From: Verrucomicrobiota bacterium
Lineage (GTDB): Bacteria > Verrucomicrobiota > Kiritimatiellia > CAIQIC01 > JAGNIJ01
DNA length: 64,000 nt
Direction of reading: 5' to 3'
Assembly: GCA_022710725.1 (NCBI GenBank)
Contig: JAKLGK010000002.1
Location: 124,001-188,000, forward strand
Part shown: positions 1-64,000 of the stretch, in pieces
Position numbering within the stretch: the first letter of the stretch is position 1
Layout of the letters: every line of letters begins with the position of its first letter
The notes under the pieces: model-generated
Seen by the model: only the letters and a program-made list of their open reading frames with translations
Told to the model about the DNA's origin: nothing
Database searches by the model: none
Program-made: the position numbers and the translations under genes

Positions 1-374
1 GGGCCCGCGTCGTGCCAGCCGGGGGCGTCGAGAATCCAGACCACCGCGGTGCGCCGGGCGCTCCAGGGCAGGGTGCAGCCCCGGGCCCGCACCAGGCGGC
101 TGGCGGAACCCGCGGGAACGCAGACGAACTCCTTCCAGCCCGTGGCGCCGCCGCCCGAGCCGAACCCGAGGGCCTCGCAGGTGGCCCGGTCCATGCCGAC
201 CAGCTCGCCGCCGAATTGGCCGACGGCCTGGCGGGTGCGCGCGCCCGTGATCCCCTCGGCCGCCGGGTTGAGCAGCAGCACGCGGAGTTCGGCGTCCATG
301 ACGATGACCGGGAGGTCGAGCGACAGCACGAGCGATTTGAAAAACGCGGCGGCGGGGCTGGAGGACGCAGTCAT
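1..374 (-). CDS. PAS-domain protein, probable sensor (3' end off window)
   Basis: The reading frame opens with ATG at 374 and runs off the left edge without a stop, so only about the first 124 residues are visible. Residues about 14-60 look like the start of a PAS domain: the strand VIVMDAELRVLLLNPAA followed by a turn and helix is the usual PAS beta-A/beta-B pattern. No signal peptide or membrane segment is seen, so it is probably cytosolic at this end. Family knowledge suggests a histidine kinase or diguanylate-cyclase sensor, but the output domain lies outside the window. It is the last visible gene of a minus-strand run (ctp, tsaD, this gene), 88 bp downstream of tsaD. Confidence 0.6.
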   Translation of the reverse strand, partial: MTASSSPAAAFFKSLVLSLDLPVIVMDAELRVLLLNPAAEGITGARTRQAVGQFGGELVGMDRATCEALGFGSGGGATGWKEFVCVPAGSASRLVRARGCTLPWSARRTAVVWILDAPGWHDAG

Positions 375-462
375 GGCGATCTATTGGCGGGCAGCATAAA
401 GAAGCCGGGCGGCAGCGTCAAAGGCATTGTAGGCCGTCCCGGCTTTCCGGCGGGCGTTGCGG

Positions 463-1515
463 TCAGGCCGACAGGCGCAGGTCGGGCCGGATTTCCACTG
501 CGGCCGGATCGGCGGGCGCCGGTCCCCCCGTCGCGCCGGCCAGCCCGGCGACCATCGCGGCGTTATCGGTGCAGAAGGAGGGGGGCGCCATGCGCAGCGG
601 GAGGCGTCGCCGCCGGGCGGCCTCCTCGATCCGCGCGCGCAGCCGGCGATTGCGCAGCACGCCGCCGACACAGCCGAACGAGGCATAGGCGTCTTTTTCC
701 ATGGCCTGTTCCGCCCGGTGGAGCAGCGTGTTGAACACGGCTTCCTGGAAGCTGGCGGCGAGGTGCCGGAGGCGGTCCGGGCCGAGGAGTTCGGGTTGCC
801 GGCGCAGGAGATAGAGAAGGGCCGTCTTCAGGCCGCTGAAGCTGAAACACAGGTCGGGATCGAGGTCGCCGGTGCGCGGGCTGGCCCGGATGGACGTGCG
901 GGAAAAGGAGATCGCCTCCGGATCGCCTCCCGCGGCGGCCTGCTCGATGGCCGGCCCGCCGGGATAGCCCAGGCCCATCAGGTTGGCGCCCTTGTCCAGG
1001 GCTTCGCCCGCGGCGTCGTCCAGGCTCTGGCCCAGCCACCGGTATCGCCCGAGGCCCTCGAATCGGACCAGCGCCGTGTGGCCGCCGGAGACCATCAGGA
1101 CCAGCATGGGCAGGGGCGGGGCGGGCGGGGGAGCCGCAGCCGGGGGCTCGGGAAGAAACAGCGAGTAGAGGTGCGCTTCCACATGGTTGACCGGGATGAG
1201 CGGGCGCCGCTGGCGCAAGGCCAGCGACTGGGCCGCGGACAAGCCCACGAGCAGCGAGCTGGCCAGGCCCGGGCCGCGGGTCACGGCGAAGGCATCCAGG
1301 TCGTCCCAGCCGAGGCCGGACTGCCCGATCGCTTCGCGAAGGATCCCGGGCAGGATTTCCACGTGCTGGCGCGAGGCGATTTCCGGGACCACGCCGCCGT
1401 AGGGCCGATGGCTGGCCACCTGGCTGTAGATGCAATTGGAGAGCACCTTCCAGCCGTCCGCCACCACGGCGGCCGCCGTCTCGTCGCACGAGGTTTCGAT
1501 GCCGAGAACATTCAT
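463..1515 (-). CDS. tsaD: tRNA N6-adenosine threonylcarbamoyltransferase TsaD
   Basis: This 350-residue protein has the full Kae1/TsaD pattern: N-terminal GIETSCDET, the metal-binding pair H111 and H115 in VNHVEAH, the ASKHA phosphate loop MVSGGHTALV (residues 141-150), and a C-terminal GGVLRNRRLR segment. TsaD transfers the threonylcarbamoyl group to A37 of ANN-decoding tRNAs in the cytosol, together with TsaB and TsaE. Neither partner is in this window. Length and start (ATG at 1515) match the family. A proline/alanine-rich stretch near residues 124-136 is a small lineage-specific insertion. The gene follows the ctp protease by 43 bp on the same strand and is probably cotranscribed with it. 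Confidence 0.97.
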   Translation of the reverse strand: MNVLGIETSCDETAAAVVADGWKVLSNCIYSQVASHRPYGGVVPEIASRQHVEILPGILREAIGQSGLGWDDLDAFAVTRGPGLASSLLVGLSAAQSLALRQRRPLIPVNHVEAHLYSLFLPEPPAAAPPPAPPLPMLVLMVSGGHTALVRFEGLGRYRWLGQSLDDAAGEALDKGANLMGLGYPGGPAIEQAAAGGDPEAISFSRTSIRASPRTGDLDPDLCFSFSGLKTALLYLLRRQPELLGPDRLRHLAASFQEAVFNTLLHRAEQAMEKDAYASFGCVGGVLRNRRLRARIEEAARRRRLPLRMAPPSFCTDNAAMVAGLAGATGGPAPADPAAVEIRPDLRLSA

Positions 1516-1535
1516 GGGAGAACGCCGGAACCCGC

Positions 1536-1553
1536 CCTGGACCCTGAACCCGC
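1536..1553. repeat. Short heptad repeat between ctp and tsaD
   Basis: The plus strand reads CCCTGGA CCCTGAA CCC, two and a half units of the heptad (CCTGAAC-type) that recurs at other gene junctions in this window. It lies in the 43-bp gap between the ctp stop and the tsaD start. It is the shortest and weakest example of the family. Confidence 0.4.
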
Positions 1554-1558
1554 CCCCT

Positions 1559-2854
1559 TCAACGCCGGGCGACGGCGGAGGTGCGCTGCTGCGCGGTGAA
1601 GATCATCACGCCCTTCAGGATGTCCAGGGCCCGCTCGAGCTGCACGTCGCGGATCGCGCTCGCGGGAACATCGGCTTCGTCCTTCCCGCTTTCGGGCTCG
1701 GCGCGCTGGTTGATCAGCCGCTGCAGGTCTTCCGGGGGCATGGCGACGGGGACATCCGGTTCGATGCCCTGCTCGTGGATGACCCGCTTGCTCGGCGTGT
1801 AGTAACGCGCGGTTGTCAGCCGGATGGCGGACCCGTCGTCGAGCTGGAGGACGCTCTGCACGGAGCCCTTGCCGAACGATTTCCCGCCCACGAGGATGGC
1901 GCGGCGGTGGTCCTGGAGCGCGCCGGCCACGATCTCGGCCGCGCTGGCGCTGCCGCCGTTGATGAGGATGACCATCGGGAAGTCGGTGTAATGCTGGCGG
2001 CCTTTCGCGCGGAACGTCTGGAGCGGTTTTTCGTTGCGGCCCTGGGTGAAAACGATCATGTCGCCGCGCCGGACGAATTTCTCCGCGACCTCGATCGCCG
2101 AGGTCAGCAGGCCGCCCGGATTGTTCCGGAGGTCGAGGACCAGCGCGCGCATGCCCCGGGCCTGGAGCCCCTGGATCGCCTCGTGCACGGCCTTCGCCGT
2201 CGGCTCGTTGAACTGCACGATGCGGAGGTAGCCGATGCCGTCCTCCAGCATGTCCGTGTCCTTGACGCTCGGGATGTTGATGACGGCCCGCACGAGCTCC
2301 ATCGTGCGTATGCCCTCGCTTTTCGGGCGGAGGATGCCCAGCGTCACCTTGGTTCCCGGGGCGCCGCGCAGTTGCTTGACGGCTTCCTCCATGGTCAGGT
2401 TGTCGGTGGGCTTGCCGTCGATTTCCAGGATCTTGTCGCCCGGGAGCAGTCCGGCCTTGAAGCCGGGCGTGTCCTCCATCGGGGCGATGACCGTCAGCAT
2501 GCCCTCCTTGACCCCGATCACGATGCCGAGGCCGCCGAACTCGCCGGCGGTTTCGTCCTTCATATCCTTGTACATGTCGGGATCGAGGAACTGGCTGTGC
2601 GGGTCCAGGGATTCCAGCATTCCGCGCAGCGCGCCGTAGATCAGGTCCTGGTAGGTGGTCTTGTCCGCGTCGACGTATTGCTCGCGCACCTGCTCCAGAA
2701 CGCGGGTGAACAGCGCCATCTTTTCGTAGCCGGTGTCCCGCTCATCGGGAGGGCCGGCCTGGTTCTGCAGGCGCGCGCCCAGGACCAGGTTGGCGGTCAG
2801 CAGGACCGCCAGCGCCAGCCAGCCGACTCCGCGACCTAATGTTCTCAAGGACAT
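1559..2854 (-). CDS. S41 family C-terminal processing peptidase
   Basis: A 431-residue CtpA/Prc-type serine protease. Residues about 8-28 form a signal or anchor helix (WLALAVLLTANLVLGA), so the enzyme acts outside the cytoplasmic membrane. A PDZ domain (about 100-185) with GLGIVIG and GFKAGLLPGD selects substrate C-termini. The S41 catalytic domain (about 205-375) carries the nucleophile S302 in INGGSASAAE and the general base K329 with Q333 in FGKGSVQ. I chose ATG at 2854; an in-frame ATG at 2980 would add 42 residues unlike any signal peptide. The gene leads a minus-strand run with tsaD and has a good promoter at 2910-2938. Confidence 0.93.
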   Translation of the reverse strand: MSLRTLGRGVGWLALAVLLTANLVLGARLQNQAGPPDERDTGYEKMALFTRVLEQVREQYVDADKTTYQDLIYGALRGMLESLDPHSQFLDPDMYKDMKDETAGEFGGLGIVIGVKEGMLTVIAPMEDTPGFKAGLLPGDKILEIDGKPTDNLTMEEAVKQLRGAPGTKVTLGILRPKSEGIRTMELVRAVINIPSVKDTDMLEDGIGYLRIVQFNEPTAKAVHEAIQGLQARGMRALVLDLRNNPGGLLTSAIEVAEKFVRRGDMIVFTQGRNEKPLQTFRAKGRQHYTDFPMVILINGGSASAAEIVAGALQDHRRAILVGGKSFGKGSVQSVLQLDDGSAIRLTTARYYTPSKRVIHEQGIEPDVPVAMPPEDLQRLINQRAEPESGKDEADVPASAIRDVQLERALDILKGVMIFTAQQRTSAVARR

Positions 2855-2909
2855 GGCACCCGTCTCCCGCCCGGCCGGAGAGGAATCCCGCGGGCCGGGC
2901 TGCAGGCAA

Positions 2910-2938
2910 GGTATAGCGCACCCCCGCCGGCAATGCAA
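2910..2938 (-). promoter_or_regulatory. Predicted sigma70-type promoter of the ctp protease
   Basis: On the minus strand TTGCAT (2933-2938) is separated by 17 bases from TATACC (2910-2915), 56 bp upstream of the chosen ctp start. Both boxes and the spacing are close to consensus. It lies back to back with a predicted promoter for the TPR gene at 2962-2990. Confidence 0.5.
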
Positions 2939-2961
2939 CAGCCGGCCCGGCGCGGCATGGC

Positions 2962-2990
2962 TTGCACAATGCGCGCCCATGTACTAAAGT
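2962..2990 (+). promoter_or_regulatory. Predicted promoter of the TPR gene pair
   Basis: TTGCAC (2962-2967), 17-base spacer, TAAAGT (2985-2990), 21 bp upstream of the ATG at 3011. The -35 box is good and the -10 box is moderate. The call rests on motif and position only. Confidence 0.35.
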
Positions 2991-3010
2991 CAGCAGCCAA
3001 AACTGCAATC

Positions 3011-4219
3011 ATGAATCCGATCTCATCTCCTCCGCCGGATGCCGAGCCGGGCGGAACCGGCGGCGCGGCCGGGTACCAATACCATCGCCAGAGGCAGAAC
3101 GACCCGTCGAGGCGGGGCCGGGACAGCCGTCCGGCGCCTCGCCGCGATAACCGCGCGACATCCCACGCCGCGTGGTATACCGTCCTCCTGGTGCTGGCGA
3201 GCATGGGCATGTTCCTGCTCATCGTCCTCTTCATCTCCCGAAAGACCTGGCAAATGAAAGAGAACGCGCGGACCCGGGACATCCCGGACAGCGCCTCGGT
3301 GACCGGCGCGCCGGTCGATCTCGACCGGAAGCGCGTGGAGACGCAGGAGTTGCTTTCCGGGGTCCGTCGCTCGGACGCCGAGCTCGCGAACGAGGCCACG
3401 CTGCTGGCCCGGCGTGGCGACCTGCTGCAGTCCGCCGGGCAGTACGTCCAGGCCGCGGAAATGTACTCCGAGGCGCTGCGCCTGTGGCCGGACCTGAACT
3501 CGGCGCGCGGCGAGCTCGGCCGCCTGAACCTCCGTCAACGCGAGTACAACAAGGCCCTGATCGTCCTGCAGTCGGCGATCGGCACCGAGCCGGATTCCCC
3601 GGCCCTGCTGAACGACCTGGCGGTGGCCTATTTCTACCAGAATCGCGCCGCCAAGGCGGCGGAACTCCTCGAGGCGGCGTTGCAGTACGACCCGCAGTTT
3701 GCCCCCGCCCACTTCAACCGGGCGCTCTGCTTCCTGCTCCAGTCCGATGCCGCCGCGGCGGCCGCGGAGTTGGAGCGATACCTGGCCCAGGCGCCCGGCG
3801 ATCCCAAGGCGCTCAAGGAACAGGCCTTCCTCGAGGCGTCGAGGAGCCGCTACGCGGAGGCCTACGCGATCCAGGCCGGGGCGCTGCAGAAGAAGCCCGA
3901 CTGGATCCCGCTCATCATGGATGCGGCGGCCGTGGCGGCGCTGATGGGCGACATGGACAAGGCCCGCGCGCATCTGGAGCACGCGGCGGCCAAGGCGCCG
4001 CCCTCCGTCGTGCTGCAGAGCTTCCGGGGTCCTGCCTTCGCCGAGCTGCGCAAAACCGACGCCGGCCGCGCCTTCGAGAGTGAGCTCGAAAAGAAGGACC
4101 GTGCCCGGCAACTGACGGGCGGAGACGAGGCCGTCGCGCCGTGGGACGCCTACAGCAACGAGCCCCTCCTCTCGTCCTCCCTGTCCGAAAAAGCGCCCGA
4201 GACGGCGGAAACGGAGTGA
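3011..4219 (+). CDS. Membrane-anchored tetratricopeptide repeat protein
   Basis: A 402-residue protein with a charged N-terminal segment, one transmembrane helix at about 54-77 (AWYTVLLVLASMGMFLLIVL), and a long helical region with at least five TPR-like units, for example around LARRGDLLQSAGQYVQAAEM and SPALLNDLAVAYFYQNRAAK. The topology predicts a TPR domain on the far side of the membrane. TPRs mediate protein-protein contacts, and nothing here indicates a specific partner. ATG 3011 fits best because upstream in-frame codons fall in the promoter region. The gene is 3 bp from the next one, which has the same architecture, so the two are probably a duplicated pair acting together. Confidence 0.85.
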   Translation: MNPISSPPPDAEPGGTGGAAGYQYHRQRQNDPSRRGRDSRPAPRRDNRATSHAAWYTVLLVLASMGMFLLIVLFISRKTWQMKENARTRDIPDSASVTGAPVDLDRKRVETQELLSGVRRSDAELANEATLLARRGDLLQSAGQYVQAAEMYSEALRLWPDLNSARGELGRLNLRQREYNKALIVLQSAIGTEPDSPALLNDLAVAYFYQNRAAKAAELLEAALQYDPQFAPAHFNRALCFLLQSDAAAAAAELERYLAQAPGDPKALKEQAFLEASRSRYAEAYAIQAGALQKKPDWIPLIMDAAAVAALMGDMDKARAHLEHAAAKAPPSVVLQSFRGPAFAELRKTDAGRAFESELEKKDRARQLTGGDEAVAPWDAYSNEPLLSSSLSEKAPETAETE

Positions 4220-4222
4220 GGC

Positions 4223-5308
4223 ATGGATCCGCTTTCCCACAGCGTATATCACGTCCGCGACAAGGCCCCCGCCGGGGCGCCGCCCGCGGCCGGGCCGCCC
4301 CAGGCGCCGGAGGGCTATTGGGCCGAATCCCAGCGCCAGCTCCGCCGGCAGACGCTGCTGTTCGTGCTGACCGTGCTGGTGTCGGGCCTGCTGATCGTCG
4401 TGGTGACCACCTACTATTACCTCCAGATCAGCGAGAGCCGGCAGGTGGCCCGTACACCTCGCCGGACGCTGGAGCGCCCGGCCTCGCCCCTGCGTTTCGA
4501 GGCCGATGCGCAGACGATGTACCTGCTGGAGGAATTGAAGCCCCCGGCGGCCCCGGAGGAACTCAAGGACCTGCCCTTGACGTCCGCATCCCTCAAGCAG
4601 GCCGCGTATTACCTGGTGAAGGCGGAGCGGGCGGCGAAGCAGGAGCGTTTCGACGACGCCCTCGACAGCTACCAGAAGGTCGCCCAGATCTTCCCCGACA
4701 TCCGGGGCGTTCAAGGCCAGGTCGGGCTGCTGGCCATTCGCCTCAAGCAGTTCGCCGTGGCCGCGGAAGCCTTTGAAAAGGCGTCCCGCGAGGAGCCCAT
4801 GACCTTCTCAATGGCCAACAACCTCGGCGTAGCCTACATGGGCATGGAGGATTATGACAAGGCGGAGGCGTCCTTCCTGACCGCCACGCGGATGAACCCG
4901 CAGTACGCGAACTCCTATTTCAACCTGGCCACCCTATATTTACGGCGCGGCCAGCCGGACAAGGCCAGCCAGCGCTTCGAGGAGTACATGACCCTCCAGC
5001 CGGGCGACACCATGGCAGGGCAGACATACGCCCTGATCCTGCTTCAGTTGGAGCAATGGGACCGCGCCGCCAAGCTGCTTCAGCAGATCGCCCGCGTCGC
5101 GCCGGATGTCGCGCCGATCCATTTCCGTCTCGCCCAGGCCCTCTCCCATGGAAACAGTCCGGAAAGCGCCATCGACGCGCTCAAACGGGCCATCAGCCTG
5201 GTGGACCCGAAGCAGGCGCTGGCATGGATGTCCCGTCCGGAGTTTGATCTCGTTCGGAACGATCCGGGCTTCCAGGAACTGCTCCTGGAACTGGGGGCGC
5301 AGGACTGA
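4223..5308 (+). CDS. Membrane-anchored tetratricopeptide repeat protein (paralogue)
   Basis: A 361-residue relative of the preceding protein: proline/alanine-rich cytosolic tail, one transmembrane helix at about 43-66 (LLFVLTVLVSGLLIVVVTTY), a linker, then TPR units at about 130-330 such as FSMANNLGVAYMGMEDYDKA and ANSYFNLATLYLRRGQPDKA. It lies 3 bp after its paralogue and is almost certainly in the same transcript. Its last 116 bp overlap, on the opposite strand, the 3' end of comEC. The final residues (DLVRNDPGFQELLLELGAQD) look like normal TPR-terminal sequence, so this gene's end is the more credible of the two. Confidence 0.83.
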   Translation: MDPLSHSVYHVRDKAPAGAPPAAGPPQAPEGYWAESQRQLRRQTLLFVLTVLVSGLLIVVVTTYYYLQISESRQVARTPRRTLERPASPLRFEADAQTMYLLEELKPPAAPEELKDLPLTSASLKQAAYYLVKAERAAKQERFDDALDSYQKVAQIFPDIRGVQGQVGLLAIRLKQFAVAAEAFEKASREEPMTFSMANNLGVAYMGMEDYDKAEASFLTATRMNPQYANSYFNLATLYLRRGQPDKASQRFEEYMTLQPGDTMAGQTYALILLQLEQWDRAAKLLQQIARVAPDVAPIHFRLAQALSHGNSPESAIDALKRAISLVDPKQALAWMSRPEFDLVRNDPGFQELLLELGAQD

Positions 5309-7721
5309 CCAGCGGCTGGACGGCGGGCGTCTTGCGGCCGGGCGCCGAATGCTGGAAGGGGATGCGCAGGGGACCGCTTTCGTCCGTCCTCCAGGTCGGA
5401 ATCGATTTTTCCCGCAGACGCGAAAGCGTTGCCCTGTCCGGTTGTCCGCGCACGTTGCCGAGGCCCACGCTGATTACGGCCGCGACGGGACCCACCCGTT
5501 CCAGCCAGTCGATCCGGCAGGTCCCTTCCGCCCCGTGGTCGCCGGTCACCAGCACCGTGGCGCCGAGGTCCGCGGGCTGCGCCACCAGGTCCTGCTCCAC
5601 GCTGCCGTCCGCCCCGCCCATGATCATCAGCGCCGTGGCCTCCCGTCCCACGCGCAGGACCAGGGTAGCCTCGTCCGACCGGCGGAAATTCCGGTCGGCG
5701 GGCGGGTGCAGAACTTCCCACTCCAGGCCGCCGGGAAGAAGGCCCCGGTCGCCGCGCGTCAGCGCGCGGAGCGGGATGCCGCGGCGGCGGATATCGGCCA
5801 GCAATTCGCGGTAGGCCGGCGACCGGCCCAGGTGCGGCGCGCACCAGATCTCGTCCACGGGCAGGGCGTCCAGGACCGCGGCGGTCCCGCCGATATGCTC
5901 GGCGTCCCCGTGGGTCAGGACGAGGGCGCGCAGGCCGTTGACGCCGTGGCGGCGCAGGTGCCGGATCACGTCCCGGGACGAGAAGCGGGGCCCCGTGTCC
6001 ACCAGGACATCTCGGGAGCCCGGCAGGTTGAGAAAAACCGCCTGCCCCTGGCCGACATCCAGCACGTCCGCGCAGGCCTCGTCGCCGCGTAGAATCCAGG
6101 CCCAGCCGGCGCCGAGCATGACAAGTCCGGCGGCGGCAATGACGGCGCGGCGGCGCGCCATGCGCAGGAGCGCCATCCAGGCGAACCAGGCCGCCACGAA
6201 CCAGGCGGGCGGGGTGGGGACGTAGGTGTAGCCTCCGCGCCAGCTCGAAAACCACTCGATGCTCTCCAGCATCACGGATGTGAACACGCGGTTGGCATGG
6301 TTGAACACCTCGGCCATCCACGAGGACAGGGCGCCGAACAGGACGGTCAGCACGCCGGTCACCAGGACCACGAACGACAACGGGATCACCAGCAGGTTGC
6401 TGGGCAGCGCCATCGGCGCGACGAGGTTGAAGAAGCGGGCCGAAAGCGGGGTCGTGGTGATCCATACGGCCGCCGTGGTCAGCAGCATGGAAAATACATA
6501 CAGCGCGAGCTGGCGCAGGATGCGCCGCCCCTTGCTTTCCGGCGGCGCCCAGGGATCCGCGCGCAGCCGGGCCGCGAACGGGGTGACCCAGACGGGATAC
6601 CACATCATCAGGGCGGCCACGGCGGAATACGAAAAAACAAAGCCCAGGTCCACGAGCTGCAACGGGGCGAACGCCAGGATCAGGATGGCGGAGAGGGCCA
6701 GCGCCGAGAGGCCGTCCGGCCGGCGGCGGAACAGCGGGCCGGCCCAGAAGATCATGGCCATGATGGTGGCCCGGACCGTGCTGGCGCTCAAGCCGGTGGA
6801 GATCGAATAGACCAGCAGCGCCGGCGCCAGGTACAGCGCCCAGCGAGGCCGGGGCCGGCCGAGCGCCTTCAGCAGGGCCGTGATCAGCACGACCATGATC
6901 CCCACGTGGAGACCGGAGATGGAAATAATATGGAGCGTGCCGGTCGTGGAGAAGGCCTGCAGGAGCTGCGGGGACAGCTCCTGCCGGTAGCCAAGCAGCA
7001 GGGTGCGCAGCAGGGCCGCGACGTCCGGGCTTCGCTCCAGGCCCAGGCCGAGCAGATCAAAGCAGGCGCGCCGTTGGGCCAGGCACCAGGAGACGAACTT
7101 CCATCCGTGCCCGCTGGAAAGTTTCCGGCCGCCGTCCGGGTCCGGAGTCATCCCGCAGAGGGATCCGCCGCCTCCGCTCTCGAAGCGGGGACGACGCTCG
7201 ATCACGCCGCGCCAGACCCACCGTTCGCCATAGCGCGGTTCGGGGCCGGCCGCATCCTTGCGCCAGAAAATCGATACCGTTCCCCGCGCCCGCTCCCAGT
7301 CTGTCTTCCGGTGAAGCCCCTCCACGCGCAGCGAGAAGCGGCAGATGACCTGACCCTCGCGGCGGGCCGCGGTGGTGACCGAGTCGCCGGTCACCAGGCC
7401 GACCAGTTCCACCTGTTCGCGATCGCGCGCCATCAGGGCGTGGACTTCGCGCGGGGACGGACTCCGGGCGGCCAGCGAGACATTGAGCCAGCCGGCGAGC
7501 AGGACCGCCAGGCCGGTCAACAGGGATCCCGCGGCATGCCGCGCCAGCATGCCGGCGACGGCCAGCAGCGCGGCGCCGGCGCCCAGCAGGGGACAGGGAA
7601 CGTCCAGGCACAGCCCGGCGCCTACGCCGGCCAGGAAGAACGCGGCCAGGCCCATGAACGGGCGCCGGGGCGATGCGCGACCGTCCGTTCCCGCCGCCAG
7701 TTCCATCGGCTCAACCGCCAT
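5193..7721 (-). CDS. comEC: ComEC/Rec2-family DNA uptake channel protein
   Basis: An 842-residue polytopic membrane protein in the ComEC order: hydrophobic N-terminal part with a DUF4131-like region, a Competence domain with many membrane helices (HIISISGLHVGIMVVLITAL is the hallmark), and a C-terminal metallo-beta-lactamase-like domain from about residue 525 (VLVDTGPRFSS, LTHGDAEHIGG). The family forms the inner-membrane channel that passes single-stranded DNA during transformation. The metal motif is THGDAEH rather than the common THxDxDH, and the later motif reads GDHGAEG, so nuclease activity is uncertain. The last roughly 70 residues are Pro/Ser-rich and run antisense to the neighbouring TPR gene. 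thiD ends 7 bp upstream, so thiD-comEC are probably cotranscribed. Confidence 0.9.
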   Translation of the reverse strand: MAVEPMELAAGTDGRASPRRPFMGLAAFFLAGVGAGLCLDVPCPLLGAGAALLAVAGMLARHAAGSLLTGLAVLLAGWLNVSLAARSPSPREVHALMARDREQVELVGLVTGDSVTTAARREGQVICRFSLRVEGLHRKTDWERARGTVSIFWRKDAAGPEPRYGERWVWRGVIERRPRFESGGGGSLCGMTPDPDGGRKLSSGHGWKFVSWCLAQRRACFDLLGLGLERSPDVAALLRTLLLGYRQELSPQLLQAFSTTGTLHIISISGLHVGIMVVLITALLKALGRPRPRWALYLAPALLVYSISTGLSASTVRATIMAMIFWAGPLFRRRPDGLSALALSAILILAFAPLQLVDLGFVFSYSAVAALMMWYPVWVTPFAARLRADPWAPPESKGRRILRQLALYVFSMLLTTAAVWITTTPLSARFFNLVAPMALPSNLLVIPLSFVVLVTGVLTVLFGALSSWMAEVFNHANRVFTSVMLESIEWFSSWRGGYTYVPTPPAWFVAAWFAWMALLRMARRRAVIAAAGLVMLGAGWAWILRGDEACADVLDVGQGQAVFLNLPGSRDVLVDTGPRFSSRDVIRHLRRHGVNGLRALVLTHGDAEHIGGTAAVLDALPVDEIWCAPHLGRSPAYRELLADIRRRGIPLRALTRGDRGLLPGGLEWEVLHPPADRNFRRSDEATLVLRVGREATALMIMGGADGSVEQDLVAQPADLGATVLVTGDHGAEGTCRIDWLERVGPVAAVISVGLGNVRGQPDRATLSRLREKSIPTWRTDESGPLRIPFQHSAPGRKTPAVQPLVSPAPPVPGAVPGSPDRSERDQTPDGTSMPAPASGPPG

Positions 7722-7727
7722 GGCGAT

Positions 7728-8552
7728 TCAATCGGATGCGTCGGGTTCGTAGTTCGCGAGGAAATGAAGGGGGCGATGCGCGCCGGCCGGCCGGGCCGAT
7801 TCCATGGCTTGGCGGACGAATTCGCGCGCCCGGGTCACCGCGTCTTCCAGCAGCCAGCCCTTTGCCAGGCCGGCGGTAATCGCGGCCGAGAACGCGCAAC
7901 CGGCCCCGTGTGTCTCGGCCTGGGCGAGGCGGGCGCCGGCCATGACCAGTTCCTGCCCCTCGTCGTAGAGCACGTCGGTGATTTCCGGCCCCGCGAGATG
8001 GCCGCCCTTGATGACGCACGCCACGTCGTAGCGGTCCCCGATCTCGCGCGCCGCTTCGCGCATCTGCTCCACGCTTTCGATGGCGCGGCCGCACAGGATG
8101 GCCGCCTCGTCCAGGTTGGGCGTGATCACGCGGGCCTGGGAAAGCAGTTCCCCGCACAAGGCCTCGATCGCATCCGCCTCCAGCAGGCGGGCGCCCGAAG
8201 CCGCCACCATCACCGGATCCACGACCAGGATGGGAATGCCCTGTTGGACGTCGGCGGCCGCCACGGCCCGGATGATGGGGGACGAGAACAGCATGCCCGT
8301 CTTGGCCGCCGCCACGGGGAAGGCGTCGCAGACCGTCTTGATCTGCCGGGCGACGAATTCGGGAGGCAGCGCCTGGATGCCGGTTACCTCGCGCGGGTTC
8401 TGGGCCGTGATGCAGGTCAGCGCCGAAGTGCCGAAGACGCCGAAAGCCGCGAAGGTCAGAAGGTCCGCTTGGATGCCCGCCCCGCCGCCGCTGTCGGAGC
8501 CGGCGATGGTCAGCGCCACAGGCGCGTCCGGAGTCGGCGGGATATCGTTCAT
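7728..8552 (-). CDS. thiD: Hydroxymethylpyrimidine/phosphomethylpyrimidine kinase
   Basis: A 274-residue ribokinase-fold enzyme that phosphorylates HMP and HMP-P in thiamine synthesis or salvage. Visible hallmarks are the N-terminal [19 protein letters not shown], the [11 protein letters not shown] motif, and the catalytic anion-hole region [11 protein letters not shown] near the C-terminus. I chose ATG at 8552; a longer frame to 8651 adds residues unlike the family. No other thiamine genes and no recognisable TPP riboswitch are seen upstream. The gene is followed after 6 bp by comEC. Confidence 0.95.
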
Positions 8553-8632
8553 CGGTTGCAGCCTAGCGGGAAACGGCAGAGCGTCAAGCCGGGACCGCGG
8601 AAAAGCGATACACGCCAAGGAAAAGTGCATGA

Positions 8633-8661
8633 TTGACGGCCCGGGGCCCATCCTGTATGGT
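8633..8661 (+). promoter_or_regulatory. Predicted promoter of the gap-pgk-tpiA-secG operon
   Basis: TTGACG (8633-8638), exactly 17 bases, then TATGGT (8656-8661), 81 bp before the gap start. The -35 box matches consensus in five of six positions. The 8662-8742 leader is AT-rich just before the gene and contains GGGAGA as a ribosome-binding site at about 8730-8735. Confidence 0.55.
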
Positions 8662-8676
8662 CTCGGCTCCGTTTAA

Positions 8677-9765
<1,089 letters not shown>

Positions 9766-9775
9766 CGAGGCCAAA

Positions 9776-9842
9776 CGGGTAGGGCGCTTTCGCCGAAAGC
9801 GCCGTGGAAGAAACGGCAGGCTCGGCGAGCCCGCCCTACCCG
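9776..9842. repeat. 67-bp palindromic element with terminal inverted repeats
   Basis: The element is bounded by CGGGTAGGGCG (9776-9786) and its exact reverse complement CGCCCTACCCG (9832-9842). Inside are consecutive hairpins: GGCGCTTT/AAAGCGCC, CCG/CGG around GTGGAAGAAA, and GGCTC/GAGCC. It sits 11 bp after the gap stop and 28 bp before the pgk start, so it is transcribed within the operon. There is no T-run, so it is not a classical terminator. The architecture (outer inverted repeat enclosing a chain of hairpins) resembles the larger CTAGCCCG elements at 41501 and 63237. Confidence 0.75.
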
Positions 9843-9869
9843 GAATCGCCCTCCAGGGAGACAGAGACC

Positions 9870-11126
9870 ATGAACAAGCTGACCATCCGCGACGTGAACT
9901 TCAAGGGCCGGCGCGTGCTGTGCCGGGTGGATTTCAACGTGCCGATCAGGGACGGCGTTGTCAACGACAACACCCGCATCGCGGCCGCGCTGCCGACGAT
10001 CAAGCGCGTGCTCGACCAGGGCGGCGCGCTGGTCCTGATGAGCCACCTCGGCCGGCCGAAGGGGAAGGGGTTCGAGGCGGAGTTCAGCCTGAAGCCGGTC
10101 GCGGCGCGCCTGCAGGAGCTGCTCGGGCGGCCGGTCCAGTTCGGCGGCGACTGCATCGGCGCGGAGGCGCTGGCCCTTGCCCAGGCGCTCAAGCCGGGCG
10201 AGGCGCTGCTGGTGGACAACACGCGCTTCTACAAAGAGGAGGAGGGCAAGGTCAAGCTGCCCGACGACACCCCGGAGGAGCAGAAGAAGGCCGCGAAGGC
10301 CGAGATGAAGGCGAAACAGAAGGAGTTCGCGAAGAAACTGGCCGCCCTCGGAGACGGCGAGATCTACATCAACGACGCGTTCGGCTCCGCGCACCGCGCG
10401 CACGCCTCGACGGCGATCGTGTGCCAGTTCTACAAGAAAAACGTCGCCGGCTTGCTGATGGAGAAGGAAATCGATTTCATGGGCCGAGCCCTGGCCAGCC
10501 CGGAGCGCCCGTTCGTGGCGATCCTCGGCGGCGCCAAGGTCAGCGACAAGGTCAACGTCATCACGAACCTGCTGACCAAGGTGGACGCCCTGGTCATCGG
10601 CGGGGCCATGGCGTACACGTTCTACCGCGCCAAGGGCCTCGCGACCGGCAAATCCCTGGTCGAAGAGGACAAGGTCGACCTGGCGAAGGATATCCTCGCC
10701 AAGGCGGCGGCCGCGAAGGTCAAGCTGCTCCTGCCCGTGGACAACGTCATCGCCGACAAGTTCGACGCCGCGGCGCAGACCAGGGCGGTCGGCGAGTCGA
10801 TCCCGGACGGCTGGATGGCGCTGGACATCGGGCCGAAGAGCGCGGCGCTGTTTGCGGCCGAGATCCGCAAGGCGAAGACGGTGGTCTGGAACGGCCCGAT
10901 GGGCTGCTTCGAAATGGCCCCGTTCGCCGCGGGCACGCTGGCCATCGCGAAGGCCGTGGCCGAGACGAAGTGCTTGAGCATCATCGGCGGCGGCGACAGC
11001 GTCAGCGCCGTGAACAAGAGCGGCCTGGCGGGCAAGATGAGCCACATCAGCACCGGCGGCGGCGCGAGCCTGGAGTTCCTCGAAGGCAAGCAACTGCCCG
11101 GCGTCGTGGCATTGACGGACAAGTGA
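9870..11126 (+). CDS. pgk: Phosphoglycerate kinase
   Basis: A 418-residue monomeric kinase interconverting 1,3-bisphosphoglycerate and ADP with 3-phosphoglycerate and ATP. Motifs include RVDFNVPI near the N-terminus, LMSHLGRPKG, the NDAFGSAHRAHAS segment, AILGGAKVSDK, and the C-terminal GGGDSVSAVNK followed by HISTGGGASLEFLEGKQLPG. A lysine/glutamate-rich stretch at about 126-150 (DDTPEEQKKAAKAEMKAKQK) makes it longer than many bacterial enzymes. ATG 9870 follows an AGGGAG ribosome-binding site at 9855-9860; an earlier in-frame ATG lies in the palindromic repeat. Its stop codon falls inside a heptad repeat. Confidence 0.98.
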   Translation: MNKLTIRDVNFKGRRVLCRVDFNVPIRDGVVNDNTRIAAALPTIKRVLDQGGALVLMSHLGRPKGKGFEAEFSLKPVAARLQELLGRPVQFGGDCIGAEALALAQALKPGEALLVDNTRFYKEEEGKVKLPDDTPEEQKKAAKAEMKAKQKEFAKKLAALGDGEIYINDAFGSAHRAHASTAIVCQFYKKNVAGLLMEKEIDFMGRALASPERPFVAILGGAKVSDKVNVITNLLTKVDALVIGGAMAYTFYRAKGLATGKSLVEEDKVDLAKDILAKAAAAKVKLLLPVDNVIADKFDAAAQTRAVGESIPDGWMALDIGPKSAALFAAEIRKAKTVVWNGPMGCFEMAPFAAGTLAIAKAVAETKCLSIIGGGDSVSAVNKSGLAGKMSHISTGGGASLEFLEGKQLPGVVALTDK

Positions 11127-11212
11127 AGAGTGAATAGTGAATAGTGGGACTGAACCTGCCCATGCCCCGGGGGCTTGGGCGGCCAGCCCTGAACCCTGAA
11201 CCCTGGAACCTC
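11122..11212. repeat. Composite heptad tandem repeat between pgk and tpiA
   Basis: Two heptad arrays separated by a GC-rich spacer. AGTGAAG-AGTGAAT-AGTGAAT-AGTG lies at 11122-11146. CCTGAAC-CCTGAAC-CCTGGAACC ends at about 11210, immediately followed by TCCC and the tpiA ATG. The pgk stop TGA (11124-11126) is part of the first heptad. The same pair of heptads in the same order recurs at 61207-61286. Confidence 0.8.
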
Positions 11213-11214
11213 CC

Positions 11215-11970
11215 ATGCGCAAACCTATTGTGGCCGGTAACTGGAAGATGAACAAGACCGTGGCGGAGGCGGTGGCCCTCGTCGCGGAAATCAAGGCAGG
11301 CCTGCAGGGCCTGGACGCCGTGGACGTTGTCCTGTGCCCGCCCAGCACCGCGCTGCAGGCCGTCGGGCAGGCGATCGCCGGCTCGAAGCTGGACCTGGGC
11401 GCCCAGAACATGCACTGGGAGAAGTCCGGCGCGTTCACGGGCGAGGTCGCGGCCCCGATGATCCGCGAGCTGGGCTGCCACTACGTCATCCTGGGGCACA
11501 GCGAGCGGCGTCAGTACTTCAAGGAGACGGACGAGATCGTCAACAAGAAGGCGAAGGCGGCGCTGGCCGCGGGGCTCCGCCCGATCGTGTGCGTCGGCGA
11601 ACTCCTGGAGGAGCGCGAGTCCGGCCGCACGGAGGCCGTGGTCGGCGCGCAGGTGCGCGGCAGTCTGGCCGGCTTGAGCGGGCAGGACCTGCTCAAGACC
11701 GTGGTGGCCTACGAGCCGGTCTGGGCCATCGGCACGGGCAAGACCGCGACGCCGGCGCAGGCGCAGGATGTGCACGCCTTCATCCGGCGCGTCTTGAAGG
11801 AACGGTCCGACGATCACATCGCGCAGTCGGTGCGCATCCAGTACGGCGGGAGCGTCAAGGCGTCCAACGCCGCTGAACTGTTCCACCAGCCGGACATCGA
11901 CGGCGGGCTGATCGGCGGCGCCAGCCTGGAAGCGGCGTCTTTCCTTGCCATTTGCCGGGGCGCCCTGTAA
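11215..11970 (+). CDS. tpiA: Triose-phosphate isomerase
   Basis: A 251-residue TIM-barrel enzyme converting dihydroxyacetone phosphate to glyceraldehyde 3-phosphate. The catalytic set is complete: N9 and K11 in GNWKMNK, H95 in ILGHSERR, E167 in [12 protein letters not shown]. The phosphate-binding loop [11 protein letters not shown] and GGLIGGASL close the barrel. The start at 11215 follows directly on a heptad repeat and has GAACCTCCC instead of a Shine-Dalgarno sequence. It is followed by secG after 26 bp, a common bacterial arrangement. Confidence 0.98.
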
Positions 11971-11996
11971 GGAAGTGAACGGAAAGCGGGGTCGAT

Positions 11997-12452
11997 ATGT
12001 TGATGCGCATTTTGCTGGTCGTGGTTGAAATCATCTGCAGTCTGGCGCTGATCGGGCTGATTCTCATCCAGCGCTCCAAGAGCGAGGGGCTGGGGTTGGC
12101 CTTCGGCGCGGGCATGGGCGAGAGCCTGTTCGGATCGCGCGCGGGGAATATCCTGCAGAAGCTGACGGTCATCTTCGCGGCTGTATTCCTGGTCACGACG
12201 ACGCTGCTGGCCCTGACCTATTCCGGGGATCGCGCGCAGTCGTTGATGAGCAGCCAGATGATGGGACGGCCGGCCGCCCCCGTCGCGCCCTCCGGGCCGA
12301 TCGCGGGCCCCGGTCCCGACGCCCCGGCCGGCATGGGCCTGCAGGAAGCGCCCGCGGCGCAGCCGGCTTCGCCCATGGAACCGGCCGCCGCGCTGCCGGC
12401 GGAGGCTCCGGCCCCGGTAGCCGAACCCCAACCGGCCCCGGCCGCGGAATAG
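11997..12452 (+). CDS. secG: Preprotein translocase subunit SecG
   Basis: A 151-residue protein with two membrane helices (about 4-22 and 55-75) flanking the conserved cytosolic loop QRSKSEGLGLAFGAGMGESLFGS, as expected for SecG, the accessory subunit of the SecYEG channel. The tail after about residue 85 is rich in proline and alanine and is longer than in Escherichia coli SecG; such tails are variable in the family. It lies 26 bp after tpiA and 13 bp before the first solute-binding-protein gene, so transcription may continue into the peptide-uptake cluster. Confidence 0.9.
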   Translation: MLMRILLVVVEIICSLALIGLILIQRSKSEGLGLAFGAGMGESLFGSRAGNILQKLTVIFAAVFLVTTTLLALTYSGDRAQSLMSSQMMGRPAAPVAPSGPIAGPGPDAPAGMGLQEAPAAQPASPMEPAAALPAEAPAPVAEPQPAPAAE

Positions 12453-12465
12453 AGAGAGCCACCGC

Positions 12466-14235
12466 GTGACGACGCGGGCCCCAACACCCTCCCGAGCCTG
12501 GCCCGGGAGGGTGGCTTGTTTCGGGAGCATCCCTGCAGCGTTGCTTCTGCTTCTTTTCCTGCCCGCGTGCGGAGACCGGATCGCCTCCCCGGCGGCCCGC
12601 GCCTGGCGCAGCCAGACCGCGCGCATCCGAACGCTGGACCCGGCCCGCGCGGCGGATGTCGCCTCCGCGCAGGCTGTCAGCCGGATCTACGAGGGGCTCC
12701 TGCAATACGCCTACCGCGACCGGCCCTACCGCGTCGAGCCGCTGCTGGCCGAGGCCCTGCCGGAGGTCTCGCCGGACGGCCTCGTCTACACGTTCCGCCT
12801 TCGCCGGGGAATCCGTTTCCAGGACGACCCCTGCTTCCCGGGCGGAAAGGGGCGCGAGCTCACGGCGGAGGATTTCGTCTATTCCATCAAGCGCCTCGCG
12901 GACCGCAAGACCGCGGCATCCGGCTACTGGATCTTCCGCGACCGCCTGGCCGGGCTCGACGATTTCCGCGAGGCGTCCGCGGGAAGCGAGCCCACGGATT
13001 ACTCGCAGCGCGTCGAGGGAGCGCTTGCCCTGGATCCGCATACCCTCCAACTCCGCCTGACGCGGCCCTATCCTCAACTGCTGTGGGTGCTGACCATGCC
13101 CTACGCGTCCGCGGTGTCGCGCGAGGCGGTGGAGTACTACGGAGCGGAATTCGACAGGCACCCCGTTGGCACCGGGCCGTTCGTCCTGGCCGATTACCGT
13201 CCGAACTATCGGATCGAGTTCGCCCGCAACCCGGTCTGGGCCGCGGCGGGACGGATCGACCGGGACGCGGAGGGGCACCCGATCCCGGCCCTTGACCGCG
13301 TGGTCCAGTACGTCATCGGGGATCCCGCGACGGCCTGGCTCATGTTCCTCGATGGACGCCTGGAGACATCGGCCGTGTCGCGGGACAACTGGGATGCCGT
13401 TGTCAGAGGCGGTGGCGACCTGGAGCCTGCGCTGGCCGCGCGGGGCATCCGGATGGTGCGCGCGCCGACGCTGGACCTTTTTTACATCGGCTTCAACATG
13501 GACGATCCCGTGGTGGGGACGAACAGGCTGCTGCGCCAGGCGCTGACCTGCGCGTTCGACACGGGGGAGTGGACGCGTTTCTACAACGGGCGCATCGTTC
13601 GGCCCAACGGGCCCATCCCGCCGGGCGTGGCCGGAGCGCCGGAGGGCGAGGGGCCGTTTCCCTTCGATCTCGAGAGGGCGCGGCGCCTGCTCGCCGAGGC
13701 CGGGTACCCGGACGGCGTGGATCCCCGGACAGGTCGCCGGCTGGTCCTGACGCTGGACCTGGGGCAGGCGGATAATCCGGAGATGCGCCAATCGACCGAT
13801 CTTTTCATCCAGTTCATGGACCGGATCGGCGTGGTGATCGAGCCGCGGTACAACAACTGGCCGACGTTTCTCGGGCGGATCGAGCGGCGCCAGGTCCAGA
13901 TGTTCCGGTTGAGCTGGATCGCCGACTACCCGGACGCCGAGAACTTCCTGCAGCTATTCTACAGTCCCAACGCCTCGCCGGGCTCCAACCGCAGCAATTA
14001 CCGCAACCCCGAATACGACCGGCTGTGCGAACAGGCGCGCGTGATGCCGGACTCGGACGAGCGGACCGCGCTATACCGGCGAATGGCCTCGATCATCCAG
14101 GAGGACTGCCCCTGGATCTTCACGCATCATCCGGCGGCCTGCGTCCTGCTCCAGCCCTGGGCACGGAACTTCGAATACCACGACTTCCCGTACGGCATGG
14201 AAAAATACTATGCTGTGGAAGATCCTGAACCCTGA
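12466..14235 (+). CDS. Peptide ABC transporter solute-binding lipoprotein (family 5)
   Basis: A 589-residue SBP_bac_5 (OppA/DppA-like) protein starting with GTG at 12466. A signal peptide with hydrophobic core AALLLLLFLPAC places the lipidated cysteine at residue 35. The family core is visible as RIYEGLLQYAYRDRPYRVEP, FRLRRGIRFQDDP, ELTAEDFVYSIKRLADRKTA and a C-terminal YRRMASIIQEDCPWIFTHHP. Such proteins capture peptides outside the inner membrane and deliver them to an OppBCDF channel. It is the first of two binding proteins that precede one pair of permeases, so the two may serve different ligands. Its stop codon lies in a heptad repeat. Confidence 0.92.
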   Translation: MTTRAPTPSRAWPGRVACFGSIPAALLLLLFLPACGDRIASPAARAWRSQTARIRTLDPARAADVASAQAVSRIYEGLLQYAYRDRPYRVEPLLAEALPEVSPDGLVYTFRLRRGIRFQDDPCFPGGKGRELTAEDFVYSIKRLADRKTAASGYWIFRDRLAGLDDFREASAGSEPTDYSQRVEGALALDPHTLQLRLTRPYPQLLWVLTMPYASAVSREAVEYYGAEFDRHPVGTGPFVLADYRPNYRIEFARNPVWAAAGRIDRDAEGHPIPALDRVVQYVIGDPATAWLMFLDGRLETSAVSRDNWDAVVRGGGDLEPALAARGIRMVRAPTLDLFYIGFNMDDPVVGTNRLLRQALTCAFDTGEWTRFYNGRIVRPNGPIPPGVAGAPEGEGPFPFDLERARRLLAEAGYPDGVDPRTGRRLVLTLDLGQADNPEMRQSTDLFIQFMDRIGVVIEPRYNNWPTFLGRIERRQVQMFRLSWIADYPDAENFLQLFYSPNASPGSNRSNYRNPEYDRLCEQARVMPDSDERTALYRRMASIIQEDCPWIFTHHPAACVLLQPWARNFEYHDFPYGMEKYYAVEDPEP

Positions 14236-14252
14236 ATCCTTCTGAACCTCCC
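14224..14252. repeat. Heptad repeat spanning the stop/start junction of the two binding-protein genes
   Basis: CCTGAAC-CCTGAAT-CCTTCTGAACCTCCC. The TGA at 14233-14235 is the stop of the upstream gene. The last base of the array touches the ATG at 14253. The 12 bases GAACCTCCCATG are identical to those at the tpiA start. Confidence 0.75.
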
Positions 14253-16127
14253 ATGAAAATAATCCTAATCACCTCCGCGTTCCTTCTGCTGGCGTCCATG
14301 GCGGTTCCCGGGTCCGACGCGCTGTTTCCAGGCGACGGCTGGAAGGATGCGCCCAATCCCCTGGCCAGCCCGGAGGCCGTGCCGGGCGGCGAGATCGCGA
14401 TCTACGCCGGCGACTATCCGAAGAGCTTCAACTATTACCTCGACCAGAACGTGTTCTCGGCCGAACTGTTCGGGGCGATGTACGAGACGCTGCTGGGCCA
14501 GCACCCGCTGACGCTCGACTACGAGCCCGGGCTCGCCGAACGGTGGGCCATCTCCGAGGACAAGCGCACGTTTACTTTCTGGATCGATCCGCGCGCGGCG
14601 TGGAGCGACGGCCGGCCGGTCACGGCGGAAGACGTGAAATGGACCTTCGATGCCGTCATGAAGCCGGAGAACATCACCGGCCCGCACAAGATTTTCCTCG
14701 GCCGCTTCGAGTCGCCGGAGGCGCTCGACGAGCGCACGATCCGGTTCCACGCAAAGGAGATCCACTGGCAGAACCTGGATGCGCTGGCCAGCTTCCAGAT
14801 CCTGCCCCGCCATGCGTTCGCCGACGCGGACTTCAACAAGATCAATTTCGAGTTCCCGGTCGTCTCCGGGTCCTACCGGCTGGGCGAGATCCAGGAAGGC
14901 GTGCTGGCGAAGCTGGAGCGGCGCGAGGACTGGTGGACCCGGGGCTCGGCGCGGGCCCGGGGCGTCGGCAACTTCCAGACCCTGGTGTTCAAATTTTTCG
15001 CCGAGCGCGATAACGCGTTCGAGGCGTTCAAGAAGGGCGAGATCGACCTCTTTCCCGTCTACACGGCGCACCTGTGGGCGACGCAGACGGAGGGCGAGCG
15101 CTACGAGAAAAACTGGGTGATCAAGCAGCGGGTCTTCAATTACAACCCCATCGGGTTCCAGGGCTTCGCGATGAACGGCCGGCGCCCGCCCTTCGACGAC
15201 ATCCGGGTCCGCCGGGCGCTGGCGCACCTCCTCGACCGCGAAACGATGAACGCGACCCTGATGCACAACCAGTACTTCCTGCACCGCTCGTACTTCGAGG
15301 ACCTGTACGGCGCGGACCACCCGTGCGAAAACAAGCCGATCCGCTTCGACAGGGAGCGGGCCCGCGAGCTGCTGGCCGAGGCCGGCTGGACGGTCAATCC
15401 CAAGAGCGGCTTGCGGGAGAAGGACGGGAAGCCGCTCCGTTTCCGTTTCCTGTCCCGGGACGCGGCGACGGACAAGTTCCTCGTGATCTACCAGGAGGCC
15501 CTGAAGGACGCCGGCGTGGAAATGGAGATCGAGAAGAAGGACTGGGCCGCGTGGGCGAAGGACATGGACGAGTTCAACTACGACATGACCTGGGCTGCGT
15601 GGAGCGGCGGACTGCGCAAGGACCCCGAGCCCATGTGGTCCTCGACCGAGGCGGACAAGCGGTCGGGTCAGAACATCGCGGGGTTCCGCAACGCGGAGGT
15701 GGACGCCCTGATCGCCAGCCAGCGCGGTAATTTCGACATCGCGCAGCGGCACGACATCTGCCGTCGCATCGATCGCCTCCTGGTTGCCGAGGCCCCGTAC
15801 ATCCTGCTCTGGAACATCAACTACACGCGCCTGCTGTACTGGAACAGGTTCGGCGCCCCGCCGACGGTGCTGGGCAAGTACGGCGACGAGCGCGCGGCCT
15901 ACTGGTACTGGTGGTACGACGAGGACGCGGCGGCCGAATTGAAGGACGCGATGCAGGACGGCCTCCCCCTGCCGCGCAAGCCGGCGGATGTCCGGTTCGA
16001 CGAGGTTTTCCGGGAGGCGCCAGGAACCGGAATTAGAACGGAAGACGCGAAGGACGCCAAGGCTCCGCAGGGAGAAGGCGATGATAAGCAGGAAGTCGCT
16101 CCCGAGCCCCTGAACCCTAACCCCTGA
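14253..16127 (+). CDS. YejA-like extracellular solute-binding protein (family 5)
   Basis: A 624-residue SBP_bac_5 protein with a signal peptide (MKIILITSAFLLLASMAVPG) and no lipobox cysteine, so probably soluble outside the inner membrane. The YejA-type features GDYPKSFNYYLDQN, MYETLLGQHPLT, WSDGRPVTAEDVKWTFDAVM and NPIGFQGFAMNGRRPPFDD are clear. It pairs with the YejB/YejE-like permeases that follow. The last roughly 30 residues (from about TGIRTEDAKDAK) are translated low-complexity intergenic repeat rather than conserved protein, and the stop lies in a heptad repeat. The start at 14253 abuts a heptad array and has no Shine-Dalgarno sequence. Confidence 0.92.
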   Translation: MKIILITSAFLLLASMAVPGSDALFPGDGWKDAPNPLASPEAVPGGEIAIYAGDYPKSFNYYLDQNVFSAELFGAMYETLLGQHPLTLDYEPGLAERWAISEDKRTFTFWIDPRAAWSDGRPVTAEDVKWTFDAVMKPENITGPHKIFLGRFESPEALDERTIRFHAKEIHWQNLDALASFQILPRHAFADADFNKINFEFPVVSGSYRLGEIQEGVLAKLERREDWWTRGSARARGVGNFQTLVFKFFAERDNAFEAFKKGEIDLFPVYTAHLWATQTEGERYEKNWVIKQRVFNYNPIGFQGFAMNGRRPPFDDIRVRRALAHLLDRETMNATLMHNQYFLHRSYFEDLYGADHPCENKPIRFDRERARELLAEAGWTVNPKSGLREKDGKPLRFRFLSRDAATDKFLVIYQEALKDAGVEMEIEKKDWAAWAKDMDEFNYDMTWAAWSGGLRKDPEPMWSSTEADKRSGQNIAGFRNAEVDALIASQRGNFDIAQRHDICRRIDRLLVAEAPYILLWNINYTRLLYWNRFGAPPTVLGKYGDERAAYWYWWYDEDAAAELKDAMQDGLPLPRKPADVRFDEVFREAPGTGIRTEDAKDAKAPQGEGDDKQEVAPEPLNPNP

Positions 16128-16134
16128 ATCCTCC
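16036..16134. repeat. Low-complexity repeats at the end of the second binding-protein gene
   Basis: A 9-bp-period repeat (AAGACGCGAAGGACGCCAAGG and neighbours) begins inside the coding region near 16041. It is followed by the heptad-type sequence CCTGAAC-CCTAACC-CCTGAATCC at 16109-16130. The stop TGA is 16125-16127, inside the second array. The next gene starts at 16140. Confidence 0.6.
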
Positions 16135-16139
16135 CCGCC

Positions 16140-17183
16140 TTGGATCGCCTGGATTACATCCTCCGCCGACTGCTCCTGATGATCCCGACGTTCATCGGGA
16201 TCACGTTCTTCAGTTTCGGATTGTGCCAGTTCGTGCCGGGCGGGCCGGTCGAGCAGGTCATCCTGCAGATGCGCGGGTTGGGTGCGGGCGGCGAACGCAT
16301 GTCCTCCGCGGCCGGGCCGATCACGGAGGAACAGCGGAAGGCCCTTGAAAAGCACTTCGGTTTCGACAAGCCCCTGCCTCAACGCTACTGGAAATGGCTC
16401 GTGCATGACCGGATCGGGCTGGCCGTCGAGTCATACAAGTACCCGAACCAGACCGTCTGGCAGTTGATCGTGAAGCGGTTCCCCGTGTCGCTGGTGTTCG
16501 GGATCACGGGATTTGTGCTGACGTATCTCGTGTGTATCCCGCTGGGCATTGCCAAGGCCCTGCGCCACGGCGGCGCATTCGACCTGGCCTCCAGCCTTAT
16601 CGTCTTCATCGGCTACGCCATCCCCCCGTTCGCCTTCGGCATGGTGTTGAAGATGCTGTTCTGCGGCGTCACGGAAACGTTCTGGGACCTCTTCCCGGTT
16701 TCCGGCTTCCACTCGGCGGGGTTCGCCGCCATGAGCCTGGGCGCGAAGGCGAAGGACCTGTTCCAGCACATGTTCCTGCCGGTGCTCTGCTACATGGTCG
16801 GCAACTTCGCGGTGCTGACGCTGCTGATGAAGAACTCGCTGCTCGAGCAGATCGGCCAGGATTACATCCGTACCGTCCTGGCCCGCGGCGCCACACGCGC
16901 CCGCGCCATCTGGGGACACGCCTTCCGCAACGCGCTGATCCCCATCGCCACGGGATTCGGCGGCATCTTGACCGTTATGTTCGCGGGTTCCGTCCTGATC
17001 GAGCGCGTTTTCGAGATCCCGGGCATGGGCCGATTGAGCCTCGATGCCATCGTCAGCCGCGATTACATGGTCTTCATGGGCATCCTCTCGGCCACGGCGA
17101 TCCTCGGTCTGCTCGGCCGCCTGCTCTCCGATTTCTGCTATCTGCTGATCGATCCGCGCATCTCGTTCCGGAACCAGTCATGA
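16140..17183 (+). CDS. YejB/OppB-like peptide ABC transporter permease
   Basis: A 347-residue inner-membrane permease starting at TTG 16140 (LDRLDYILRRLLLMIPTFIG, the usual YejB N-terminus). About six membrane helices follow. The large first loop has PGGPVEQVI and the EEQRKALEKHFGFDKPLPQRY motif. The EAA loop that contacts the ATPase is ARGATRARAIWGHAFRNALI at about 241-260. It forms the translocation pore with the next gene product. The downstream gene starts at 17180, overlapping the stop as ATGA, so translation is likely coupled. Confidence 0.93.
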   Translation: MDRLDYILRRLLLMIPTFIGITFFSFGLCQFVPGGPVEQVILQMRGLGAGGERMSSAAGPITEEQRKALEKHFGFDKPLPQRYWKWLVHDRIGLAVESYKYPNQTVWQLIVKRFPVSLVFGITGFVLTYLVCIPLGIAKALRHGGAFDLASSLIVFIGYAIPPFAFGMVLKMLFCGVTETFWDLFPVSGFHSAGFAAMSLGAKAKDLFQHMFLPVLCYMVGNFAVLTLLMKNSLLEQIGQDYIRTVLARGATRARAIWGHAFRNALIPIATGFGGILTVMFAGSVLIERVFEIPGMGRLSLDAIVSRDYMVFMGILSATAILGLLGRLLSDFCYLLIDPRISFRNQS

Positions 17184-18796
17184 CGACGGACGTCCAGGAG
17201 CGGCGCCGGCGGTGGGGCCTGAATCCGGTCACCCGGAAACGGCTCCAGCGGTTCCGCGATATGCGGCGCGCGTGGGGATCGTTCTGGATCCTCATCGTTC
17301 TCTACGCGATCAGCCTGGTCTCCGAACTGGTCGCCGGCAACCAACCCCTGTACATGCGCTACCGGGGGCGATCCTATTTCCCGCTGCTTCGTTTCTATCC
17401 CGAGGATGTCTTCACCGGCAGCGGGCGCATGACCCGGCCGGACTACAAGCAGATTGCCGGCAGCGAAGCGTTCCGGAGCGACCCCGGCCGCCGCATGGTC
17501 TTCCCCCTGATTCCGTTCGGCCCGCTGGAGACCGTGCGCCCGGATTCCATTGCCTTGCCCGATCAAGTCCTGCTGACGCTGACCCGGGAGGCCGTCGTGG
17601 GGGCCGTCAGCCTGTCGTCCGACGGCGCGATCCTGTCCGCCGAAAACTGCGCGTTCTTCCTCGGTGTCCCCGACGCGGATATGGCCGGAAGAAATATCGA
17701 CTTCTTCATGGAGCTTCCTGCCGCCGTCCGCGACGGGCTTCGCGCGCGGTTCCAGAACCGGGCCGCCGCGTCCGTGTCGGCGGAGGCGCCGCTGCGCAAG
17801 GCGGGCACGGGGCTGCTTTCGCTGTCGACCTACACGCCGAGACGCGAGGCGCCGGGCTCCGTGCGCATGCTCCTGCGCGAGGCCGGCGCCGGTCGCGCGG
17901 CGACCGAGAAACTGCGGGTGGACAGGGACGGGCGCGTGGCGACGGGCCGTCCTCCCTTGTGGAGCGACCTCGACGCTTCACGGCAGCGGATACTGCTGGA
18001 CAAGGCGCGGTCGCGCTTTGAGGGGCCTGTGTCGGAGGAGCGCTGGCAGGAAGGGGAGCGATGGCTCCGCGCGGCCTTTGATAAAGAATCGGTCACCTAT
18101 CCCTGGCGGCCGTGCCCGGGACATCCCCTCGGGTTGGACAGCGCCGGCCGCGATGTCCTGGTGCGCATCCTGTACAGCCTGCGCACGTCGTTGACATTCG
18201 GCCTCCTTCTCGTGGTCGTGACGATGCTGGTCGGGGTCGTGGTCGGGGCCGTCCAGGGATACTACGGCGGATGGGTGGACCTGTTGGGCCAGCGCACGAT
18301 CGAGATCTGGGAGTCGCTGCCCTTCCTCTACATCCTGATCCTGATGGGTTCGGTGTTCGGACGCAGCTTCGCACTGTTGCTAATTTGCTACGGGATTTTC
18401 AACTGGATCGGCATTTCCTATTACATGCGGGCCGAATTCCTCCGGCTCCGCAAGCAGGCGTTTGTCGAGGCGGCCTGGTGCATGGGCCTGCCGGCGTGGA
18501 AAATCATCTTTCGGCACATCCTGCCGAACGCCCTGGTGCCTGTGGTCACGTTCTTTCCGTTTTCCCTGGTCGGCGCGGTCGGCGTCCTGGCGGCATTGGA
18601 TTACCTTGGTTTCGGCATGCCGCCGCCGACACCCAGCTGGGGTGAGTTGCTCGCCCAAGCCCAGGAGTTCAACTGGGCATGGTGGTTGTCGCTATACCCG
18701 TCTCTAGCCTTGTTTATCGTTATGCTGCTTGGTGTATTCATTGGGGAAGGCGTCCGCGCCGCCTTCGATCCAAGACGATATTCCCGCCTGGAATAG
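17180..18796 (+). CDS. YejE/OppC-like permease with PAS-like insertion
   Basis: A 538-residue permease. One helix (about 34-52) is followed by a YejE-type loop (YFPLLRFYPEDVFTGSG). The normal family then continues to HPLGTDxxGRDVL, here HPLGLDSAGRDVLVRI at 315-330, and a five-helix permease core with the EAA loop VEAAWCMGLPAWKIIFRHIL. Between these, residues about 138-236 read like a PAS domain: VVGAVSLSSDGAILSAENCA, FFLGVPDADMAGRNI, then a strand-rich second half ending SVRMLLREA. Given one preceding helix, the insert should face the extracytoplasmic side, where it could sense ligand or contact the binding protein. That is inference. The start overlaps the previous stop. Confidence 0.9.
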   Translation: MTTDVQERRRRWGLNPVTRKRLQRFRDMRRAWGSFWILIVLYAISLVSELVAGNQPLYMRYRGRSYFPLLRFYPEDVFTGSGRMTRPDYKQIAGSEAFRSDPGRRMVFPLIPFGPLETVRPDSIALPDQVLLTLTREAVVGAVSLSSDGAILSAENCAFFLGVPDADMAGRNIDFFMELPAAVRDGLRARFQNRAAASVSAEAPLRKAGTGLLSLSTYTPRREAPGSVRMLLREAGAGRAATEKLRVDRDGRVATGRPPLWSDLDASRQRILLDKARSRFEGPVSEERWQEGERWLRAAFDKESVTYPWRPCPGHPLGLDSAGRDVLVRILYSLRTSLTFGLLLVVVTMLVGVVVGAVQGYYGGWVDLLGQRTIEIWESLPFLYILILMGSVFGRSFALLLICYGIFNWIGISYYMRAEFLRLRKQAFVEAAWCMGLPAWKIIFRHILPNALVPVVTFFPFSLVGAVGVLAALDYLGFGMPPPTPSWGELLAQAQEFNWAWWLSLYPSLALFIVMLLGVFIGEGVRAAFDPRRYSRLE

Positions 18797-18870
18797 AGGT
18801 CTTTCCTCCGGTGTGCCGAACCCATTGGCCCGGAATCTGCTCTTTCTGAAGCGAAGAGCATGACCGAGCC

Positions 18871-21800
18871 GTGAATAACCTCTCCAGAGGGCAGGTGGGG
18901 CGTTTGTGCATCGGCCGATCGGTCGCCGGTCTGCTTGTTTTTCTGCTGATCTGTGGTCGGGCCGGTGCCCAGGTCAGGGAATACGGACCGGATCTCCACG
19001 GTGTTTTCGGCGGCGGGCGCGGCGTCCGAGTCGAAGACCTTCCTGCGGGCGTTCTCCGCGGCCAACTGGAATCCCTGCCCATGGACGCCCGGGGGCGCGC
19101 GCTGGCCAAGCTGGAGTCGATCCAGTTTCACCGCAACGACCTACGATCCATGCGGGCGGACCGGAACGGCGGCATCTTCTACGTCTGCGATTTCGGCGGC
19201 ATGCCGGCCGCCGAGCCGGGACGGAGCGCGGAACCCGGCGCGATGTCGCTCGATTCAACGAGAGATATTCTGGCGTCCATTTCCGTGACCAACCCGCCGG
19301 CCTACAGCAGCAAGCCGGGCTCGACGAACGTGCTGTTCCTGGACTTCAACGGGCACGTGGTTTCCAACACGATGTGGAATACGGCCTATACCCAGACCGT
19401 GTGGAACACCACGCCGTTCGACACCGACGGAGACAACACCACGTTCAGCGACCTCGAGCAGCGCTACATCAGGCAGATCTGGGAGCGGGTGGCCGAGGAT
19501 TACGCGCCGTTCGACATCAACGTCACCACCGTCCAGCCCCCTTTGTGGCACCGACGAACGGGGCACGCGCTCATCACGCCCACCACGGACGCCGGCGGAA
19601 AGCGCTGCCCGCACTACGGCTACGGCGGCATTGCGTACGTGGATGTGTTCAACTACGCCAGCTATTCCTACAACGCCGCCGGATGCTACTCCCCGGCCTG
19701 GATCACGATCATGTCCGGCGATTCCTACGCCAACACGGCCGAGGCGGCCGCGCACGAACTGGGACATAACATGGGCTTGAGCCATGACGGCACTTCGACG
19801 CAAGAGTACTACAACGGCCACGCCGCGACCACCAACGCGGCCTCGTGGGGCCCGATCATGGGCACGGGTTACGGGCGCAACCTCTCGCAATGGAGCAAGG
19901 GGGAATACTACGATGCCAACCAGCCCGAAGATGACCTGGCGATCATCTCGGCCAAGCTGACTTACAAAACGGATGACCACGGGAGCAACAGCGCATCGGC
20001 GACGCCGGTGACCGTCGACGGGTTGAGCGTAACGGCGACCGGCCTGGTGGGGCGGACCTCGGATCGAGACGTGTATTCCATGACGTCCGGCGCGGGCGTC
20101 GTGGCGCTGTCCGTGATCCCGTACCGCTGCACCAACGGCACCTGGGGCAGCAACAGCGACCTGGTGCTGCTGCTGTGCTCCTCGAACGGGACGGTGCTGG
20201 CCTCGAACAACATCGCGGCCGCGGCCCAAGCCTCCATCACCCAGTCGGTGACGTACGGCACGTATTACGCCCACGTCTACCCGTCCGACGCCGGCGCCCC
20301 GACGAACACGACGCGCAGCGGGTACACGGCTTACGGAAGCCTCGGCGCTTACGCGCTGACCGGCCAGGTGGCCGTCCTGGGTGAGGAGGCGCCGGTGTTC
20401 GATCCCCGGGGGACGCAGACGGCGACGACGGGCGTGGCCCTGGCCTTCACGGTCAGCGCGTCCGGCTACCCGGCGCCGGTCCTGGCGCTGCGGAGCGCCA
20501 CGGCCTCGTCGGGCTACAGCTTCACCCCGGCGACCGGGGAGTTGAATTACACGCCGCCGCTGGCGGACGTCGGGGCGCGGAGCTTCACCTTCACGGCCAG
20601 CAACAGCGCGGGGGTCGCTACGCAGGTCGTGGGCGTGACCGTGGTCGAGGGGCCGCCCGCGGCGCCGGCCGCGATCTGGGCGAGCGAGACCAACGCCGCC
20701 GGCTTCACGGCCGCGTGGACGGCGGTGCCGGGCGCAACGAGTTATCGGCTGGACGCGGGCATGTGCGAGGATTTCGTGGATCTGGGTGGAGGCGTGCTGC
20801 TGAACGAGGATTTCCAGGCGTGGAACGGATCCACTTGGACCAACGGCTGGACTCAAAACAGCGCCGCCCAGTACTCCTCGGGAGGGGTGACGAATTCGCG
20901 TTGCGTCGGCATGAACGGCGCGGGCGACTGGATCCTGGCCCCGGCCTGCACCAATCCCGGGGTGTTGAGTTTCTATATCCGGACCTCGACGGATCCCGGC
21001 AACTGGACGGCCGTCGTCCAGACATCCTCCAACGGGACCGACTGGATCGATCGCGCGAGCATTGTCGAAAGCGGGACAGGCGGGACCATCGACAACACGC
21101 CCTACCAGACCAACATCCCCCTGAACCTGGCGGGGACGCAATACGTGCGATGGTACATGACCGCGCGATCGCAAGACAGTTGCTATATCGACGAGGTGCA
21201 GGTCACGCGCATGGAGAGCGCGGGCCCGTGCTATCTTCCGGACTACTCGAATCGTGTTGTTTCGGGCACAAGCCAGGCGGTCACGGGGCTAACGCCGAGC
21301 GCCACGTACTACTTCCGGGCGCGGGCGGTGTCTCCGGGCGGCACCGGCGTGTATTCCTCCGTGGCGAATGTGACGCTGCCCGAGCCGGCCGCGACCAATC
21401 AGTTGATAGTTTCCTCCTTGTGCGGCAATCCTGATCCTGTAGTCGGGGTAAACTGGTTTACCAGCGGGACCTGGGTCTCGGCCGCGGTGGGCGGGTCGCC
21501 GTGGGTGAGCGGCCAGACACAGTATGTCTGCGCAGGGTGGACGGGGACGGGCAGCGTGCCCTCCAGCGGCTCGTTGACCAACACATCCTTCTCGTTGACC
21601 AACAACTCGACGCTGACCTGGCGCTGGACAACGAACTTCTACTTCGCCCGGACGGCGGGGACGAACGGCGCGGTCCTGGGCCCGGCCAGCGACTGGTACC
21701 CGTTCGGCGCGAGCGTCACCGTGACCGCGGCGCCGGCCGAGCATTACTGCTTTGCTGGCTGGGGCGGCGACACGCAGGGCGATACCAATTTAACCGTCAT

Positions 21801-22236
21801 GACCGTTTCCCTCGACCGCCCGCGACAGGTTCTCGCGTCTTTCGTGGAGATCATGGCGGCTTGCGGAACTCCGGAACCGTGGCTGGCGGCGTTCTACCCG
21901 GCGACCAACGACTACGATGCCGCCGAGTTGACCGATACGGACGAAGACGGGCTGTCGGCGTGGAAGGAATACGTGGCCGGGACCGATCCGACGGATCCGG
22001 ATTCCGGCCTGGAACTGGCGCCTGCCGCGCCGGTCGGCAACCAGGTGGTCGTGGCCTGGCCGGCGATCTCGGGCCGGTACTACTCGGTCTACTACCTCAC
22101 CAACCTGGCTGGTTCGGTCGAGCAGCCGGTCATCGAGAATTGGCGCGCCGGCCAGACCGGTCCGGCGTCGTCGACCAACGCGATCGCGCCCGACGTGTTG
22201 AAGCGTTACTACCGGCTCAAGGTATCCCTCGAGTAG
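18871..22236 (+). CDS. Secreted zinc metalloprotease with Ig-like/Fn3-type modules
   Basis: A 1121-residue exported protein starting at GTG 18871, with signal peptide core VAGLLVFLLICGRAGAQ. A metzincin-type zinc site HELGHNMGLSH gives ligands H295, H299 and H305 and base E296, as in reprolysin-like M12 enzymes. After the catalytic part come a pre-peptidase-like beta domain, an Ig/cadherin-like segment (about 505-590), fibronectin-like parts enclosing a jelly-roll (about 635-790), and a repeat-rich region. The C-terminal module (TDTDEDGLSAWKEYVAGTDP, then a beta domain ending YYRLKVSLE) is shared with four other secreted proteins in this window. It sits between the permease and ATPase genes of a peptide transporter, which suggests extracellular proteolysis coupled to peptide uptake. 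Confidence 0.85.
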   Translation: MNNLSRGQVGRLCIGRSVAGLLVFLLICGRAGAQVREYGPDLHGVFGGGRGVRVEDLPAGVLRGQLESLPMDARGRALAKLESIQFHRNDLRSMRADRNGGIFYVCDFGGMPAAEPGRSAEPGAMSLDSTRDILASISVTNPPAYSSKPGSTNVLFLDFNGHVVSNTMWNTAYTQTVWNTTPFDTDGDNTTFSDLEQRYIRQIWERVAEDYAPFDINVTTVQPPLWHRRTGHALITPTTDAGGKRCPHYGYGGIAYVDVFNYASYSYNAAGCYSPAWITIMSGDSYANTAEAAAHELGHNMGLSHDGTSTQEYYNGHAATTNAASWGPIMGTGYGRNLSQWSKGEYYDANQPEDDLAIISAKLTYKTDDHGSNSASATPVTVDGLSVTATGLVGRTSDRDVYSMTSGAGVVALSVIPYRCTNGTWGSNSDLVLLLCSSNGTVLASNNIAAAAQASITQSVTYGTYYAHVYPSDAGAPTNTTRSGYTAYGSLGAYALTGQVAVLGEEAPVFDPRGTQTATTGVALAFTVSASGYPAPVLALRSATASSGYSFTPATGELNYTPPLADVGARSFTFTASNSAGVATQVVGVTVVEGPPAAPAAIWASETNAAGFTAAWTAVPGATSYRLDAGMCEDFVDLGGGVLLNEDFQAWNGSTWTNGWTQNSAAQYSSGGVTNSRCVGMNGAGDWILAPACTNPGVLSFYIRTSTDPGNWTAVVQTSSNGTDWIDRASIVESGTGGTIDNTPYQTNIPLNLAGTQYVRWYMTARSQDSCYIDEVQVTRMESAGPCYLPDYSNRVVSGTSQAVTGLTPSATYYFRARAVSPGGTGVYSSVANVTLPEPAATNQLIVSSLCGNPDPVVGVNWFTSGTWVSAAVGGSPWVSGQTQYVCAGWTGTGSVPSSGSLTNTSFSLTNNSTLTWRWTTNFYFARTAGTNGAVLGPASDWYPFGASVTVTAAPAEHYCFAGWGGDTQGDTNLTVMTVSLDRPRQVLASFVEIMAACGTPEPWLAAFYPATNDYDAAELTDTDEDGLSAWKEYVAGTDPTDPDSGLELAPAAPVGNQVVVAWPAISGRYYSVYYLTNLAGSVEQPVIENWRAGQTGPASSTNAIAPDVLKRYYRLKVSLE

Positions 22237-22305
22237 ACCCGGCGATCCGACTTCTTTTTCGATTCAAAGGTTGGCGGCGATCTGTGACAATGCGCCGCGG
22301 GACTC

Positions 22306-23286
22306 ATGGGCGCCTTGCTGCAGATACAGGACTTAACGGTTGCCTTCGAAACCGACGAGGGCCGGTTGTGCGCGGCGGACCGGGTGTCGTTCGACATCGA
22401 GGAGGGCGAGGTGCTGGGCCTGGTGGGCGAGTCCGGCTGCGGCAAGACCGTCACGGCCTTGAGCATCCTGCGGCTCATCCCGTCGCCGCCCGGCCGCATC
22501 GAGTCGGGCTCCATCCTGTTCCGCGGGCGGGACCTTCTTGCGCTGCCTGCGAGCGAATTGCGGCGCGTTCGCGGCCAGGCCATCAGCATGGTCTTCCAGG
22601 ATCCCATGACGGCGCTGTCGCCCCTGCACCGGGTCGGCGATCAACTGGTCGAGACGTTGCAGTTGCACCAGAAGATCGGGCGGCGGGCTGCCCGGAGCCT
22701 GGCCGTGGAGTGGCTGAAGAAAGTCGGCATTCCCGCGGCGGCCGAGCGCATGGATGCCTGGCCGCACCAGCTTTCCGGCGGGATGCGGCAACGCGTCATG
22801 CTGGCCATGGCGCTCATGCTGGAGCCCGCGCTGATCATCGCCGACGAACCCACCACGGCGCTGGACGTCACCATCCAGGCCCAGATCTTCAACCTGCTGC
22901 TCGATATGAAGGACCGGAGCACGTCGGTCCTGCTGATCACCCATGACATGGGCGCCGTCTGGGCCATGTGCTCCCGGGTGGTGGTCATGTATGCGTCCCG
23001 CGTCGTGGAGGCGGGGCCGGCGGAGGCGCTGTTTCGGGCGCCGTTGCATCCGTACACGCAGGGACTCCTGCGCTCCATGCCGTCCGTGCAGGCCCCGGGC
23101 GGGCGGCTGGAAGCCATTCCGGGCCAGGTCCCGTCGCCGCTGAATTACCCGACGGGATGCCACTTCTCCGATCGTTGTCCGAAAGTCTTCGGGCGGTGCC
23201 GCGTAGCGGAGCCGCCTTTGTACACCCGTGGTGAAGGCCGCGGCGCGGCGTGTTTTCTGCTGGACGAGGCGGGGATCGGCCCGTGA
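22306..23286 (+). CDS. Peptide ABC transporter ATP-binding protein (OppD/DppD type)
   Basis: A 326-residue ATPase. Walker A is GESGCGKTV, the signature is LSGGMRQRVMLAMA, Walker B is LIIADEPTTALDVT, and the switch histidine lies in LLITHDMG. The C-terminal oligopeptide_HPY region GCHFSDRCPKVFGRC carries the paired cysteines typical of dipeptide/oligopeptide transporters. It energises the YejB/YejE-like permeases upstream, with the second ATPase as heterodimer partner. The gene starts 69 bp after the metalloprotease and overlaps the next gene as GTGA. Confidence 0.95.
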   Translation: MGALLQIQDLTVAFETDEGRLCAADRVSFDIEEGEVLGLVGESGCGKTVTALSILRLIPSPPGRIESGSILFRGRDLLALPASELRRVRGQAISMVFQDPMTALSPLHRVGDQLVETLQLHQKIGRRAARSLAVEWLKKVGIPAAAERMDAWPHQLSGGMRQRVMLAMALMLEPALIIADEPTTALDVTIQAQIFNLLLDMKDRSTSVLLITHDMGAVWAMCSRVVVMYASRVVEAGPAEALFRAPLHPYTQGLLRSMPSVQAPGGRLEAIPGQVPSPLNYPTGCHFSDRCPKVFGRCRVAEPPLYTRGEGRGAACFLLDEAGIGP

Positions 23287-24284
23287 CGGGGAACGCTCCA
23301 TTGCTCGAAATCCGCGACCTGCGGACGTGGTTTCCGGTGCGGCGGGGTTTGCTCAACCGCCTGGTCGGCCACGTCAAGGCCGTGGACGGCGTATCGCTTC
23401 ATGTCATGGGAGGCGAAACGCTCGGCCTGGTGGGGGAATCGGGCTGCGGAAAAACGACGCTTGGACGGAGTATTGCCGGCCTGGAGCGGCCCCGGTCGGG
23501 GCAGATTCTGTTCCAGGGCACCGACATGAAGGTCCTCTCCCGCGCCGAACGCAAGCGCGCCGCCCGGCACCTCCAGATGATATTCCAGGACCCCGCCGCC
23601 TCGCTGAATCCGCGACTGACCGTGCTGGACGCGCTGACCGAAGGGCTGCAGGAGCATGGCCTTCTGGAGGGCTCGCGGGAGGCTGAAGGCGCCCGGCTGC
23701 TGGCCGAGGTCGGACTTCCGCCGGAGGCCCTGTATCGTTATCCCTTCGAGTTCTCCGGCGGCCAGCGCCAGCGCATCAGCCTGGCCCGGGCGATATCGCT
23801 GCGCCCGGCCCTGGTCGTATGCGATGAACCGGTTAGTTCGCTCGATGTGTCCGTCCAGGCGCAGGTCATCAACCTGCTCATGGACCTGCGCGAGAAGCAC
23901 CGGCTGTCGTACCTGTTCATCTCTCACGACTTGAGCGTGGTGCGCCACTTGAGCGACCGCATTGCCGTGATGTACCTCGGCCGGATCGTGGAAGAGGGGC
24001 CCGCGGAAACCGTGATGGGCTCGCCTTTGCATCCTTATACTCAAGCCCTTCTGGCCGCGGTCCTGGCGCCGGGTCAGCCCCGGGGCCGGAAACTGGTGTT
24101 GCCCGGCGAGCCTCCCTCTCCCCTGAATCCGCCGTCCGGCTGTCCTTTCCATGCGCGCTGTCCGAAGGCCATGGATCAGTGCCGCCTGGACTATCCCCCG
24201 GCTTCCGCCACGGAGACCCGGCGGGTGCATTGCCACCTGTATCCGCCGCGCGTTCCGGACCCAGCCCCGTTGTTGGCGCCATGA
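23283..24284 (+). CDS. Peptide ABC transporter ATP-binding protein (OppF/DppF type)
   Basis: A 333-residue ATPase. The start is GTG 23283, overlapping the previous stop by 4 bases; an ATG at 23250 is possible but lies inside the upstream gene. Walker A is GESGCGKTTLGR, the signature FSGGQRQRISLARA, Walker B LVVCDEPVSSLDVS, and the switch LFISHDLSV. The HPY-type C-terminus GCPFHARCPKAMDQC repeats the cysteine pattern of its partner. It is the last gene of the peptide-uptake cluster and converges on the KTSC gene. Confidence 0.95.
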   Translation: MTGNAPLLEIRDLRTWFPVRRGLLNRLVGHVKAVDGVSLHVMGGETLGLVGESGCGKTTLGRSIAGLERPRSGQILFQGTDMKVLSRAERKRAARHLQMIFQDPAASLNPRLTVLDALTEGLQEHGLLEGSREAEGARLLAEVGLPPEALYRYPFEFSGGQRQRISLARAISLRPALVVCDEPVSSLDVSVQAQVINLLMDLREKHRLSYLFISHDLSVVRHLSDRIAVMYLGRIVEEGPAETVMGSPLHPYTQALLAAVLAPGQPRGRKLVLPGEPPSPLNPPSGCPFHARCPKAMDQCRLDYPPASATETRRVHCHLYPPRVPDPAPLLAP

Positions 24285-24360
24285 TGGCTGCGGAACCCTG
24301 CCCGCCCGCGCGATACGAGGCGACCCGGGCGCGCGCCGAGCGGGCGCCGGTTCAACCCGG

Positions 24361-24699
24361 TCAAATTTCCTCGCCGGGCGCCGAGAGTTCAAGCCGCCGC
24401 GACGGGAACTGACCACGGATGCGCTGGTTGTAATACGAGCCTTTCCGGTGCGAATCCATGAGGCCGTAAAACACGGAGGCCGGCACCGAACTGTACTCGT
24501 AGACCGGCCCGCTCCGAAAGGCGAGGGTCAGCGTGTCCTGGTCGGCCCGGTAATACACGAGACTGATCACATCCGAGGCGACCTCGTAGAACACCCCGTC
24601 CTCCCACGGCGACTGCCGCGTGAGCATGGTGTAGCCATATAGAACCGACGCCAACAGGATCAACACCGCCACGATCACTTTCTTGCTTCTTGTGCTCAT
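24361..24699 (-). CDS. Small KTSC-domain protein with N-terminal membrane helix
   Basis: A 112-residue protein. ATG 24699 is preceded by AGGAGGAAC, a strong ribosome-binding site that decides this start over ATG 24720. Residues about 7-25 (KVIVAVLILLASVLYGYTML) form a membrane anchor. The C-terminal half (VYEYSSVPASVFYGLMDSHRKGSYYNQRIRGQF) matches the KTSC domain, a short domain of unknown biochemical role. It stands alone between a convergent transporter and a divergent DUF2062 gene. Confidence 0.75.
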   Translation of the reverse strand: MSTRSKKVIVAVLILLASVLYGYTMLTRQSPWEDGVFYEVASDVISLVYYRADQDTLTLAFRSGPVYEYSSVPASVFYGLMDSHRKGSYYNQRIRGQFPSRRLELSAPGEEI

Positions 24700-24799
24700 T
24701 TGTTCCTCCTCCTGGTTCATTAATAGAAAGGAAAGAGGAAGGAGGTATTCCGCACTTTTTCTTAAAAAAAGGGCGCGGTCTGAAAAAATGAGGTTCCAG

Positions 24800-24827
24800 T
24801 TGAAAATTCAAGCTTTTCGGGCATATT
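24800..24827 (+). promoter_or_regulatory. Predicted promoter of the DUF2062 gene
   Basis: TTGAAA (24800-24805), 16 bases, CATATT (24822-24827) in a locally AT-rich stretch, 25 bp upstream of the ATG at 24852. It may also serve the lipid-modification operon that follows. Confidence 0.4.
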
Positions 24828-24851
24828 GCGGGACCTTACTTGGAGCCGGAC

Positions 24852-25361
24852 ATGGAGGAAAGCGAAGCCAGGGAAAACAGGCCGGATGGATATTTCCGCC
24901 GGAAGGTGGGGGGGGCGCTGTTGCCTCTCTTCCGGCAGGGGGTTACGCCGGAAAAAATCGCGCAATGCCTGGTCTTGGGAGCGGTTATCAGCGTATTCCC
25001 GGTGTTGGGCACCACGACATTTCTTTGCGCGGTGGTCGCGGTCCGGCTGAAACTGAACCTGCCGGCGATCCAGGCGGTCAACTGGTTGTTCGGCGGCGTG
25101 CAATTGGCGTTGATCTGGCCCTTCCTGCGGCTCGGGGAATGGGTGTTTCGAGTGGAGCCGCTGCCGCTGTCACCCGCGGAACTGGCGGCGAGGCTGAAGG
25201 AACATCCGTGGGAATTCATTCAGTCCTTCCAGGCCGCCGTGTTGTGCGCGGTTACAGGTTGGCTGCTGGCGGCCGTGCCGCTGGCCTGGCTGACTTACCG
25301 GATCATGATGGGCGTGCTCGTGGTCCGGGACCGGGGCAAGAAGCTCCCCGTTGAGGCCTGA
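24852..25361 (+). CDS. DUF2062 membrane protein
   Basis: A 169-residue protein with the DUF2062 pattern: a basic N-terminus, GVTPEKIAQCLVLGAVISVF, PVLGTTTFLCAVVAVRLKLN, and two further hydrophobic segments around residues 75-95 and 125-155. The family is predicted to be inner-membrane and has no settled function. ATG 24852 has GGAG seven bases upstream; a TTG at 24840 is an alternative. It precedes the desaturase gene by 45 bp in the same direction. Confidence 0.82.
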   Translation: MEESEARENRPDGYFRRKVGGALLPLFRQGVTPEKIAQCLVLGAVISVFPVLGTTTFLCAVVAVRLKLNLPAIQAVNWLFGGVQLALIWPFLRLGEWVFRVEPLPLSPAELAARLKEHPWEFIQSFQAAVLCAVTGWLLAAVPLAWLTYRIMMGVLVVRDRGKKLPVEA

Positions 25362-25406
25362 CGTCATTCAAGGGCTTGCCCGCCTAATGATTACTGGATA
25401 AAAAGA

Positions 25407-26285
25407 ATGGGTGTTCATAAGGTGACAGGCGCATCATCCATCCTGCGGCGATTGGATTGGAAAGAAGGGCTGCCGCTGCTGTTCATGCATCTGGCGTGCC
25501 TGGCGGTTTTCTGGACCGGGGTGAGCCGGGCGGCCGTGGCGGCCTGCGTGGCGATGTACACGGTCCGGGTCTTTGCCCTGACCGGCGGATACCATCGCTA
25601 CTTCTCCCACAATGCTTTCAAAACCAGCCGGGCCTTCCAGTTCGTCCTGGCCCTGCTGGGCGCGGCGGCGGCGCAGCGCGGGCCGCTCTGGTGGGCCTCG
25701 CACCACCGGCATCACCACCGCTTTTCCGACACGGAGGACGATATCCACTCGCCGACGCGCCGGGGTTTCTTCTGGGCGCACCTGGGCTGGCTGCTGGTTC
25801 CCGACTATTCCAGGACCCGCTATGACCTGATCGGGGATTTCGCGAAATATCCTGAACTTCGCTTTCTGGACCGGCATCCGTTCGTCGCGCCCGCCGCGCT
25901 GGTTCTATTCCTATATATACTCGGCGAGGGGCTGGCGCCGGCGGGCGGGGCGAACGGCCCGCAGTTCGTCATCTGGGGTTTCTTCATCAGCACGGTCCTG
26001 GTCTACCACGTGACGTTTTGCATCAACTCGCTCATGCACATGGTCGGCTCGCGCCGCTACGCGACGCCGGACACGAGCCGGAACAACGCCGTGTTGGCGC
26101 TCTTGAGCATGGGCGAGGGCTGGCACAACAACCACCACCGCTACGCCGTGGCCGCGCGCCAGGGATTTTTCTGGTGGGAGGTGGACCTGACCTACTACAC
26201 CCTGCGCGCGCTGGCCGCGATCGGCGTGGTCTGGGACCTGCGCGAGCCGCCGGCGAAAGTGTACGAGGAGGCGCGAGCGCGATGA
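25407..26285 (+). CDS. Acyl-CoA (delta-9 type) fatty acid desaturase
   Basis: A 292-residue membrane di-iron desaturase. The three histidine boxes are present: HRYFSH (about residue 63), HRHHH (about 99), and HNNHH (about 244), with helices between them as in stearoyl-CoA desaturases. It would insert a cis double bond into saturated acyl chains, giving the olefin on which the downstream methyltransferases could act. It is the first gene of a five-gene operon; its stop overlaps the next ATG (ATGA at 26282-26285). Confidence 0.93.
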
Positions 26286-27073
26286 CGAGCGCGTGGGTCA
26301 TCCCGGCGGGCTGGGCGGCGATGGTGGCCTTCTTCGGGCTGCTGTGGCTGGTGCAGCGGCGGACGGGCGACGCGGGGATCGTGGATGTCGGCTGGGCGGC
26401 GGGGATCGGGCTGGTCTCGGTTTTCTACGCGGCCGCCCTGGACGGCGACGTGGCGCGCGGGGTGCTGGTGGCTGCGCTCGCCTGCGGGTGGGGCTTCCGG
26501 CTCGCGGCCTACATCCACGGGCGGAATCACGGCAAGCCGGAGGACGGGCGTTACCGCCAGTTGCGGCAGGAATGGGGCGCGAACTTCCAGCGCCGGCTGT
26601 TCAATTTCTACCAGTTCCAGGCCGTCACGGTGATCATCCTGTCCCTGTCCCCGTGGGCGGCGATGCGCAACCCGGCTTCGCTCGTCGGACCCTGGACGGC
26701 GGCGGGCATCGCGATTTGGATCCTGTCCGTCGGCGGCGAGGCGCTGGCCGACGCGCAGCTCGCGCGGTTCCGGCGGCGGCCGGAAAACAAGGGCCGGACC
26801 TGCCGCTCGGGCCTGTGGCGCTATTCGCGCCACCCGAACTACTTTTTCGAGTGGCTCCACTGGTGGGTCTATGTTCTGTTGGCGGTCGGGTGGGGCGGGT
26901 TCTGGCTGACGCTGATCGCGCCGGCGCTGATGCTCTACGTGCTGCTGAAGGTCACCGGCATCCCGGCGACGGAGGCGCACGCGCTGGCCAGCCGGGGCGA
27001 GGAGTACCGCGAGTACCAGCGCACGACGAACGCGTTTTTCCCATGGTTCCCGAAAAGGAGCGCATCCCCATGA
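26282..27073 (+). CDS. DUF1295 / steroid 5-alpha-reductase-like membrane protein
   Basis: A 263-residue polytopic protein. Motifs DVGWAAGIG near the N-terminus, [20 protein letters not shown] in a loop, and the C-terminal [19 protein letters not shown] are those of DUF1295, related to 5-alpha-reductases and isoprenylcysteine methyltransferases. Related proteins reduce double bonds with NADPH. Its position between a desaturase and a methyltransferase suggests acyl-chain modification, but the substrate is unknown. Both ends overlap neighbours as ATGA. Confidence 0.88.
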
Positions 27074-28113
27074 AGCGGGTCATTGACTGGATGGAGCGGG
27101 GCCTGGTCCCCGACGCGCTGATCCGGGCCGGCATCCGCCGGCTGCACGCCGAGCGCCTGCGCATGGAAGGGGCGGGCGGCGTCGAGGCGATCCGCGTCCG
27201 GCACGAGTCCTTCATCCAGCATATGCGCCGGAGCCCGGTCGCCGTGGCCACCGACAAGGCGAACGAGCAGCACTACGAGCTTCCCGCGGAGTTCTTCCAG
27301 CTGATCCTCGGCCCGCGCCGGAAATACAGCAGCGGGATCTGGCCCGACGGCGTGAACACGCTCGCGGCGTCCGAGGAGGCCATGCTCGATCTCTCCGCGC
27401 GCCGCGCGCGGCTGGCGGACGGGCAGGAGATCCTCGAACTCGGCTGCGGCTGGGGCTCGCTGACGCTGTGGATGGCCGGGCATTTTCCCGGCGCGCGGAT
27501 TACGGCGGTGTCGAATTCCCACGGCCAGCGGGAGTTCATCCAGGCCGAGTGCGGCCGGCGCCGGCTCGACAACGTCCGGGTGATCACGGCGGACATGAAC
27601 GAGTTCCAGGCGGACCTACTTTTCGACCGCGTGGTGACGGTCGAGATGTTCGAGCACATCCGCAACTGGGAGGAACTGCTCGGCCGCGTCGCGCGCTGGA
27701 TGAAGCCCGACGCCCGGATGTTCGTGCACATCTTCACGCACCGCGAGCTGGCCTATCCCTTCGAGACCGGCGACGCGACCGACTGGATGGCGCGCTACTT
27801 CTTCACGGGCGGGATCATGCCCTCGGATTCGCTGATGCTCTACTTCCAGCGCGACCTGCGGATCGAGGAGCACTGGCAGGTCAACGGCCGCCACTACGCG
27901 CGAACGCTCGAGGCGTGGCTCGAGCAACTCGACGCCGCGCGCCCGGAGGCGCTCGCCATCCTGGAGAAGGCCTACGGCGCCGCGGAGAAGAGGCGCTGGC
28001 TGCAGCGCTGGAGGATCTTCATCCTGGCCTGCGCGGAGCTGTTCGGCTACCGCGGCGGCGAGGGGTGGGGCGTCTCGCATTACCTGCTGCGCAAGCCGGG
28101 GGCGGCGGGATGA
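27070..28113 (+). CDS. Cyclopropane-fatty-acid-synthase-family SAM methyltransferase
   Basis: A 347-residue class I methyltransferase. An N-terminal part with [22 protein letters not shown] precedes SAM motif [11 protein letters not shown] (about residue 120-130); the sequence continues with [17 protein letters not shown] and [19 protein letters not shown]. It belongs to the CFA-synthase superfamily, which transfers methyl or methylene groups from SAM to lipid double bonds. It is a different protein from the CFA domain in the last operon gene, so the operon has two such methyltransferases. Start and stop overlap neighbours as ATGA. Confidence 0.9.
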
Positions 28114-29378
28114 GCGCGCCGCTGGACATCGCGGTGATCGGGGCGGGTGGGGCCGGGCTTACGGCGGCGTGGCTGCTGGACCGCGCGCACCGCGTGACGG
28201 TCTTCGAGAAGAACGACTACCTCGGCGGCCATGTGCGGACGATCGTCCTGAAGGACGGCCCCGACGCCGGCGCCCCCGTGGACACCGGCTTCATCGTGAT
28301 GAACGACCGGAACTACCCGACGCTCACGCGGATGCTGGACCAGCTCGGCGTGCCGCTGCAAAACAGCGACATGGCGTTCGGGTTCACCGACGAGAACACG
28401 GGGCAGTGTTATTCCTCCGACCTGTGGCGCGGCCTGTTCGCGCGCCGGCGCAACCTCGTCAGCCCGCGCTTCTGGCGGCTCGTGGCCGACATCCTGCGCT
28501 TCTATCGGAGTGGCCTGCGCGACCTGTCGCGGGGGCTGGACGCCGGCCTTTCGCTGGGCGAGTACCTGCGGCGCGGCGGGTACTCGGAGTCCTTCATACG
28601 GGATCACATCCTGCCGATGGGCGCGGCGATCTGGTCCACGCCGCCCGGGCAGATGATGGACTTTCCCGCGGCCGGCTTCCTCCAGTTCTTCCGCAACCAC
28701 GGCCTGCTGGAATTGAGCAACCGGCCGCAGTGGAAGACGCTGGTCGGCGGCAGCCACGCGTACGTGAAGAAGATCCAGGCCGGCTTCCGCGGGACATTCC
28801 ATGCGCGGGCGGCGGCGGCTTCCGTGAAGCGGGAGCCGGACGGCGTGACAGTGCGGCTGGAAAACGGCGAGGCGCGGCGGTTCGACCGCGTGGTCATCGC
28901 CGCGCACGCGGACGAGGCCTTGAAGCTGCTCGCCGACCCGGACGGCGCCGAGCAGCGCCTGCTGGGCCCGTGGAGCTATTCCCGCAACGACACCGTGCTG
29001 CATACGGACGCGGCCGCCATGCCGCCGGCGCGCGACGCCTGGGCGTCCTGGAATTACATTCGCGAACGCGGCGCGCCGCCGGACGCGCCGGCCTCGCTGA
29101 CGTACTGGATGAACCGGCTCCAGTCGTTGAAGACGCGAGGCGAGTACTTCGTTTCGCTCAACCGGCGGCAACCGATCCCGGCGGCAGCGCGGCTCGCGGC
29201 GTTCGACGACACGCACCCGATGTACACGGCGGCGTCGATGGACACGCAACGCGAGCTGGCCGATCTCAATGGGCGCCGGAACACCTTTTTCTGCGGGAGC
29301 TACTTCAGCTACGGGTTCCACGAGGACGCCGTGAAGTCCGGCGCCGCCGTGGCCCGGCAGTTCGGGATCGAGCTGTGA
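28110..29378 (+). CDS. FAD-dependent amine-oxidase-like oxidoreductase
   Basis: A 422-residue flavoprotein with an N-terminal FAD loop [18 protein letters not shown] and [14 protein letters not shown], then [17 protein letters not shown]. The C-terminus has [19 protein letters not shown], the second FAD contact. This subgroup is regularly encoded beside DUF1365 and CFA-type genes and is thought to act on fatty acyl chains, possibly oxidising a methylated product. That role is inferred from neighbourhood. ATGA overlap upstream and GTGA overlap downstream indicate coupled translation. Confidence 0.88.
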
Positions 29379-31375
29379 ATTCGAGGATCTACACGGGCAC
29401 GGTCTGGCACGCCCGGCACGAGCCGGTGAAGCACGAGTTCGAGTTCCCGGGCTACTGGGTCGCGCTGGACCTCGACGAGCTGCCGGAACTCGACCGACAG
29501 ATCCCGTTCTTCGGATACAACCGCCGGCGGCTGGTCTCCATCCGCGACGCGGACTATCTCGACGCGGGGCCGGGCACGATCCGCGAGAAGCTGCTGCGCC
29601 GCCTCGGGGCGGAGGGCTGCGCCGACGGGATCGAGCGGGTCATTCTCGTTACGTCCGCGCGGCTGCTGGGCTATGTCTTCAACCCGGTGAGCTTCTACTA
29701 CGCCCTGCGTGCCGACGGCAGCCTCCGCTGCGCCGTGGCGGAGGTGAACAACACGTTTGGCGACCGGCACTTGTATGTGCTGAAGGGCGAAGAAGCCGCG
29801 CCGGTAACGGCGTGGCCTGTTGGCTTCATGCACCCCAAGGAATTCCACGTCTCCCCGTTCAACGACATCAGCGGTCGCTACCGGTTTTCCTTTGCGGACA
29901 TCCGGACGGCGCTGGACATCCGGGTGGACCTGGAGACGGACGACGGCCGCCCTTTGCTGCAGGCCGCGATGAAGGGCGAGGGGATCCCTCTGGACCGGGC
30001 CAGCCTGAAGCGGACGCTGCGGAACTATCCGCTCAACGTATTTCTCGTCATGCCCCGGATCGTGTGGGAGGCGGCCAAACTTTATTACCGCAAGAAACTC
30101 AAGGTGCATCACCGGCCGGAGCCGGTCCATTCGATGACCATCCGGCGCGCGGCGCCGACGCGGCTGGAGCGTTTGTATGAACGGCTGGCGGTCCGGTTCT
30201 TCTCGCAGGTGCGCAAGGGCCGCCTGGAGCTGGCGCTCCCGGACGGGAAGACCGTAACCGCGGGCGACCCGGCGGCGTCCACCGCGGTGCTGCGCATTCA
30301 ATCCCGCGAGTTCTTCCGGCGGCTGATCCTGGATGGCGACATCGGGTTCGGCGAGTCGTTCATGGCGGGGGAATGGACGACGCCCGACCTGCCGGGCCTG
30401 CTGCGGGTGCTGGCCGACAATCTCGCTTCCGTGGACGACCGGAAGATCGCGCTTTCGTGGCTCGGGCGCAGCATCAACCGGCTTCGACACTCCTTGCGGC
30501 GTAACACCGTGCGGGTGAGCCGGCGGAACATCCGCGATCACTACGATTTGAGCAACGATTTCTTCCGGCTGTGGCTGGATGAGACGATGATGTATTCGTG
30601 CGCTATTTTCGAGTCGCCGGCTCAATCGCTGTACGACGCCCAAATGAACCGGCTCCGGCTCCTCATCCGCAAGGCCCGCATCCGCCCGGAGCACCACATC
30701 CTGGAGATCGGCTCCGGCTGGGGTTCGTTCGCGATCGAGGCCGCGCGCGCCACCGGGTGCCGCGTGACGACGATCACGCTTTCGACGCAGCAGCTCGAAC
30801 TGGCCCGGCAGCGGGTCCGCGAGGCGGGGTTGGCGGACCGGATCTCGGTCGAGCTATGCGATTACCGCCACGTGAAGGGGCGCTACGATCGCATCGTCTC
30901 CATCGAGATGCTCGAGGCCGTGGGCCACGAGTACTTCGGCGCTTTCTTCCGCGCGTGCGACCGACTGCTGAAACCGGACGGCCTGGTCGTGCTGCAGGTG
31001 ATCACGATCCCCGACCAGCGCTATGACATGTACCGACGCGCGACGGACTGGACCCAGAAACACATCTTCCCGGGCGGCGTCCTGCCGTCGCTGACCGCGC
31101 TCTCCCGCGCGATGACCCGGCACTCGCGGTTCGTCGTCGAGCACCTGGAAAACATCGGCCCGCACTACGCCCGCACGCTGCGCGAGTGGCGGGAGCGGTT
31201 CCTGGCCTCGAAAGAGCAGGTCCGGGCGCTGGGCTTCGACGACGTGTTCCTGCGGAAGTGGGAGTACTACCTGGCCTACTGCGAGGCCGGCTTCGCCGCG
31301 CGGGTGATCAACGACCTGCACCTGGTCCTGACCCGGCCGAACAACCCGGAGTTGGATCGGCCGGATTCCCCTTAA
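29375..31375 (+). CDS. DUF1365 - cyclopropane-fatty-acyl-phospholipid synthase fusion
   Basis: A 666-residue fusion starting at GTG 29375. Residues 1 to about 245 are DUF1365 (SRIYTGTVWHARHEPVKHEF, VFNPVSFYYALRADGSL, FMHPKEFHVSPFNDISGRY). Residues about 260-650 are a CFA synthase: RNIRDHYDLSNDFFRLWLDE, YSCAIFESPAQSLYDAQ, SAM motif ILEIGSGWGSFAIEAA (about 442-457), VSIEMLEAVGHEYF, and the C-terminal RKWEYYLAYCEAGF. CFA synthases methylenate cis double bonds of membrane phospholipids. The two domains are usually separate neighbouring genes; here they are one chain. It is the last gene of the operon. Confidence 0.9.
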   Translation: MNSRIYTGTVWHARHEPVKHEFEFPGYWVALDLDELPELDRQIPFFGYNRRRLVSIRDADYLDAGPGTIREKLLRRLGAEGCADGIERVILVTSARLLGYVFNPVSFYYALRADGSLRCAVAEVNNTFGDRHLYVLKGEEAAPVTAWPVGFMHPKEFHVSPFNDISGRYRFSFADIRTALDIRVDLETDDGRPLLQAAMKGEGIPLDRASLKRTLRNYPLNVFLVMPRIVWEAAKLYYRKKLKVHHRPEPVHSMTIRRAAPTRLERLYERLAVRFFSQVRKGRLELALPDGKTVTAGDPAASTAVLRIQSREFFRRLILDGDIGFGESFMAGEWTTPDLPGLLRVLADNLASVDDRKIALSWLGRSINRLRHSLRRNTVRVSRRNIRDHYDLSNDFFRLWLDETMMYSCAIFESPAQSLYDAQMNRLRLLIRKARIRPEHHILEIGSGWGSFAIEAARATGCRVTTITLSTQQLELARQRVREAGLADRISVELCDYRHVKGRYDRIVSIEMLEAVGHEYFGAFFRACDRLLKPDGLVVLQVITIPDQRYDMYRRATDWTQKHIFPGGVLPSLTALSRAMTRHSRFVVEHLENIGPHYARTLREWRERFLASKEQVRALGFDDVFLRKWEYYLAYCEAGFAARVINDLHLVLTRPNNPELDRPDSP

Positions 31376-31431
31376 TCTCCTTGTTTTTCGCGTCTTTTGC
31401 TGGCACCGTGCCCGTCGGATTCGGACCCGTC

Positions 31432-32250
31432 ATGAAGCATATTCTTTCGGTGGATTTGGAGGAGTGGTTCTGCGTGGCCAACTTCGAGAAGGCGATCCCG
31501 CGCGAAAGCTGGGCCGCGAGGGAAAGCCGGATCGAGGCGCAGACCCGGGCGCTGCTCGACCTGTTCGACCGGCGGCAAGCCCGGGCTACGTTTTTCATCC
31601 TGGGCTGGGTGGGCGAACGGCATCCGGACCTCCTGAAGGACATCGTCGCGCGCGGCCACGAACTGGCCTCCCACGGCTACGCGCATGACCTGGTGCATCG
31701 CCTGACGCCCGAGGCCTTCCGGGAAGACCTGGCGCGCGGGCTCGGTGTGGTGCGGGACATCACCGGGCTGTCCTGCCGCGGTTACCGCGCGCCGTCCTTC
31801 TCCCTGCGTCGCTCCGACACCTGGGCGTGGGAGGCGCTGGCGGAGGCGGGCATCGGTTACGATTCGTCCGTGTTCCCCGTCATGCACGACCGGTACGGCG
31901 AGCCGGACGCGCCCCGGGCGCCCTTCGATGTCCCTGCGGGCGGCCGGATGATCCGCGAATTCCCTCTCTCGACGGTGCGCGTGGCGGGCCGGAACCTTCC
32001 CGTCGCAGGCGGGGGATACCTGCGGCTGTATCCGCTCGGCGTGACCCGCTGGGCCATCCGGCGGATCGAGGCCGAGGGGCTGTCGGCCGTCGTCTATCTG
32101 CATCCCTGGGAGATCGATCCCGAGCAGCCGATCCCGCCGGCGCACTGGCTCCGCGTCTGGCGGCACCGGGTGGGGATGAAGTCGCTCCTGCACCGGCTCG
32201 ATGTCTTGCTGGATGCGTTCGAGTTCGTTCCGTTCCGGGACATGGCGTGA
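31432..32250 (+). CDS. XrtA-type polysaccharide deacetylase
   Basis: A 272-residue NodB-fold deacetylase starting MKHILSVDLEEWFCVANF. It shows FFILGWVGERHPDLLKDIVA, HELASHGYAHDLVHRL and RGYRAPSFSLRRSDTWAWEAL, and ends with YLHPWEIDPEQP. These are the marks of the deacetylase subgroup associated with exosortase/PEP-CTERM exopolysaccharide loci. No signal peptide is seen. The two downstream genes also look like polysaccharide functions. The 56-bp leader contains a low-complexity repeat similar to those at other junctions. Confidence 0.88.
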   Translation: MKHILSVDLEEWFCVANFEKAIPRESWAARESRIEAQTRALLDLFDRRQARATFFILGWVGERHPDLLKDIVARGHELASHGYAHDLVHRLTPEAFREDLARGLGVVRDITGLSCRGYRAPSFSLRRSDTWAWEALAEAGIGYDSSVFPVMHDRYGEPDAPRAPFDVPAGGRMIREFPLSTVRVAGRNLPVAGGGYLRLYPLGVTRWAIRRIEAEGLSAVVYLHPWEIDPEQPIPPAHWLRVWRHRVGMKSLLHRLDVLLDAFEFVPFRDMA

Positions 32251-32269
32251 GGCCGCGACGAGGGCGCGT

Positions 32270-33394
32270 ATGCTGGCGATCTTCCTGATAAGCGGGTTCG
32301 TCCTCGGGTACACGCTCTGCCTGTACCCGGTGATGATCGGGGCCCTGGCCCGGTGGCGTGGCCGCCCCTGGATGACGATCGGGCCGGGCGCGGCCCTGCC
32401 GCCGGTGAGCATGGTCATCCCGGTCTTCAACGAGGAGAGGATCCTCGGCGAGAAGATCGCGAACTGCCTGGCGCTGGATTACCCGGCTGATCGGATCGAA
32501 TTCATTTTCGCGCTCGACGGCTGCACGGACGCCAGCGAGTCGGTCGTGGCCGCCGTCGGCGATCCCCGGATTCGTTGCCGGTCGTTCCCGGTCAACCGCG
32601 GGAAGGTGGCCGTGCTGAACGACGCGATCCCCGCGGCGCGCGGCGCGCTCGTGGTGATTTCCGACGCCAGCGGCATGGTCAACCCCGGCGGCCTGCGGGA
32701 GCTGGTCGCGCCGTTCGCGGACCCGGAGGTGGGGGGTGCGGCGGGGGTCTACCGGGTGAGCCGCGCGGACCGTTCGCAGCTGGATTCCGCCGAGCATTCC
32801 TATCACGGCTTCGAGATGAAGCTGCGCGGCTGGGAGGGTCTTTTCCGGACGACGTTGAGCGGCACCGGCTCGCTGTTCGCGTTCCGCAAGGCGGAATTCG
32901 AGCCGTTCCCGGCCGGCCTCATCAACGAGGACTATGTCCAGCCCGCCCGCCTGGCCCTGCGCGGTCGCCGCGTGCTGTACATCCCGGGGGCGCAACTGGT
33001 GGACCGGCTGTCGACCCGGCCGGCGGCGGTATTCCGGCGCCGCGTGCGCATCGCCTACGGGAACTGGCAGCAGATCCGCTACCTCCGCGGGTTGCTGAAT
33101 CCCGCCCGCGGCTACCTGTTCTGGGTCTTCGTTTCCCACAAGCTCCTGCGCATGCTGCTGCCGTTCGTACTCGTCCTTTTCCTCGCGTCCAGCGCCGTGC
33201 TGGGGCCGTGGGTCGCGTGGTCCGTCGGCCTGGGGGCCGCGGGGCTGGTCCTCGCCGGCGCGGCGGGCCTGTGGCTGGACCGCCATTTCCGCAATTTCAA
33301 TCCGTTGAGCGTGGTCGCGCTCGTTTTCATAAATATCGTTGCGGTCTTCGTGGGGACCGGCAAGTATATCGCGGGCCGCAAGGCGGCCTGGTGA
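32270..33394 (+). CDS. GT2-family glycosyltransferase, membrane-bound
   Basis: A 374-residue enzyme: an N-terminal membrane helix (LAIFLISGFVLGYTLCLYPVM), a GT-A catalytic domain with SMVIPVFNEERILGEKIANC, the acceptor/metal region IFALDGCTDAS, NEDYVQPARLALRGRRVLYI and the processive-type RRVRIAYGNWQQI. Three C-terminal membrane helices follow. The arrangement resembles polysaccharide synthases that polymerise and export. It follows the deacetylase by 19 bp and overlaps the possible GTG start of the next gene. Confidence 0.88.
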   Translation: MLAIFLISGFVLGYTLCLYPVMIGALARWRGRPWMTIGPGAALPPVSMVIPVFNEERILGEKIANCLALDYPADRIEFIFALDGCTDASESVVAAVGDPRIRCRSFPVNRGKVAVLNDAIPAARGALVVISDASGMVNPGGLRELVAPFADPEVGGAAGVYRVSRADRSQLDSAEHSYHGFEMKLRGWEGLFRTTLSGTGSLFAFRKAEFEPFPAGLINEDYVQPARLALRGRRVLYIPGAQLVDRLSTRPAAVFRRRVRIAYGNWQQIRYLRGLLNPARGYLFWVFVSHKLLRMLLPFVLVLFLASSAVLGPWVAWSVGLGAAGLVLAGAAGLWLDRHFRNFNPLSVVALVFINIVAVFVGTGKYIAGRKAAW

Positions 33395-33408
33395 CGAAAG
33401 GATCGGCC

Positions 33409-34068
33409 ATGGCGGACGCGGAAAAAAAGGAAGTGCAGGCCTACTTCGACCGCGTGGCGGGCGATTTCGATTCCATCTACTCCGGCCGGAAAAGCGGGTT
33501 CGCCCGCTGGCTAGACCGGGTCTTCCGCCGGGACATGTACGACCGGATGCGGTTGACCCTCGAGGAGTGCTCCGCGCCGGAGCTGAAGAGCATCCTGGAC
33601 ATCGGCACCGGCTCCGGCCGGTTCTGCCTCCCGCTTGCGCCCGGCAAGGAGCGGGTGGTCGGCCTGGATTTCTCGCCCGCCATGATCGAGCTGGCCCGGA
33701 AACACGCGCGGGAACAGGGCGTGGCGGATAAATGCCGGTTTGAGGTCGGGGATTTCCTCCAGGCCCGGTTCGACGAGCCGTTCGACGCCATCATGGCCAT
33801 CGGCCTCTTCGACTACATCCGGGAGCCGCTGGTCTTCCTGAAGAGGATGAAGGATAGCGTCCGGAAGAAAGTCGTCGCCACCTGGCCCACGGTCTGGACG
33901 TGGCGCGCGCCGGTCCGCTGGCTCCGGCTGAAACTGCAGGGCTGCCCCGTCTATTTCTTCACGCCCGCGCAGATCCGGAAGCACTACGCGGACGCCGGCT
34001 TCGCGGTGACCCGCCTGGAGCGCGTCGGGAAGATCTACTTCGTCGTGGCGGCGCCCGCCGTTCCCTGA
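33409..34068 (+). CDS. Class I SAM-dependent methyltransferase
   Basis: A 219-residue protein with SAM motif I SILDIGTGSGRFCLPLA at about residue 64, post-I VVGLDFSPAMIELARKHA, and motif IV FDAIMAIGLFDYIREP. The substrate cannot be deduced. Its position right after a glycosyltransferase suggests O- or C-methylation of a polysaccharide or small molecule. ATG 33409 is preceded by AAAGGA; GTG 33391 overlapping the previous stop is an alternative start. Confidence 0.85.
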   Translation: MADAEKKEVQAYFDRVAGDFDSIYSGRKSGFARWLDRVFRRDMYDRMRLTLEECSAPELKSILDIGTGSGRFCLPLAPGKERVVGLDFSPAMIELARKHAREQGVADKCRFEVGDFLQARFDEPFDAIMAIGLFDYIREPLVFLKRMKDSVRKKVVATWPTVWTWRAPVRWLRLKLQGCPVYFFTPAQIRKHYADAGFAVTRLERVGKIYFVVAAPAVP

Positions 34069-34075
34069 AGACGCC

Positions 34076-35035
34076 ATGCCTGTTCGCGTCAACGAGGTCC
34101 GGGTCCGACGGTTCGCGGAATACTTCGCGGAAATCGGTCAGGTCTCCCCGTTTGATTTCTGCTCCGCCGGGGAGGGGACGCTCTTTCCGGTTCGCGGTTG
34201 CGCGGGCGTGATCGACTACTTCTTCTTCGTCACCGCGCACCAGTTCGGGTTCTGGCATCTTGACGGAGGCCGGTACGGCGGGCCCATGATCGCGCCCGTG
34301 GACGGCGTACCGCGCAAGGGCTCGGATTTCATCGTCGCATGCGCCACGCGCGCGTGGAACCGCGATCCGCTGTTCTTCGCCCGCGAGGAGCTCGCGCGCG
34401 CGGGCGAGGAGGGCTGGGCGGGGATCTTCCGGGACGACGCGGGCGTCAATCCGCTCCCGATGTGGCCCGAACATAGGGAGATCATTCAGCGCTACGCCGC
34501 GTGGCTGCGCGCGGCGCCGCGCCCGCCCGCGGAACTCGTGGCGGCGGCCAATGCCGCCCCGGAGCCGCTGAAGGCGTTCCTGGACGAGGCCGGCAAGGTC
34601 CCCGGCTATGCCGAGGACCCGATGCGGAAAAAGCTGCAATTGCTGGCGATCATCCTCGAAAACAGGCCGGAGCATTTCCTGCGCGTCACCGACCCTTGGA
34701 ACCACCGGCCGATCATCGATTACCACCTCCAGCGCAGCGCGCTGCGGACGGGGTTGGTCGACGTCGACGACGCCCGCGTGCTCGCCGATCTGGAGGCCCG
34801 CCGCCTGGTTTCCGCGGACACCGAGCAGGATATCCGCTCGGCGGTTTACCACGCCGTGGCGCGGCTGGTGGAGCAGTCCGGCATGTCGGTTGCGGCGATC
34901 GACTATTTCTTTTTCATGAACCGCACACGGTGCCCCGAGATGCGCGAGCCGGATTGCCCCTCGTGCCCGGTCCGCGAGTTCTGCGCCCGCCGCACGAAGC
35001 TGTTCCAGCCGGTGTTCCGGACCGAGGCGTATTGA
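34076..35035 (+). CDS. Uncharacterised protein with endonuclease-III-like cysteine loop
   Basis: A 319-residue protein I cannot assign firmly. An early segment (VIDYFFFVTAHQFGFWHLDG) and the following GSDFIVACATRAWNRDPLFF recall the DUF2419 queuosine-salvage family. The middle part (DPWNHRPIIDYHLQRSALRTGLV) looks like a helix-hairpin-helix glycosylase fold. The C-terminus has four cysteines spaced C-x7-C-x2-C-x5-C (CPEMREPDCPSCPVREFC), close to the 4Fe-4S loop of endonuclease III. The best inference is a glycosylase-like nucleic-acid or nucleoside enzyme with an iron-sulfur cluster. It follows the methyltransferase by 7 bp on the same strand. Confidence 0.7.
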   Translation: MPVRVNEVRVRRFAEYFAEIGQVSPFDFCSAGEGTLFPVRGCAGVIDYFFFVTAHQFGFWHLDGGRYGGPMIAPVDGVPRKGSDFIVACATRAWNRDPLFFAREELARAGEEGWAGIFRDDAGVNPLPMWPEHREIIQRYAAWLRAAPRPPAELVAAANAAPEPLKAFLDEAGKVPGYAEDPMRKKLQLLAIILENRPEHFLRVTDPWNHRPIIDYHLQRSALRTGLVDVDDARVLADLEARRLVSADTEQDIRSAVYHAVARLVEQSGMSVAAIDYFFFMNRTRCPEMREPDCPSCPVREFCARRTKLFQPVFRTEAY

Positions 35036-35077
35036 GGACGGCCGCGGCGCGGTCTCGCGGGAGCTCGATCCTCCAGC

Positions 35078-35497
35078 TTAAGGTAGTCTCGTTGTCCCCG
35101 CCTGGCGCAGGCGAAGGATATAATAGCGTCGGCCCTGCGGGTCTTCGCCTTTGAAATCCAACTCCACCAGCAGGCCGGTGATGGCGCCGTGCCAGCCGGG
35201 CGCGGCCGGGGCCGACTCGGCGTCCGTGTAGCAGACGAAGGTGTGCCGGCCGCTGACATGCCGGAATTGCTGGCGCGGACGCCCGGCCTCGTCGGTGTCC
35301 GACTTCTCGAACGTGGCCTCCAGCGTCGCGGGCCGGTCGATCAGTGGGCGCACCACGTCCCGGAATACGGCCTCCGGGCTCCGGGCCAGGTCCAGGCGCT
35401 GGAGGATTTCCTCCCAGGTCACGTCGGGTTCCGCCCGCGCGGGACAGACGAGCCCGAACAGCAGGAAGGCCAGGCCGAAAGACAGCGCGCGCTTCAT
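35078..35497 (-). CDS. Small exported protein of unknown function
   Basis: A 139-residue protein with signal peptide MKRALSFGLAFLLFGLVCPARA. ATG 35497 is chosen because upstream in-frame residues do not belong to a signal peptide. The mature part contains a helical stretch (DVTWEEILQRLDLARSPEAVF) and a strand-rich half. I recognise no family. It starts 1 bp after the stop of the next upstream gene on the same strand, so the two are probably cotranscribed and may act together. Confidence 0.65.
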   Translation of the reverse strand: MKRALSFGLAFLLFGLVCPARAEPDVTWEEILQRLDLARSPEAVFRDVVRPLIDRPATLEATFEKSDTDEAGRPRQQFRHVSGRHTFVCYTDAESAPAAPGWHGAITGLLVELDFKGEDPQGRRYYILRLRQAGTTRLP

Positions 35498-35498
35498 G

Positions 35499-36752
35499 CT
35501 ACGGTACGTTCGCCTCCAGGATCGGGTCGGTGAACATGATGTGCCCATAGGTCGGCCCCCAGCCGCCCCCGGCCTGGAGGTCCTGACTGACGGCCACGGT
35601 GTAGAGCAGCGTGTCCGCGTTGCGCTTGCCGGCGACCTGCGCGGTGAGGCTGCGCGTCGTCCGGTGGCGCAGGGCCGTCTGGGTGGTGTCCGTCCATTCC
35701 AACGCGCTTTCCTGCTTCCAGTCCGGGCTGATGATCGCCGTCTTGAGGACCCGCGCGCCGGGCTGGGCGCGCAGGACGAACTGCCCGGCGGACTTCTTCA
35801 ACTCCGCCGCGTCCGCGCCGGCGTAGGCGTCCGGCGCCATCCGGGTCTCGGCGATGCGGGCGGCGCGCAGCCGGGCATCGGCGCGCTTGAGGTTTTCGAT
35901 CCGCCGGTTCATCGCGTTGATCCGCTGGTCGCCGGTCTTCAGCAGGCCGGCGGCGCGGTCCACGATCTCCTGCGCGTTGCCGATCTGGTCGCGCTCGGGG
36001 AACAGGAAGGTCTCCTTCGAGGCCATGTTGACGTCCTGCTCGCGGATGAACTGCTCCAGGCGGCCGATGGCCGCGTCCGCGTCGCGGAGGTCCTGCTCGG
36101 CGTACTGGCGGCAGGAGGATTCAAACTGGACGAGGGCGTTCTCGAGGAGAGCGGCGACCTGTTTCAGGTCGTCCGTGGCCAGGTCGCCGAGGCCGGCCTT
36201 CTTGTATTCCGCCAGCGCGGCCGAGGCCTCGGCATAAATCCCGAGCCGTTTTTGCATTTCCGCCGGGTCCTGCGTGGCGCTGGACACGAGGTACTTGTCC
36301 GGATCGTGGCTGGATTGCCCGAGGCCGATGACGTGCGGGCGCATTCGGGCGAGCCAGGGCTCCGAGGCCTCGCCGGCGGCGGCGGCCTGCTGCCCGGCCG
36401 CCGCCTGCGCCTGCTGCATCGCGTCCGCCCGCCCGCCGGCCGCGGCCTCCAGTTTCGCGATGCGGCCCTGCATGGCGACGATGTCGGGGTGCGAAGGGGA
36501 GTACTGGCCCGCGTACCGCTGCTCGATCTCGGACATCTTCTCGCGGGCTTCCACGGCGGCGGTCTTCGCGGTCTCGATCTTCCATTCCTCGGACGCCACC
36601 GAGTTGGATTCCAGGGCGCGCTCCGCCCGGGCCAGGATGCGGTCCGCCTCCTTCAGCCGGAACGAGACGTTGCTTGGGAGCTTGTCCTGGGCGGAAGCGG
36701 TCATAATCCCGAGGCCTGTCAGAAGGATCGTCCATAGGCGGCTTGAGTGCAT
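35499..36752 (-). CDS. Exported coiled-coil protein of unknown function
   Basis: A 417-residue protein with a signal peptide (MHSSRLWTILLTGLGIMTASA) and an AAGGAG ribosome-binding site close upstream. Residues about 25-310 are strongly helical, rich in Ala, Glu, Lys and Gln, with long coiled-coil stretches (ASEEWKIETAKTAAVEAREK, INAMNRRIENLKRADARLRA). The last roughly 100 residues form a beta-rich domain (GQFVLRAQPGARVLKTAIIS and onward) with no family I recognise. It could be a periplasmic structural or adaptor protein; this is inference from composition only. Confidence 0.7.
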   Translation of the reverse strand: MHSSRLWTILLTGLGIMTASAQDKLPSNVSFRLKEADRILARAERALESNSVASEEWKIETAKTAAVEAREKMSEIEQRYAGQYSPSHPDIVAMQGRIAKLEAAAGGRADAMQQAQAAAGQQAAAAGEASEPWLARMRPHVIGLGQSSHDPDKYLVSSATQDPAEMQKRLGIYAEASAALAEYKKAGLGDLATDDLKQVAALLENALVQFESSCRQYAEQDLRDADAAIGRLEQFIREQDVNMASKETFLFPERDQIGNAQEIVDRAAGLLKTGDQRINAMNRRIENLKRADARLRAARIAETRMAPDAYAGADAAELKKSAGQFVLRAQPGARVLKTAIISPDWKQESALEWTDTTQTALRHRTTRSLTAQVAGKRNADTLLYTVAVSQDLQAGGGWGPTYGHIMFTDPILEANVP

Positions 36753-36772
36753 GGCGTACTCCTTTCTCCCTC

Positions 36773-36800
36773 ACTTTAACCGCGAGAGACGGGTGGGCAA
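36773..36800 (-). promoter_or_regulatory. Predicted promoter of the coiled-coil protein gene
   Basis: Minus-strand TTGCCC (36795-36800), 16 bases, TAAAGT (36773-36778), 21 bp upstream of the ATG at 36752. The -10 hexamer is the same as that predicted at 2985-2990. Confidence 0.3.
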
Positions 36801-36892
36801 GTCCATTCCTTTGCGCGAGCTCGCTTAACCGTTATGGCGTGGCCGGGTACGTTGAAACTGGGGTTCATGGGGCTTTTCCCGCGAAGGAGCTC

Positions 36893-39800
36893 ATGCGCAT
36901 CTTGCCTGTTCTGGCTGCGGCTGGCGGCTTGGTCTGCGTAACGGTCCGGGCCGGCGCGTCCACGCGATACGTAGCGGCATCCGGCAGTCACTCGTCCCCG
37001 TACACCAACTGGGCCACCGCCGCGCACGATATCCAGACGGCCGTGGACGCGGCCTCCGCCGGCGAGACGATCCTCGTCACGAACGGGATCTACGACACGG
37101 GCGGGCGCGCCATGGACAGCGGCATGACCAACCGCGTCGTGATCAACAAGGCCGTGACCGTGATCAGCGTCAACGGGCCGGACTTCACGTTTCTTGTCGG
37201 CCAACCCTGTCCGACCAACGGCGCGAACGGGAGCGGGGCGATCCGCGTGGCCTACTTGAGCGGCGGCGCGGTGCTGGCGGGATTCACGGTGACCAACGGA
37301 TACACCCTCGCCCTGGAAGACAGCGGCAGCGCCAAGACCAGCGGGGGCGGGGTGTACGTTTCCGGGGACGGGATGATCTCCAACTGTGTGCTGACGGGCA
37401 ACGCGGCTTACTACTACGGGGGCGGCGCGGTCGATGCGGCGGTCCATCGCTCCATTCTGGCCGGCAATCGCGCCCGATCGAGCGGCGGCGGGGCTGATGA
37501 GAGCCAGCTCTATAATTGCATCCTTGTTGGCAACACGTCCTACGGGGGCGGCGGCGCGAGTTACAGCCGGTTGTACAACTGCACCGTGATCGGGAACACG
37601 GCCACCAACCGCGGTGGCGGAGTGTCCTACAGTTATTGCTTCAGCAGCATCCTGGCGGATAACGACGCGCCGTCGGGCGCGAATGTGTATTTCTGGTCCT
37701 ACACTAACTGCTGCCTCTACCCCGCGACGACGGTCGGCGGGAACAGCATCACGAACGAACCGGGGTTCGTGGACGGCCCGGACGGCGACTATCGCCTTTC
37801 GGCCACGTCGGCCTGTATCAACGCCGGGCTGGTCATGCCCTGGATGACCGACGCGCGGGATTTCGACCTGAACGCTCGCGTCGTGGGCGCCAGCGTGGAC
37901 ATCGGTGCTTTCGAATACCAGGGCCTCTCCGATCCGCTCTTGGTGGAGATCGTTGCCGCCGATCTCCAGGCGGTTGTCGGATACTCCGTTCCGCTGGCCG
38001 GCCGGATCGTGGGTAACGCGGAGGGTTTTGTGTGGCAGTTCGGCGACGGCCGCGGCGCGACGAACCAGCTGTATGTCACCAATACCTACGCCGCGGTGGG
38101 CCTGTACGAGGTCACGCTGACGGCCTCCAACCTCGCCGGCGCCGTCGTCGCCACGGCGGCCGTGGAAATCGTCAGCGCGGACTACGCCTACTACGTGGCG
38201 ACGAACGGCGACGACGCCGCGGCCGGCACGAACTGGGCGACGGCCAAGGCGACGATCCAGGCGGCGGCCGACGCGGCGGGGCCCGGCTGCACGATCTGGG
38301 TCACCAACGGCGTCTACGACCGGGGCGGGCGCGTTGTCTACGGCAGCTTGACCAACCGCGTCGCGCTCGACAAGCCGCTCTTCCTCCGCAGCGTCAACGG
38401 GCCGGACGTGACGATCATCGCCGGCGCGCCGAACGCCGACGGCGTCCCGGACGGCGCCGCGGCCGTGCGTGGCGTCTACATGGCCAGCAACACCGTCCTC
38501 GACGGGTTCACGGTGACCAATGGCCACACGCTGGCGGAAGGCGACACGACGCGCGAGCGCAGCGGCGGCGGGGTCTACGCGGGCACCACGAACGCCTTCA
38601 TCACCAATTGCGTGATCACCGGCAGCACCGCCGACCGCTACGGGGGCGGGTGCTGCCGGGGCACTCTTTATAACTGCCGGCTGCTGGGCAACGCGGCCAC
38701 GAACATGGGCGGCGGCGCGTATTCCGCGGTCCTGTTTGGTTGCCTGGTGACGGACAACGCCGCGCTGAATGGGGGCGGGCTTGCCAGTTCAGCGGCCCGG
38801 AACGGCGTCGTGCGCGGCAACCGCGCCGCGCAATATGGCGGCGGGCTCTACTCGGCAGCCGGGGCGTCGGAGAGTTGCACGGTCGCCGGCAACAGCGCGG
38901 GCACGAGCGGCGGCGGAGCGTATCGCGGTTCGCTCCTGAATTCCATCGTCTACTATAACGATGCGCCCACCGGCCCCGATTTCTTCGAAGGCGACTTTAC
39001 GAACTGCTGCGTCGCTTCCTGGCCCGCGGGGGCCAACAACATCACCAACCCGCCGGGCATCGTCAGCACGCTGGACCCTCGCCTCATGCCGGGCGCCGCC
39101 GTCATCGGACGGGGCACGAACCAGCCATGGATGGCAGCCGCCGTGGACTGGGACGGCGCGCCGCGGATCACGGGCGCGTCGGTGGACATGGGGGCGTTCG
39201 AATTCGTTTCCGAATCGGAGTGTACTGGCGCGTTGAGCGCGGCGATTTCGTGCGCCTACACGCAGGCTCCCGCCGGGTTCTCGGTGCCGTTCGAGGCGCT
39301 TGTCGCCGGCCGGGTGCAGGGCTACGAGTGGGATTTCGGGGACGGCGCGCGCGCGACCAGCGGGTGCGTGGTCGGCCATGCCTTCGCGGCGGCGGGAGTG
39401 TTCCCGGTCGTGCTGACGGTGTCCAATCTCGCCGGTTCCGTCGCCGCGACGACGGAAGTCGCCATCGTGGAGCCGGACTGCAACCTGTATGTCCGGCCGG
39501 GCGGGGATGATGGCGCGGCGGGAACAAACTGGGTGACCGCCTTCGCAACGATCCAGGCGGCCGTGGACGCCGCGAGCCTCGGCTGCACGATCTGGTTGAC
39601 CAACGGCGTCTACACGAACGGCGGGCGCGCGGTCGAGGCTGGCCTGACCAACCGCGCCGCCGTGGACCGGGTCGTCACCGTCCGCAGCGTCAACGGGCCG
39701 GCCTTCACGGCGATCGCGGGGCAGGGCGGTATCGGCCCCGGGGCGGTGCGCTGTGTCTGGCTGGGCAGCGGGGCGCGGTTGGATGGATTCACGCTGACCA

Positions 39801-41485
39801 ATGGATTCACCCTGGCGACCGGCACGTCGGAGAAGCAGGGGGGCGGAATCTGGGCCGAGGGTTCGCTGGCCGTGGTCACCAATTGCTGGGTCGCCGGCTG
39901 CGGCGCGGCCGGGAGCGGCGGGGGCGGGTACGGCGGCAACTACCAGGCGTGCGTGTTCGATGGCAACACCGCCGCGCGTGGCGGCGGGGTCAGCGCGGCC
40001 GAGTTGGAGGGCTGTACCGTCACCAACAACCGGGCGAGTTATGGCGGCGGGACCGAGTACGGCACGCTGTCGGACTGCCGGATCAGCCGCAACAGCGCGA
40101 CCAACGGCGACGGCGGCGGCGCATACGGCGGCACGCTGACTGGTTGCTTGCTGTCCGGCAACACGGCCGCCAACGCCGGCGGCGGCGCGTACAATGCACA
40201 ATTGTCCGAGTGCACGCTGCTAAGCAACCTGGTCTCCGGCGCGACCGGCGAGGGCGGCGGAGCGTACGGGGGAACGCTCGTGGATTGCGCGCTCGTCCAG
40301 AACTCGGTCACGAACCATCCCTCGTTCGGAGGCGGGGCCTCCGCCGTTGACCTGGTCGGTTGCACCTTGACCAGCAACCGGGCCGATTACGGCGGTGGGG
40401 CGTACGGGGGAAGCCTCTCGAACTGCGCGGCGGGCTGGAACGGCGCGGCTTACGGCGGCGGCGCGTACGATAGCCTCCTGAACGATTCATCGCTGCACCA
40501 TAACGCCGCGTCGAACGGCGCCGGGCTGTATCTCGGGTCCGCGTACGACACCGTATTTTCCAACAACACGGCCGTGGCGGGCGGAGGGGGCGCGTGCGCC
40601 TCTGTTCTGCACAATTGCCGCCTGCTCCACAACGACGCGGGCGAGGGCGGTGGAGCCGCGGGTGGGACGATCTACAACTGCGTCGTACTGAACAACACGG
40701 CCGATTACGGCGGCGGTGTGGCCTCGGCGGAGAGCTACAACTGCACCATCGTCGGCAACGACGCGACCTCGTTCGGCGGCGGCACGTTCTGGGGCACGCC
40801 GCGCAACTGCATCGTCTACTACAACACCGCCTTCGCCTCGGTGAATGCGTACTTCGGCTGGCTGACCAACTGCTGCAGCACCCCGATGCCGGACGGGACG
40901 GACAATTTCATCGCCGCGCCGAGGATGGCGGACTATGCCGCCGGCGACGTCCGGCTCTTGAGCAACTCTCCGTGCATCAACGCGGGGACGAACCAGGACT
41001 GGATGATCGGCTCGCGAGACCCGGACGGGAACCACCGGATCATCCTGAACGTCGTGGACGTCGGCGCATACGAGTACGCCTACCCAGGCGTCGACCACGA
41101 CGGCGACGGCATCGAGACGGCTTACGAAACCGGGACCGGCGTCTACGCCGGGCCGGAGAACACGGGCACGGACCCGCTGTCGGCCGACACGGACGCCGAT
41201 CGGTTGACGGACGGCGACGAGTTGACGGCGGGGAGCGATCCGACAGACGACGCTTCCTTCCTGGGCATGATTCTTCCTTCGGCGCAGGACGCGGCGGGCC
41301 TCATCGTGTCCTGGCAGAGCGCCGAGGGGAAGACTTACCGGCTCGAGCGGTCCAGCAACCTGGTCTGGGGCTTCGATTACCTGGTGCAGACCAACATCCC
41401 GGCGACGCCTGTCGTCAACACGGTTACCGACGCCACCGCGACGGGGACGGGCCCCTACTACTACCGCGCCGGCGTCGAGCCATAG
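36893..41485 (+). CDS. Giant secreted parallel beta-helix protein with PKD domains
   Basis: A 1530-residue exported protein. ATG 36893 follows AAGGAG and begins a signal peptide (MRILPVLAAAGGLVCVTVRA). Three similar modules follow, each opening with YVA-type strand, TNWATAxxxIQxAxDAA and TNGVY, then a glycine-rich beta-helix of units like GGGAYGGTLTGCLLSGNTA, and closing with a NAGTNQxWM and VDxGAxEY motif. PKD domains lie between modules (about 350-428 and 774-860; GFVWQFGDGRGATN, GYEWDFGDGARATS). Residues about 1400-1530 are the calcium-type repeat plus C-terminal beta module shared with other secreted proteins here. Likely a surface adhesin or polysaccharide-acting protein; no catalytic residues are recognised. 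Confidence 0.88.
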   Translation: MRILPVLAAAGGLVCVTVRAGASTRYVAASGSHSSPYTNWATAAHDIQTAVDAASAGETILVTNGIYDTGGRAMDSGMTNRVVINKAVTVISVNGPDFTFLVGQPCPTNGANGSGAIRVAYLSGGAVLAGFTVTNGYTLALEDSGSAKTSGGGVYVSGDGMISNCVLTGNAAYYYGGGAVDAAVHRSILAGNRARSSGGGADESQLYNCILVGNTSYGGGGASYSRLYNCTVIGNTATNRGGGVSYSYCFSSILADNDAPSGANVYFWSYTNCCLYPATTVGGNSITNEPGFVDGPDGDYRLSATSACINAGLVMPWMTDARDFDLNARVVGASVDIGAFEYQGLSDPLLVEIVAADLQAVVGYSVPLAGRIVGNAEGFVWQFGDGRGATNQLYVTNTYAAVGLYEVTLTASNLAGAVVATAAVEIVSADYAYYVATNGDDAAAGTNWATAKATIQAAADAAGPGCTIWVTNGVYDRGGRVVYGSLTNRVALDKPLFLRSVNGPDVTIIAGAPNADGVPDGAAAVRGVYMASNTVLDGFTVTNGHTLAEGDTTRERSGGGVYAGTTNAFITNCVITGSTADRYGGGCCRGTLYNCRLLGNAATNMGGGAYSAVLFGCLVTDNAALNGGGLASSAARNGVVRGNRAAQYGGGLYSAAGASESCTVAGNSAGTSGGGAYRGSLLNSIVYYNDAPTGPDFFEGDFTNCCVASWPAGANNITNPPGIVSTLDPRLMPGAAVIGRGTNQPWMAAAVDWDGAPRITGASVDMGAFEFVSESECTGALSAAISCAYTQAPAGFSVPFEALVAGRVQGYEWDFGDGARATSGCVVGHAFAAAGVFPVVLTVSNLAGSVAATTEVAIVEPDCNLYVRPGGDDGAAGTNWVTAFATIQAAVDAASLGCTIWLTNGVYTNGGRAVEAGLTNRAAVDRVVTVRSVNGPAFTAIAGQGGIGPGAVRCVWLGSGARLDGFTLTNGFTLATGTSEKQGGGIWAEGSLAVVTNCWVAGCGAAGSGGGGYGGNYQACVFDGNTAARGGGVSAAELEGCTVTNNRASYGGGTEYGTLSDCRISRNSATNGDGGGAYGGTLTGCLLSGNTAANAGGGAYNAQLSECTLLSNLVSGATGEGGGAYGGTLVDCALVQNSVTNHPSFGGGASAVDLVGCTLTSNRADYGGGAYGGSLSNCAAGWNGAAYGGGAYDSLLNDSSLHHNAASNGAGLYLGSAYDTVFSNNTAVAGGGGACASVLHNCRLLHNDAGEGGGAAGGTIYNCVVLNNTADYGGGVASAESYNCTIVGNDATSFGGGTFWGTPRNCIVYYNTAFASVNAYFGWLTNCCSTPMPDGTDNFIAAPRMADYAAGDVRLLSNSPCINAGTNQDWMIGSRDPDGNHRIILNVVDVGAYEYAYPGVDHDGDGIETAYETGTGVYAGPENTGTDPLSADTDADRLTDGDELTAGSDPTDDASFLGMILPSAQDAAGLIVSWQSAEGKTYRLERSSNLVWGFDYLVQTNIPATPVVNTVTDATATGTGPYYYRAGVEP

Positions 41486-41500
41486 ATTCCGTTTCGGACT

Positions 41501-41717
41501 CTAGCCCGGATAATGCGCGATTGGCGCGCATTATCCGCCCAAAGGGCCGTGATGTGCCCGCGTTGCGGGCACAAACGGGGCTTGCCACGTTCGTATTGTC
41601 GAATCCTTGATTCGACAATACGTCACGTCTTCTGGCACGCGAATTGCCTATGCAATTCGCGTGCCCAGAAGCGCTTATTGCGTGAGCGTCTCTACGCTCA
41701 TGCAATAAGCGGGCTAG
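41501..41717. repeat. CTAGCCCG-bounded mosaic hairpin element, copy 1
   Basis: 217 bp bounded by CTAGCCCG (41501-41508) and CGGGCTAG (41710-41717). Five hairpins follow one another: a 12-bp stem 41508-41519/41525-41536; an 8-bp stem 41554-41561/41565-41572; a 14-bp stem 41592-41605/41609-41622 with a 3-base loop; a 14-bp stem 41634-41647/41652-41665; and an 18-bp stem with one G-T mismatch 41672-41689/41694-41711. It lies between two convergent genes. The right end provides the TAG stop of selD. A copy at 63237-63495 is identical except for 42 extra bases. Confidence 0.9.
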
Positions 41718-42919
41718 GCAACCCGTATTTGGCCATCCGACGCTTCCGTGATCCGGCCGATGAGCGCCGCCTGCGCCAGCCCGGCGGCGCGCATTTCGGC
41801 GAGCGCCGCTTCCGCGCGGTCCGCGGGCAGGGCGATCAGCAGGCCGCCGGAGGTCTGGGCGTCGAACAGCAGGGCTCGAAGCGGGGCCGGCACGCCGGAC
41901 TCGATGTCGGTGATGTCCGCACTGTATTCCGCGTTGCGCTCGTTGGCGCCGGAGAAAACGCCGGCGGCGGCGAGGCCGAGGACGTCCGGGAGCAGGGGCA
42001 GGGCATCGGCCCGGATCTCCGCGGTCACGCCGCTCTCCCGCACCACGCGCGCGAGGTGGCCGAGCAGGCCGAACCCGGTGACGTCCGTGCAGGCGTGGGC
42101 GCCGTGGCGGACCATGATCTCGGCGGCGGACTTGTTCAGCGTGGTCATGCTGGCTGCCGCGGCGGCGCGCGCGGCGTCTGAGGCCCGGCCGAGCTGCGTG
42201 GCGAGGGTGATGATCCCCGTGCCCAGCGGCTTGGTCAGGATCAGCGCGTCACCCGGCCGCGCCCCGCTGTTGGCGGCCAGTTGCTCCCGTTTCACCAGTC
42301 CCGTCACGGCGAACCCGGCCTTGACCTCCTCGTCGTCCAGGCTATGCCCCCCCAGCAGTGTCGCGCCGGCCTCCTGCAAAACGCTCATGCCGCCGCGCAG
42401 AATTTCCGAGAGCGCCGTGCCGGGCAGGACGTGGATGGGAAATCCGACAATCGACAGCGCCGTCAGCGGCCGTCCGCCCATGGCATACACGTCGCTCAAG
42501 GAGTTACAGGCCGCGATCCGGCCGAACGTGAAGGGATCGTCCACGACGGGCGTGAAGACGTCCACGGTCTGCACGAGCAGCAGGTCCGGCGTCAGTTCAT
42601 AGACCCCCGCGTCGTCGCCCGTGGAAAGCCCGACCAGCACGCGCGGATCATCGATTTTCGGCAGGCGGGAGAGGACGGCGTGTAGATCCTTCTGGCTGAT
42701 CTTGCCCGAGCAGCCGGCGCTCCGGACGTGCTCGGTCAGGCGCGCCGCCGGCGCCGCCGGGTCGGCCGGCACATGCTCGCCCGCGCACAGGCAGGTGTCC
42801 TTCTCCTTGAACGTCGGGCAGGGGCAGGGCAGCTTCGGGTTGCAGACGCAGTGCCCCAGCTTGATCGAGCGGCCCATCACCTGCCGCCGCTTCTCCGCAT
42901 TGATATCGCTTCGAGTCAT
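41714..42919 (-). CDS. selD: Selenide, water dikinase (selenophosphate synthetase)
   Basis: A 401-residue enzyme that makes selenophosphate, the selenium donor for selenocysteine. The catalytic region is SAGCSGKISQKDL with C70 and K73; the second cysteine of the usual GCGCK motif is replaced. The AIRS-type core follows: LSTGDDAGVYEL, DVFTPVVDDPFTFGRIAACN, LLGGHSLDDEEVKAG and CTDVTGFGLLGHLA. An unusual N-terminal extension (about residues 15-48, GHCVCNPKLPCPCP and TCLCAGE) holds six cysteines. ATG at residue 15 (MGRSIKL) is an alternative start. The stop TAG is supplied by the adjacent repeat element. selB and selA follow upstream on the same strand. Confidence 0.95.
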   Translation of the reverse strand: MTRSDINAEKRRQVMGRSIKLGHCVCNPKLPCPCPTFKEKDTCLCAGEHVPADPAAPAARLTEHVRSAGCSGKISQKDLHAVLSRLPKIDDPRVLVGLSTGDDAGVYELTPDLLLVQTVDVFTPVVDDPFTFGRIAACNSLSDVYAMGGRPLTALSIVGFPIHVLPGTALSEILRGGMSVLQEAGATLLGGHSLDDEEVKAGFAVTGLVKREQLAANSGARPGDALILTKPLGTGIITLATQLGRASDAARAAAAASMTTLNKSAAEIMVRHGAHACTDVTGFGLLGHLARVVRESGVTAEIRADALPLLPDVLGLAAAGVFSGANERNAEYSADITDIESGVPAPLRALLFDAQTSGGLLIALPADRAEAALAEMRAAGLAQAALIGRITEASDGQIRVA

Positions 42920-42947
42920 TGTGCGCCAACGAAGACGGACGGAATTA

Positions 42948-43030
42948 AACCACAGAGGTCGCGGAGGGCACAGGGGAATGATGAGCAGCGTTGATTCTCC
43001 TCCGTGACCCTCTGTGTCCTCCGTGGTTCA
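42948..43030. repeat. Imperfect inverted repeat of 9-10 bp-period sequence between selB and selD
   Basis: The left arm AACCACAGAGGTCGCGGAGG begins at 42948. The right arm, read on the minus strand from 43027, begins AACCACGGAGGACACAGAGG. The arms are about three-quarters identical and face each other around a 15-20 bp centre. The selB stop TGA (43028-43030 on the minus strand) directly precedes AACCACGG. Confidence 0.7.
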
Positions 43031-44935
43031 ACCGGGCTTCCGGGCCAGGATGCGCTCGTCGCCGATCCGGCGCGTCAGGCCCTTGCGGTCCCACCATTCC
43101 AGGATCGCGATGGCGTACTTCTTCGACGTGCCGAGCACTTCCTTGAACTTCACCGCGTCCACGCGGTCGTTCCGCGACAGGTAGTCGATCAGCTTCACAC
43201 GCGACGCTTCCAGGTGCTCCGGGTGCAGGATGACCTTCTCCGACAGCCGGACCAGCTCCCCCGCCTGGAGCAGCGGCTTGAGCGCGGCCTCCGCGCGGGC
43301 GAGGGGCCAGCCGAGACGCGCTGGCAGTTCGTCGGGCCGCGGCGACTGGAACCCGGTCTCCCGGTACACCGCCAGGAGGGCCGCCCCCGATTCGTCCACG
43401 ACAGACCGACCGGCCTCGCCGACCAGCTCGCCGCGGATCCGGATGCGGCCGGCCTCGCACAGCGACTTGAGCGCCTGCTCGACGAGTTCCGGCTCCGCGG
43501 TCAGGCCTCGCCGCAGGTCCGCCCGGGTGAAGCCCGGCTCTTTCGGCTGCGCCTCGTGCAGCCGTTTCAGCGCGGCGGCCAGGTCCTCGGCCAGTTGCCG
43601 GAGCGAGTCGGCGGAGGCGTAGCGGTCGCCGAGGCGGACCGCGTCGCCGGCCTGGACCAGCCGGTCCAGTTCCGTCCGCGCCGCGTCCCCGGCGACGAGC
43701 GCACGATGCGCGGCCTCCTCCGCTTTCAGGGCCGCCGGCCCGGCGGCGCGGAGGGCGTGGAGCAGGGCGGCGGAAGGATCATGGAGCGCCTGTTCCTCCT
43801 CCTCGCGGGTGCCGACCCAATCGCCGCGCGATCGGCGCATCTTCTGCTCGTCTGTCCCGACGAGGTGCCCGCCGCCCAGCGTCCGTGCCGGGCTCAAGGC
43901 GCGCGCGACGTACGGATCGCCCGGTGCGGCGATCACCGGCTCGGCGAGCTGGACCTGGACAAAGCACTCCCCGCCCGGCGGCAACGGGTCGAGCGTGGGG
44001 AGGACGAGGTATCCGGGCGCATCGGAGGTGCCCACGTGGAATCGGATGGCCGTGCGCGGCTTCAGGGCGGATCCCGCGTCGGGCAGGTGGAGGAACTTCG
44101 CGTTGAAGAAGCGGGTCGGCTGGAAGTAGCCGGGTGTCGCCAGGACGCGGCCCCGGCCCGCCTCCTCGCGGTCCAGGTCGGAAAGACGCAGCGCGACGCA
44201 CTCGCCCGCGAAGGCCTCCTCGGCGTCCGCGCCGTACACCTGCAGGGCGCGGACTTTCTTCCGGCGGCCGGCGGGCAGGAGTTCCAGCTCATCGCCGATG
44301 CGCACGCCGCCGGACCGGGGAATCCCGGAGACGATCACGCCGAGGCCCTTCAGCACGAAGGAGCGCTCGATGTTCATACGGAAGGGCCCGTCCGCCCGGT
44401 GTTCGACCGTGGCGGCGACGACCTCCGCGAAGGCGTCGTAGAAGGCGTCGAACCCGGCGCCGGTCTTCGAAGATACGGGGCGCATCGGCGCGTTTTCCAG
44501 GAAGCTGCCCGCGGCCAGGGCGCGGACCTGTGCCTCGACCTCGGCCACGCGCGCGGGCTCCACGAGGTCGGACTTGGTGATCGCCACGAGGCCGCGCCGG
44601 ATCCCGAGGAGCCGTACGATGTGAAAGTGCTCGACGGTCTGCGGCATAACGCCGTCATCCGCCGCCACCACGAGAAGCACGACATCAATACCCGTCGCCC
44701 CCGCGACCATGTTATGGATGAACCGCTCGTGGCCCGGGACGTCCACGATCCCGACGCGCCGCCCGTCCGGCATGGCGCAGGTCGCGAAGCCGAGGTCGAT
44801 GGTCATGCCGCGCGCCTTTTCCTCGGGCAGGCGGTCCGTGTCGCAGCCGGTCAGGAGCTTGACGAGGGCGGTCTTGCCGTGGTCGATATGCCCGGCGGTG
44901 CCGATGGTGACGTGGATGACAGGGGGGTGGCTCAC
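43028..44935 (-). CDS. selB: Selenocysteine-specific translation elongation factor SelB
   Basis: A 635-residue GTPase delivering selenocysteyl-tRNA to UGA codons marked by SECIS elements. The start is GTG 44935, overlapping the selA stop as GTGA. The G domain has G1 GHIDHGKT (residues 15-22), DVPGHERF (65-72) and TKSD (120-123). Beta-barrel domains follow, then C-terminal winged-helix repeats (about 400-635, for example [20 protein letters not shown] and [18 protein letters not shown]) that bind the SECIS. No selC tRNA was recognised in the window. It is followed by the inverted repeat and selD. Confidence 0.96.
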
Positions 44936-46326
44936 GGGGCGAGACGCTCGATGGCGCGCAGGACGTCCTCGGTTTCCCCCGGCAGGATGGTGCGGACGTC
45001 CAGCAGCACGAGGTCGTCCCGGATGCGGCCGATCACCGGCGGGTCGGCGCGGCGCAAGGCGAGGGCCAATCGATCGGCGGACAACCCTTCGGCCCGGAGC
45101 GACACGGCGAAGGTGGGCAGGGGGGAGGTCGGCAGCGCGCCGCCGCCGAGCTTGGATTCCTCTTCGACCACGGTCGCCTGCCAAGCCGGCTGCCGCTTCG
45201 CGATGCCGGCGCGCAATTCTTCCGCGGTCCGCCGGAGTTCGTCCGGCTTGCGCGCGAGCATGAAATAGGTGGGGTGCCGCGCCTCGAGCTTGTCCGGCTC
45301 CAGGAACAGGCGCAGGGCGTGTTCCAAGGCGGCGAGGCGGAGCTTGTCCACGCGGAACGCCCGGTAGAGCGGGTGCTTGCGCACGGCGGTGACGAGGTCG
45401 GTCCGCCCGACGACGGCGCCGCCCTGCGGGCCGCCGATGAGCTTGTCCGTGCTGAACAGCACGAGGTCCGCGCCGTCGCGGAAGCCGTCCTGCACCGTCG
45501 GCTCGCCCTCGAGGCCGTACTTCCGGAGGTCGACGAGGTTGCCGCTGCCAAGGTCGAAGATCACAGGCACGCTTCGCGTCCGCCCGAGGGCCGCGATCTC
45601 GCGCAGGGCCGTCTCGGCGACGAAGCCCTCCACGCGGTAGTTGCTGGGATGCACTTTCAGCAGCAGGCCGGTGCCCGGGCCGATCGCCTTTTCGTAGTCG
45701 CGGAGATGGGTCTTGTTCGTCGTGCCGACCTCGCGCAGGAGCGCGCCGCTCTCGGCCATGATGTCGGGGAGGCGGAACGAGCCGCCGATCTCAATCAGCT
45801 CCCCGCGCGAGACGACGGCCTCGCGGCCGCGCGAGAGCGCGGCCAGGACCAGGAGGGTCGCGGCGGCGTTATTGTTGACCACGGCGGCGTCCTCCGCGCC
45901 GGTGACGCGCCGGAAAAGGTCGAGCACCACGGCCTCGCGCCGCGTGCGCTCGCCGGTTTCCAGGTCCATCTGCACGTTGCAGTTGCCGACGGCCTCGGCG
46001 AGGGCGGCGAGCGTGTCGCCGGGCAGCACGGCGCGGCCCAGCCCGGTGTGCAGGACGATGCCGGTGGCGTTGACGACGCGCCGGAGATTCGGCCGGTCCG
46101 CCGCCAGCAATTCGGCCGCGGCCTCCGCCAGGCTTTCCGCATCGGGGCGAGCGGCCTCGCCGCCCCGGATCGCCTGCCGCCGCGACTCCACGGCGGCGCG
46201 CACGGCGCCGGAGACCCGGGCGCGGCCGTGCTGCTCCGCCAAGGCGCGCGCACGGGCCGTGTTCAGCACGGCGTCCACGGAGGGCAGGGCGCGAAGGGGC
46301 GAAGCGTCGCCGGCATCCTTGTTCAT
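44932..46326 (-). CDS. selA: L-seryl-tRNA(Sec) selenium transferase
   Basis: A 464-residue PLP enzyme converting seryl-tRNA(Sec) to selenocysteyl-tRNA(Sec) with selenophosphate. The PLP lysine is K295 in [13 protein letters not shown]. Other hallmarks are [62 protein letters not shown] and [19 protein letters not shown] 46326 gives the usual length; an upstream frame to 46395 adds non-family residues. It is the first gene of selA-selB-selD, transcribed leftwards, with selA/selB overlapping by 4 bases. Confidence 0.97.
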
Positions 46327-46427
46327 GGCGCCAAGCTGCCAAAAGCGCCGCCGGGAGGGCAACCTAATTCCGGCTTCGTTTTCGCGGCGGGGCATGGCAG
46401 GATGCCGCGCGGGACCGGGAGGATGGG

Positions 46428-46628
46428 ATGAAAGACGTCTTGCTTTGCCTGGCGGCCTTCCTGCTGCTGACGTGGGTGATCTACCTCAAGGCCCAGATCG
46501 TCAAGCTGCTGCAGCAGAACGAGAGAATGGCGGCCCTGCTCAAACTGAAGTTGGACAAGGACAAGGCCGGCATGGAGGTTGGCGGGGACGACCAGGTGAT
46601 CGGCAAAAAACCGGGCTGGATGAAATAA
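46428..46628 (+). CDS. Small single-helix membrane protein
   Basis: A 66-residue protein with one membrane helix (about 4-20, VLLCLAAFLLLTWVIYLKAQ) followed by a short amphipathic helix with leucine/lysine heptads (VKLLQQNERMAALLKLKLDK) and a polar tail. GGGAGG precedes the ATG by 6 bases. No family is recognised. It sits divergently from selA and 26 bp before the secreted phosphatase gene, but a link to either is unproven. Confidence 0.55.
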   Translation: MKDVLLCLAAFLLLTWVIYLKAQIVKLLQQNERMAALLKLKLDKDKAGMEVGGDDQVIGKKPGWMK

Positions 46629-46654
46629 TTTCCGTTCGTGGGTATAGTAACGCC

Positions 46655-49168
46655 ATGGTTTCCATCCCCTTTGCCTGCCGGCGCTGGATCCTGGGCCTGG
46701 GCGCGTTCGCCGGGGCGGCTTGCGCGGCCGAGGTCCCGGTGATCCTGACCTGGTCGGAGGATCCGCAGACGACGGTTACTGTTTTCTGGCAGCGGGACGA
46801 GCCCGGCGTCGGCACGGTTCGGTACGGCTTGACCTCCAACTACACGGACGAAGCGCGCGACGCGGGCGGCGTGCGCCGCCACCGGATCACGCTGCGCGGC
46901 CTGGAGCCCGGCACGGTGTACCATTACTCGGTTTCCTCCACGGACGGCTTCGCCGCGGGCGACCGGACCTTCCGGACGGCGCCGGTCGCCACCGACACGT
47001 TGCATGTCGTGGTCTACGGCGACCTGCAGGGCGGCGGCGAACCGGGCGGGTGCCGGGGTGTCGCGTCGCGGGTCGCGGCATGGGCCCCGGACCTGGTGAT
47101 CCAGATGGGCGACCTCTCGGACGAGGAGTACGGGGGCGCGGGGTACGCGCCCTGGGCCCTGTTCCTCAACGTCGCCACCGATGTGCTCGACCGGACCGTC
47201 TTCATGCCGACGCCGGGCAACCACGACTACCCGGAGAGTGGCAGCTCTCTCTTCTGGCCGTTCTTCAGCCTGCCCCAACGCGACATACCGGGCTCGCCGT
47301 ATTCCTTCCGCGCGGGCCCCGTGCACTTCCAGGCGCTGGATTCGGACGTCGGGATCGAGGCGCAGACGAACTGGCTGATGCGCGACCTGCAGGCCGCGGC
47401 GTACGACACCAACGTGCTCTGGATCATTCCGTATTTCCACCGTCCTCCCTATTCGTGGGGCGAGCACGAAGGGGACGAGTTCATCCGGACCAACTGGTGC
47501 CCGCTGTTTACTCTTTACGGAGGAGACCTCGTTTTCAACGGGCATAACCACAACTACCAGCGCACGGTTCCCATCCGGGACATTACCTACGTGGTGGCCG
47601 CCGGGGGCGGCGCCTCGTTGTACGATACCGTCCTCGATCCTGGCGCCCATGCTTATGCGACCACCTGCTACCATTTCGTCTCCCTCCAGATCACCGGATC
47701 CGTCCTGCGCTACCGGGCCGTCCGCAGCGACGGCCTCGTGTTCGAGGACCTGACGTGGACGAACTCGCGGCGCAAGGTGCGCGTCGAGCCGGCCTTCCCC
47801 GCGCGGGGCGGGACGGCGAAGACCCTGTACGACGCCGCCCAGGGGCCGCTGTTCTACGCCTCGCCCGTCTGGATCCACCTTGGCGTGGACGAGTTCGGCA
47901 GCGCCCTTGTGGACACCTCGATGACCTGGAACGCCTCCAGCGGTTTCTGGGAATACACGTTCACCGTGCCCGCCTCGACCTCGAACCGCATCGCGTTCGC
48001 CTTCCACGATGCGGCGGTCACGAACTGGGACAACAACTACGGCTATAACTGGCAGGCGCTGCTGGACGACATGCCGTACGAGCCGCCGACCTCCCCTCCG
48101 CCGCGGCTGGTCGCGGCCGGGACGCCCGCGATCACCGGCGACCCCGCCGCGCAGAACAACACCGGGGACGCTTTCGATTTCAGCACGAACGGCGGGCCGC
48201 TGGAGGTCCGGGACGGCTCGGGCTTCGGGGATCTCGGGCGGCTCTACTTCAACCACGATGGCTCGAACCTGTACGTCGGCGGGATCGGCGCCGACCTCGG
48301 CGGGTCGAATAACGTGTTCGTCCTCTTTCTGGGCTTGGACACGCTGACGGACAACGCGGAGAACCTGTGGCACAAGGACGGCGCGCCGCAGTCGCTGGAC
48401 CAGCTTCATAACCTCGGATTCGTCGAGCCGATGGACCTGGCCATCGTCTTCGGGGACGAGTACGGGGACGGGCCGGCCTACGCCACTTTCATCTACGGCG
48501 GCTACGATTTCGGGCAGGGCATCTATTATATCGGCACCAACACGTCTTTCTTCGTCCCCGTCCCTGATGCCCGGCTGTCGCAGTTCGACGGGACGGGTAC
48601 GACGGCCTGCGTCACGGAGGACAACGACGGGGACCGACGCACGGACCGGTGGGAGGCCTCGCTCCCCTGGGCGGCGCTCAACGTGTCCGGCGGGGCGACC
48701 TCGTTGACCTGGCTCCTGGTCTCGGGCGTGATCGCCTCCGATTCCACCAACGGGAACGACCGCTACCTCTCGGCGACGCATATCGGCCGGCGAGCGTACG
48801 GGACGGTGGATGAGTACGGGAACTATGGCTGTGAGTTCGTGACGATGGAGCCGGTCAAGATCGCGCTCGAGCACGGCGACGAGGACGGCGATGGCATGAA
48901 GAACCTCTCGGAATTCGTAGCCGGCACGCGCCTGGACGACGCCGCGTCCCTGCTCCGGGCCAAAGCGGAGGAGGCTGCCGCGGACCGGTTCGTCCTGCGG
49001 TGGAGCAGCGAATCCAACCGGACCTACACGCTGTACCAGACCTCAAACCTGATCAGCGGATTCAGCGAGTTGGCGGCCAACATCACCTCCACGCCGCCGT
49101 CCAATATCCATACCGCCAAAATCGGAAGCGCGCAGAGCGGGTTCTATCGGGTCCGGGTCGCGCCGTGA
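46655..49168 (+). CDS. Secreted purple-acid-phosphatase-like metallophosphoesterase with extra C-terminal domains
   Basis: An 837-residue exported protein (signal peptide about 1-24). Residues about 27-112 are the Fn3-like N-terminal domain of purple acid phosphatases. The metallophosphoesterase core (115-365) has D123, D153 in QMGDLSD, N189/H190 in TPGNHD, H262, and H297/H299 in NGHNHNYQR. A beta-domain follows at about 370-470 (VWIHLGVDEFG, FHDAAVTNWDNNYGYNW) that resembles starch-binding CBM25-type modules. Another beta-rich region comes next, then the DEDGDGMKNLSEFVAGT and terminal FYRVRVAP module shared with other secreted proteins here. It probably releases phosphate from extracellular polymers. 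The stop is 1 bp from the convergent CotH gene's stop. Confidence 0.85.
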   Translation: MVSIPFACRRWILGLGAFAGAACAAEVPVILTWSEDPQTTVTVFWQRDEPGVGTVRYGLTSNYTDEARDAGGVRRHRITLRGLEPGTVYHYSVSSTDGFAAGDRTFRTAPVATDTLHVVVYGDLQGGGEPGGCRGVASRVAAWAPDLVIQMGDLSDEEYGGAGYAPWALFLNVATDVLDRTVFMPTPGNHDYPESGSSLFWPFFSLPQRDIPGSPYSFRAGPVHFQALDSDVGIEAQTNWLMRDLQAAAYDTNVLWIIPYFHRPPYSWGEHEGDEFIRTNWCPLFTLYGGDLVFNGHNHNYQRTVPIRDITYVVAAGGGASLYDTVLDPGAHAYATTCYHFVSLQITGSVLRYRAVRSDGLVFEDLTWTNSRRKVRVEPAFPARGGTAKTLYDAAQGPLFYASPVWIHLGVDEFGSALVDTSMTWNASSGFWEYTFTVPASTSNRIAFAFHDAAVTNWDNNYGYNWQALLDDMPYEPPTSPPPRLVAAGTPAITGDPAAQNNTGDAFDFSTNGGPLEVRDGSGFGDLGRLYFNHDGSNLYVGGIGADLGGSNNVFVLFLGLDTLTDNAENLWHKDGAPQSLDQLHNLGFVEPMDLAIVFGDEYGDGPAYATFIYGGYDFGQGIYYIGTNTSFFVPVPDARLSQFDGTGTTACVTEDNDGDRRTDRWEASLPWAALNVSGGATSLTWLLVSGVIASDSTNGNDRYLSATHIGRRAYGTVDEYGNYGCEFVTMEPVKIALEHGDEDGDGMKNLSEFVAGTRLDDAASLLRAKAEEAAADRFVLRWSSESNRTYTLYQTSNLISGFSELAANITSTPPSNIHTAKIGSAQSGFYRVRVAP

Positions 49169-49169
49169 C

Positions 49170-52100
49170 TCACGGCTCCAGGCGGACGCGGTAGAACCGG
49201 GTCGCCGTGCCCGCGACCGAATCGGTGCGGGAGTTGTAGGGAGAAACACCGGGGATGTTGGTGAAAAGCGTCGCCGTGAAGCCCTGCGCCAGGTTGGTGC
49301 TCTGTTCGACGCGGTAGGATATTCCGGTCACGCCGCGCCAGGACAGCACGATCGAGTCTGCCGCGGGGCCGGCCCAGGGCGCCGCCAGGCCGAGGAACGA
49401 GTCCCCGTCGCCCGGATGCGAGCCGGCCGGATACTCGTCGCGGTTCGGCATGTGATCGCCGTCGGGGTCGCCGTCGGGATCCGTGCCGGTCAGGACCTTC
49501 TCGTACTGCCACTCCCACCAGTCGGGCAGACCGTTGCCGTCCGTGTCCCACGCGGTCAGGATCGCCTCGTAGGCGCCCTGGTCCACGCGGTTGTGCGCGA
49601 CGCGGGGACGGGCATCCAACTCCAGCGCGCCCGCCATCCAGGCTTGGTTGGTCCCCGCGTCGATGCAAGGCGAGGCATCGCCCAGCCGGAAGTTGTCCGA
49701 GACGGCGTCCACAAAGGCGGGATTCGCCGCCGAGTTGCCGGTTCCCGCCACGGCGGGGCCCGTGGTGCTGTACTGCACGTCCTGGCCCGAGCCGAAGAGG
49801 ACAATGTTCGAATCCGACGAGGCGCTGTTAGCCCACGCGATGGAATTCAGCAGGACCGCGCTGCCGTTGAGGTAGATCCCGCCCGCTTCCGCGCCCGCGT
49901 TCCGCGCGAACGTGCAGCTCTCGACGACCGGCGCTCCGGAGTCGGTGTAGGTGTACGCCCCGCCGCCGCGCTCCCCGGCGGTGTTGGCATAGGCCAGGCA
50001 ATTCCGCAGCTCGCCGCCGTTGATCAGCGCCGCGCCGCCGCCGCTCTTCTCGGTGCTGTTGCTGTGCAGGATGCAATTGACCAGCCGGCCGCCGCCCTCG
50101 ATCCGCGCGCCGCCGCCGCTGTTCCCGCCGCCGGCGCCCCGCCGGAGCGTGAACCCCTCCACGACCGCGTCCGCATGCGCCAGGTAGAGGCAGCGCGTCG
50201 CGTCCCCGCCGTCGAGGATCGTGGCGGCCGAGCCGTTCGTGCTGCGGAGGGTCAGCGCCTTGGCGATGCTGACCTGCGCCGACAGCGAATACGTGGCTTC
50301 GGCCACGAGCACGGTCGCTCCCGCGGGGACGTAGTCGACGGCGGCCTGCAGGCCGGTCGACGCCGTGGCCCAGTTCGTGAAGGGCGGCGTGTGCGAGCCG
50401 GCCGGGGACACGTAGTACGCGGCCGGCGCATCGGCGCTGAATTGCGCGGTCAGCGAGACGGGCTCCGACACCGTGACGGAGATCGAGGTCGACGACACCC
50501 CGCCTGCCGTGATGGCGTGGGTGTCGCCGGTCCACTGCGCGAACCGGTAACCGTTGCTGGGCGACGCCTGCAGCGCGACGATCGCGCCGGGTTCGTGCCA
50601 CCCGCCTTCCGGTGTCACCCATCCGCCGCCGCCCGACGAGACGGTCAGCATGTAGTTCGTAGTCCAGCGCCAGGTGAGCGTGGCATCGTTGGTGACGGTC
50701 ATCGTCATCCCGTTCGTATTGCCGGATTCCGGGCTGTGGCCGGTCATGATCCAGCCCGCGTTCGCGTAGCGCGAACCGCCCTGGATGTCCGGCGTGGTGA
50801 CGCTGTTGGTCATGGTCTGGCCGGCGGAGACCAGGTGCGCGCCCGCCGCCAGCGTCGCGGTCCCGTGGTCGGTCCGGATCGTCAGCGTGTAGTTCGTCCC
50901 GCTGGACTCGTGGCTGCCGGGCGTGGGCGTTGCGGCGGCCCAGCTCGCGGCATCCGCGCCCCACAAGGCGGGATCGCCGCGTGTCAGCGACAAGCCGCCG
51001 CCGTCCGCGCCGGCGGGCCAGGGCGCGTCGTCGTCGTAGTCGATCACGTCCTCGATCAGCATTGGATAGAAGGACGGCTCGCCCGCGGGCGGGTCGTCCG
51101 GCCGCATCAGCCGCACCTCCTCGCCGCCGTTGTCCAGCGTGCCCGAGAACGCGCCGACGAGCGGGACGGAGGTCGAAATGCCGTAGACCGAGCGGAAGTC
51201 CGCCAGGAGCGCGCTGTTCGAGGGAGCGGCCGGGTTGAACGGCAGAACGACCAACGCAGCGTGGGCGCCGACGGTTGTGCCGGTCGGGAACTGGAACGTG
51301 ACGCCGGTGTCCAATTGCCAGCGCGTCATATCCGTGGCTTGCGACAGCGGGTTGTACACCTCGATAAATTCCAGGTGGTTGCTGCCGCTCGGCGGGTTAT
51401 ACATCACTTCGCTGACCAGCAGCGGGCCGACCCGCGGGCCGCTGTTGGCCTCGCCGAATGTCCGGCTGCTCATGGGGTACAGGCTGCCCGAGCCGTTCGG
51501 CCAGCGCCCGAACGATTCGCCGTTGGCCGCTGCGCCGAACTCCGGGTGGTCCACGAAGCGCTGGAGGTTCCCCGCCGCATCCGCCTGCATGAGGTACACA
51601 TCGTCCCCGTGCGCGCCGTCCAGGGCGAAGTCGTTGGTGCTCGCGCCGCCCGACGTGTTAAAGTGATTAGTTTCGTTGAACGCGACGTACGCGCCCGCAG
51701 CCAGGATCGTGCCGTCCGGGATCCGGTACTTCGTATACCGGGCGCTCGTGTCGGTCAGGTACCAGCCGCCGATGTCGATCGCGCTCTCGGTGGTGTTGAA
51801 CAGCTCGATCGCGTCGCACAGGGGCGGATCGGTATGGGTCAGCACCTCGTTGACCACCACGCGGTGGTCCGGCCCGAGCCCCGCCGCGCCCGGCGATCCG
51901 CCGTACTCCGAGCTCGACCGCCAGTTGAACGGGTCGTCATAGCTCGCCGTCGGGTCGAGGACCTCCAGGCTGCTGCCCTTGCCGTCGGCGCGACCCGGCC
52001 AGTCGCCGCTGTCGTCGTACGTGAAGGCCTTGAAGACCTGCCCGGCCGCGTTGAGCAATTGCAGCGCCTCGCCCCCGTTGCTCAAGTTCCCGCTGCACTG

Positions 52101-54506
52101 CCCGATGACCTGGATGCTGGCGTTGGTGTACCGGACGCGGAAGGAGTTGGTATGGTAGGCGATCACCGCGTACTCGCCCGCGCCCAGCGTGAAGGCCGGG
52201 AAAGTAAACGTGATGCCGACGGTGAACCGGTAGCCGTCGAGCGCGATCGGCGTGCTCCCGGCGTTGTGCAGCTCGAGGAACTCCAGGTTCTGGTCGTCCG
52301 TCACGCCCGCGGCGATCTCCGCGGCGGTGCGGGCGTACGGGTTGTAGTTCAGCTCCGTGATCACGAGGGCCGTCGCGGCGTTGGTGATGGTCAGGGTCAG
52401 CGCGTAGTCCGTCCCGCCGAACGGATGGAACGTCGACTGGCCCATGCCGTCCACGGCCCGCAGGAAATAGCGCAACTGCCCGTTCGTCGTGAACGCGGGG
52501 AGCGCCGTCGACCAGCGATCCGCACTCCGGTTGGTCAACGCCACCTCGTTGGTCGGCCCGTTGTTGAACGAATAGGCGAGCCGGACCGAGGCCAGCGACA
52601 CGTCGTCGGTCACGCGCGCCGAGATCGTGAAGGCGTCGTTGACGAACGGGGGATCGGGGTCCATGGCGAAGTCGGAGATGATGGGCGCGATGTTCTGCAG
52701 GTCCAGCTGGTTCAGGGCATTCGTCCGCCGGATGGCTATGAATTCCGTGATGCCGTAGTGGTTCGGCACGTTGCCGTTGTACGGGTACTGTCCGTCGATA
52801 TAGGAGTAGAAGAACTGGTCGTAGGTCCAGTACGGCCAGTCGCCGGCGTAGCGGTCGCGCTCCCGGTCCTTCATGTTGCTGACGCCGCCGGAGACGATCG
52901 GCAGGGCGGCCACCAGGTTGGAGCGCGTGGAGTAGATCGCCGGGTCGAGCAGCGCATTTGTGTAGACCGTGTTCAGGAACTGCTTCATGTAGAAGGAGTA
53001 ACGCTTCCGGAACTCCGGCACGCCCATGATCTTCGTCATCAGCGGCGCGCCGTTGGCGTTCGCGTCGCCCCACGCGTACAGGTCCCGGCTTTCCCATTGC
53101 AGGTCGTACCAGTCGATGCTGAAGCTGTTGTCGAAGTCGTACGGGATGAACTGCCAGCGCCGCGTGAGCGGGTCGAGGAACAGGTGGTAGTTGTTGGCGT
53201 TGGCCCAGTAGTTGTCCCAGTTGCCGCAAAGCACCTCCAGCGCCATGCGCTTCAGAAAGCCGTCCACGTCGAAGGCCTGCATGATCGCGTTGGGGAAGTC
53301 GTTGCTGGGCGTCTGGTCGATCAGCGCGATGAACTCCGCGAGGTCGTCGTAGGACGCGTCGCCGCCGCCGTCGTGCTTGAGCTCGTAGGTCGTGCCGTCC
53401 CCGATGTACGAGCTGCCCGTTGGCCCGCGGTACGCCAGGTTGGCCGGCCACTGGCGATAGTTGCACTTGTAGAGGTTGCCCGCGCTGCTGCCGAACCGCG
53501 ACTTGACGAACACGTCGTCCACCGGTTCGGTGTTGTTGCGCACCGCGTCGAAGAACGCCCCGCCCACCCAGTTGCCGCGGTCCCAGTCCGGCCCGATCAC
53601 CACGAGGGCCACGTGGTTCGCGTACGAGGTCGGCAGGCCGATGCGGTTGCCGAGGTCGTTCAGCAGCTTCGGCCGGGCCATGGACGGATCGTTGACGTCG
53701 GAGTTCCAGTAGAGGCGCTCCATCCCGAACAGCTTCCGGCCAGGCACGAAGGCGTTGAGCGCGATGTTGAACGAGCGCGGCTGTTTCTCGCGGCTCGTGT
53801 TGCCCCGGCAGCGGATGCCCACGTTGGTGACCGTGACGTCGATGTCCCCGTGCCGGACGCGCAGCGTGATGGAGCGGTAGGTTTCGTTCCACGGGTCGTA
53901 CATGAGCGTGTCCCAGTCCGACTGCGAGATCGTGATGTCCGCACGTAAAGCCGAGTCGTCGCAGTAGAGCGGGTGGGGGCCCGGCCGGCAGGTGTTGGCC
54001 GAGCCCGGCGTATGTCGGATCAGGTAGCCCGCATGCCCCGCCCACAGCGAGGCGTTCGAGCCGGAAGTCTGCCAGCCGTAGGACACGTCCGGGTGCTGGA
54101 CGGGGAACGGGGCGTACTGGCTGACCACATTCGTGCCGGTCGAGTCCACCAGGGCCAGGTATTCGCCGTCCGCGGAGAGCTTGAAACTCGTGTGCAGGTT
54201 CGGACTGGTCCGGTCCTTCTCCGAAGCGAAGACCCGGAGGTAGGCGCCCGCGGCCAGATTGGTCGCCGGGAAGGTCCACTTGGCCGGCTGGTTCGTGTCG
54301 TCCGTGAGGTGCCAGCCGCCGAGGTCCACGTCCGCCGGACCGGAGTTGTGAATCTCGATCCAGTCGGAGTAATCCCCGTCCTCGTCCTGCAGCACCGTCT
54401 GGTTGTCCGCCATGAACTCGCTGATGAGCACGGCGGCGGGCGTGAGATGGCTCCCGGCCAGCCATGCGATGGCGAACGCAAGGAGGAATCGGGCGGGAAT
54501 GGTCAT
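49170..54506 (-). CDS. Giant secreted CotH-kinase/lamin-tail protein
   Basis: A 1778-residue exported protein. After the signal peptide ([19 protein letters not shown]) comes a lamin-tail domain (about 25-140, [20 protein letters not shown] and WIEIHNSG). A CotH-type kinase domain spans about 190-560 ([36 protein letters not shown]). Further lamin-tail domains lie at about 715-840, 880-1010 and 1030-1160, each with an LEFLELHN- or WELYN-like core. A bacterial-repeat region follows, then a short beta-helix ending [13 protein letters not shown], and the shared C-terminal module ending RFYRVRLEP. CotH kinases phosphorylate secreted proteins, so this may modify surface partners. It ends 1 bp from the phosphatase gene on the other strand. 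Confidence 0.85.
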
Positions 54507-54594
54507 GGCTCCAACATACGCCGACTGCGCCGGGCCGGTAAAGCCCTTTACCTGTAGAAAAACAGGTTGTCCGGCCTAGTTGAAGGAAAAGCCG

Positions 54595-55227
54595 TTACCG
54601 CTGAAGGTGGCGACGCATCAACAGGGCCGCAAGGCCGCCCGCCACCAGCGCCAGCGTGCCCGGCTCCGGAATCGCGCCCGGCGACCCGACATCTGGTCCG
54701 CCGCCCATGGACGTGGACTGGAACGCGCCGTTCTCGCCGACGACGCTCAAGCCCAGCGATGTGCCGGTCTTGTCCCATTCGAAGGAATAACCCGCCGTTG
54801 CCGTGCCAAAGGTGATGGAGGCGATCTGGACGGAAGAAGGGCTGTAAAGATAGATGGCGTCGCCGGAGGCGCTGAAATTCTGAAATTCGGTGTTGCCCAG
54901 GTTGACGACCGCCACGCTGGACGGAATGCCCCAGATCGTTCGCCAGCTATCCTCTTCTCCAATGGTTTCCTGGCTGATAATCAGGAACTCCCCGGCGCCG
55001 ATCGACAGCCCATTAAAGTTGGCCGAGCCGGGCGTTGCCGAGTTGTCGTCCCACGAATAATTTGTCAGGTCCACAGCCACCGTGTCGTCATTGTACAATT
55101 CCCACCAGTCCCCATTCGCGAACGTGTTGGTATGGTTGCTCGAAGACATCGCCTCCGTGATGACCAGCGTGGCGCGGGCCGTAACGGACAGAAGCAGCAT
55201 CAGCGCGATTCCCATGAGTTTTTTCAT
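54595..55227 (-). CDS. PEP-CTERM-anchored lamin-tail-domain protein
   Basis: A 210-residue exported protein. ATG 55227 follows AAAAGGAAC and begins a signal peptide (MKKLMGIALMLLLSVTARA). Residues about 22-150 are a lamin-tail domain (ITEAMSSSNHTNTFANGDWW, ELYNDD). The C-terminus is a PEP-CTERM tripartite signal: IPEPGT, a hydrophobic helix LALVAGGLAALLM, and a basic end RRHLQR. The PEP-CTERM signal is the substrate tag for exosortase, so an exosortase should exist elsewhere in this genome. The lamin-tail domain is shared with the adjacent CotH protein. Confidence 0.9.
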   Translation of the reverse strand: MKKLMGIALMLLLSVTARATLVITEAMSSSNHTNTFANGDWWELYNDDTVAVDLTNYSWDDNSATPGSANFNGLSIGAGEFLIISQETIGEEDSWRTIWGIPSSVAVVNLGNTEFQNFSASGDAIYLYSPSSVQIASITFGTATAGYSFEWDKTGTSLGLSVVGENGAFQSTSMGGGPDVGSPGAIPEPGTLALVAGGLAALLMRRHLQR

Positions 55228-55285
55228 GCGTTCCTTTTCTCGCGGTCGAGTGGGGTTCAGGATCAATCGCTTTACTTTGAATAAA

Positions 55286-55313
55286 TATATACCCCGTGGA
55301 CATTAAGCGGCAA
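55286..55313 (-). promoter_or_regulatory. Predicted promoter of the PEP-CTERM protein gene
   Basis: Minus-strand TTGCCG (55308-55313), 16 bases, TATATA (55286-55291) in an AT-rich intergenic stretch, 58 bp upstream of the ATG. A run of eight T residues on the same strand near 55324-55331, downstream of miaB, may belong to a terminator, but I see no hairpin directly against it. Confidence 0.45.
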
Positions 55314-55372
55314 TTAAGTTCCGAAAAAAAACGAAGGGCAGGTTCTTTCAACGCGAGCCGCCGCGCGCGGTT

Positions 55373-56695
55373 TCAGGCACAATGGCCGATCAGTGTGAAA
55401 GGCCCTGTCCAGTCGAGAGTTACAGAAGCCTCCCGGCCCAACCAATCGCCGTCGCCTTCGAAAAAAACCAGCTTGTTCTGCGGCGTCCGGCCGCGCCAGC
55501 GTCCGTTTTTCGCGCGCTCTTCGGCCAGCACTTCGACGGTTCGGCCCAGCAGCGTGGCGTTCTTCTCCGCTTGGATTTCGGTCTGCCGATTCTCCAGCAT
55601 CTGCCAGCGCCGCTCCTTTTCCTCCGGCGGCACGTCGTCGTCCATCGTCCGGGCCGCCACGGTGCCCGGCCGCACGGAGTACTGCGCGACGTGCGCCACG
55701 TCCAGCCGCAGCTCGTCCAGCAGCCGGTACGAATCCATGAACTGCGCCTCGGTCTCGCCCGGGAACCCGACGATGATGTCCGTCAGTACGGCGGCATCGG
55801 GGATCTTTTCGCGAATCCGGCCGACCAGCCGCCGGTAATCGTCCGCCGTGTACCCGCGCTTCATCCGGGCGAGGATCTCGTCGTTGCCGGACTGGAACGG
55901 CACCTCAATGTAGGGACAGACCTTCGGCAGGCGCGCGACAGCGTCGAGAAGCCGGTCGGTCAGCCAGTTGGGATGGCTGGTCAGAAAACGGATGCGCAGT
56001 ACTTCCGGGATCGCGCTGATCTGCTCCAACAGGCCGGCGAGGTCCGGCTTCCCGTCCAGGTCGAGCCCGTAGCGGTCCACGATCTGGCCGAGCAGTGTGA
56101 TCTCCCGCACGCCCTGGTCCGCCAGGCGTCGCGCCTCGCGCAGGATTTCTTCGGGCGGGCGGCTGCGTTCGCGCCCGCGCCGGCCGGGGATGACGCAGAA
56201 TGTGCAGCCGTGCGAGCAGCCGAGCACGACGGGGACGTAGGCCGTGACGGCCCGCGCCTGCTGCGAAACCGGCAGCACGGGGCCGCCGTCCTGGATCGCG
56301 TCGCGCTCCGCGCGGCGGGTCTTGCCATGCGCGGCCTCGACGTGATCGAGCAGGGGGGCCGTGTCCGACGGCGGGGCGAAGACGTCCACCCACGGGAAGC
56401 GCTGCTTCAGCTCGGGCAGTTCGCGGGGCGAGACCATGCAGCCCATGAGCGCGATGACCGTGCCGGGTTTTTTCCGCTTGAGCGCCTTCAGCGGATGCAG
56501 CCGCCGGACGGCGCGGTCCTCGGCCTGCTGCCGGACGACGCAGGTGTTGAGCACGACGAGCGACGCCTCCTCCGCGTGACGGGCGGGCGCGTAGCCCAGC
56601 GCCTCGAGTTGCGCGGCGACCTTGCGGGAGTCGGCCTCGTTCATCTGGCAGCCGATGGTCCAGATATGGTACGTGCGCTCCACGAACACCATCAT
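55373..56695 (-). CDS. miaB: tRNA-2-methylthio-N6-dimethylallyladenosine synthase
   Basis: A 440-residue radical-SAM methylthiotransferase adding the 2-methylthio group to i6A37 of tRNAs. The N-terminal cluster cysteines are C16 (TIGCQMNEAD), C52 (NTCVVRQQAEDR) and C86 (GCM). The radical-SAM cluster is C160, C164 and C167 in GCSHGCTFCVIP. The GRRGRERSR segment, SGNDEILARMKRGYT and a C-terminal TRAM domain (from about 370) complete the family. Sequence features favour MiaB over the related RimO and MtaB. The Rrf2-type regulator gene lies 77 bp upstream on the same strand. Confidence 0.93.
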   Translation of the reverse strand: MMVFVERTYHIWTIGCQMNEADSRKVAAQLEALGYAPARHAEEASLVVLNTCVVRQQAEDRAVRRLHPLKALKRKKPGTVIALMGCMVSPRELPELKQRFPWVDVFAPPSDTAPLLDHVEAAHGKTRRAERDAIQDGGPVLPVSQQARAVTAYVPVVLGCSHGCTFCVIPGRRGRERSRPPEEILREARRLADQGVREITLLGQIVDRYGLDLDGKPDLAGLLEQISAIPEVLRIRFLTSHPNWLTDRLLDAVARLPKVCPYIEVPFQSGNDEILARMKRGYTADDYRRLVGRIREKIPDAAVLTDIIVGFPGETEAQFMDSYRLLDELRLDVAHVAQYSVRPGTVAARTMDDDVPPEEKERRWQMLENRQTEIQAEKNATLLGRTVEVLAEERAKNGRWRGRTPQNKLVFFEGDGDWLGREASVTLDWTGPFTLIGHCA

Positions 56696-56737
56696 ACAGG
56701 AATCAACCGCGGCTGTCGCGGCTGGAGGGAGAGATCG

Positions 56738-56762
56738 CCTTTACGCCCTTTGCGCCTTCTGT
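56738..56762. repeat. Short 9-bp-period repeat downstream of the Rrf2 gene
   Basis: Read on the minus strand, GAAGGCGCAAAGGGCGTAAAGG, between the Rrf2 stop and the miaB start. It is the same low-complexity type as the sequence at the end of the YejA-like gene (near 16041) and just after 31375. Confidence 0.45.
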
Positions 56763-56772
56763 TCCATCCTCT

Positions 56773-57195
56773 TCAGATATCGAAATGCAGAGCGGCGGAC
56801 CGCTCGCTCTGCTCGTCCAATCGGGCGAGCTCGCGGAACGAAACGGAATCGAACACCTCCGACATCGCCGTTTCCGCGCGGCCCCACAGGGTGGCCAGGA
56901 CGTCCCGGGCGGCCTCGGCGGTCTTGCGCGGGGCGAACAGGGGCCCTTCAAAGAGTCGTATGATATCTCCGGCCGAAATCTTGTCCGCCGACCGGGCCAG
57001 CAGGTATCCGCCCTCCTTGCCCCGCACGGACCGGGTGAAGCCGTTCTGCTTCAGGGTCAGCAGGATGGATTCCAGGAAGCGCACGGGAATGTGCCGAGCG
57101 CGCGCGATTTCCGCGATCGTGGCCAATCCCTTGCCTTCCTGCCGGGCCAGTTCCACCATCGCCCGGAGCGCGTATTGGCAGCGGTTCGATACCAT
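56773..57195 (-). CDS. Rrf2-family transcriptional regulator
   Basis: A 140-residue winged-helix protein (NRCQYALRAMVELARQEG, TIAEIARARHIPVRFLESIL, GKEGGYLLARSADKISAGDI). Rrf2 proteins include IscR, NsrR and cysteine-metabolism regulators. The three-cysteine cluster loop near residues 90-110 is absent; only C6 is present, so iron-sulfur sensing of the IscR type is unlikely. ATG 57195 gives the family start; GTG 57210 is an alternative. Whether it controls miaB, the downstream gene on the same strand, cannot be told. Confidence 0.88.
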   Translation of the reverse strand: MVSNRCQYALRAMVELARQEGKGLATIAEIARARHIPVRFLESILLTLKQNGFTRSVRGKEGGYLLARSADKISAGDIIRLFEGPLFAPRKTAEAARDVLATLWGRAETAMSEVFDSVSFRELARLDEQSERSAALHFDI

Positions 57196-57245
57196 GTCCG
57201 CAATATACACTAAGGCGGTAGATTATCCAGACAGGCCAAGTATAT

Positions 57246-57284
57246 AAAAAAAGGGGGAGGCCGGCTTGGCGCACGGCCCCCCCG
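57246..57284 (-). terminator. Intrinsic terminator of the subtilisin gene
   Basis: On the minus strand, 15 bases after the subtilisin stop, GGGGGGGCCG pairs with CGGCCTCCCCC (one bulged base) around a loop of about ten bases. The stem is followed directly by seven T residues (57246-57252). This is a textbook rho-independent terminator and separates the subtilisin gene from the Rrf2 gene. Confidence 0.82.
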
Positions 57285-57298
57285 GGGTGGGCGAACGT

Positions 57299-60274
57299 CT
57301 AGAACTTGTACTGCATCAGCAACCCATCGCCCATGCCTTTGTACACGGCTCCGTCATAGGGACCTTCCGTCCGTCCGGCGGTGTACAGGACGTTCTCCTT
57401 GGCCGCCACGGCTTTGGGTTCGGACTTCCATTCGCTGTTCGCGAATATATTGTCCCGCCAAGCGAGCGCGCCCGCCGTCGTGTAGCTGATCAGGTACGTC
57501 GACGGATGGCCGGAGAAGCCGCCGACCGGATAAACTTCCTTGGCGCCGATCATCAGCCTTCCGTTCAGCAGGCAGATGGACGCGCCTTCGTTGTTCTCCT
57601 CGGATCCGAACAGGCGTGTCCACTGCCAGTCAAGGGCCGCGTTGTATTTTTGGGCAAAGCCTTTTTTCTTGAGCAGGTCGGGATTGTCCTCTCCGTCCCA
57701 GTCAAGCCCGCGCATATAGCCGGTCAGGTAGACGTTCCGGGCGGCGTCCAGGACCAGGTCCGTCGCGATGGCATAGCCGGCGTCCGGCGCCGCGTGCACG
57801 ACGGAGTCCAGCGGAACGCCGGCCGGACTGTACTTGCGGACGAAGACGGACTGGTCGAGCAGCGCGCCGGTCGGGCCGGTCACCCACGTGTTGCCTGCGC
57901 CGTCCGCCACGATCGAGTGGGCCCGGTCGAAGTCCGGCGTGCCCCAGAAGCGCGTCCATTGCCAGACGCCCGCCGGATTGTACTTCATCACCAGCATGTC
58001 GGCATTGCCCTGGAACGGCTGGCCGTCAAAGGCGGCCTTGGCATCTCCGCCGACGTAGACGTTCCCGGCGTTGTCGCAGGCGATCTTGTTCCCCGCGTCC
58101 GCGTCGGCGCTGCCCCGGATGCGCGTCCACTTCCAGTTCCCGTTCGTGTCGTACTTGATCACGAAGATGTCGCCGACGACCATGTCCCCGTCCGGATTAT
58201 TGTTCGGCTGGCCGTCGAGCTTCTCCTTGGTCATGCCCGTCGCATACACATTGCCCGCGGCGTCCACCGCGATCCCCCCGCCGAACGTCCGATTGCTGCC
58301 TTTCGTCCTGGCCCACAGCAGGTTTCCGTCGCCGTCGAACTTGCAGACCGCGATCGAGAAGAAGTAATCCACTCCGTCCGTCCTGCCGAGCTGGCAGAGG
58401 GTATACACGTTGCCGGCGGCGTCGAGGGCCATGTCCACAAACGCCTCGTCGTTTACGCCCCCGGTGAGCTTGGTCCATTTCCACTTCGGATCGATCGTCA
58501 CCCACACCTTGTCCTGGTAGAACTGCTTGGGCCCCTCGACCGTGAGTTGCACGCAGCGCTGGTCCACGCGGGCGGCTGCCGCGCCGGGGAAAACGAAGTT
58601 GGCGCAGAGCGCGCCGTTGGGTTGCGGCACGACGCTGCCGTTGATCGGGTTCCAGGCCGCCGGGCTTTCGCCGTGCCCCCATTCCAGGCGCCACTTCGTC
58701 ATCGCCGAGCAGAACGCCTTGCCTTTGAACTGAACGGCGTCGCCCGGCCGGATCCGGAAATGCCGGTCCAGCGGCGTGCGGATGCGGGCCGCGCCGGCCC
58801 CGTTGTACCTGACCAGGTTGTTGAGATTGATGCGCCCGTAGCCCGTCCGGTAGGACCACGGCCCGCCGTCGGCGGTCTCGGCCGAGGCGCGCAGCAGGGA
58901 GCGCACGACGTCCACCTCGTAGTCCGGGTGCAGACCGAGGATCAGCGCCGCGGCGCCGGACACGTAGGGCGCGGAGGCGGACGTGCCCGCCATGCGGCAG
59001 TACTGTCCGCCGATCACGAGGGGGTTCAGGTCGGGCGAGTGCACGGCCGAGAGAAGGGAGAGGATGTTGCAGGGATCGAAGGGATCCGGGTCGCCGCCCG
59101 GGGCGCAGACGTCCAGCCAGTAGCCCTTGTTGCTGAATTCGCAGTGCAGGTCGGCCGGGTCGCTGGCGGCCACGCAGATCGCGTCCACCTCGCTGCCCGG
59201 GGTGTGGTACTTGTCGCAGGAGTCGTTGCCGGCGGAGCAGACGGCGACCACCTTCTTCTGGTAGGCGACGGCCAGGGCCGAGGTGATGACCTTCAGTTTC
59301 CTGTAGTCGCCGACGCTCAAGTTGATCACGCGGGCGCCCTTGTCCACGGCATAGACGATCGCCGCGGCCGCGTCGCTGATCAGGCCATCCCCCTCCGCGT
59401 CGGTGATCGTCAGCGGCATGACCTTGGCCTGGGGCGCCACGCCGATGATACCCCTCGCGTTGTTCCCGCGGGCGGCGATGATCCCCGCGCAGAAGGTGCC
59501 GTGGCCGTTCACGTCCATCGTGTCGTTGTGGCCGGCCTGGAAGTTCCAGCCGCGGACGTCGTCCACGAACCCGTTGCCGTCGTCGTCCACGTTGTTGGCC
59601 GCGATTTCCCCGGCATTCTGCCAGACCTGTCCGTTCAGCTCGGGATGGTTCCGGTCCACGCCGGAGTCCACGACCGCGACGAGGATGCCCGCGCCGAAGC
59701 CCAGGTTCCACGCCAGTTCGGCGTCCAGCTTGTCGCGCTTGAGCGCCCACAGGTCGTCGTAGGGCTGGCCCCAGGTGCCGGCGCTGGCGAAGAAGGGATC
59801 GTTGGGGAGCCATTCCGTGCGGCACCACGCGTCGGGCTCGACCGACAGCACCCCGGCCGTCGCCTCGAGTTTCTCCGCGTTCAGGGACGCCGCCGGGTTG
59901 GCCAGCCGGATGACGAACGTGTCGTACAGCGCCGCCCGTTCCGGGCTCGAAGTGCGGTCGGCCTTGGAATTACGGAAAGGCGCGCGCAGCCCCGTCGCGC
60001 GGATGGCCGTCAGGGCGTTGAGGAAGGCCTGTTGCCCGGACCACGAGGGGCGCGACAGGAGCGATTTCACCAGCGCGTTGAACTCGGAGGGGGACAGGGC
60101 GGGCTTGACCAGGTCCTGCGCGGCCAGGGCCGCCAGGGCGGGGGACAATTGAACGATGATACTGGGCGGCGGCTGGTCGGTTCCCGGCTTTTCGGCCATG
60201 GCCTGCGGCGCGGCGAGCAAGGCGACGAACCAAACGAACGCAAGGATCTTCAGGCATGTTTTCGCGGTCTTCAT
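57299..60274 (-). CDS. Secreted subtilisin-like serine protease with beta-propeller-type repeats
   Basis: A 991-residue exported S8 protease. ATG 60274 follows GGAGG and starts a signal peptide (LAFVWFVALLAAPQAMA). After a propeptide-like region (about 30-155) the catalytic domain has D203 in VAVVDSGVDRNHPE, H258 in NGHGTFCAG, the oxyanion N350 in SAGNDS, and S432 in AGTSASAPYVSG. Residues about 600-990 carry repeated SBBP-like units (DAAGNVYTLCQLG, DNAGNVYVGGDAKAA, DAARNVYLTGYM). The shared C-terminal module of the other secreted proteins is absent. It ends with a good intrinsic terminator. Confidence 0.93.
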   Translation of the reverse strand: MKTAKTCLKILAFVWFVALLAAPQAMAEKPGTDQPPPSIIVQLSPALAALAAQDLVKPALSPSEFNALVKSLLSRPSWSGQQAFLNALTAIRATGLRAPFRNSKADRTSSPERAALYDTFVIRLANPAASLNAEKLEATAGVLSVEPDAWCRTEWLPNDPFFASAGTWGQPYDDLWALKRDKLDAELAWNLGFGAGILVAVVDSGVDRNHPELNGQVWQNAGEIAANNVDDDGNGFVDDVRGWNFQAGHNDTMDVNGHGTFCAGIIAARGNNARGIIGVAPQAKVMPLTITDAEGDGLISDAAAAIVYAVDKGARVINLSVGDYRKLKVITSALAVAYQKKVVAVCSAGNDSCDKYHTPGSEVDAICVAASDPADLHCEFSNKGYWLDVCAPGGDPDPFDPCNILSLLSAVHSPDLNPLVIGGQYCRMAGTSASAPYVSGAAALILGLHPDYEVDVVRSLLRASAETADGGPWSYRTGYGRINLNNLVRYNGAGAARIRTPLDRHFRIRPGDAVQFKGKAFCSAMTKWRLEWGHGESPAAWNPINGSVVPQPNGALCANFVFPGAAAARVDQRCVQLTVEGPKQFYQDKVWVTIDPKWKWTKLTGGVNDEAFVDMALDAAGNVYTLCQLGRTDGVDYFFSIAVCKFDGDGNLLWARTKGSNRTFGGGIAVDAAGNVYATGMTKEKLDGQPNNNPDGDMVVGDIFVIKYDTNGNWKWTRIRGSADADAGNKIACDNAGNVYVGGDAKAAFDGQPFQGNADMLVMKYNPAGVWQWTRFWGTPDFDRAHSIVADGAGNTWVTGPTGALLDQSVFVRKYSPAGVPLDSVVHAAPDAGYAIATDLVLDAARNVYLTGYMRGLDWDGEDNPDLLKKKGFAQKYNAALDWQWTRLFGSEENNEGASICLLNGRLMIGAKEVYPVGGFSGHPSTYLISYTTAGALAWRDNIFANSEWKSEPKAVAAKENVLYTAGRTEGPYDGAVYKGMGDGLLMQYKF

Positions 60275-60317
60275 GGGCCCTCCGGTTCCTGGTTTCCTCG
60301 GCGAAGCGAGGCTTAAA

Positions 60318-60345
60318 CATTTACGGCATACGGCTGCATGCTCAA
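60318..60345 (-). promoter_or_regulatory. Predicted promoter of the subtilisin gene
   Basis: Minus-strand TTGAGC (60340-60345), 16 bases, TAAATG (60318-60323), 44 bp upstream of the ATG at 60274. The match to consensus is moderate. Confidence 0.35.
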
Positions 60346-60419
60346 GGACCCCAGTCGCGCGTGGAGATGCTTTCTTCCCGGCTTTCGGAAAAAATGAGGC
60401 GACCCGGCCGGCGACAGGA

Positions 60420-61199
60420 TCAGGCCGGCACGACGACGCGCCGGGAACCGGGCAGCGCAATCACCTCGAGGGCATGACGATAGGTCGGGGAAAGGACGCC
60501 CGCCGTAAGGACGTCTTCCGGCGCCCCGTCGGCCGCGAGGCGCCCCTGGTCAAGCAGGACCAGCCGGCGGCAGAAGGCGGCGGCGAGGTTGAGGTCGTGC
60601 GAGGAGAAGATCACGGTCGTGCCCCGTTCGCGGTTCAGCGCGCGGACCAGTTCCAGCAGGCGCCAGGCGTGCTGGATGTCCAGGTGCGCCGTCGGCTCGT
60701 CGAGCAGCAGGACCTGCGGTTCCTGCGCGAGGGCGAGGGCGACGAGCGTCCGCTGCCGCTCGCCAGCGCTCAATTCGTCCACGAGTTGCTCCTCCATGCC
60801 TTCCAGGTCCGCCTGCCGGAGGGCGGTTCCGATCGCCTCGCGATCGCCGGCAGCCAGGCGGCTCCATGCCGCCCCGTATGGCCGGCGGCCGAGCGCGACG
60901 AAGTCCCGGACGGTGAAAGCCACGGGGAGGTTCAGGCTCTGCGGCACGAAGGCCATCCGTTGCGCGAGGCGGCGCGCGTTCATCGCGGCGAGGTCGGCCT
61001 CGCCCAGCATCACCGCGCCCTGCGCGGGGCGCAGGGAGCCGCTCAAGACGCGTAGTAGCGTGGTCTTTCCCGCGCCGTTTGGCCCGATCAGGCCGACGAG
61101 TTCCCCGGGCGCGAAGCGCAGGGAAATATCGTGCAGGATCGCCTTGTCGCCGTATCCGGCGGCCACGGCGCGGGCTTCGAGTTGGAGAGGAGAGGGCAC
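60420..61199 (-). CDS. BtuD/FecE-type ABC transporter ATP-binding protein
   Basis: A 259-residue ATPase starting at GTG 61199. Walker A GPNGAGKTTLLR, signature LSAGERQRTLVALALAQ, Walker B VLLLDEPTAHLDI and switch IFSSHDLNLAAAFC place it with importers of cobalamin, haem or iron-siderophore. It works with the FecCD permease and BtuF-like binding protein encoded upstream on the same strand. A composite heptad repeat separates it from the permease gene. Confidence 0.93.
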   Translation of the reverse strand: MPSPLQLEARAVAAGYGDKAILHDISLRFAPGELVGLIGPNGAGKTTLLRVLSGSLRPAQGAVMLGEADLAAMNARRLAQRMAFVPQSLNLPVAFTVRDFVALGRRPYGAAWSRLAAGDREAIGTALRQADLEGMEEQLVDELSAGERQRTLVALALAQEPQVLLLDEPTAHLDIQHAWRLLELVRALNRERGTTVIFSSHDLNLAAAFCRRLVLLDQGRLAADGAPEDVLTAGVLSPTYRHALEVIALPGSRRVVVPA

Positions 61200-61206
61200 G
61201 GATCAG

Positions 61207-61286
61207 ACGTGAATGGTGAATGGTGAATGGTGAATAGTGGAGGCCCAACCTCCTCCTGACACCTGAACCCTGAACCCTGACACCTT
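61207..61286. repeat. Composite heptad tandem repeat between btuC-like and btuD-like genes
   Basis: Plus strand: four units GTGAATG-GTGAATG-GTGAATG-GTGAATA at about 61210-61237, a GC-rich spacer, then CCTGAAC-CCTGAAC-CCTGACACC at about 61263-61286. The two heptads and their order are the same as between pgk and tpiA, but here the array is read in the opposite direction relative to the genes. Confidence 0.8.
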
Positions 61287-61288
61287 CA

Positions 61289-62260
61289 TTATCTCCACAT
61301 CTCCTTCTGCTTCCGGCGCAGCAGCAACAGGAAGAACGGCGCGCCCACGAGGGACGTGATCACCCCGATGGGGATTTCGACGGGATAGAACAACGTTCGC
61401 CCAAGCCCGTCGGCCAGGACGAGGAAGGCGGCGCCCAGCAGCGCGGCGGCGGGGACGAGTCGCCGGTGGTTCGGGCCGACGAGGGCGCGCGCGGCGTGGG
61501 GCGCCGTGAGCCCGACGAACCCGATCAGGCCGCTGATGCACACGGAGGCGGCGGTCAGCAGGGCGGCCAGGGCGAGGAATATGATCTTGGCGCGCTCCGC
61601 GTTCAGCCCGACATGGCCCGCCATCTCCTCGCCGAGCAGCAGGACGTCCAGATCCCGGGCCAGCAGGGCGGCGGCCGCGAGGGCGGGCAGGACAATCGCG
61701 GCGGCCGTCAGGACCAGCCGCGTATCGAAGACCTGCAAATCGCCAAGCAGCCACCAGAGGACGGCGTGCAGCCCCTCGACGCTGGCCTGCGAGACGATGA
61801 ACATCAGGAGGCTTCCGCACAGCGAACCCCACACCACGCCGGCGAGGACGAGCGTGTGCGGCCCCGTGATCCGCCCCGCCGACGCCAGGCGCCAGACGAT
61901 GGCCAGGCTGACCAGGCCGCCGACGAAGCCGGCCGCCGGCAGCATCAGGCTGCTGAACGCGAGCCCGCCGAGCAGGATCCCCAGCGCGGTGGCGAGGCCG
62001 GAGCCGGCGGACAGCCCGAGCACGTACGGCTCCGCCAGCGGGTTGCGCAGGAGCGCCTGCAGGATCACGCCCGACACCGAGAGCGCCGCGCCCGTGACGG
62101 CCCCCAGGGCCACCCGCCAGAGCCGCGCCTCCAGGATGCCCCGCCGTGCCGGCTCGAAGAGGCTCGCCGGCTCGCTCCATCCGTGTCCAAGAAACAGGCC
62201 CAGAGCCACCAGCAACGGGCAGGCGAACACAAGAATTATGAATATTCTTTGTTTATTCAT
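61289..62260 (-). CDS. FecCD-family (BtuC-like) ABC transporter permease
   Basis: A 323-residue permease with about ten membrane helices. FecCD hallmarks are ALSVSGVILQALLRNPLAEPYVLGLSAG (shown here as separate parts ALSVSGVILQALLRN and PLAEPYVLGLSAG), GFVGLTAPHAARALVGPNHR and the C-terminal PVEIPIGVITSLVGAPFFL. ATG 62260 (MNKQRIFIILVFACPLL) is chosen because the extra upstream residues fall in a low-complexity repeat. It forms the membrane channel of the BtuFCD-like importer. Confidence 0.93.
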   Translation of the reverse strand: MNKQRIFIILVFACPLLVALGLFLGHGWSEPASLFEPARRGILEARLWRVALGAVTGAALSVSGVILQALLRNPLAEPYVLGLSAGSGLATALGILLGGLAFSSLMLPAAGFVGGLVSLAIVWRLASAGRITGPHTLVLAGVVWGSLCGSLLMFIVSQASVEGLHAVLWWLLGDLQVFDTRLVLTAAAIVLPALAAAALLARDLDVLLLGEEMAGHVGLNAERAKIIFLALAALLTAASVCISGLIGFVGLTAPHAARALVGPNHRRLVPAAALLGAAFLVLADGLGRTLFYPVEIPIGVITSLVGAPFFLLLLRRKQKEMWR

Positions 62261-62273
62261 CCGAAGGAACGGG

Positions 62274-62335
62274 GCCGTGGATAGCGCGGACTTCGCGGAT
62301 AGGTCATCCGCGCTCATCCGCGAAATCCGTGGTCA
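62274..62335. repeat. Imperfect inverted repeat between btuF-like and btuC-like genes
   Basis: Read on the minus strand, GACCACGGATTTCGCGGATG and CGCGGATGA face ATCCGCGAAGTCCGCGCTATCCACGG. The two halves are imperfect inverted copies of a GCGGAT-rich sequence. The btuF-like stop TGA (62333-62335) is the TGA of GATTGACCACGG at the repeat edge. Confidence 0.65.
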
Positions 62336-63178
62336 ATCCGTTGTTTTCATCAGCCATTCCGAGAGCGCCTCCGCGCCGTCGAGCATACGCGGACCCGGGC
62401 GCAGGAGCCAGTCCGGGTTGATGCCGGCGCAAACGTGGTCCTCGCGGACGGCCCGGAGCCGGTCCCATCCCGGCCGTTGGGCCAGCCGTTCCGCCGCCGC
62501 GTTCGTGGTCATGTAGGCGAGCACGATGACGTCCGGATCCTGCGCCAGGATCCATTCCGAACTCGCGTTCGCGTACGAGCGGTCCAGCGCCGCGCCGATA
62601 TTTCGCCCCCCCGCCAGCGTGACCAGGTCGTTCGCGAAGGATTCCTTCCCCGCGGTCATCGGCGGATCGCTCCAGATCTCGATGTACACGCTGGGCCGTT
62701 CCCGCCCGGCCCAGAAAGTGTTCGCGCGCTGTTCAATCGCCGTCCGCCGGACTTCCATGTCCTGCGCCCAGCGGATCCCGGCTTCGGCGTCCCCGAGCTC
62801 GCGGGCGACGGCGCGTCCAGTGTCCAGCAGGCCCGTCCAGTTCTCGCACGACAGGACCAGCACTTTGATACCTTGACCCTCTAGGTATCCACGCAGGCCG
62901 GGCTTTTCGAGGTCGGTGGCCAGGACCAGATCGGGATGCGCTGCCAGCAGGGCCTCCTGGTTCGGCCGCCCGAAATCGCCGAGCACCGGAAGTGCCAGGG
63001 CTTCCGGCGGGTAGTCGCAGGCCGAGGATCGCCCGACGAGCCGGTCGCCGAGCCCGAGCGCGAAGACGAGTTCCGTCAGGCTGGGGGCCAGGCTGACGGC
63101 GGTGAGGGACGGTTCCTGGCCTCCGGCCGGTAAATTCGCCAGCCAAAGCGTTGTCAAAACGAGCCCGGTTATGCGCAT
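62333..63178 (-). CDS. BtuF-like periplasmic binding protein
   Basis: A 281-residue class III (helical-backbone) binding protein. ATG 63178 begins a signal peptide (MRITGLVLTTLWLANLPAGG). The core SLAPSLTELVFALGLGDRLV, CDYPPEALALPVLGDFGRPN and LAAHPDLVLAT matches the cobalamin-binding BtuF group more closely than siderophore binders, though haem or iron-chelate binding cannot be excluded. It is the first gene of btuF-btuC-btuD. I looked for a cobalamin riboswitch B12 box upstream and saw none; instead a mosaic hairpin element ends 59 bp before the start codon. Confidence 0.9.
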   Translation of the reverse strand: MRITGLVLTTLWLANLPAGGQEPSLTAVSLAPSLTELVFALGLGDRLVGRSSACDYPPEALALPVLGDFGRPNQEALLAAHPDLVLATDLEKPGLRGYLEGQGIKVLVLSCENWTGLLDTGRAVARELGDAEAGIRWAQDMEVRRTAIEQRANTFWAGRERPSVYIEIWSDPPMTAGKESFANDLVTLAGGRNIGAALDRSYANASSEWILAQDPDVIVLAYMTTNAAAERLAQRPGWDRLRAVREDHVCAGINPDWLLRPGPRMLDGAEALSEWLMKTTD

Positions 63179-63236
63179 GGAGCAGCATCCTAGGCTTCTC
63201 GGGAGAGGCCGACAAATCCTTTTACCTGGCGGCCTG

Positions 63237-63495
63237 CTAGCCCGGATAATGCGCGATTGGCGCGCATTATCCGCCCAAAGGGCCGCCACGTGAGCCGCGT
63301 AGGCCGCGGCAACGTGGCCGCACGCGGTGATGTGCCCGCGTTGCGGGCACAAACGGGGCTTGCCACGTTCGTATTGTCGAATCCTTGATTCGACAATACG
63401 TCACGTCTTCTGGCACGCGAATTGCCTATGCAATTCGCGTGCCCAGAAGCGCTTATTGCGTGAGCGTCTCTACGCTCATGCAATAAGCGGGCTAG
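63237..63495. repeat. CTAGCCCG-bounded mosaic hairpin element, copy 2
   Basis: 259 bp bounded by CTAGCCCG (63237-63244) and CGGGCTAG (63488-63495). By eye it is identical, base for base, to the element at 41501-41717 except for 42 extra bases at 63286-63327. Those contain one more hairpin (CCACGTGAGCCGCG at 63286-63299 against CGCGGCAACGTGG at 63305-63317). The element fills most of the 313-bp gene-free stretch upstream of the btuF-like gene. Its right end supplies the TAG stop of the secreted-protein gene at the window edge. Orientation is the same as in copy 1. Confidence 0.9.
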
Positions 63496-64000
63496 GGCGG
63501 AATCTCGGCGCTGACGCGGAGCAGGTTCCTCCGAGTTGGCGGCCTGTCGTCCTCGTACGTCATGAGGGTCCCCGTGCCCGGCTGAACGTCCGCCTCGACC
63601 CAGTCCAGGATGTTGCTGGATGTAAAAACGCGGTAGGTCCGCCGGGCGCTGCTCCACCAGGAGAGGATGACGTTGTTGCTCACGCCGCCGCCGGCCAGTT
63701 GGGAGAGGTGGAGATAATCCAATCCGTCGAGGGGATCGGTGTCGGCGACGAACTCGTCTGCGTTGACCAGGGTGTCGTTATCCGGGTCCGCCTGGCCGTC
63801 ATCCGCGAGCGGATCGGTCCCGCGCTCCAGTTCCCAGCCGTCCGTCATCGGGTCGCCGTCGGAACTGGCGGCCGCGGGATTCAGGCCGTGCTCGTATTCG
63901 TCCCGGTCCCCGGCATCGTCACGGTCGTAGTCCCGGCCGTCGCCCAGAGTCAGCAGGCTGCCGACGCAGGATCCCTCCCAGGCATCGGCCATCCCGTCGC
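63492..64000 (-). CDS. C-terminal part of a secreted protein (5' end off window)
   Basis: About 169 residues are visible; the frame is open through the right edge, so the start is outside. The visible part consists of calcium-type repeats (DDAGDRDEYEHGLNP, DPMTDGWELERGTDPL, DPDNDTLVNADEFVADTDPL) and a final beta module (VILSWWSSARRTYRVFTSSN) like those ending the metalloprotease, beta-helix, phosphatase and CotH proteins of this window. The last residues (LRVSAEIPP) depart from the usual FYRVRVxP ending, and the stop TAG lies inside the adjacent repeat element. The original end may therefore have been replaced by the insertion. Confidence 0.75.
   Translation of the reverse strand, partial: DGMADAWEGSCVGSLLTLGDGRDYDRDDAGDRDEYEHGLNPAAASSDGDPMTDGWELERGTDPLADDGQADPDNDTLVNADEFVADTDPLDGLDYLHLSQLAGGGVSNNVILSWWSSARRTYRVFTSSNILDWVEADVQPGTGTLMTYEDDRPPTRRNLLRVSAEIPP

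Follow-up and report, generated by a model that had tools for sequence, protein, structure and literature searches.

What is the array of hairpins that lies between two convergent genes at positions 41501 to 41717 of the window (the whole stretch of 64,000 nucleotides analysed here)? The sequence-only reading described terminal inverted repeats, CTAGCCCG and CGGGCTAG, around five large hairpins, and we found both at these positions and, as that reading had also held, no credible gene within them (open reading frame check). The array itself thus stood, whereas the outer CTAG, which had been taken as part of the element, did not: it is a target-site duplication, so that the element proper comprises positions 41505 to 41713 (209 bp). 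Sequence comparison indicates that the 217-bp feature is very probably a non-autonomous MITE of the IS1380 type. The features of the locus, and those of a second copy in the window, are as follows.

36743 to 41485, plus strand: neighbouring convergent gene for a PKD-domain surface-type protein (open reading frame list, Pfam)
41501 to 41717, plus strand: short (217 bp) copy of the mosaic hairpin element with both 4-bp duplications (copy comparison, folding)
41501 to 41504, no strand: left target-site duplication CTAG (flank comparison over insertions)
41505 to 41520, plus strand: left terminal inverted repeat CCCGGATAATGCGCGA, outer arm of hairpin 1 (comparison with IS1380 ends)
41507 to 41537, plus strand: hairpin H1, 13-bp stem and 5-nt loop, made of the terminal repeat and its own inverted copy (inverted-repeat call, covariation)
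41537 to 41547, plus strand: small sixth hairpin H2, GCCC-AAA-GGGC (folding, copy comparison)
41548 to 41577, plus strand: core module CGTGA-H3-AACG in plus orientation, with hairpin H3 (9-bp stem) at 41553 to 41573 (copy comparison, covariation, module search)
41588 to 41627, minus strand: core module CGTGA-H5-AACG in inverted orientation, with hairpin H5 (14-bp stem) at 41592 to 41622 (copy comparison, covariation, module search)
41634 to 41665, plus strand: hairpin H6, 14-bp perfect stem with a bulged stem extending outwards (inverted-repeat call)
41672 to 41711, plus strand: hairpin H7, stem of 17/18 bp, made of the terminal repeat and its own inverted copy (inverted-repeat call)
41698 to 41713, minus strand: right terminal inverted repeat CCCGCTTATTGCATGA, outer arm of hairpin 7 (comparison with IS1380 ends)
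41714 to 41717, no strand: right target-site duplication CTAG, which provides the TAG stop of the minus-strand selD-like gene (flank comparison)
41714 to 42919, minus strand: neighbouring selD-like gene with AIRS domains, its stop in the right duplication (open reading frame list, Pfam)
63237 to 63495, plus strand: long (259 bp) copy with CTAG duplications, equal to the short copy save for a 42-nt module
63286 to 63327, plus strand: the 42-nt module that the short copy lacks, holding a third CGTGA-stem-AACG unit

The five large hairpins have loops of 3 to 5 nt, and the DNA fold of the array has an energy of -98 kcal/mol, compared with -38.5 ± 3.3 kcal/mol for dinucleotide shuffles (z = -18; 0 of 200 shuffles). 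The covariance model of the family also matches the minus strand (window positions 41586 to 41713, L019, and L152), suggesting that the whole element is roughly dyad-symmetric. At the right duplication, the element adjoins a minus-strand run of selD-, selB-, and selA-like genes (41714 to 46395), the last two of which were judged by eye.

Copies, duplicated target sites, and gene ends

The proposal that the array is a non-autonomous mobile element had been coupled to a count of its copies. In the source genome (3.89 Mb, 14 contigs), we identified at least 12 copies and one fragment, a lower bound obtained from the best 12 candidates scored, so that there are more than the two copies of the window. 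The copies at C7:165501 (the window copy), C2:66500, and C13:6098 lie at unrelated loci and are identical or one base apart, the flanking tetranucleotide aside. The copy at C1:440923 has the same architecture, and nearly all of its stems are different.

Relatives of the element were found in 19 of 288 genomes, distributed patchily over the Kiritimatiellae-type class. A sister subfamily (G045, G003, G001, and Kiritimatiellae STD1_38) has the same ends and a core of TTCGAC-stem-GCTCAGG units. At its loci L035 and L041 (G045), L036 (G003), L037 (G001), and L106, TTCGAC-stem-GCTCAGG/GTTAACC units occur in inverted orientation. There are also minimal palindromes, L168 in G002:C177 and L053 in G045:C447, in which nothing but the two terminal repeats is present, one directly against the other; their flanking duplications are TTAA and CCAG. 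No match was obtained when viral contigs were scanned for the end pattern or when phage and plasmid collections were searched with the element DNA. Matches to the end pattern in genome contigs of Franconibacter, Halomonas, and Desulfatiglandales had no second end and look like chance.

The tetranucleotides flanking the element are 4-bp target-site duplications with a YTAR-like preference. The limits of the element were set by its terminal repeats, with the flanks unused, and the tetranucleotides were taken just outside CCC...GGG; some further copies were read by eye. In 24 of 29 insertions the two flanking tetranucleotides were the same (CTAG, CTAA, TTAG, TTAA, CTGG, CCAG, or ATAG) and in 4 they were one base off, whereas the next four bases outwards agreed in none of the 29; such agreement was seen in 0 of 100,000 permutations. 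Where neither side was CTAG, 13 of 15 tetranucleotide pairs were still identical (CTGG, CCAG, CTAA, TTAG, TTAA, and ATAG). This does away with the suggestion that CTAG is a conserved foot of the hairpins. An unoccupied site had also been suggested as a sign of mobility, and the orthologous surface-protein/selD locus in G001, a genome of the same genus, is without the element, its spacer being too diverged for a base-exact empty site.

The position of the window copy between convergent genes led to the idea of a bidirectional terminator, which we now regard as very improbable: the longest T run in the element is 2, no terminator-like site was found in it, the copies are scattered, and the same-genus locus in G001 does without it. 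A simpler reason for the location is provided by the target. CTAG is ~25 times rarer than base composition predicts (~187 sites would be expected in the window alone). We counted 38 CTAG sites in 304 kb sampled of the source genome, 18 of which end frames of at least 150 codons. The element copies lie at the stop of such a frame in 8 of 12 cases, compared with 18 of 38 for other CTAG sites, a difference short of significance (p = 0.20). The preference for CTAG thus suffices, and no special targeting of gene ends needs to be assumed; copies sit at stop codons because their rare target is a stop codon at about half of its sites. For the long copy, the right CTAG serves as the stop of a gene on the minus strand with 663 codons or more.

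IS1380 transposases with matching ends

Complete insertion sequences (ISs) of the IS1380 family with like ends and duplications were found in the same genus and class, which makes an IS1380-type MITE the best reading of the element. In G001, a 454-amino-acid transposase (NF033539 IS1380, E value of 1.7e-89; PF13701) is flanked by CTAG-CCCGGATTATTCATGA on one side and the mirror image of this sequence on the other, and the right end of the copy at C1:440923 in the source genome is almost identical to the end of this IS. In G091, a 437-amino-acid IS1380-family transposase (IS L195) is enclosed in the same way by CTAG-CCCGGATATTGCATGA and its mirror image, and the same genome contains a 212-bp non-autonomous copy (L224) with CTAG duplications and the ends CCCGCATATTGCACGA and CCCGGATATTGCACGA; one genome thus has both an autonomous IS1380 and a non-autonomous copy with matching ends and duplication. 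Three further IS1380 elements of the class have the ends and duplications CTAG-CCCGAATATTTCATCC (G053), TTAA-CCTGAATATTTCATAA (G141), and CTAA-CCTGAATAATTCATCA (G023). None of the complete IS ends is identical in every letter to those of the window copy.

The element therefore combines the characters of a MITE: 209 bp without a gene, multiple copies at unrelated loci, a duplication, and ends shared with an autonomous transposon, which resides in other genomes. Its mobility and its link to IS1380-type ends are well supported, and the proposal of a non-autonomous mobile element has been upheld by the near-identical copies, the duplications, the orthologous locus without the element, and the IS1380 with matching ends. 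The best candidate for the mover in trans, as far as ends and duplications can tell, is an IS1380 transposase. No IS1380 or PF13701 gene was found in the source genome (94.8% complete, 14 contigs); the donor may have been lost, or may be missing from the assembly since multicopy ISs drop out. IS1380 was present in 9 of the 19 element-bearing genomes and in 59 of the 269 others (p = 0.017, ignoring kinship), a modest association that is partly phylogenetic, IS1380 being common in element-free genomes also.

Two other transposase families were rejected. The 4-bp duplication had at first suggested IS701 (NF033540), but the source genome has no member of this family, and its loci gave no fitting ends. 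DDE_Tnp_1 (PF01609) is likewise absent from the source genome, and one G001 locus assigned to it proved to be the IS1380 element described above. On contig C1 of G037, a first look gave 224 IS1380 candidates, and the five copies scored all contain in-frame stop codons, as if a large IS1380 burst had decayed. The IS1380 family (NF033539/PF13701) serves as the prokaryotic outgroup of piggyBac (PMC10813416), and a 5-bp duplication has been reported for a described member, IS1247 (PMC3281130).

The other type of mobility to be considered is that of a BIME/REP-type element, moved by a RAYT, a Y1 tyrosine transposase for which single-stranded hairpins are the substrate and the tetranucleotide at their foot is the cleavage site. 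The body does consist of hairpins in inverted pairs, like BIMEs, and the source genome has Y1_Tnp genes. However, the direct 4-bp duplications vary together on both sides, and we know of no duplication of the target site by RAYT/IS200-type insertion. A RAYT with matching termini, which the sequence-only reading had proposed to look for, did not appear: the CCCGGATAATGCGCG-type ends were not matched at any of the 30 Y1_Tnp loci retrieved, and the one source-genome RAYT with flanks read (G000:C4, L135) has another repeat on its two sides, the GTAGGGCG repeat of the type GGTAGGGCG...CGCCCTACC. CGTGA-stem-AACG units, moreover, were absent outside elements in the 304 kb searched. A RAYT-moved element is accordingly very unlikely. 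The GGTAGGGCG...CGCCCTACC type of hairpin repeat, unrelated to the element, is also found at window positions 9776 to 9842 and in many copies in G001; the RAYT gene that it flanks in L135 (G000:C4:24871-27990, positions 1333 to 1779) is a typical one of 148 amino acids.

For the IS1380-type MITE, the following course of events can be proposed. The outer ends (CCCG and some 12 nt more, each forming a hairpin with its own inverted copy) would be the terminal inverted repeats for an IS1380-family DDE transposase acting in trans. The transposase would mobilise the 209-bp unit and insert it at a short YTAR-like target, mostly CTAG, which would be duplicated on both sides. With CTAG rare and about half of its sites at stops of gene-length frames, copies would often come to lie at gene ends, where the duplication would preserve the stop. 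The hairpin modules of the mosaic body, which lie in inverted pairs (CGTGA-stem-AACG, or TTCGAC-stem-GCTCAGG in the sister subfamily), would be gained or lost as units.

The hairpin body and its comparison with known elements

A plain MITE needs its ends alone, and the MITE account by itself therefore does not explain why the body is conserved. Across members from many families, 38 of 46 stem pairs were altered on both sides. Covarying cells numbered 178, compared with 50 ± 5 when the 3' letters were shuffled and 18 to 34 with slid partners; the alignment was fitted to the model and so leans towards structure. Replacement of stems is also visible by eye in copies outside the model, L152 and L154 among them. 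The linkers between the changing stems are fixed (for example CCGTGAT, AAACGGGGCTTGCCACGTTCG, and TCACGT) and can be read as the module CGTGA-stem-AACG in plus and minus orientations, the 42-nt module of the long copy being the third. In the 304 kb of source genome searched, these units were found solely inside elements.

Strong covariation, fixed linkers, and members from many families of the class are also what a structured noncoding RNA with a cellular function, carried by transposition, could display. The remaining evidence points the other way. The window gave 0 Rfam matches above the gathering score (sub-threshold ones only), the insertion sites differ, no promoter-like site was found in the element, and one-sided stem changes are few beside double changes. 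Among stem mismatches, G-T (21) showed no excess over A-C (37), which gives no indication of an RNA from the modelled strand. We consider a cellular RNA unlikely to a high degree.

For the body of the IS1380-type MITE, pairing could be kept through selection on a folded DNA strand, through an RNA of the other strand, or through template-switch correction of palindromes. Such correction would not hold the linkers in place, and their fixity argues for something more than correction alone. We infer that pairing in the body persists either because the body works as a folded strand, DNA being more probable than RNA, or through palindrome-correcting replication errors. A further step is tentative, and we would put it at somewhat below even chances: the body may have a function as a folded nucleic acid, probably a single DNA strand or a DNA cruciform with inverted CGTGA-stem-AACG modules, and may act in transposition, copy control, or the survival of the element in its host, in which case these would be MITEs selected for their shape and more than shortened ISs.

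Among known systems, REP/BIME sequences are arrays of palindromes in inverted pairs, as is the element, which differs from those moved by RAYT in having target-site duplications and DDE-type ends; the RAYT repeat of this genome also differs in sequence. In the mobile double-hairpin elements of fungal mitochondrial DNA, the stems change and pairing is kept, as seen here, but we know of none with terminal repeats and target-site duplications of a known transposase family. The IS1380 ISs of G001, G091, G053, G141, and G023 share with the element terminal repeats of the CCCGNNTATTNCATGA type and 4-bp CTAG/CTAA/TTAA duplications, whereas the element has no transposase gene, its ends are doubled into hairpins, and hairpins make up its body. 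We noticed no MITE derived from IS1380 in the literature searched. Bacterial MITEs, which include Correia elements and TIMEs (PMC4133298), are likewise short, gene-less, and multicopy; they duplicate the target site and have the same terminal inverted repeats as an autonomous transposon. In contrast to these, the element has stems that covary throughout the family while its linkers are conserved, and its hairpin modules are exchanged whole. Stems that are rewritten from copy to copy while hairpins and linkers stay are unusual for a miniature transposon.

Miniature transposons are usually viewed as passive leftovers whose insides are unimportant. Here, the inside is kept folded across many bacterial families while its stems are replaced, which raises the questions of why a mobile element devoid of genes should require a shape, and of whether the fold is maintained by selection or by replication that corrects palindromes. 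The comparison also connects a repeat family found across the class with a family of transposases and accounts for its position at gene ends simply by a rare target, CTAG, that is often a stop codon.

Follow-up and report, generated by a model that had tools for sequence, protein, structure and literature searches.

Repeats of several unrelated families in this genome coincide with the stop codons of genes. It is probable that mobile repeats insert at short sequences containing a stop triplet, that copies in coding sequence are purged, and that most of the stop codons involved are the genes' own. The DNA analysed (the window) is a 64-kb stretch, positions 124001–188000 of contig C7 in an assembly (G000) of 3.89 Mb and 14 contigs. 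A preliminary description had placed seven stop codons of the window inside or at the edge of repeats from at least four unrelated families. All seven were confirmed, each terminating a real gene as judged by our own gene caller and Pfam, and five repeat classes (F1b, F1a, F4, F2 and F3) were distinguished at these junctions.

Stop codons and repeats in the window

The genes ending at the seven junctions gave Pfam matches to PGK, SBP_bac_5 (two proteins), AIRS/AIRS_C (selD), SelB domains and Peripla_BP_2 (btuF-like); no Pfam family was matched by the secreted protein at the window edge (stop 63492–63494). The stops tied to repeats were 7 of the 44 in the window.

The pgk stop is the first TGA (11124–11126) of an F1b heptad array, AGTGAAG AGTGAAT AGTGAAT AGTG (11122–11149, plus strand). 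It is followed by an F1a array, (CCTGAAC)n, at 11188–11214 (plus strand), whose CCTCCC end abuts the next start codon (ATG, 11215). Two further F1a arrays on the plus strand contain the stops of the binding-protein genes. In the first (14224–14252), the second heptad holds the stop (14233–14235), the protein tail DPEP is encoded by the repeat, and CCTCCC is followed by ATG at 14253; in the other (16109–16132), the third heptad holds the stop (16125–16127) and the repeat-encoded tail is PEPLNPNP. Among the seven junctions, repeat-encoded tails were found only in these two genes. The selD stop (TAG, 41716–41714, minus strand) lies within the right CTAG of an F4 multi-hairpin element (41501–41717, plus strand), which has CTAG at 41501–41504 and 41714–41717. 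A second copy, a long form with an extra arm (63237–63495, plus strand), has CTAG at both ends, and one of these contains the stop of the edge protein (TAG, 63494–63492, minus strand). F2 is a dyad edged by TGAACCAC[AG]GAGG, present as TTAAACCACAGAGG ... CCTCCGTGGTTCA at 42946–43030 (unstranded), where the TGA of the right edge (43030–43028, minus strand) is the selB stop. F3, a rare relative with ACCACGGATT units, lies at 62266–62344 (unstranded) as ACCACGGATTTCGCGGATGA units with an inverted partner, and the stop of the btuF-like gene (62335–62333, minus strand) is at its edge.

The same stop behaviour was seen in a class outside the seven junctions, F7, in which GTAG stands at the base of a short palindrome (GTAGGGCGGCTTGGCTCAAGCCGCC and related) and the palindromes form inverted pairs, GTAGGGCG ... 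CGCCCTAC. The pair in the window (9779–9839, unstranded) lies 14 nt past a stop, whereas elsewhere a gene may terminate on the TAG of the GTAG tag itself. A composite of F1b and F1a heptads at 61208–61284 (plus strand) is antisense to both neighbouring genes and has no stop coincidence. Also in the window are a large protein (36893–41482) that contains internal repeats and matches PKD and NosD, and a long minus-strand ORF (49170–54506).

Placement of the repeats at gene ends

Placement was assessed in 80 stretches of 20 kb plus the window (1.663 Mb, ~43% of the genome), together with targeted loci. Genes in this sample were called with our own dicodon model, giving 1343 genes, 91.5% coding sequence and a GC content of 67%. 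Each repeat end lying no more than 150 nt from the 3' end of a gene that it faced was scored by how far its terminal stop triplet was offset from the stop codon. The null expectation was uniform placement in the same real gap, up to the gap end and with an overlap of 12 nt into the gene allowed. With loci fetched around known repeats counted in, the stop coincided exactly with the first TGA in 8 of 12 F1b copies facing a gene end (expected 0.17; P 4e-13), and exact coincidence was found in 4/7 F2 copies (expected 0.14; P 4e-6) and 5/14 F7 pairs (expected 0.18; P 6e-7). The comparison with random placement proposed in the preliminary description thus left the pattern standing across ~43% of the genome, and chance was dropped as its cause, the exact matches of F1b, F2 and F7 being far more numerous than random placement allows. 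For F4, the gene stop fell within the terminal 4-mer in 8/13 explicitly delimited copies from the same genome; a looser scan for F4 ends (83 ends) was too unspecific and was left out. F3 was represented by only three clear copies in the genome.

Not every repeat family behaved in this way. The palindrome families F5 and F6 (TTCCAATGTTTGGAA, CACACTTTGCAAAGTGTG) showed no exact stop coincidence in the sampled stretches and were rejected as stop-associated families. Further multi-copy intergenic palindromes (TTTCCAATGTTTGGAAA, CACACTTTGCAAAGTGTG, CACACTTCTAGAAGTGTG, TCACAGTTTATAAACTGTGA), likewise free of stop coincidence, were observed in the G000 stretches L081–L160. F1a was rejected as a stop-anchored family and tends towards the start codon: it lies at scattered distances from stops, its 3' end is often at the next start codon (CCTGAACCCTGAACCCTCCC-ATG), its orientation is that of the downstream gene, and CCTCCC directly precedes ATG at L099, L121, L148 and L105 and in the window arrays at 11188 and 14224. 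At the stops 14233 and 16125, the gap measures 12–17 nt and the upstream gene runs into the array. F1a is a separate case, anchored to the next start, in which a short gap lets the upstream gene read in and stop at a TGA, the 7-nt period placing one in every frame.

The F1b arrays showed a fixed register. Their first TGA serves as the stop in 8 of the 10 arrays of G000 that a gene enters, and it is also used in three arrays of the same-genus genome G001 (L207, L211 and L219), although L211, being orthologous to L180, does not count independently. AAG TGA precedes seven of the G000 arrays, yet it makes up 14/1220 sampled stops (1.1%). In a low-GC distant relative (G110), arrays start with TAG TGA at gene ends (L220 and L234, as well as L216, whose first unit is degenerate). 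At L173 and L161 the gene reads into the array and stops at a later triplet. Heptads containing TGA shut all three frames within 21 nt, and a gene reading in must end there; frame closure alone is nevertheless insufficient, because a gene entering at random would stop at the first TGA in one frame out of three. This register, together with unchanged C-termini (below), supports insertion of F1b at an AAGTGA-like site that would already contain the stop.

Copies of F7 differed in how the gene meets the tag. At L104 each of two convergent genes terminates in one of the copy's two GTAGs, so at least one GTAG may come with the element, and at L110:18530 the copy is read through for ~36 nt. Of the non-coding GTAGGGCG target sites, 31% are stops. 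Five Y1_Tnp matches (RAYT-type, PF01797) were found in the genome, and the GTAGGGCG motif was not found in the 3.2–3.3 kb around each of them (L298–L302). We infer that the F2 ends (TGAACC/TAACC) and the GTAG of F7 are insertion targets, though they could be element sequence.

The multi-hairpin element F4 and its insertion sites

F4 is a multi-hairpin element of 217–259 nt that is bounded by CTAG in the window copies and has no coding capacity; the window copies are near-identical to copies at unlinked genomic sites. CTAG stands on both sides of most copies and, being palindromic, would look the same as a duplication or as inverted ends. The non-palindromic end 4-mers are direct repeats in all five intact pairs (CTGG, ATAG, TTAG, CTAA and CTAA), and inverted CTAG ends belonging to the element were rejected. 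F4 insertion thus duplicates a 4-bp target of YTAR type in direct orientation, with CTGG and ATAG departing from the strict motif; in four copies the end 4-mers no longer match each other. Because the ends are duplicated target, the stop at an F4 edge is the target itself, YTAR containing TAG or TAA. Target duplications were established for F4 alone among F1b, F2, F4 and F7.

Sampled CTAG sites comprised 53 stop codons, ~116 sites inside genes and ~135 between genes, so that 28% of harmless CTAGs are stops. The corresponding value for non-coding AAGTGA sites is 23%. The observed stop shares, 8/13 for F4 (moderately above 28%; P ~0.012, by hand) and 8/17 for intergenic F1b arrays, are somewhat above the 23–28% expected from target content alone (binomial P ~0.01–0.03, by hand). 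Something more may therefore act, for instance because regulatory DNA upstream is avoided or because there is a direct preference.

Beyond the duplicated 4-mer, the terminal inverted repeat of F4 is CCCG/CGGG only, plus hairpins. The predicted fold is a closed ring of arms with a free energy of ~-135 kcal/mol, lower than that of shuffled sequences by 10 to 16 standard deviations. Four divergent copies (two G000 subfamilies, one from G038 and one from G005) were compared over predicted pairs only, a comparison that leans towards the structure; stem differences were two-sided in 166 instances and one-sided in 6, and G-T pairs accounted for 46/1630 predicted pairs. The predicted stems would thus suit DNA hairpins better than RNA, and F4 as mainly an RNA structure was dropped. 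A known Rfam RNA was likewise dropped, there being no Rfam match to F4 at gathering score in the window.

A covariance model of the F4 core matched in 11 of 145 genomes, and the named records sharing the core are Verrucomicrobia/Lentisphaerae MAGs, which makes a Kiritimatiellia-type bacterium the most likely host. No match to DDE_Tnp_1 (PF01609), the DDE family searched, was found in the same genome, whose assembly is 94.8% complete. An exact F4 core linker was also seen at position 2251 of IMG/VR contig L036, which is classed as viral. Shorter sequences with F4-core linkers (CACGTGA, AACGTGG, CCCATCAC) sit in the anticodon-loop sequence of tRNA-Ser(TGA) copies (CCGGTCTTG^AAAACCGG) at L067 1–700 (start of G000:C8), the end of L068 (G000:C5), L055 1501–1563 (G001) and L044 1501–1563 (G034). 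These inserts adjoin an intact tRNA-Ser as well as a gene for a small GIY-YIG nuclease (PF01541), the final codons and TGA of which extend into the insert; the arrangement may represent an F4-related homing system.

Origin of the stop codons

The preliminary description had spoken of repeats supplying the stop codons and had suggested either that insertion targets stop codons or that insertions near 3' ends survive when they bring an in-frame stop. Orthologues lacking the repeat were compared. In G001, pgk lacks the array, and its end, GAC AAG TGA, falls where the array-bearing G000 gene ends; several other relatives' pgk genes also end LPGxxxLxDK. A gene that we take to be guaA from its conserved C-terminus ends GAG TGA plus an array in G001 and GAA TAA in G000, with IEWE as the protein end in both. 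The L217/L102 gene ends CAG TAG in both genomes, with an array two bases on in G001 and none in G000. For the L013 gene, the end is TAC TAG in G000, where an F4 copy is present, and TAC TAA in G001, which has no element; TTAA-free of any insert, the latter is again a YTAR 4-mer. Since the repeat-free orthologues of these four genes end at the same codon, the C-termini are unchanged and the claim that repeats supply the stops did not hold for them. The exception is selD: F4 is absent from the G001 locus, and the protein encoded there exceeds the G000 one in length, so that F4 may have changed a C-terminus in this case. Judged by these comparisons, in most of the cases tested the stop pre-exists and the protein is unchanged.

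At the junction between two genes presumed from their conserved ends to be pdxA and rsmA, different families were found in different genomes: F1b in G000, a CCACGG dyad edged AAA TAA CCACGG in G011, and an F3-like element ~14 nt past the stop in G007. No such repeat was present in G001 and G005, and the C-termini ended around NPWK/NPWR. The G000 copy (L176, G000:C10:111448-111528) is an inverted F1b pair with TGAA on both sides; the G001 genes overlap at GTGA, and the insert would fit a 4-bp duplication splitting an overlapping stop and start.

Insertion at stop-containing targets would account for these observations as follows. The targets or ends would each hold a stop triplet: YTAR-like 4-mers for F4, GTAG for F7, AAGTGA-like sites for F1b and TGAA/TAAC edges for F2. 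With ~91% of the genome coding, target copies inside genes would be unusable without damage, so that much of the harmless supply would consist of stop codons. After insertion at a stop, the reading frame would still close on the same triplet and the protein would not change, and copies at such sites would therefore persist. Insertion at a stop-containing target is shown for F4 by its duplications and a repeat-free orthologue, and it is supported for F1b. That the ends of F1b, F2 and F7 are target and not element sequence, with purging of coding sites making the bias, is what we infer. The first suggestion of the preliminary description thus fits F1b and F4, with the target being a short stop-containing sequence and not termination as such. 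The second fits the two F1a genes and perhaps L161 and L173. As a whole, that reading of the coincidence is partly supported.

It is unlikely that random landing near gene 3' ends, with retention of copies that bring an immediate in-frame stop and so shorten the protein only a little, explains the pattern generally. The repeat-encoded F1a tails, the later stops at L173 and L161, the read-through at L110:18530, a selD shorter than its G001 orthologue and the closure of all frames by heptads are as expected if repeats supply the stop. However, random entry would not produce the preference for the first TGA in both genomes, pgk, guaA and the L217/L102 and L013 genes retain normal C-termini, and the F4 ends are duplicated target.

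That the heptad arrays grew in situ, through slipped replication beginning at a gene end that reads AAGTGAAT, has little probability. It would suit the seven-base period, the varying copy number, a first unit that is the gene end in most copies, and the rarity of AAGTGA among stops although most arrays stand in that context; for heptads, PMC4679880 cites a proposal of polymerase slippage. Against this, unlinked F1b loci share the same consensus and downstream partner (F1a, then CTTGCCCGCC-type sequence), and inverted-pair copies exist at L176 and L168. Retention of arrays and dyads as gene insulators (all-frame stops, hairpins) or as regulators of the next gene's translation is equally improbable: co-directional genes often have F1b behind the stop of the first paired with F1a ahead of the start of the second (window 11122–11214 at pgk, L166, L180 and L211), and E. 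coli REPs at most 15 nt from a stop are reported to affect translation (PMC12306157), but orthologous junctions lack a repeat or carry another family, and antisense and non-anchored copies are present.

Insertion at stop-containing targets has partial precedents. GTAG-tagged REPs can give TAG stops to genes (PMC3733652), and F7 resembles the REP/REPIN–RAYT system described there in its GTAG tag, GC-rich palindrome, inverted pairing and the presence of Y1_Tnp genes in the genome; it differs in that the F7 motif was not found in the 3.2–3.3 kb loci around the five Y1_Tnp matches, and F7 is the sole family of this kind here. The TAACTGA heptads of Beggiatoaceae are intergenic, close all frames (a point made in the same paper), run in many cases toward start codons, and overlap the upstream gene's stop in 13 sets (PMC4679880). 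F1a and F1b are likewise intergenic 7-nt direct repeats with stops in all frames, whereas their units are CCTGAAC and AGTGAAT; AGTGAAT is tied in a single register to the stop upstream, and CCTGAAC is tied to the start downstream. F4 is like IS5-type miniature elements, for which the YTAR target motif of IS5 is given (PMC10359306), in its 4-bp YTAR-like direct duplications, lack of coding sequence and near-identical unlinked copies. Unlike them, it has CCCG and hairpins in place of a terminal inverted repeat of ~15 bp or more, an interior of multi-arm, nearly perfect palindromes, and a genome without a PF01609 match.

The TAG stops of GTAG REPs and the overlap of heptads with stops are therefore already known in part; what is new is that AGTGAAT arrays keep a fixed register, together with the comparison of orthologues, the interpretation as target sites and F4 itself. 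In literature searches neither the F4 structure nor the AGTGAAT/CCTGAAC heptad units turned up, and the multi-hairpin mobile element is apparently undescribed. We suggest tentatively, as possible and not as probable, a joint proposal: that F4 represents a new class of mobile element (non-coding, ~200–260 nt, a closed ring of six or seven near-perfect hairpins, YTAR-like sites, a 4-bp duplication and a stop preference) and that F1b arrays insert in a fixed register at AGTGA gene ends, one repeat family thereby in effect targeting stop codons. The unusually clean stem compensation of F4 could help in looking for the mobilising enzyme. In such genomes repeats shape C-terminal annotations and intergenic lengths, which calls for caution. 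More generally, a testable rule follows, that gene ends are a safe harbour for any repeat whose target or end contains a stop triplet, and this rule explains the convergence of unrelated families on stop codons.

Follow-up and report, generated by a model that had tools for sequence, protein, structure and literature searches.

Correia elements (CREE/NEMIS) of Neisseria are short and non-autonomous and occur in two main lengths of ~105 and ~155 bp, with a ~50-bp internal stretch that carries an IHF site (PMC2229807, PMC2649163). Compared by anatomy alone, they are the nearest precedent for the two length classes described here, which also differ by an internal unit. However, Correia elements use a different, TA-type target and their core is known from Neisseria only, whereas the elements of this study contain several hairpins and duplicate a 4-bp target of YTAR type, and their internal unit is found on its own, inside other copies of itself and within unrelated repeats as well. 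The double-hairpin elements of fungal mitochondria are likewise small, mobile and able to invade other repeats; they differ in genome, size and structure and serve as a lead only. REP, BIME and REPIN sequences (GTAG and CGTC super-families) are short palindromic repeats near gene ends that form inverted hairpin pairs and mosaics (PMC3733652, PMC2817692). The REP super-families are alike in small size and gene-end location. In contrast, no GTAG or CGTC tag was assigned here, the outer element duplicates 4 bp of its target, a link to RAYT genes was not found and the module has four arms instead of a single stem-loop. The REP trait of lacking a target duplication is true of the 42-nt module, but not of the outer element. 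IS5 insertions have the target-site duplication motif YTAR (PMC10359306), and the outer element resembles IS5 in this target; no PF01609 transposase was found in the source genome at E <= 0.001. Verrucomicrobiota and pseudoknots are both absent from a 2024 review of prokaryotic MITEs (PMC10969869). The literature was surveyed in open papers, and an earlier description elsewhere is possible.

The DNA analysed here, referred to as the window, is a stretch of 64,000 nucleotides (C7:124001-188000) from a Verrucomicrobiota genome (G000; 3.89 Mb in 14 contigs, 94.8% complete). It contains two copies of the element, W2 and W1 (Table 1). The first-pass annotation had described copies of 259 and 217 bp, separated by a clean 42-bp insertion and matching in all remaining bases. 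String comparison and alignments confirmed this exactly. W2 equals W1 plus 42 bp with nothing else altered, and no mismatch separates the two skeletons along the 217 bases aligned. The lengths and the coordinates of the insert were also correct, with a register ambiguity of 1 bp (63285-63326 is equally readable). Folded as single-stranded DNA with short flanks, W2 reached -121 kcal/mol compared to -60 +/- 4 for shuffled sequences (z -15). The AIR-synthase-like gene to the right of W1 has a full-length Pfam C-terminal domain. As a separate observation, a long plus-strand reading frame of the window (36743-41485) encodes a repetitive large protein and contains direct DNA repeats of ~70% identity, spaced 1224-1296 bp (37031-39721).

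Table 1. Positions of the two element copies and of their parts in the window.
Feature	Position	Strand	Remark
Copy W2	63237..63495	+ (strand as read)	259 bp, with module
Left target-site duplication CTAG of W2	63237..63240	.	duplication inferred from non-palindromic copies elsewhere
Hairpin HP1	63243..63273	+	perfect 13-bp stem
Small hairpin HP2 (CCCAAAGGG)	63274..63282	+	C-UUCG-G-like in some relatives
Optional 42-bp four-arm (pseudoknot-like) module	63286..63327	+	the indel
Hairpin HP3	63331..63351	+	between conserved TGATG and AAACGGGG
Hairpin HP4	63370..63400	+	
Hairpin HP5	63407..63449	+	
Hairpin HP6	63450..63489	+	
Right target-site duplication CTAG of W2	63492..63495	.	gives TAG stop to minus-strand gene on right
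Copy W1	41501..41717	+	217 bp, without module
Empty module site GGCCG^TGATG in W1	41549..41550	.	
Right CTAG of W1	41714..41717	.	gives TAG stop to minus-strand AIR-synthase-like gene on right

The ends of the element were compared in G000 and its relatives, where the boundaries read 4 bp plus CCYG on one side and CRGG plus 4 bp on the other. Non-palindromic flanking 4-mers were direct repeats in 11/14 copies and inverted repeats in 0/14. The direct repeats were CTGG (L007, L042, L045), ATAG (L015), TTAG (L032, L040) and CTAA (L127, L128, L138, L117, L035), and the 4-mers had diverged in three copies (L006, L134, L118). Thus, the outer 4 bp represent a target-site duplication, mostly YTAR. These direct repeats also ruled out that the terminal CTAGCCCG/CGGGCTAG are a plain inverted repeat. 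Like MITEs, the element is short, non-coding, multi-copy and dispersed and has a target duplication of fixed length (4 bp). Its terminal inverted repeats CCYG/CRGG are just 4-5 bp long, followed by subterminal hairpins of unrelated sequence, and in this respect the resemblance to MITEs is weak. Shorter complete forms of 85-144 bp, ending in AAACGGGG and the target duplication, were found as well (L113, L127, L052), therefore the long form represents a version extended by further hairpins. Across 24 elements, the 5' arm of HP1 took 20 different forms, and most of these were perfectly paired. Three elements (L032, L037, L045) were observed to have HP1- and HP6-type end hairpins as in the window family but to share nothing of its interior (CTTCGACGCGCC... 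CCGAAACTTCGGCGGC), which has thus been replaced between conserved end hairpins.

A flanking reading frame ends within the 4-bp duplication in 7/13 G000 copies. L009 lies beside a UPF0047 gene whose last residue corresponds to that of its element-free homologue in G001; this gene thus uses its native stop codon. Measured against a rough window-based expectation, the coincidence with stop codons has a P of about 0.02. This excess is modest and tolerance explains it as well as targeting does, therefore targeting is not claimed.

A DNA search combined with a covariance model revealed at least 13 dispersed element copies in G000, a lower bound because rarer divergent copies may be missed, and repeats can be collapsed in MAG assemblies. 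The module is present in L001, L002, L003, L009, L010, L011 and L015 and absent from L004-L008 and L023. The skeletons of L001 and L004 are identical. L001, which carries the module, is nested among module-less copies, and its older relatives L002, L003, L009 and L010 carry the module. Thus a single gain or loss does not account for this distribution. The same polymorphism was found in a second, diverged subfamily (B), with the module in L015 and without it in L023. L010 is a mosaic of a subfamily-A skeleton and a module almost identical to that of the subfamily-B copy L015. Such a mosaic is explained by the strongest alternative, in which homologous recombination or gene conversion exchanges the module among existing copies, so that two master forms interconvert and the module itself is immobile. 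The position of L001 among module-less copies is consistent with such swapping, and the identical flanking hairpins offer ample homology. However, copy-to-copy recombination does not explain insertion into unrelated hosts, and the unit occurs with the same ends in unrelated repeats, inside other modules and alone, where flanking homology is absent. Overall, we consider exchange between copies unlikely.

Full and empty sites of the module were compared in nine cases. All revealed whole-module indels without any duplication seen, and most pairs can be read as gain or as loss. At the site GGCCG^TGATG, the mismatches per 32 flank bases were 0 in subfamily A and 0 in subfamily B of G000, 2 in G005, 3 in G034, 2 in G074 and 5 in G028. 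The earlier suggestion that hairpins are gained and lost as units was therefore supported for the 42-bp module, since the same site is full or empty in two subfamilies and four further genera. Elsewhere in the element, ordinary slippage-like indels were found. L010 has lost ~33 nt that took in half of each of HP5 and HP6, with ATTGC direct repeats as the apparent endpoints, and L008 has lost 4 nt near the HP1 loop, at loop and stem end. In G074, some modules (L108, L111) are shortened by a partial deletion or partly duplicated internally. The expectation that length variants always differ by whole hairpins thus failed, as the indels of L010, L008, L108 and L111 cut stems or the module. Within the class, module order was conserved except where modules are nested or inverted.

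The first-pass annotation had named replication slippage as a source of the module indel, and simple slippage or deletion of a hairpin could in principle leave copies without a module. Slippage-like indels do occur in the family, between ATTGC repeats in L010 and within the modules of L108 and L111, which is in line with this explanation. For the module, it is disfavoured by the lack of junction homology, which was 0 or 1 bp in 9/9 comparisons. Moreover, the module boundaries are identical in five genera of the class, and on the left the module begins with arm a1 rather than at the foot of the predicted hairpin. Slippage is thus a very unlikely origin of the module indel.

Insertion of the module was also observed outside the canonical site. 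Comparison of L048 with L127 revealed a module inside a module, with 32/32 flank bases matching. In G446, which belongs to another class, a module lies in an unrelated host repeat, CAAACTAAAGTTTG^AACTCCAAC (L214; 32/32 flank bases), and the module of L213 has 5 flank mismatches compared to the empty copy in L214. Modules nested at CG^TT were found in G122, G001, G002, G034, G226 and G212, and at many loci modules lie apart from the outer element. G028 has a second, inverted module between HP3 and HP4. Since clean insertions of the unit are found within its own copies and within unrelated repeats across the phylum, it looks like a mobile element itself. In G034 (L046, L050, L054 and other contigs), the module-in-module composite was seemingly present about nine times, which would mean that nested composites themselves multiply. 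An abundant repeat, GTTGGAGTnCAAACTTTAGTTTG(TC), with a hairpin CAAACT..AGTTTG was noticed at L206-L220 (G440, G446, G396); some copies host the 40-nt module.

The module is a discrete unit of 40-42 nt with the layout a1-GAG-a2-loop-a3-(2-4 nt)-a4. The insert had been annotated as one extra stem-loop. It is not a simple stem-loop, as it has four arms (CCACGT, CCGCGT, ACGTGG and ACGCGG in W2) of which the best-supported pairs are interleaved (a1:a3, a2:a4). The predicted energy minimum of the W2 module is a nested hairpin. Pairing was tested on a sequence-only alignment of 82 module matches. The interleaved register a1:a3 + a2:a4 resulted in 97.4% paired cells and 34 double-change cells. The ordinary hairpin register (a1:a4 + a2:a3) was rejected as a poorer fit, with 90.9% paired and 25 double-change cells. 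Pairing of a2:a4 together with a local a2':a3 hairpin was fairly well kept (94.0% paired, 34 double-change cells). All three registers exceeded shuffles, therefore the shuffle control alone separates none of them, nor does it exclude mere relatedness. Covariation in simple modules was found mainly at one position per helix. The outer modules of nested pairs had fuller compensation (GGACGT:ACGTCC, GGGCGT:ACGCCC, CCCCGT:ACGGGG), examples that are illustrations and not counts because the finder of these modules required pairing. The nested hairpin and the interleaved form may be two states between which the module switches.

Pairing that is kept despite sequence change, together with UUCG- and GNRA-like loops, would fit with a selected structured RNA domain in 3' UTRs (a terminator, stabiliser or protein-binding RNA), the modularity being domain shuffling. 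The 7/13 copies that begin or end at a stop codon would fit as well. However, arms can stay matched without an RNA function, and the patchy distribution, the target duplications and the multi-copy bursts are traits of mobile elements. We consider such an RNA domain quite unlikely. A known Rfam RNA was rejected, as the loci searched with lax thresholds gave no credible family match and none that reached the gathering score.

The outer-element model found matches in 32/288 genomes sampled from the class. The module model matched 24/288 genomes in the class and 18/387 in the phylum, and in family f70, outside the class, the module reached up to 13 copies. Phage and plasmid collections gave no match, and viral contigs gave no module match. 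The lone viral-contig match (L058) had no surrounding element by eye, was coding-like and was taken as chance. Thus, a phage, plasmid or virus origin was rejected.

Searches for candidate mobilising enzymes revealed none with support. IS701-type DDE_5 was absent everywhere except for one sub-threshold match, and IS701 was discarded as mobiliser for lack of supporting DDE_5 matches. DDE_Tnp_1 (IS5/IS4-like) was absent in G000, G034 and G083, and was rejected since no credible element was found beside 26 loci elsewhere; two weak R1 scores were obtained, in L291 and L292 (E 0.02-0.08). The examined loci of PF13546, PF01609 and PF01797 included no autonomous partner transposon with the same ends.

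A further explanation considered was that of REP/REPIN-type elements with RAYT (Y1) transposases as their mobilisers. The copies are short, hairpin-rich and close to gene 3' ends, the module has no target duplication, like REPs, and most of these genomes encode Y1 transposases. The 4-bp duplication of the outer element argues against this origin, and a module or element was found near Y1 genes at 0/27 loci checked. Moreover, G074 contains at least 10 elements and no Y1 match, and several Y1 genes have flanking repeats of their own. A RAYT origin was rejected on these grounds and is highly improbable. On either side of the Y1 genes at L246, L247, L248 and L263, motifs of GGGGTCAG/GGGGACAG type or CGGGGTCGAGTCTAG were seen to recur, which are probably the REP-like repeats of these genes.

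We favour a two-tier organisation as the probable explanation, consisting of a non-autonomous MITE-like outer element and a four-arm module of 40-42 nt that behaves as a whole unit. The outer element, made of consecutive hairpins, would insert at YTAR-type sites and duplicate 4 bp there, in many cases at TAG or TAA stop codons, where the duplication would allow the gene to keep its stop. It may be mobilised in trans by a DDE-type transposase. The module would be inserted and lost whole, without target duplication, as a rule directly 3' of a hairpin (HP2 here, other hairpins in other repeats) or, alternatively, at CG^T or CAA^CG within another module. A dedicated enzyme may move it as a folded single strand. 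More tentatively, we propose that the pseudoknot-like unit could be an independent mobile element of Verrucomicrobiota and among the smallest known. Such an element would be site-specific beside hairpins or into itself, leave no target duplication, excise precisely and rely on a new enzyme that moves it in folded, single-stranded form.

How REP-like and MITE-like hairpins originate, grow and recombine is a long-standing question, and inferences have usually relied on a single length class. In this study, sites with and without one 40-42-nt unit were found in one genome, in the unit itself and in unrelated repeats, and thus mobility of the whole unit can be distinguished from slippage. An enzyme dedicated to a folded unit this small would be a novelty. 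When an element inserts at a stop codon and duplicates it, the gene stays intact, which is one way for such elements to spread.
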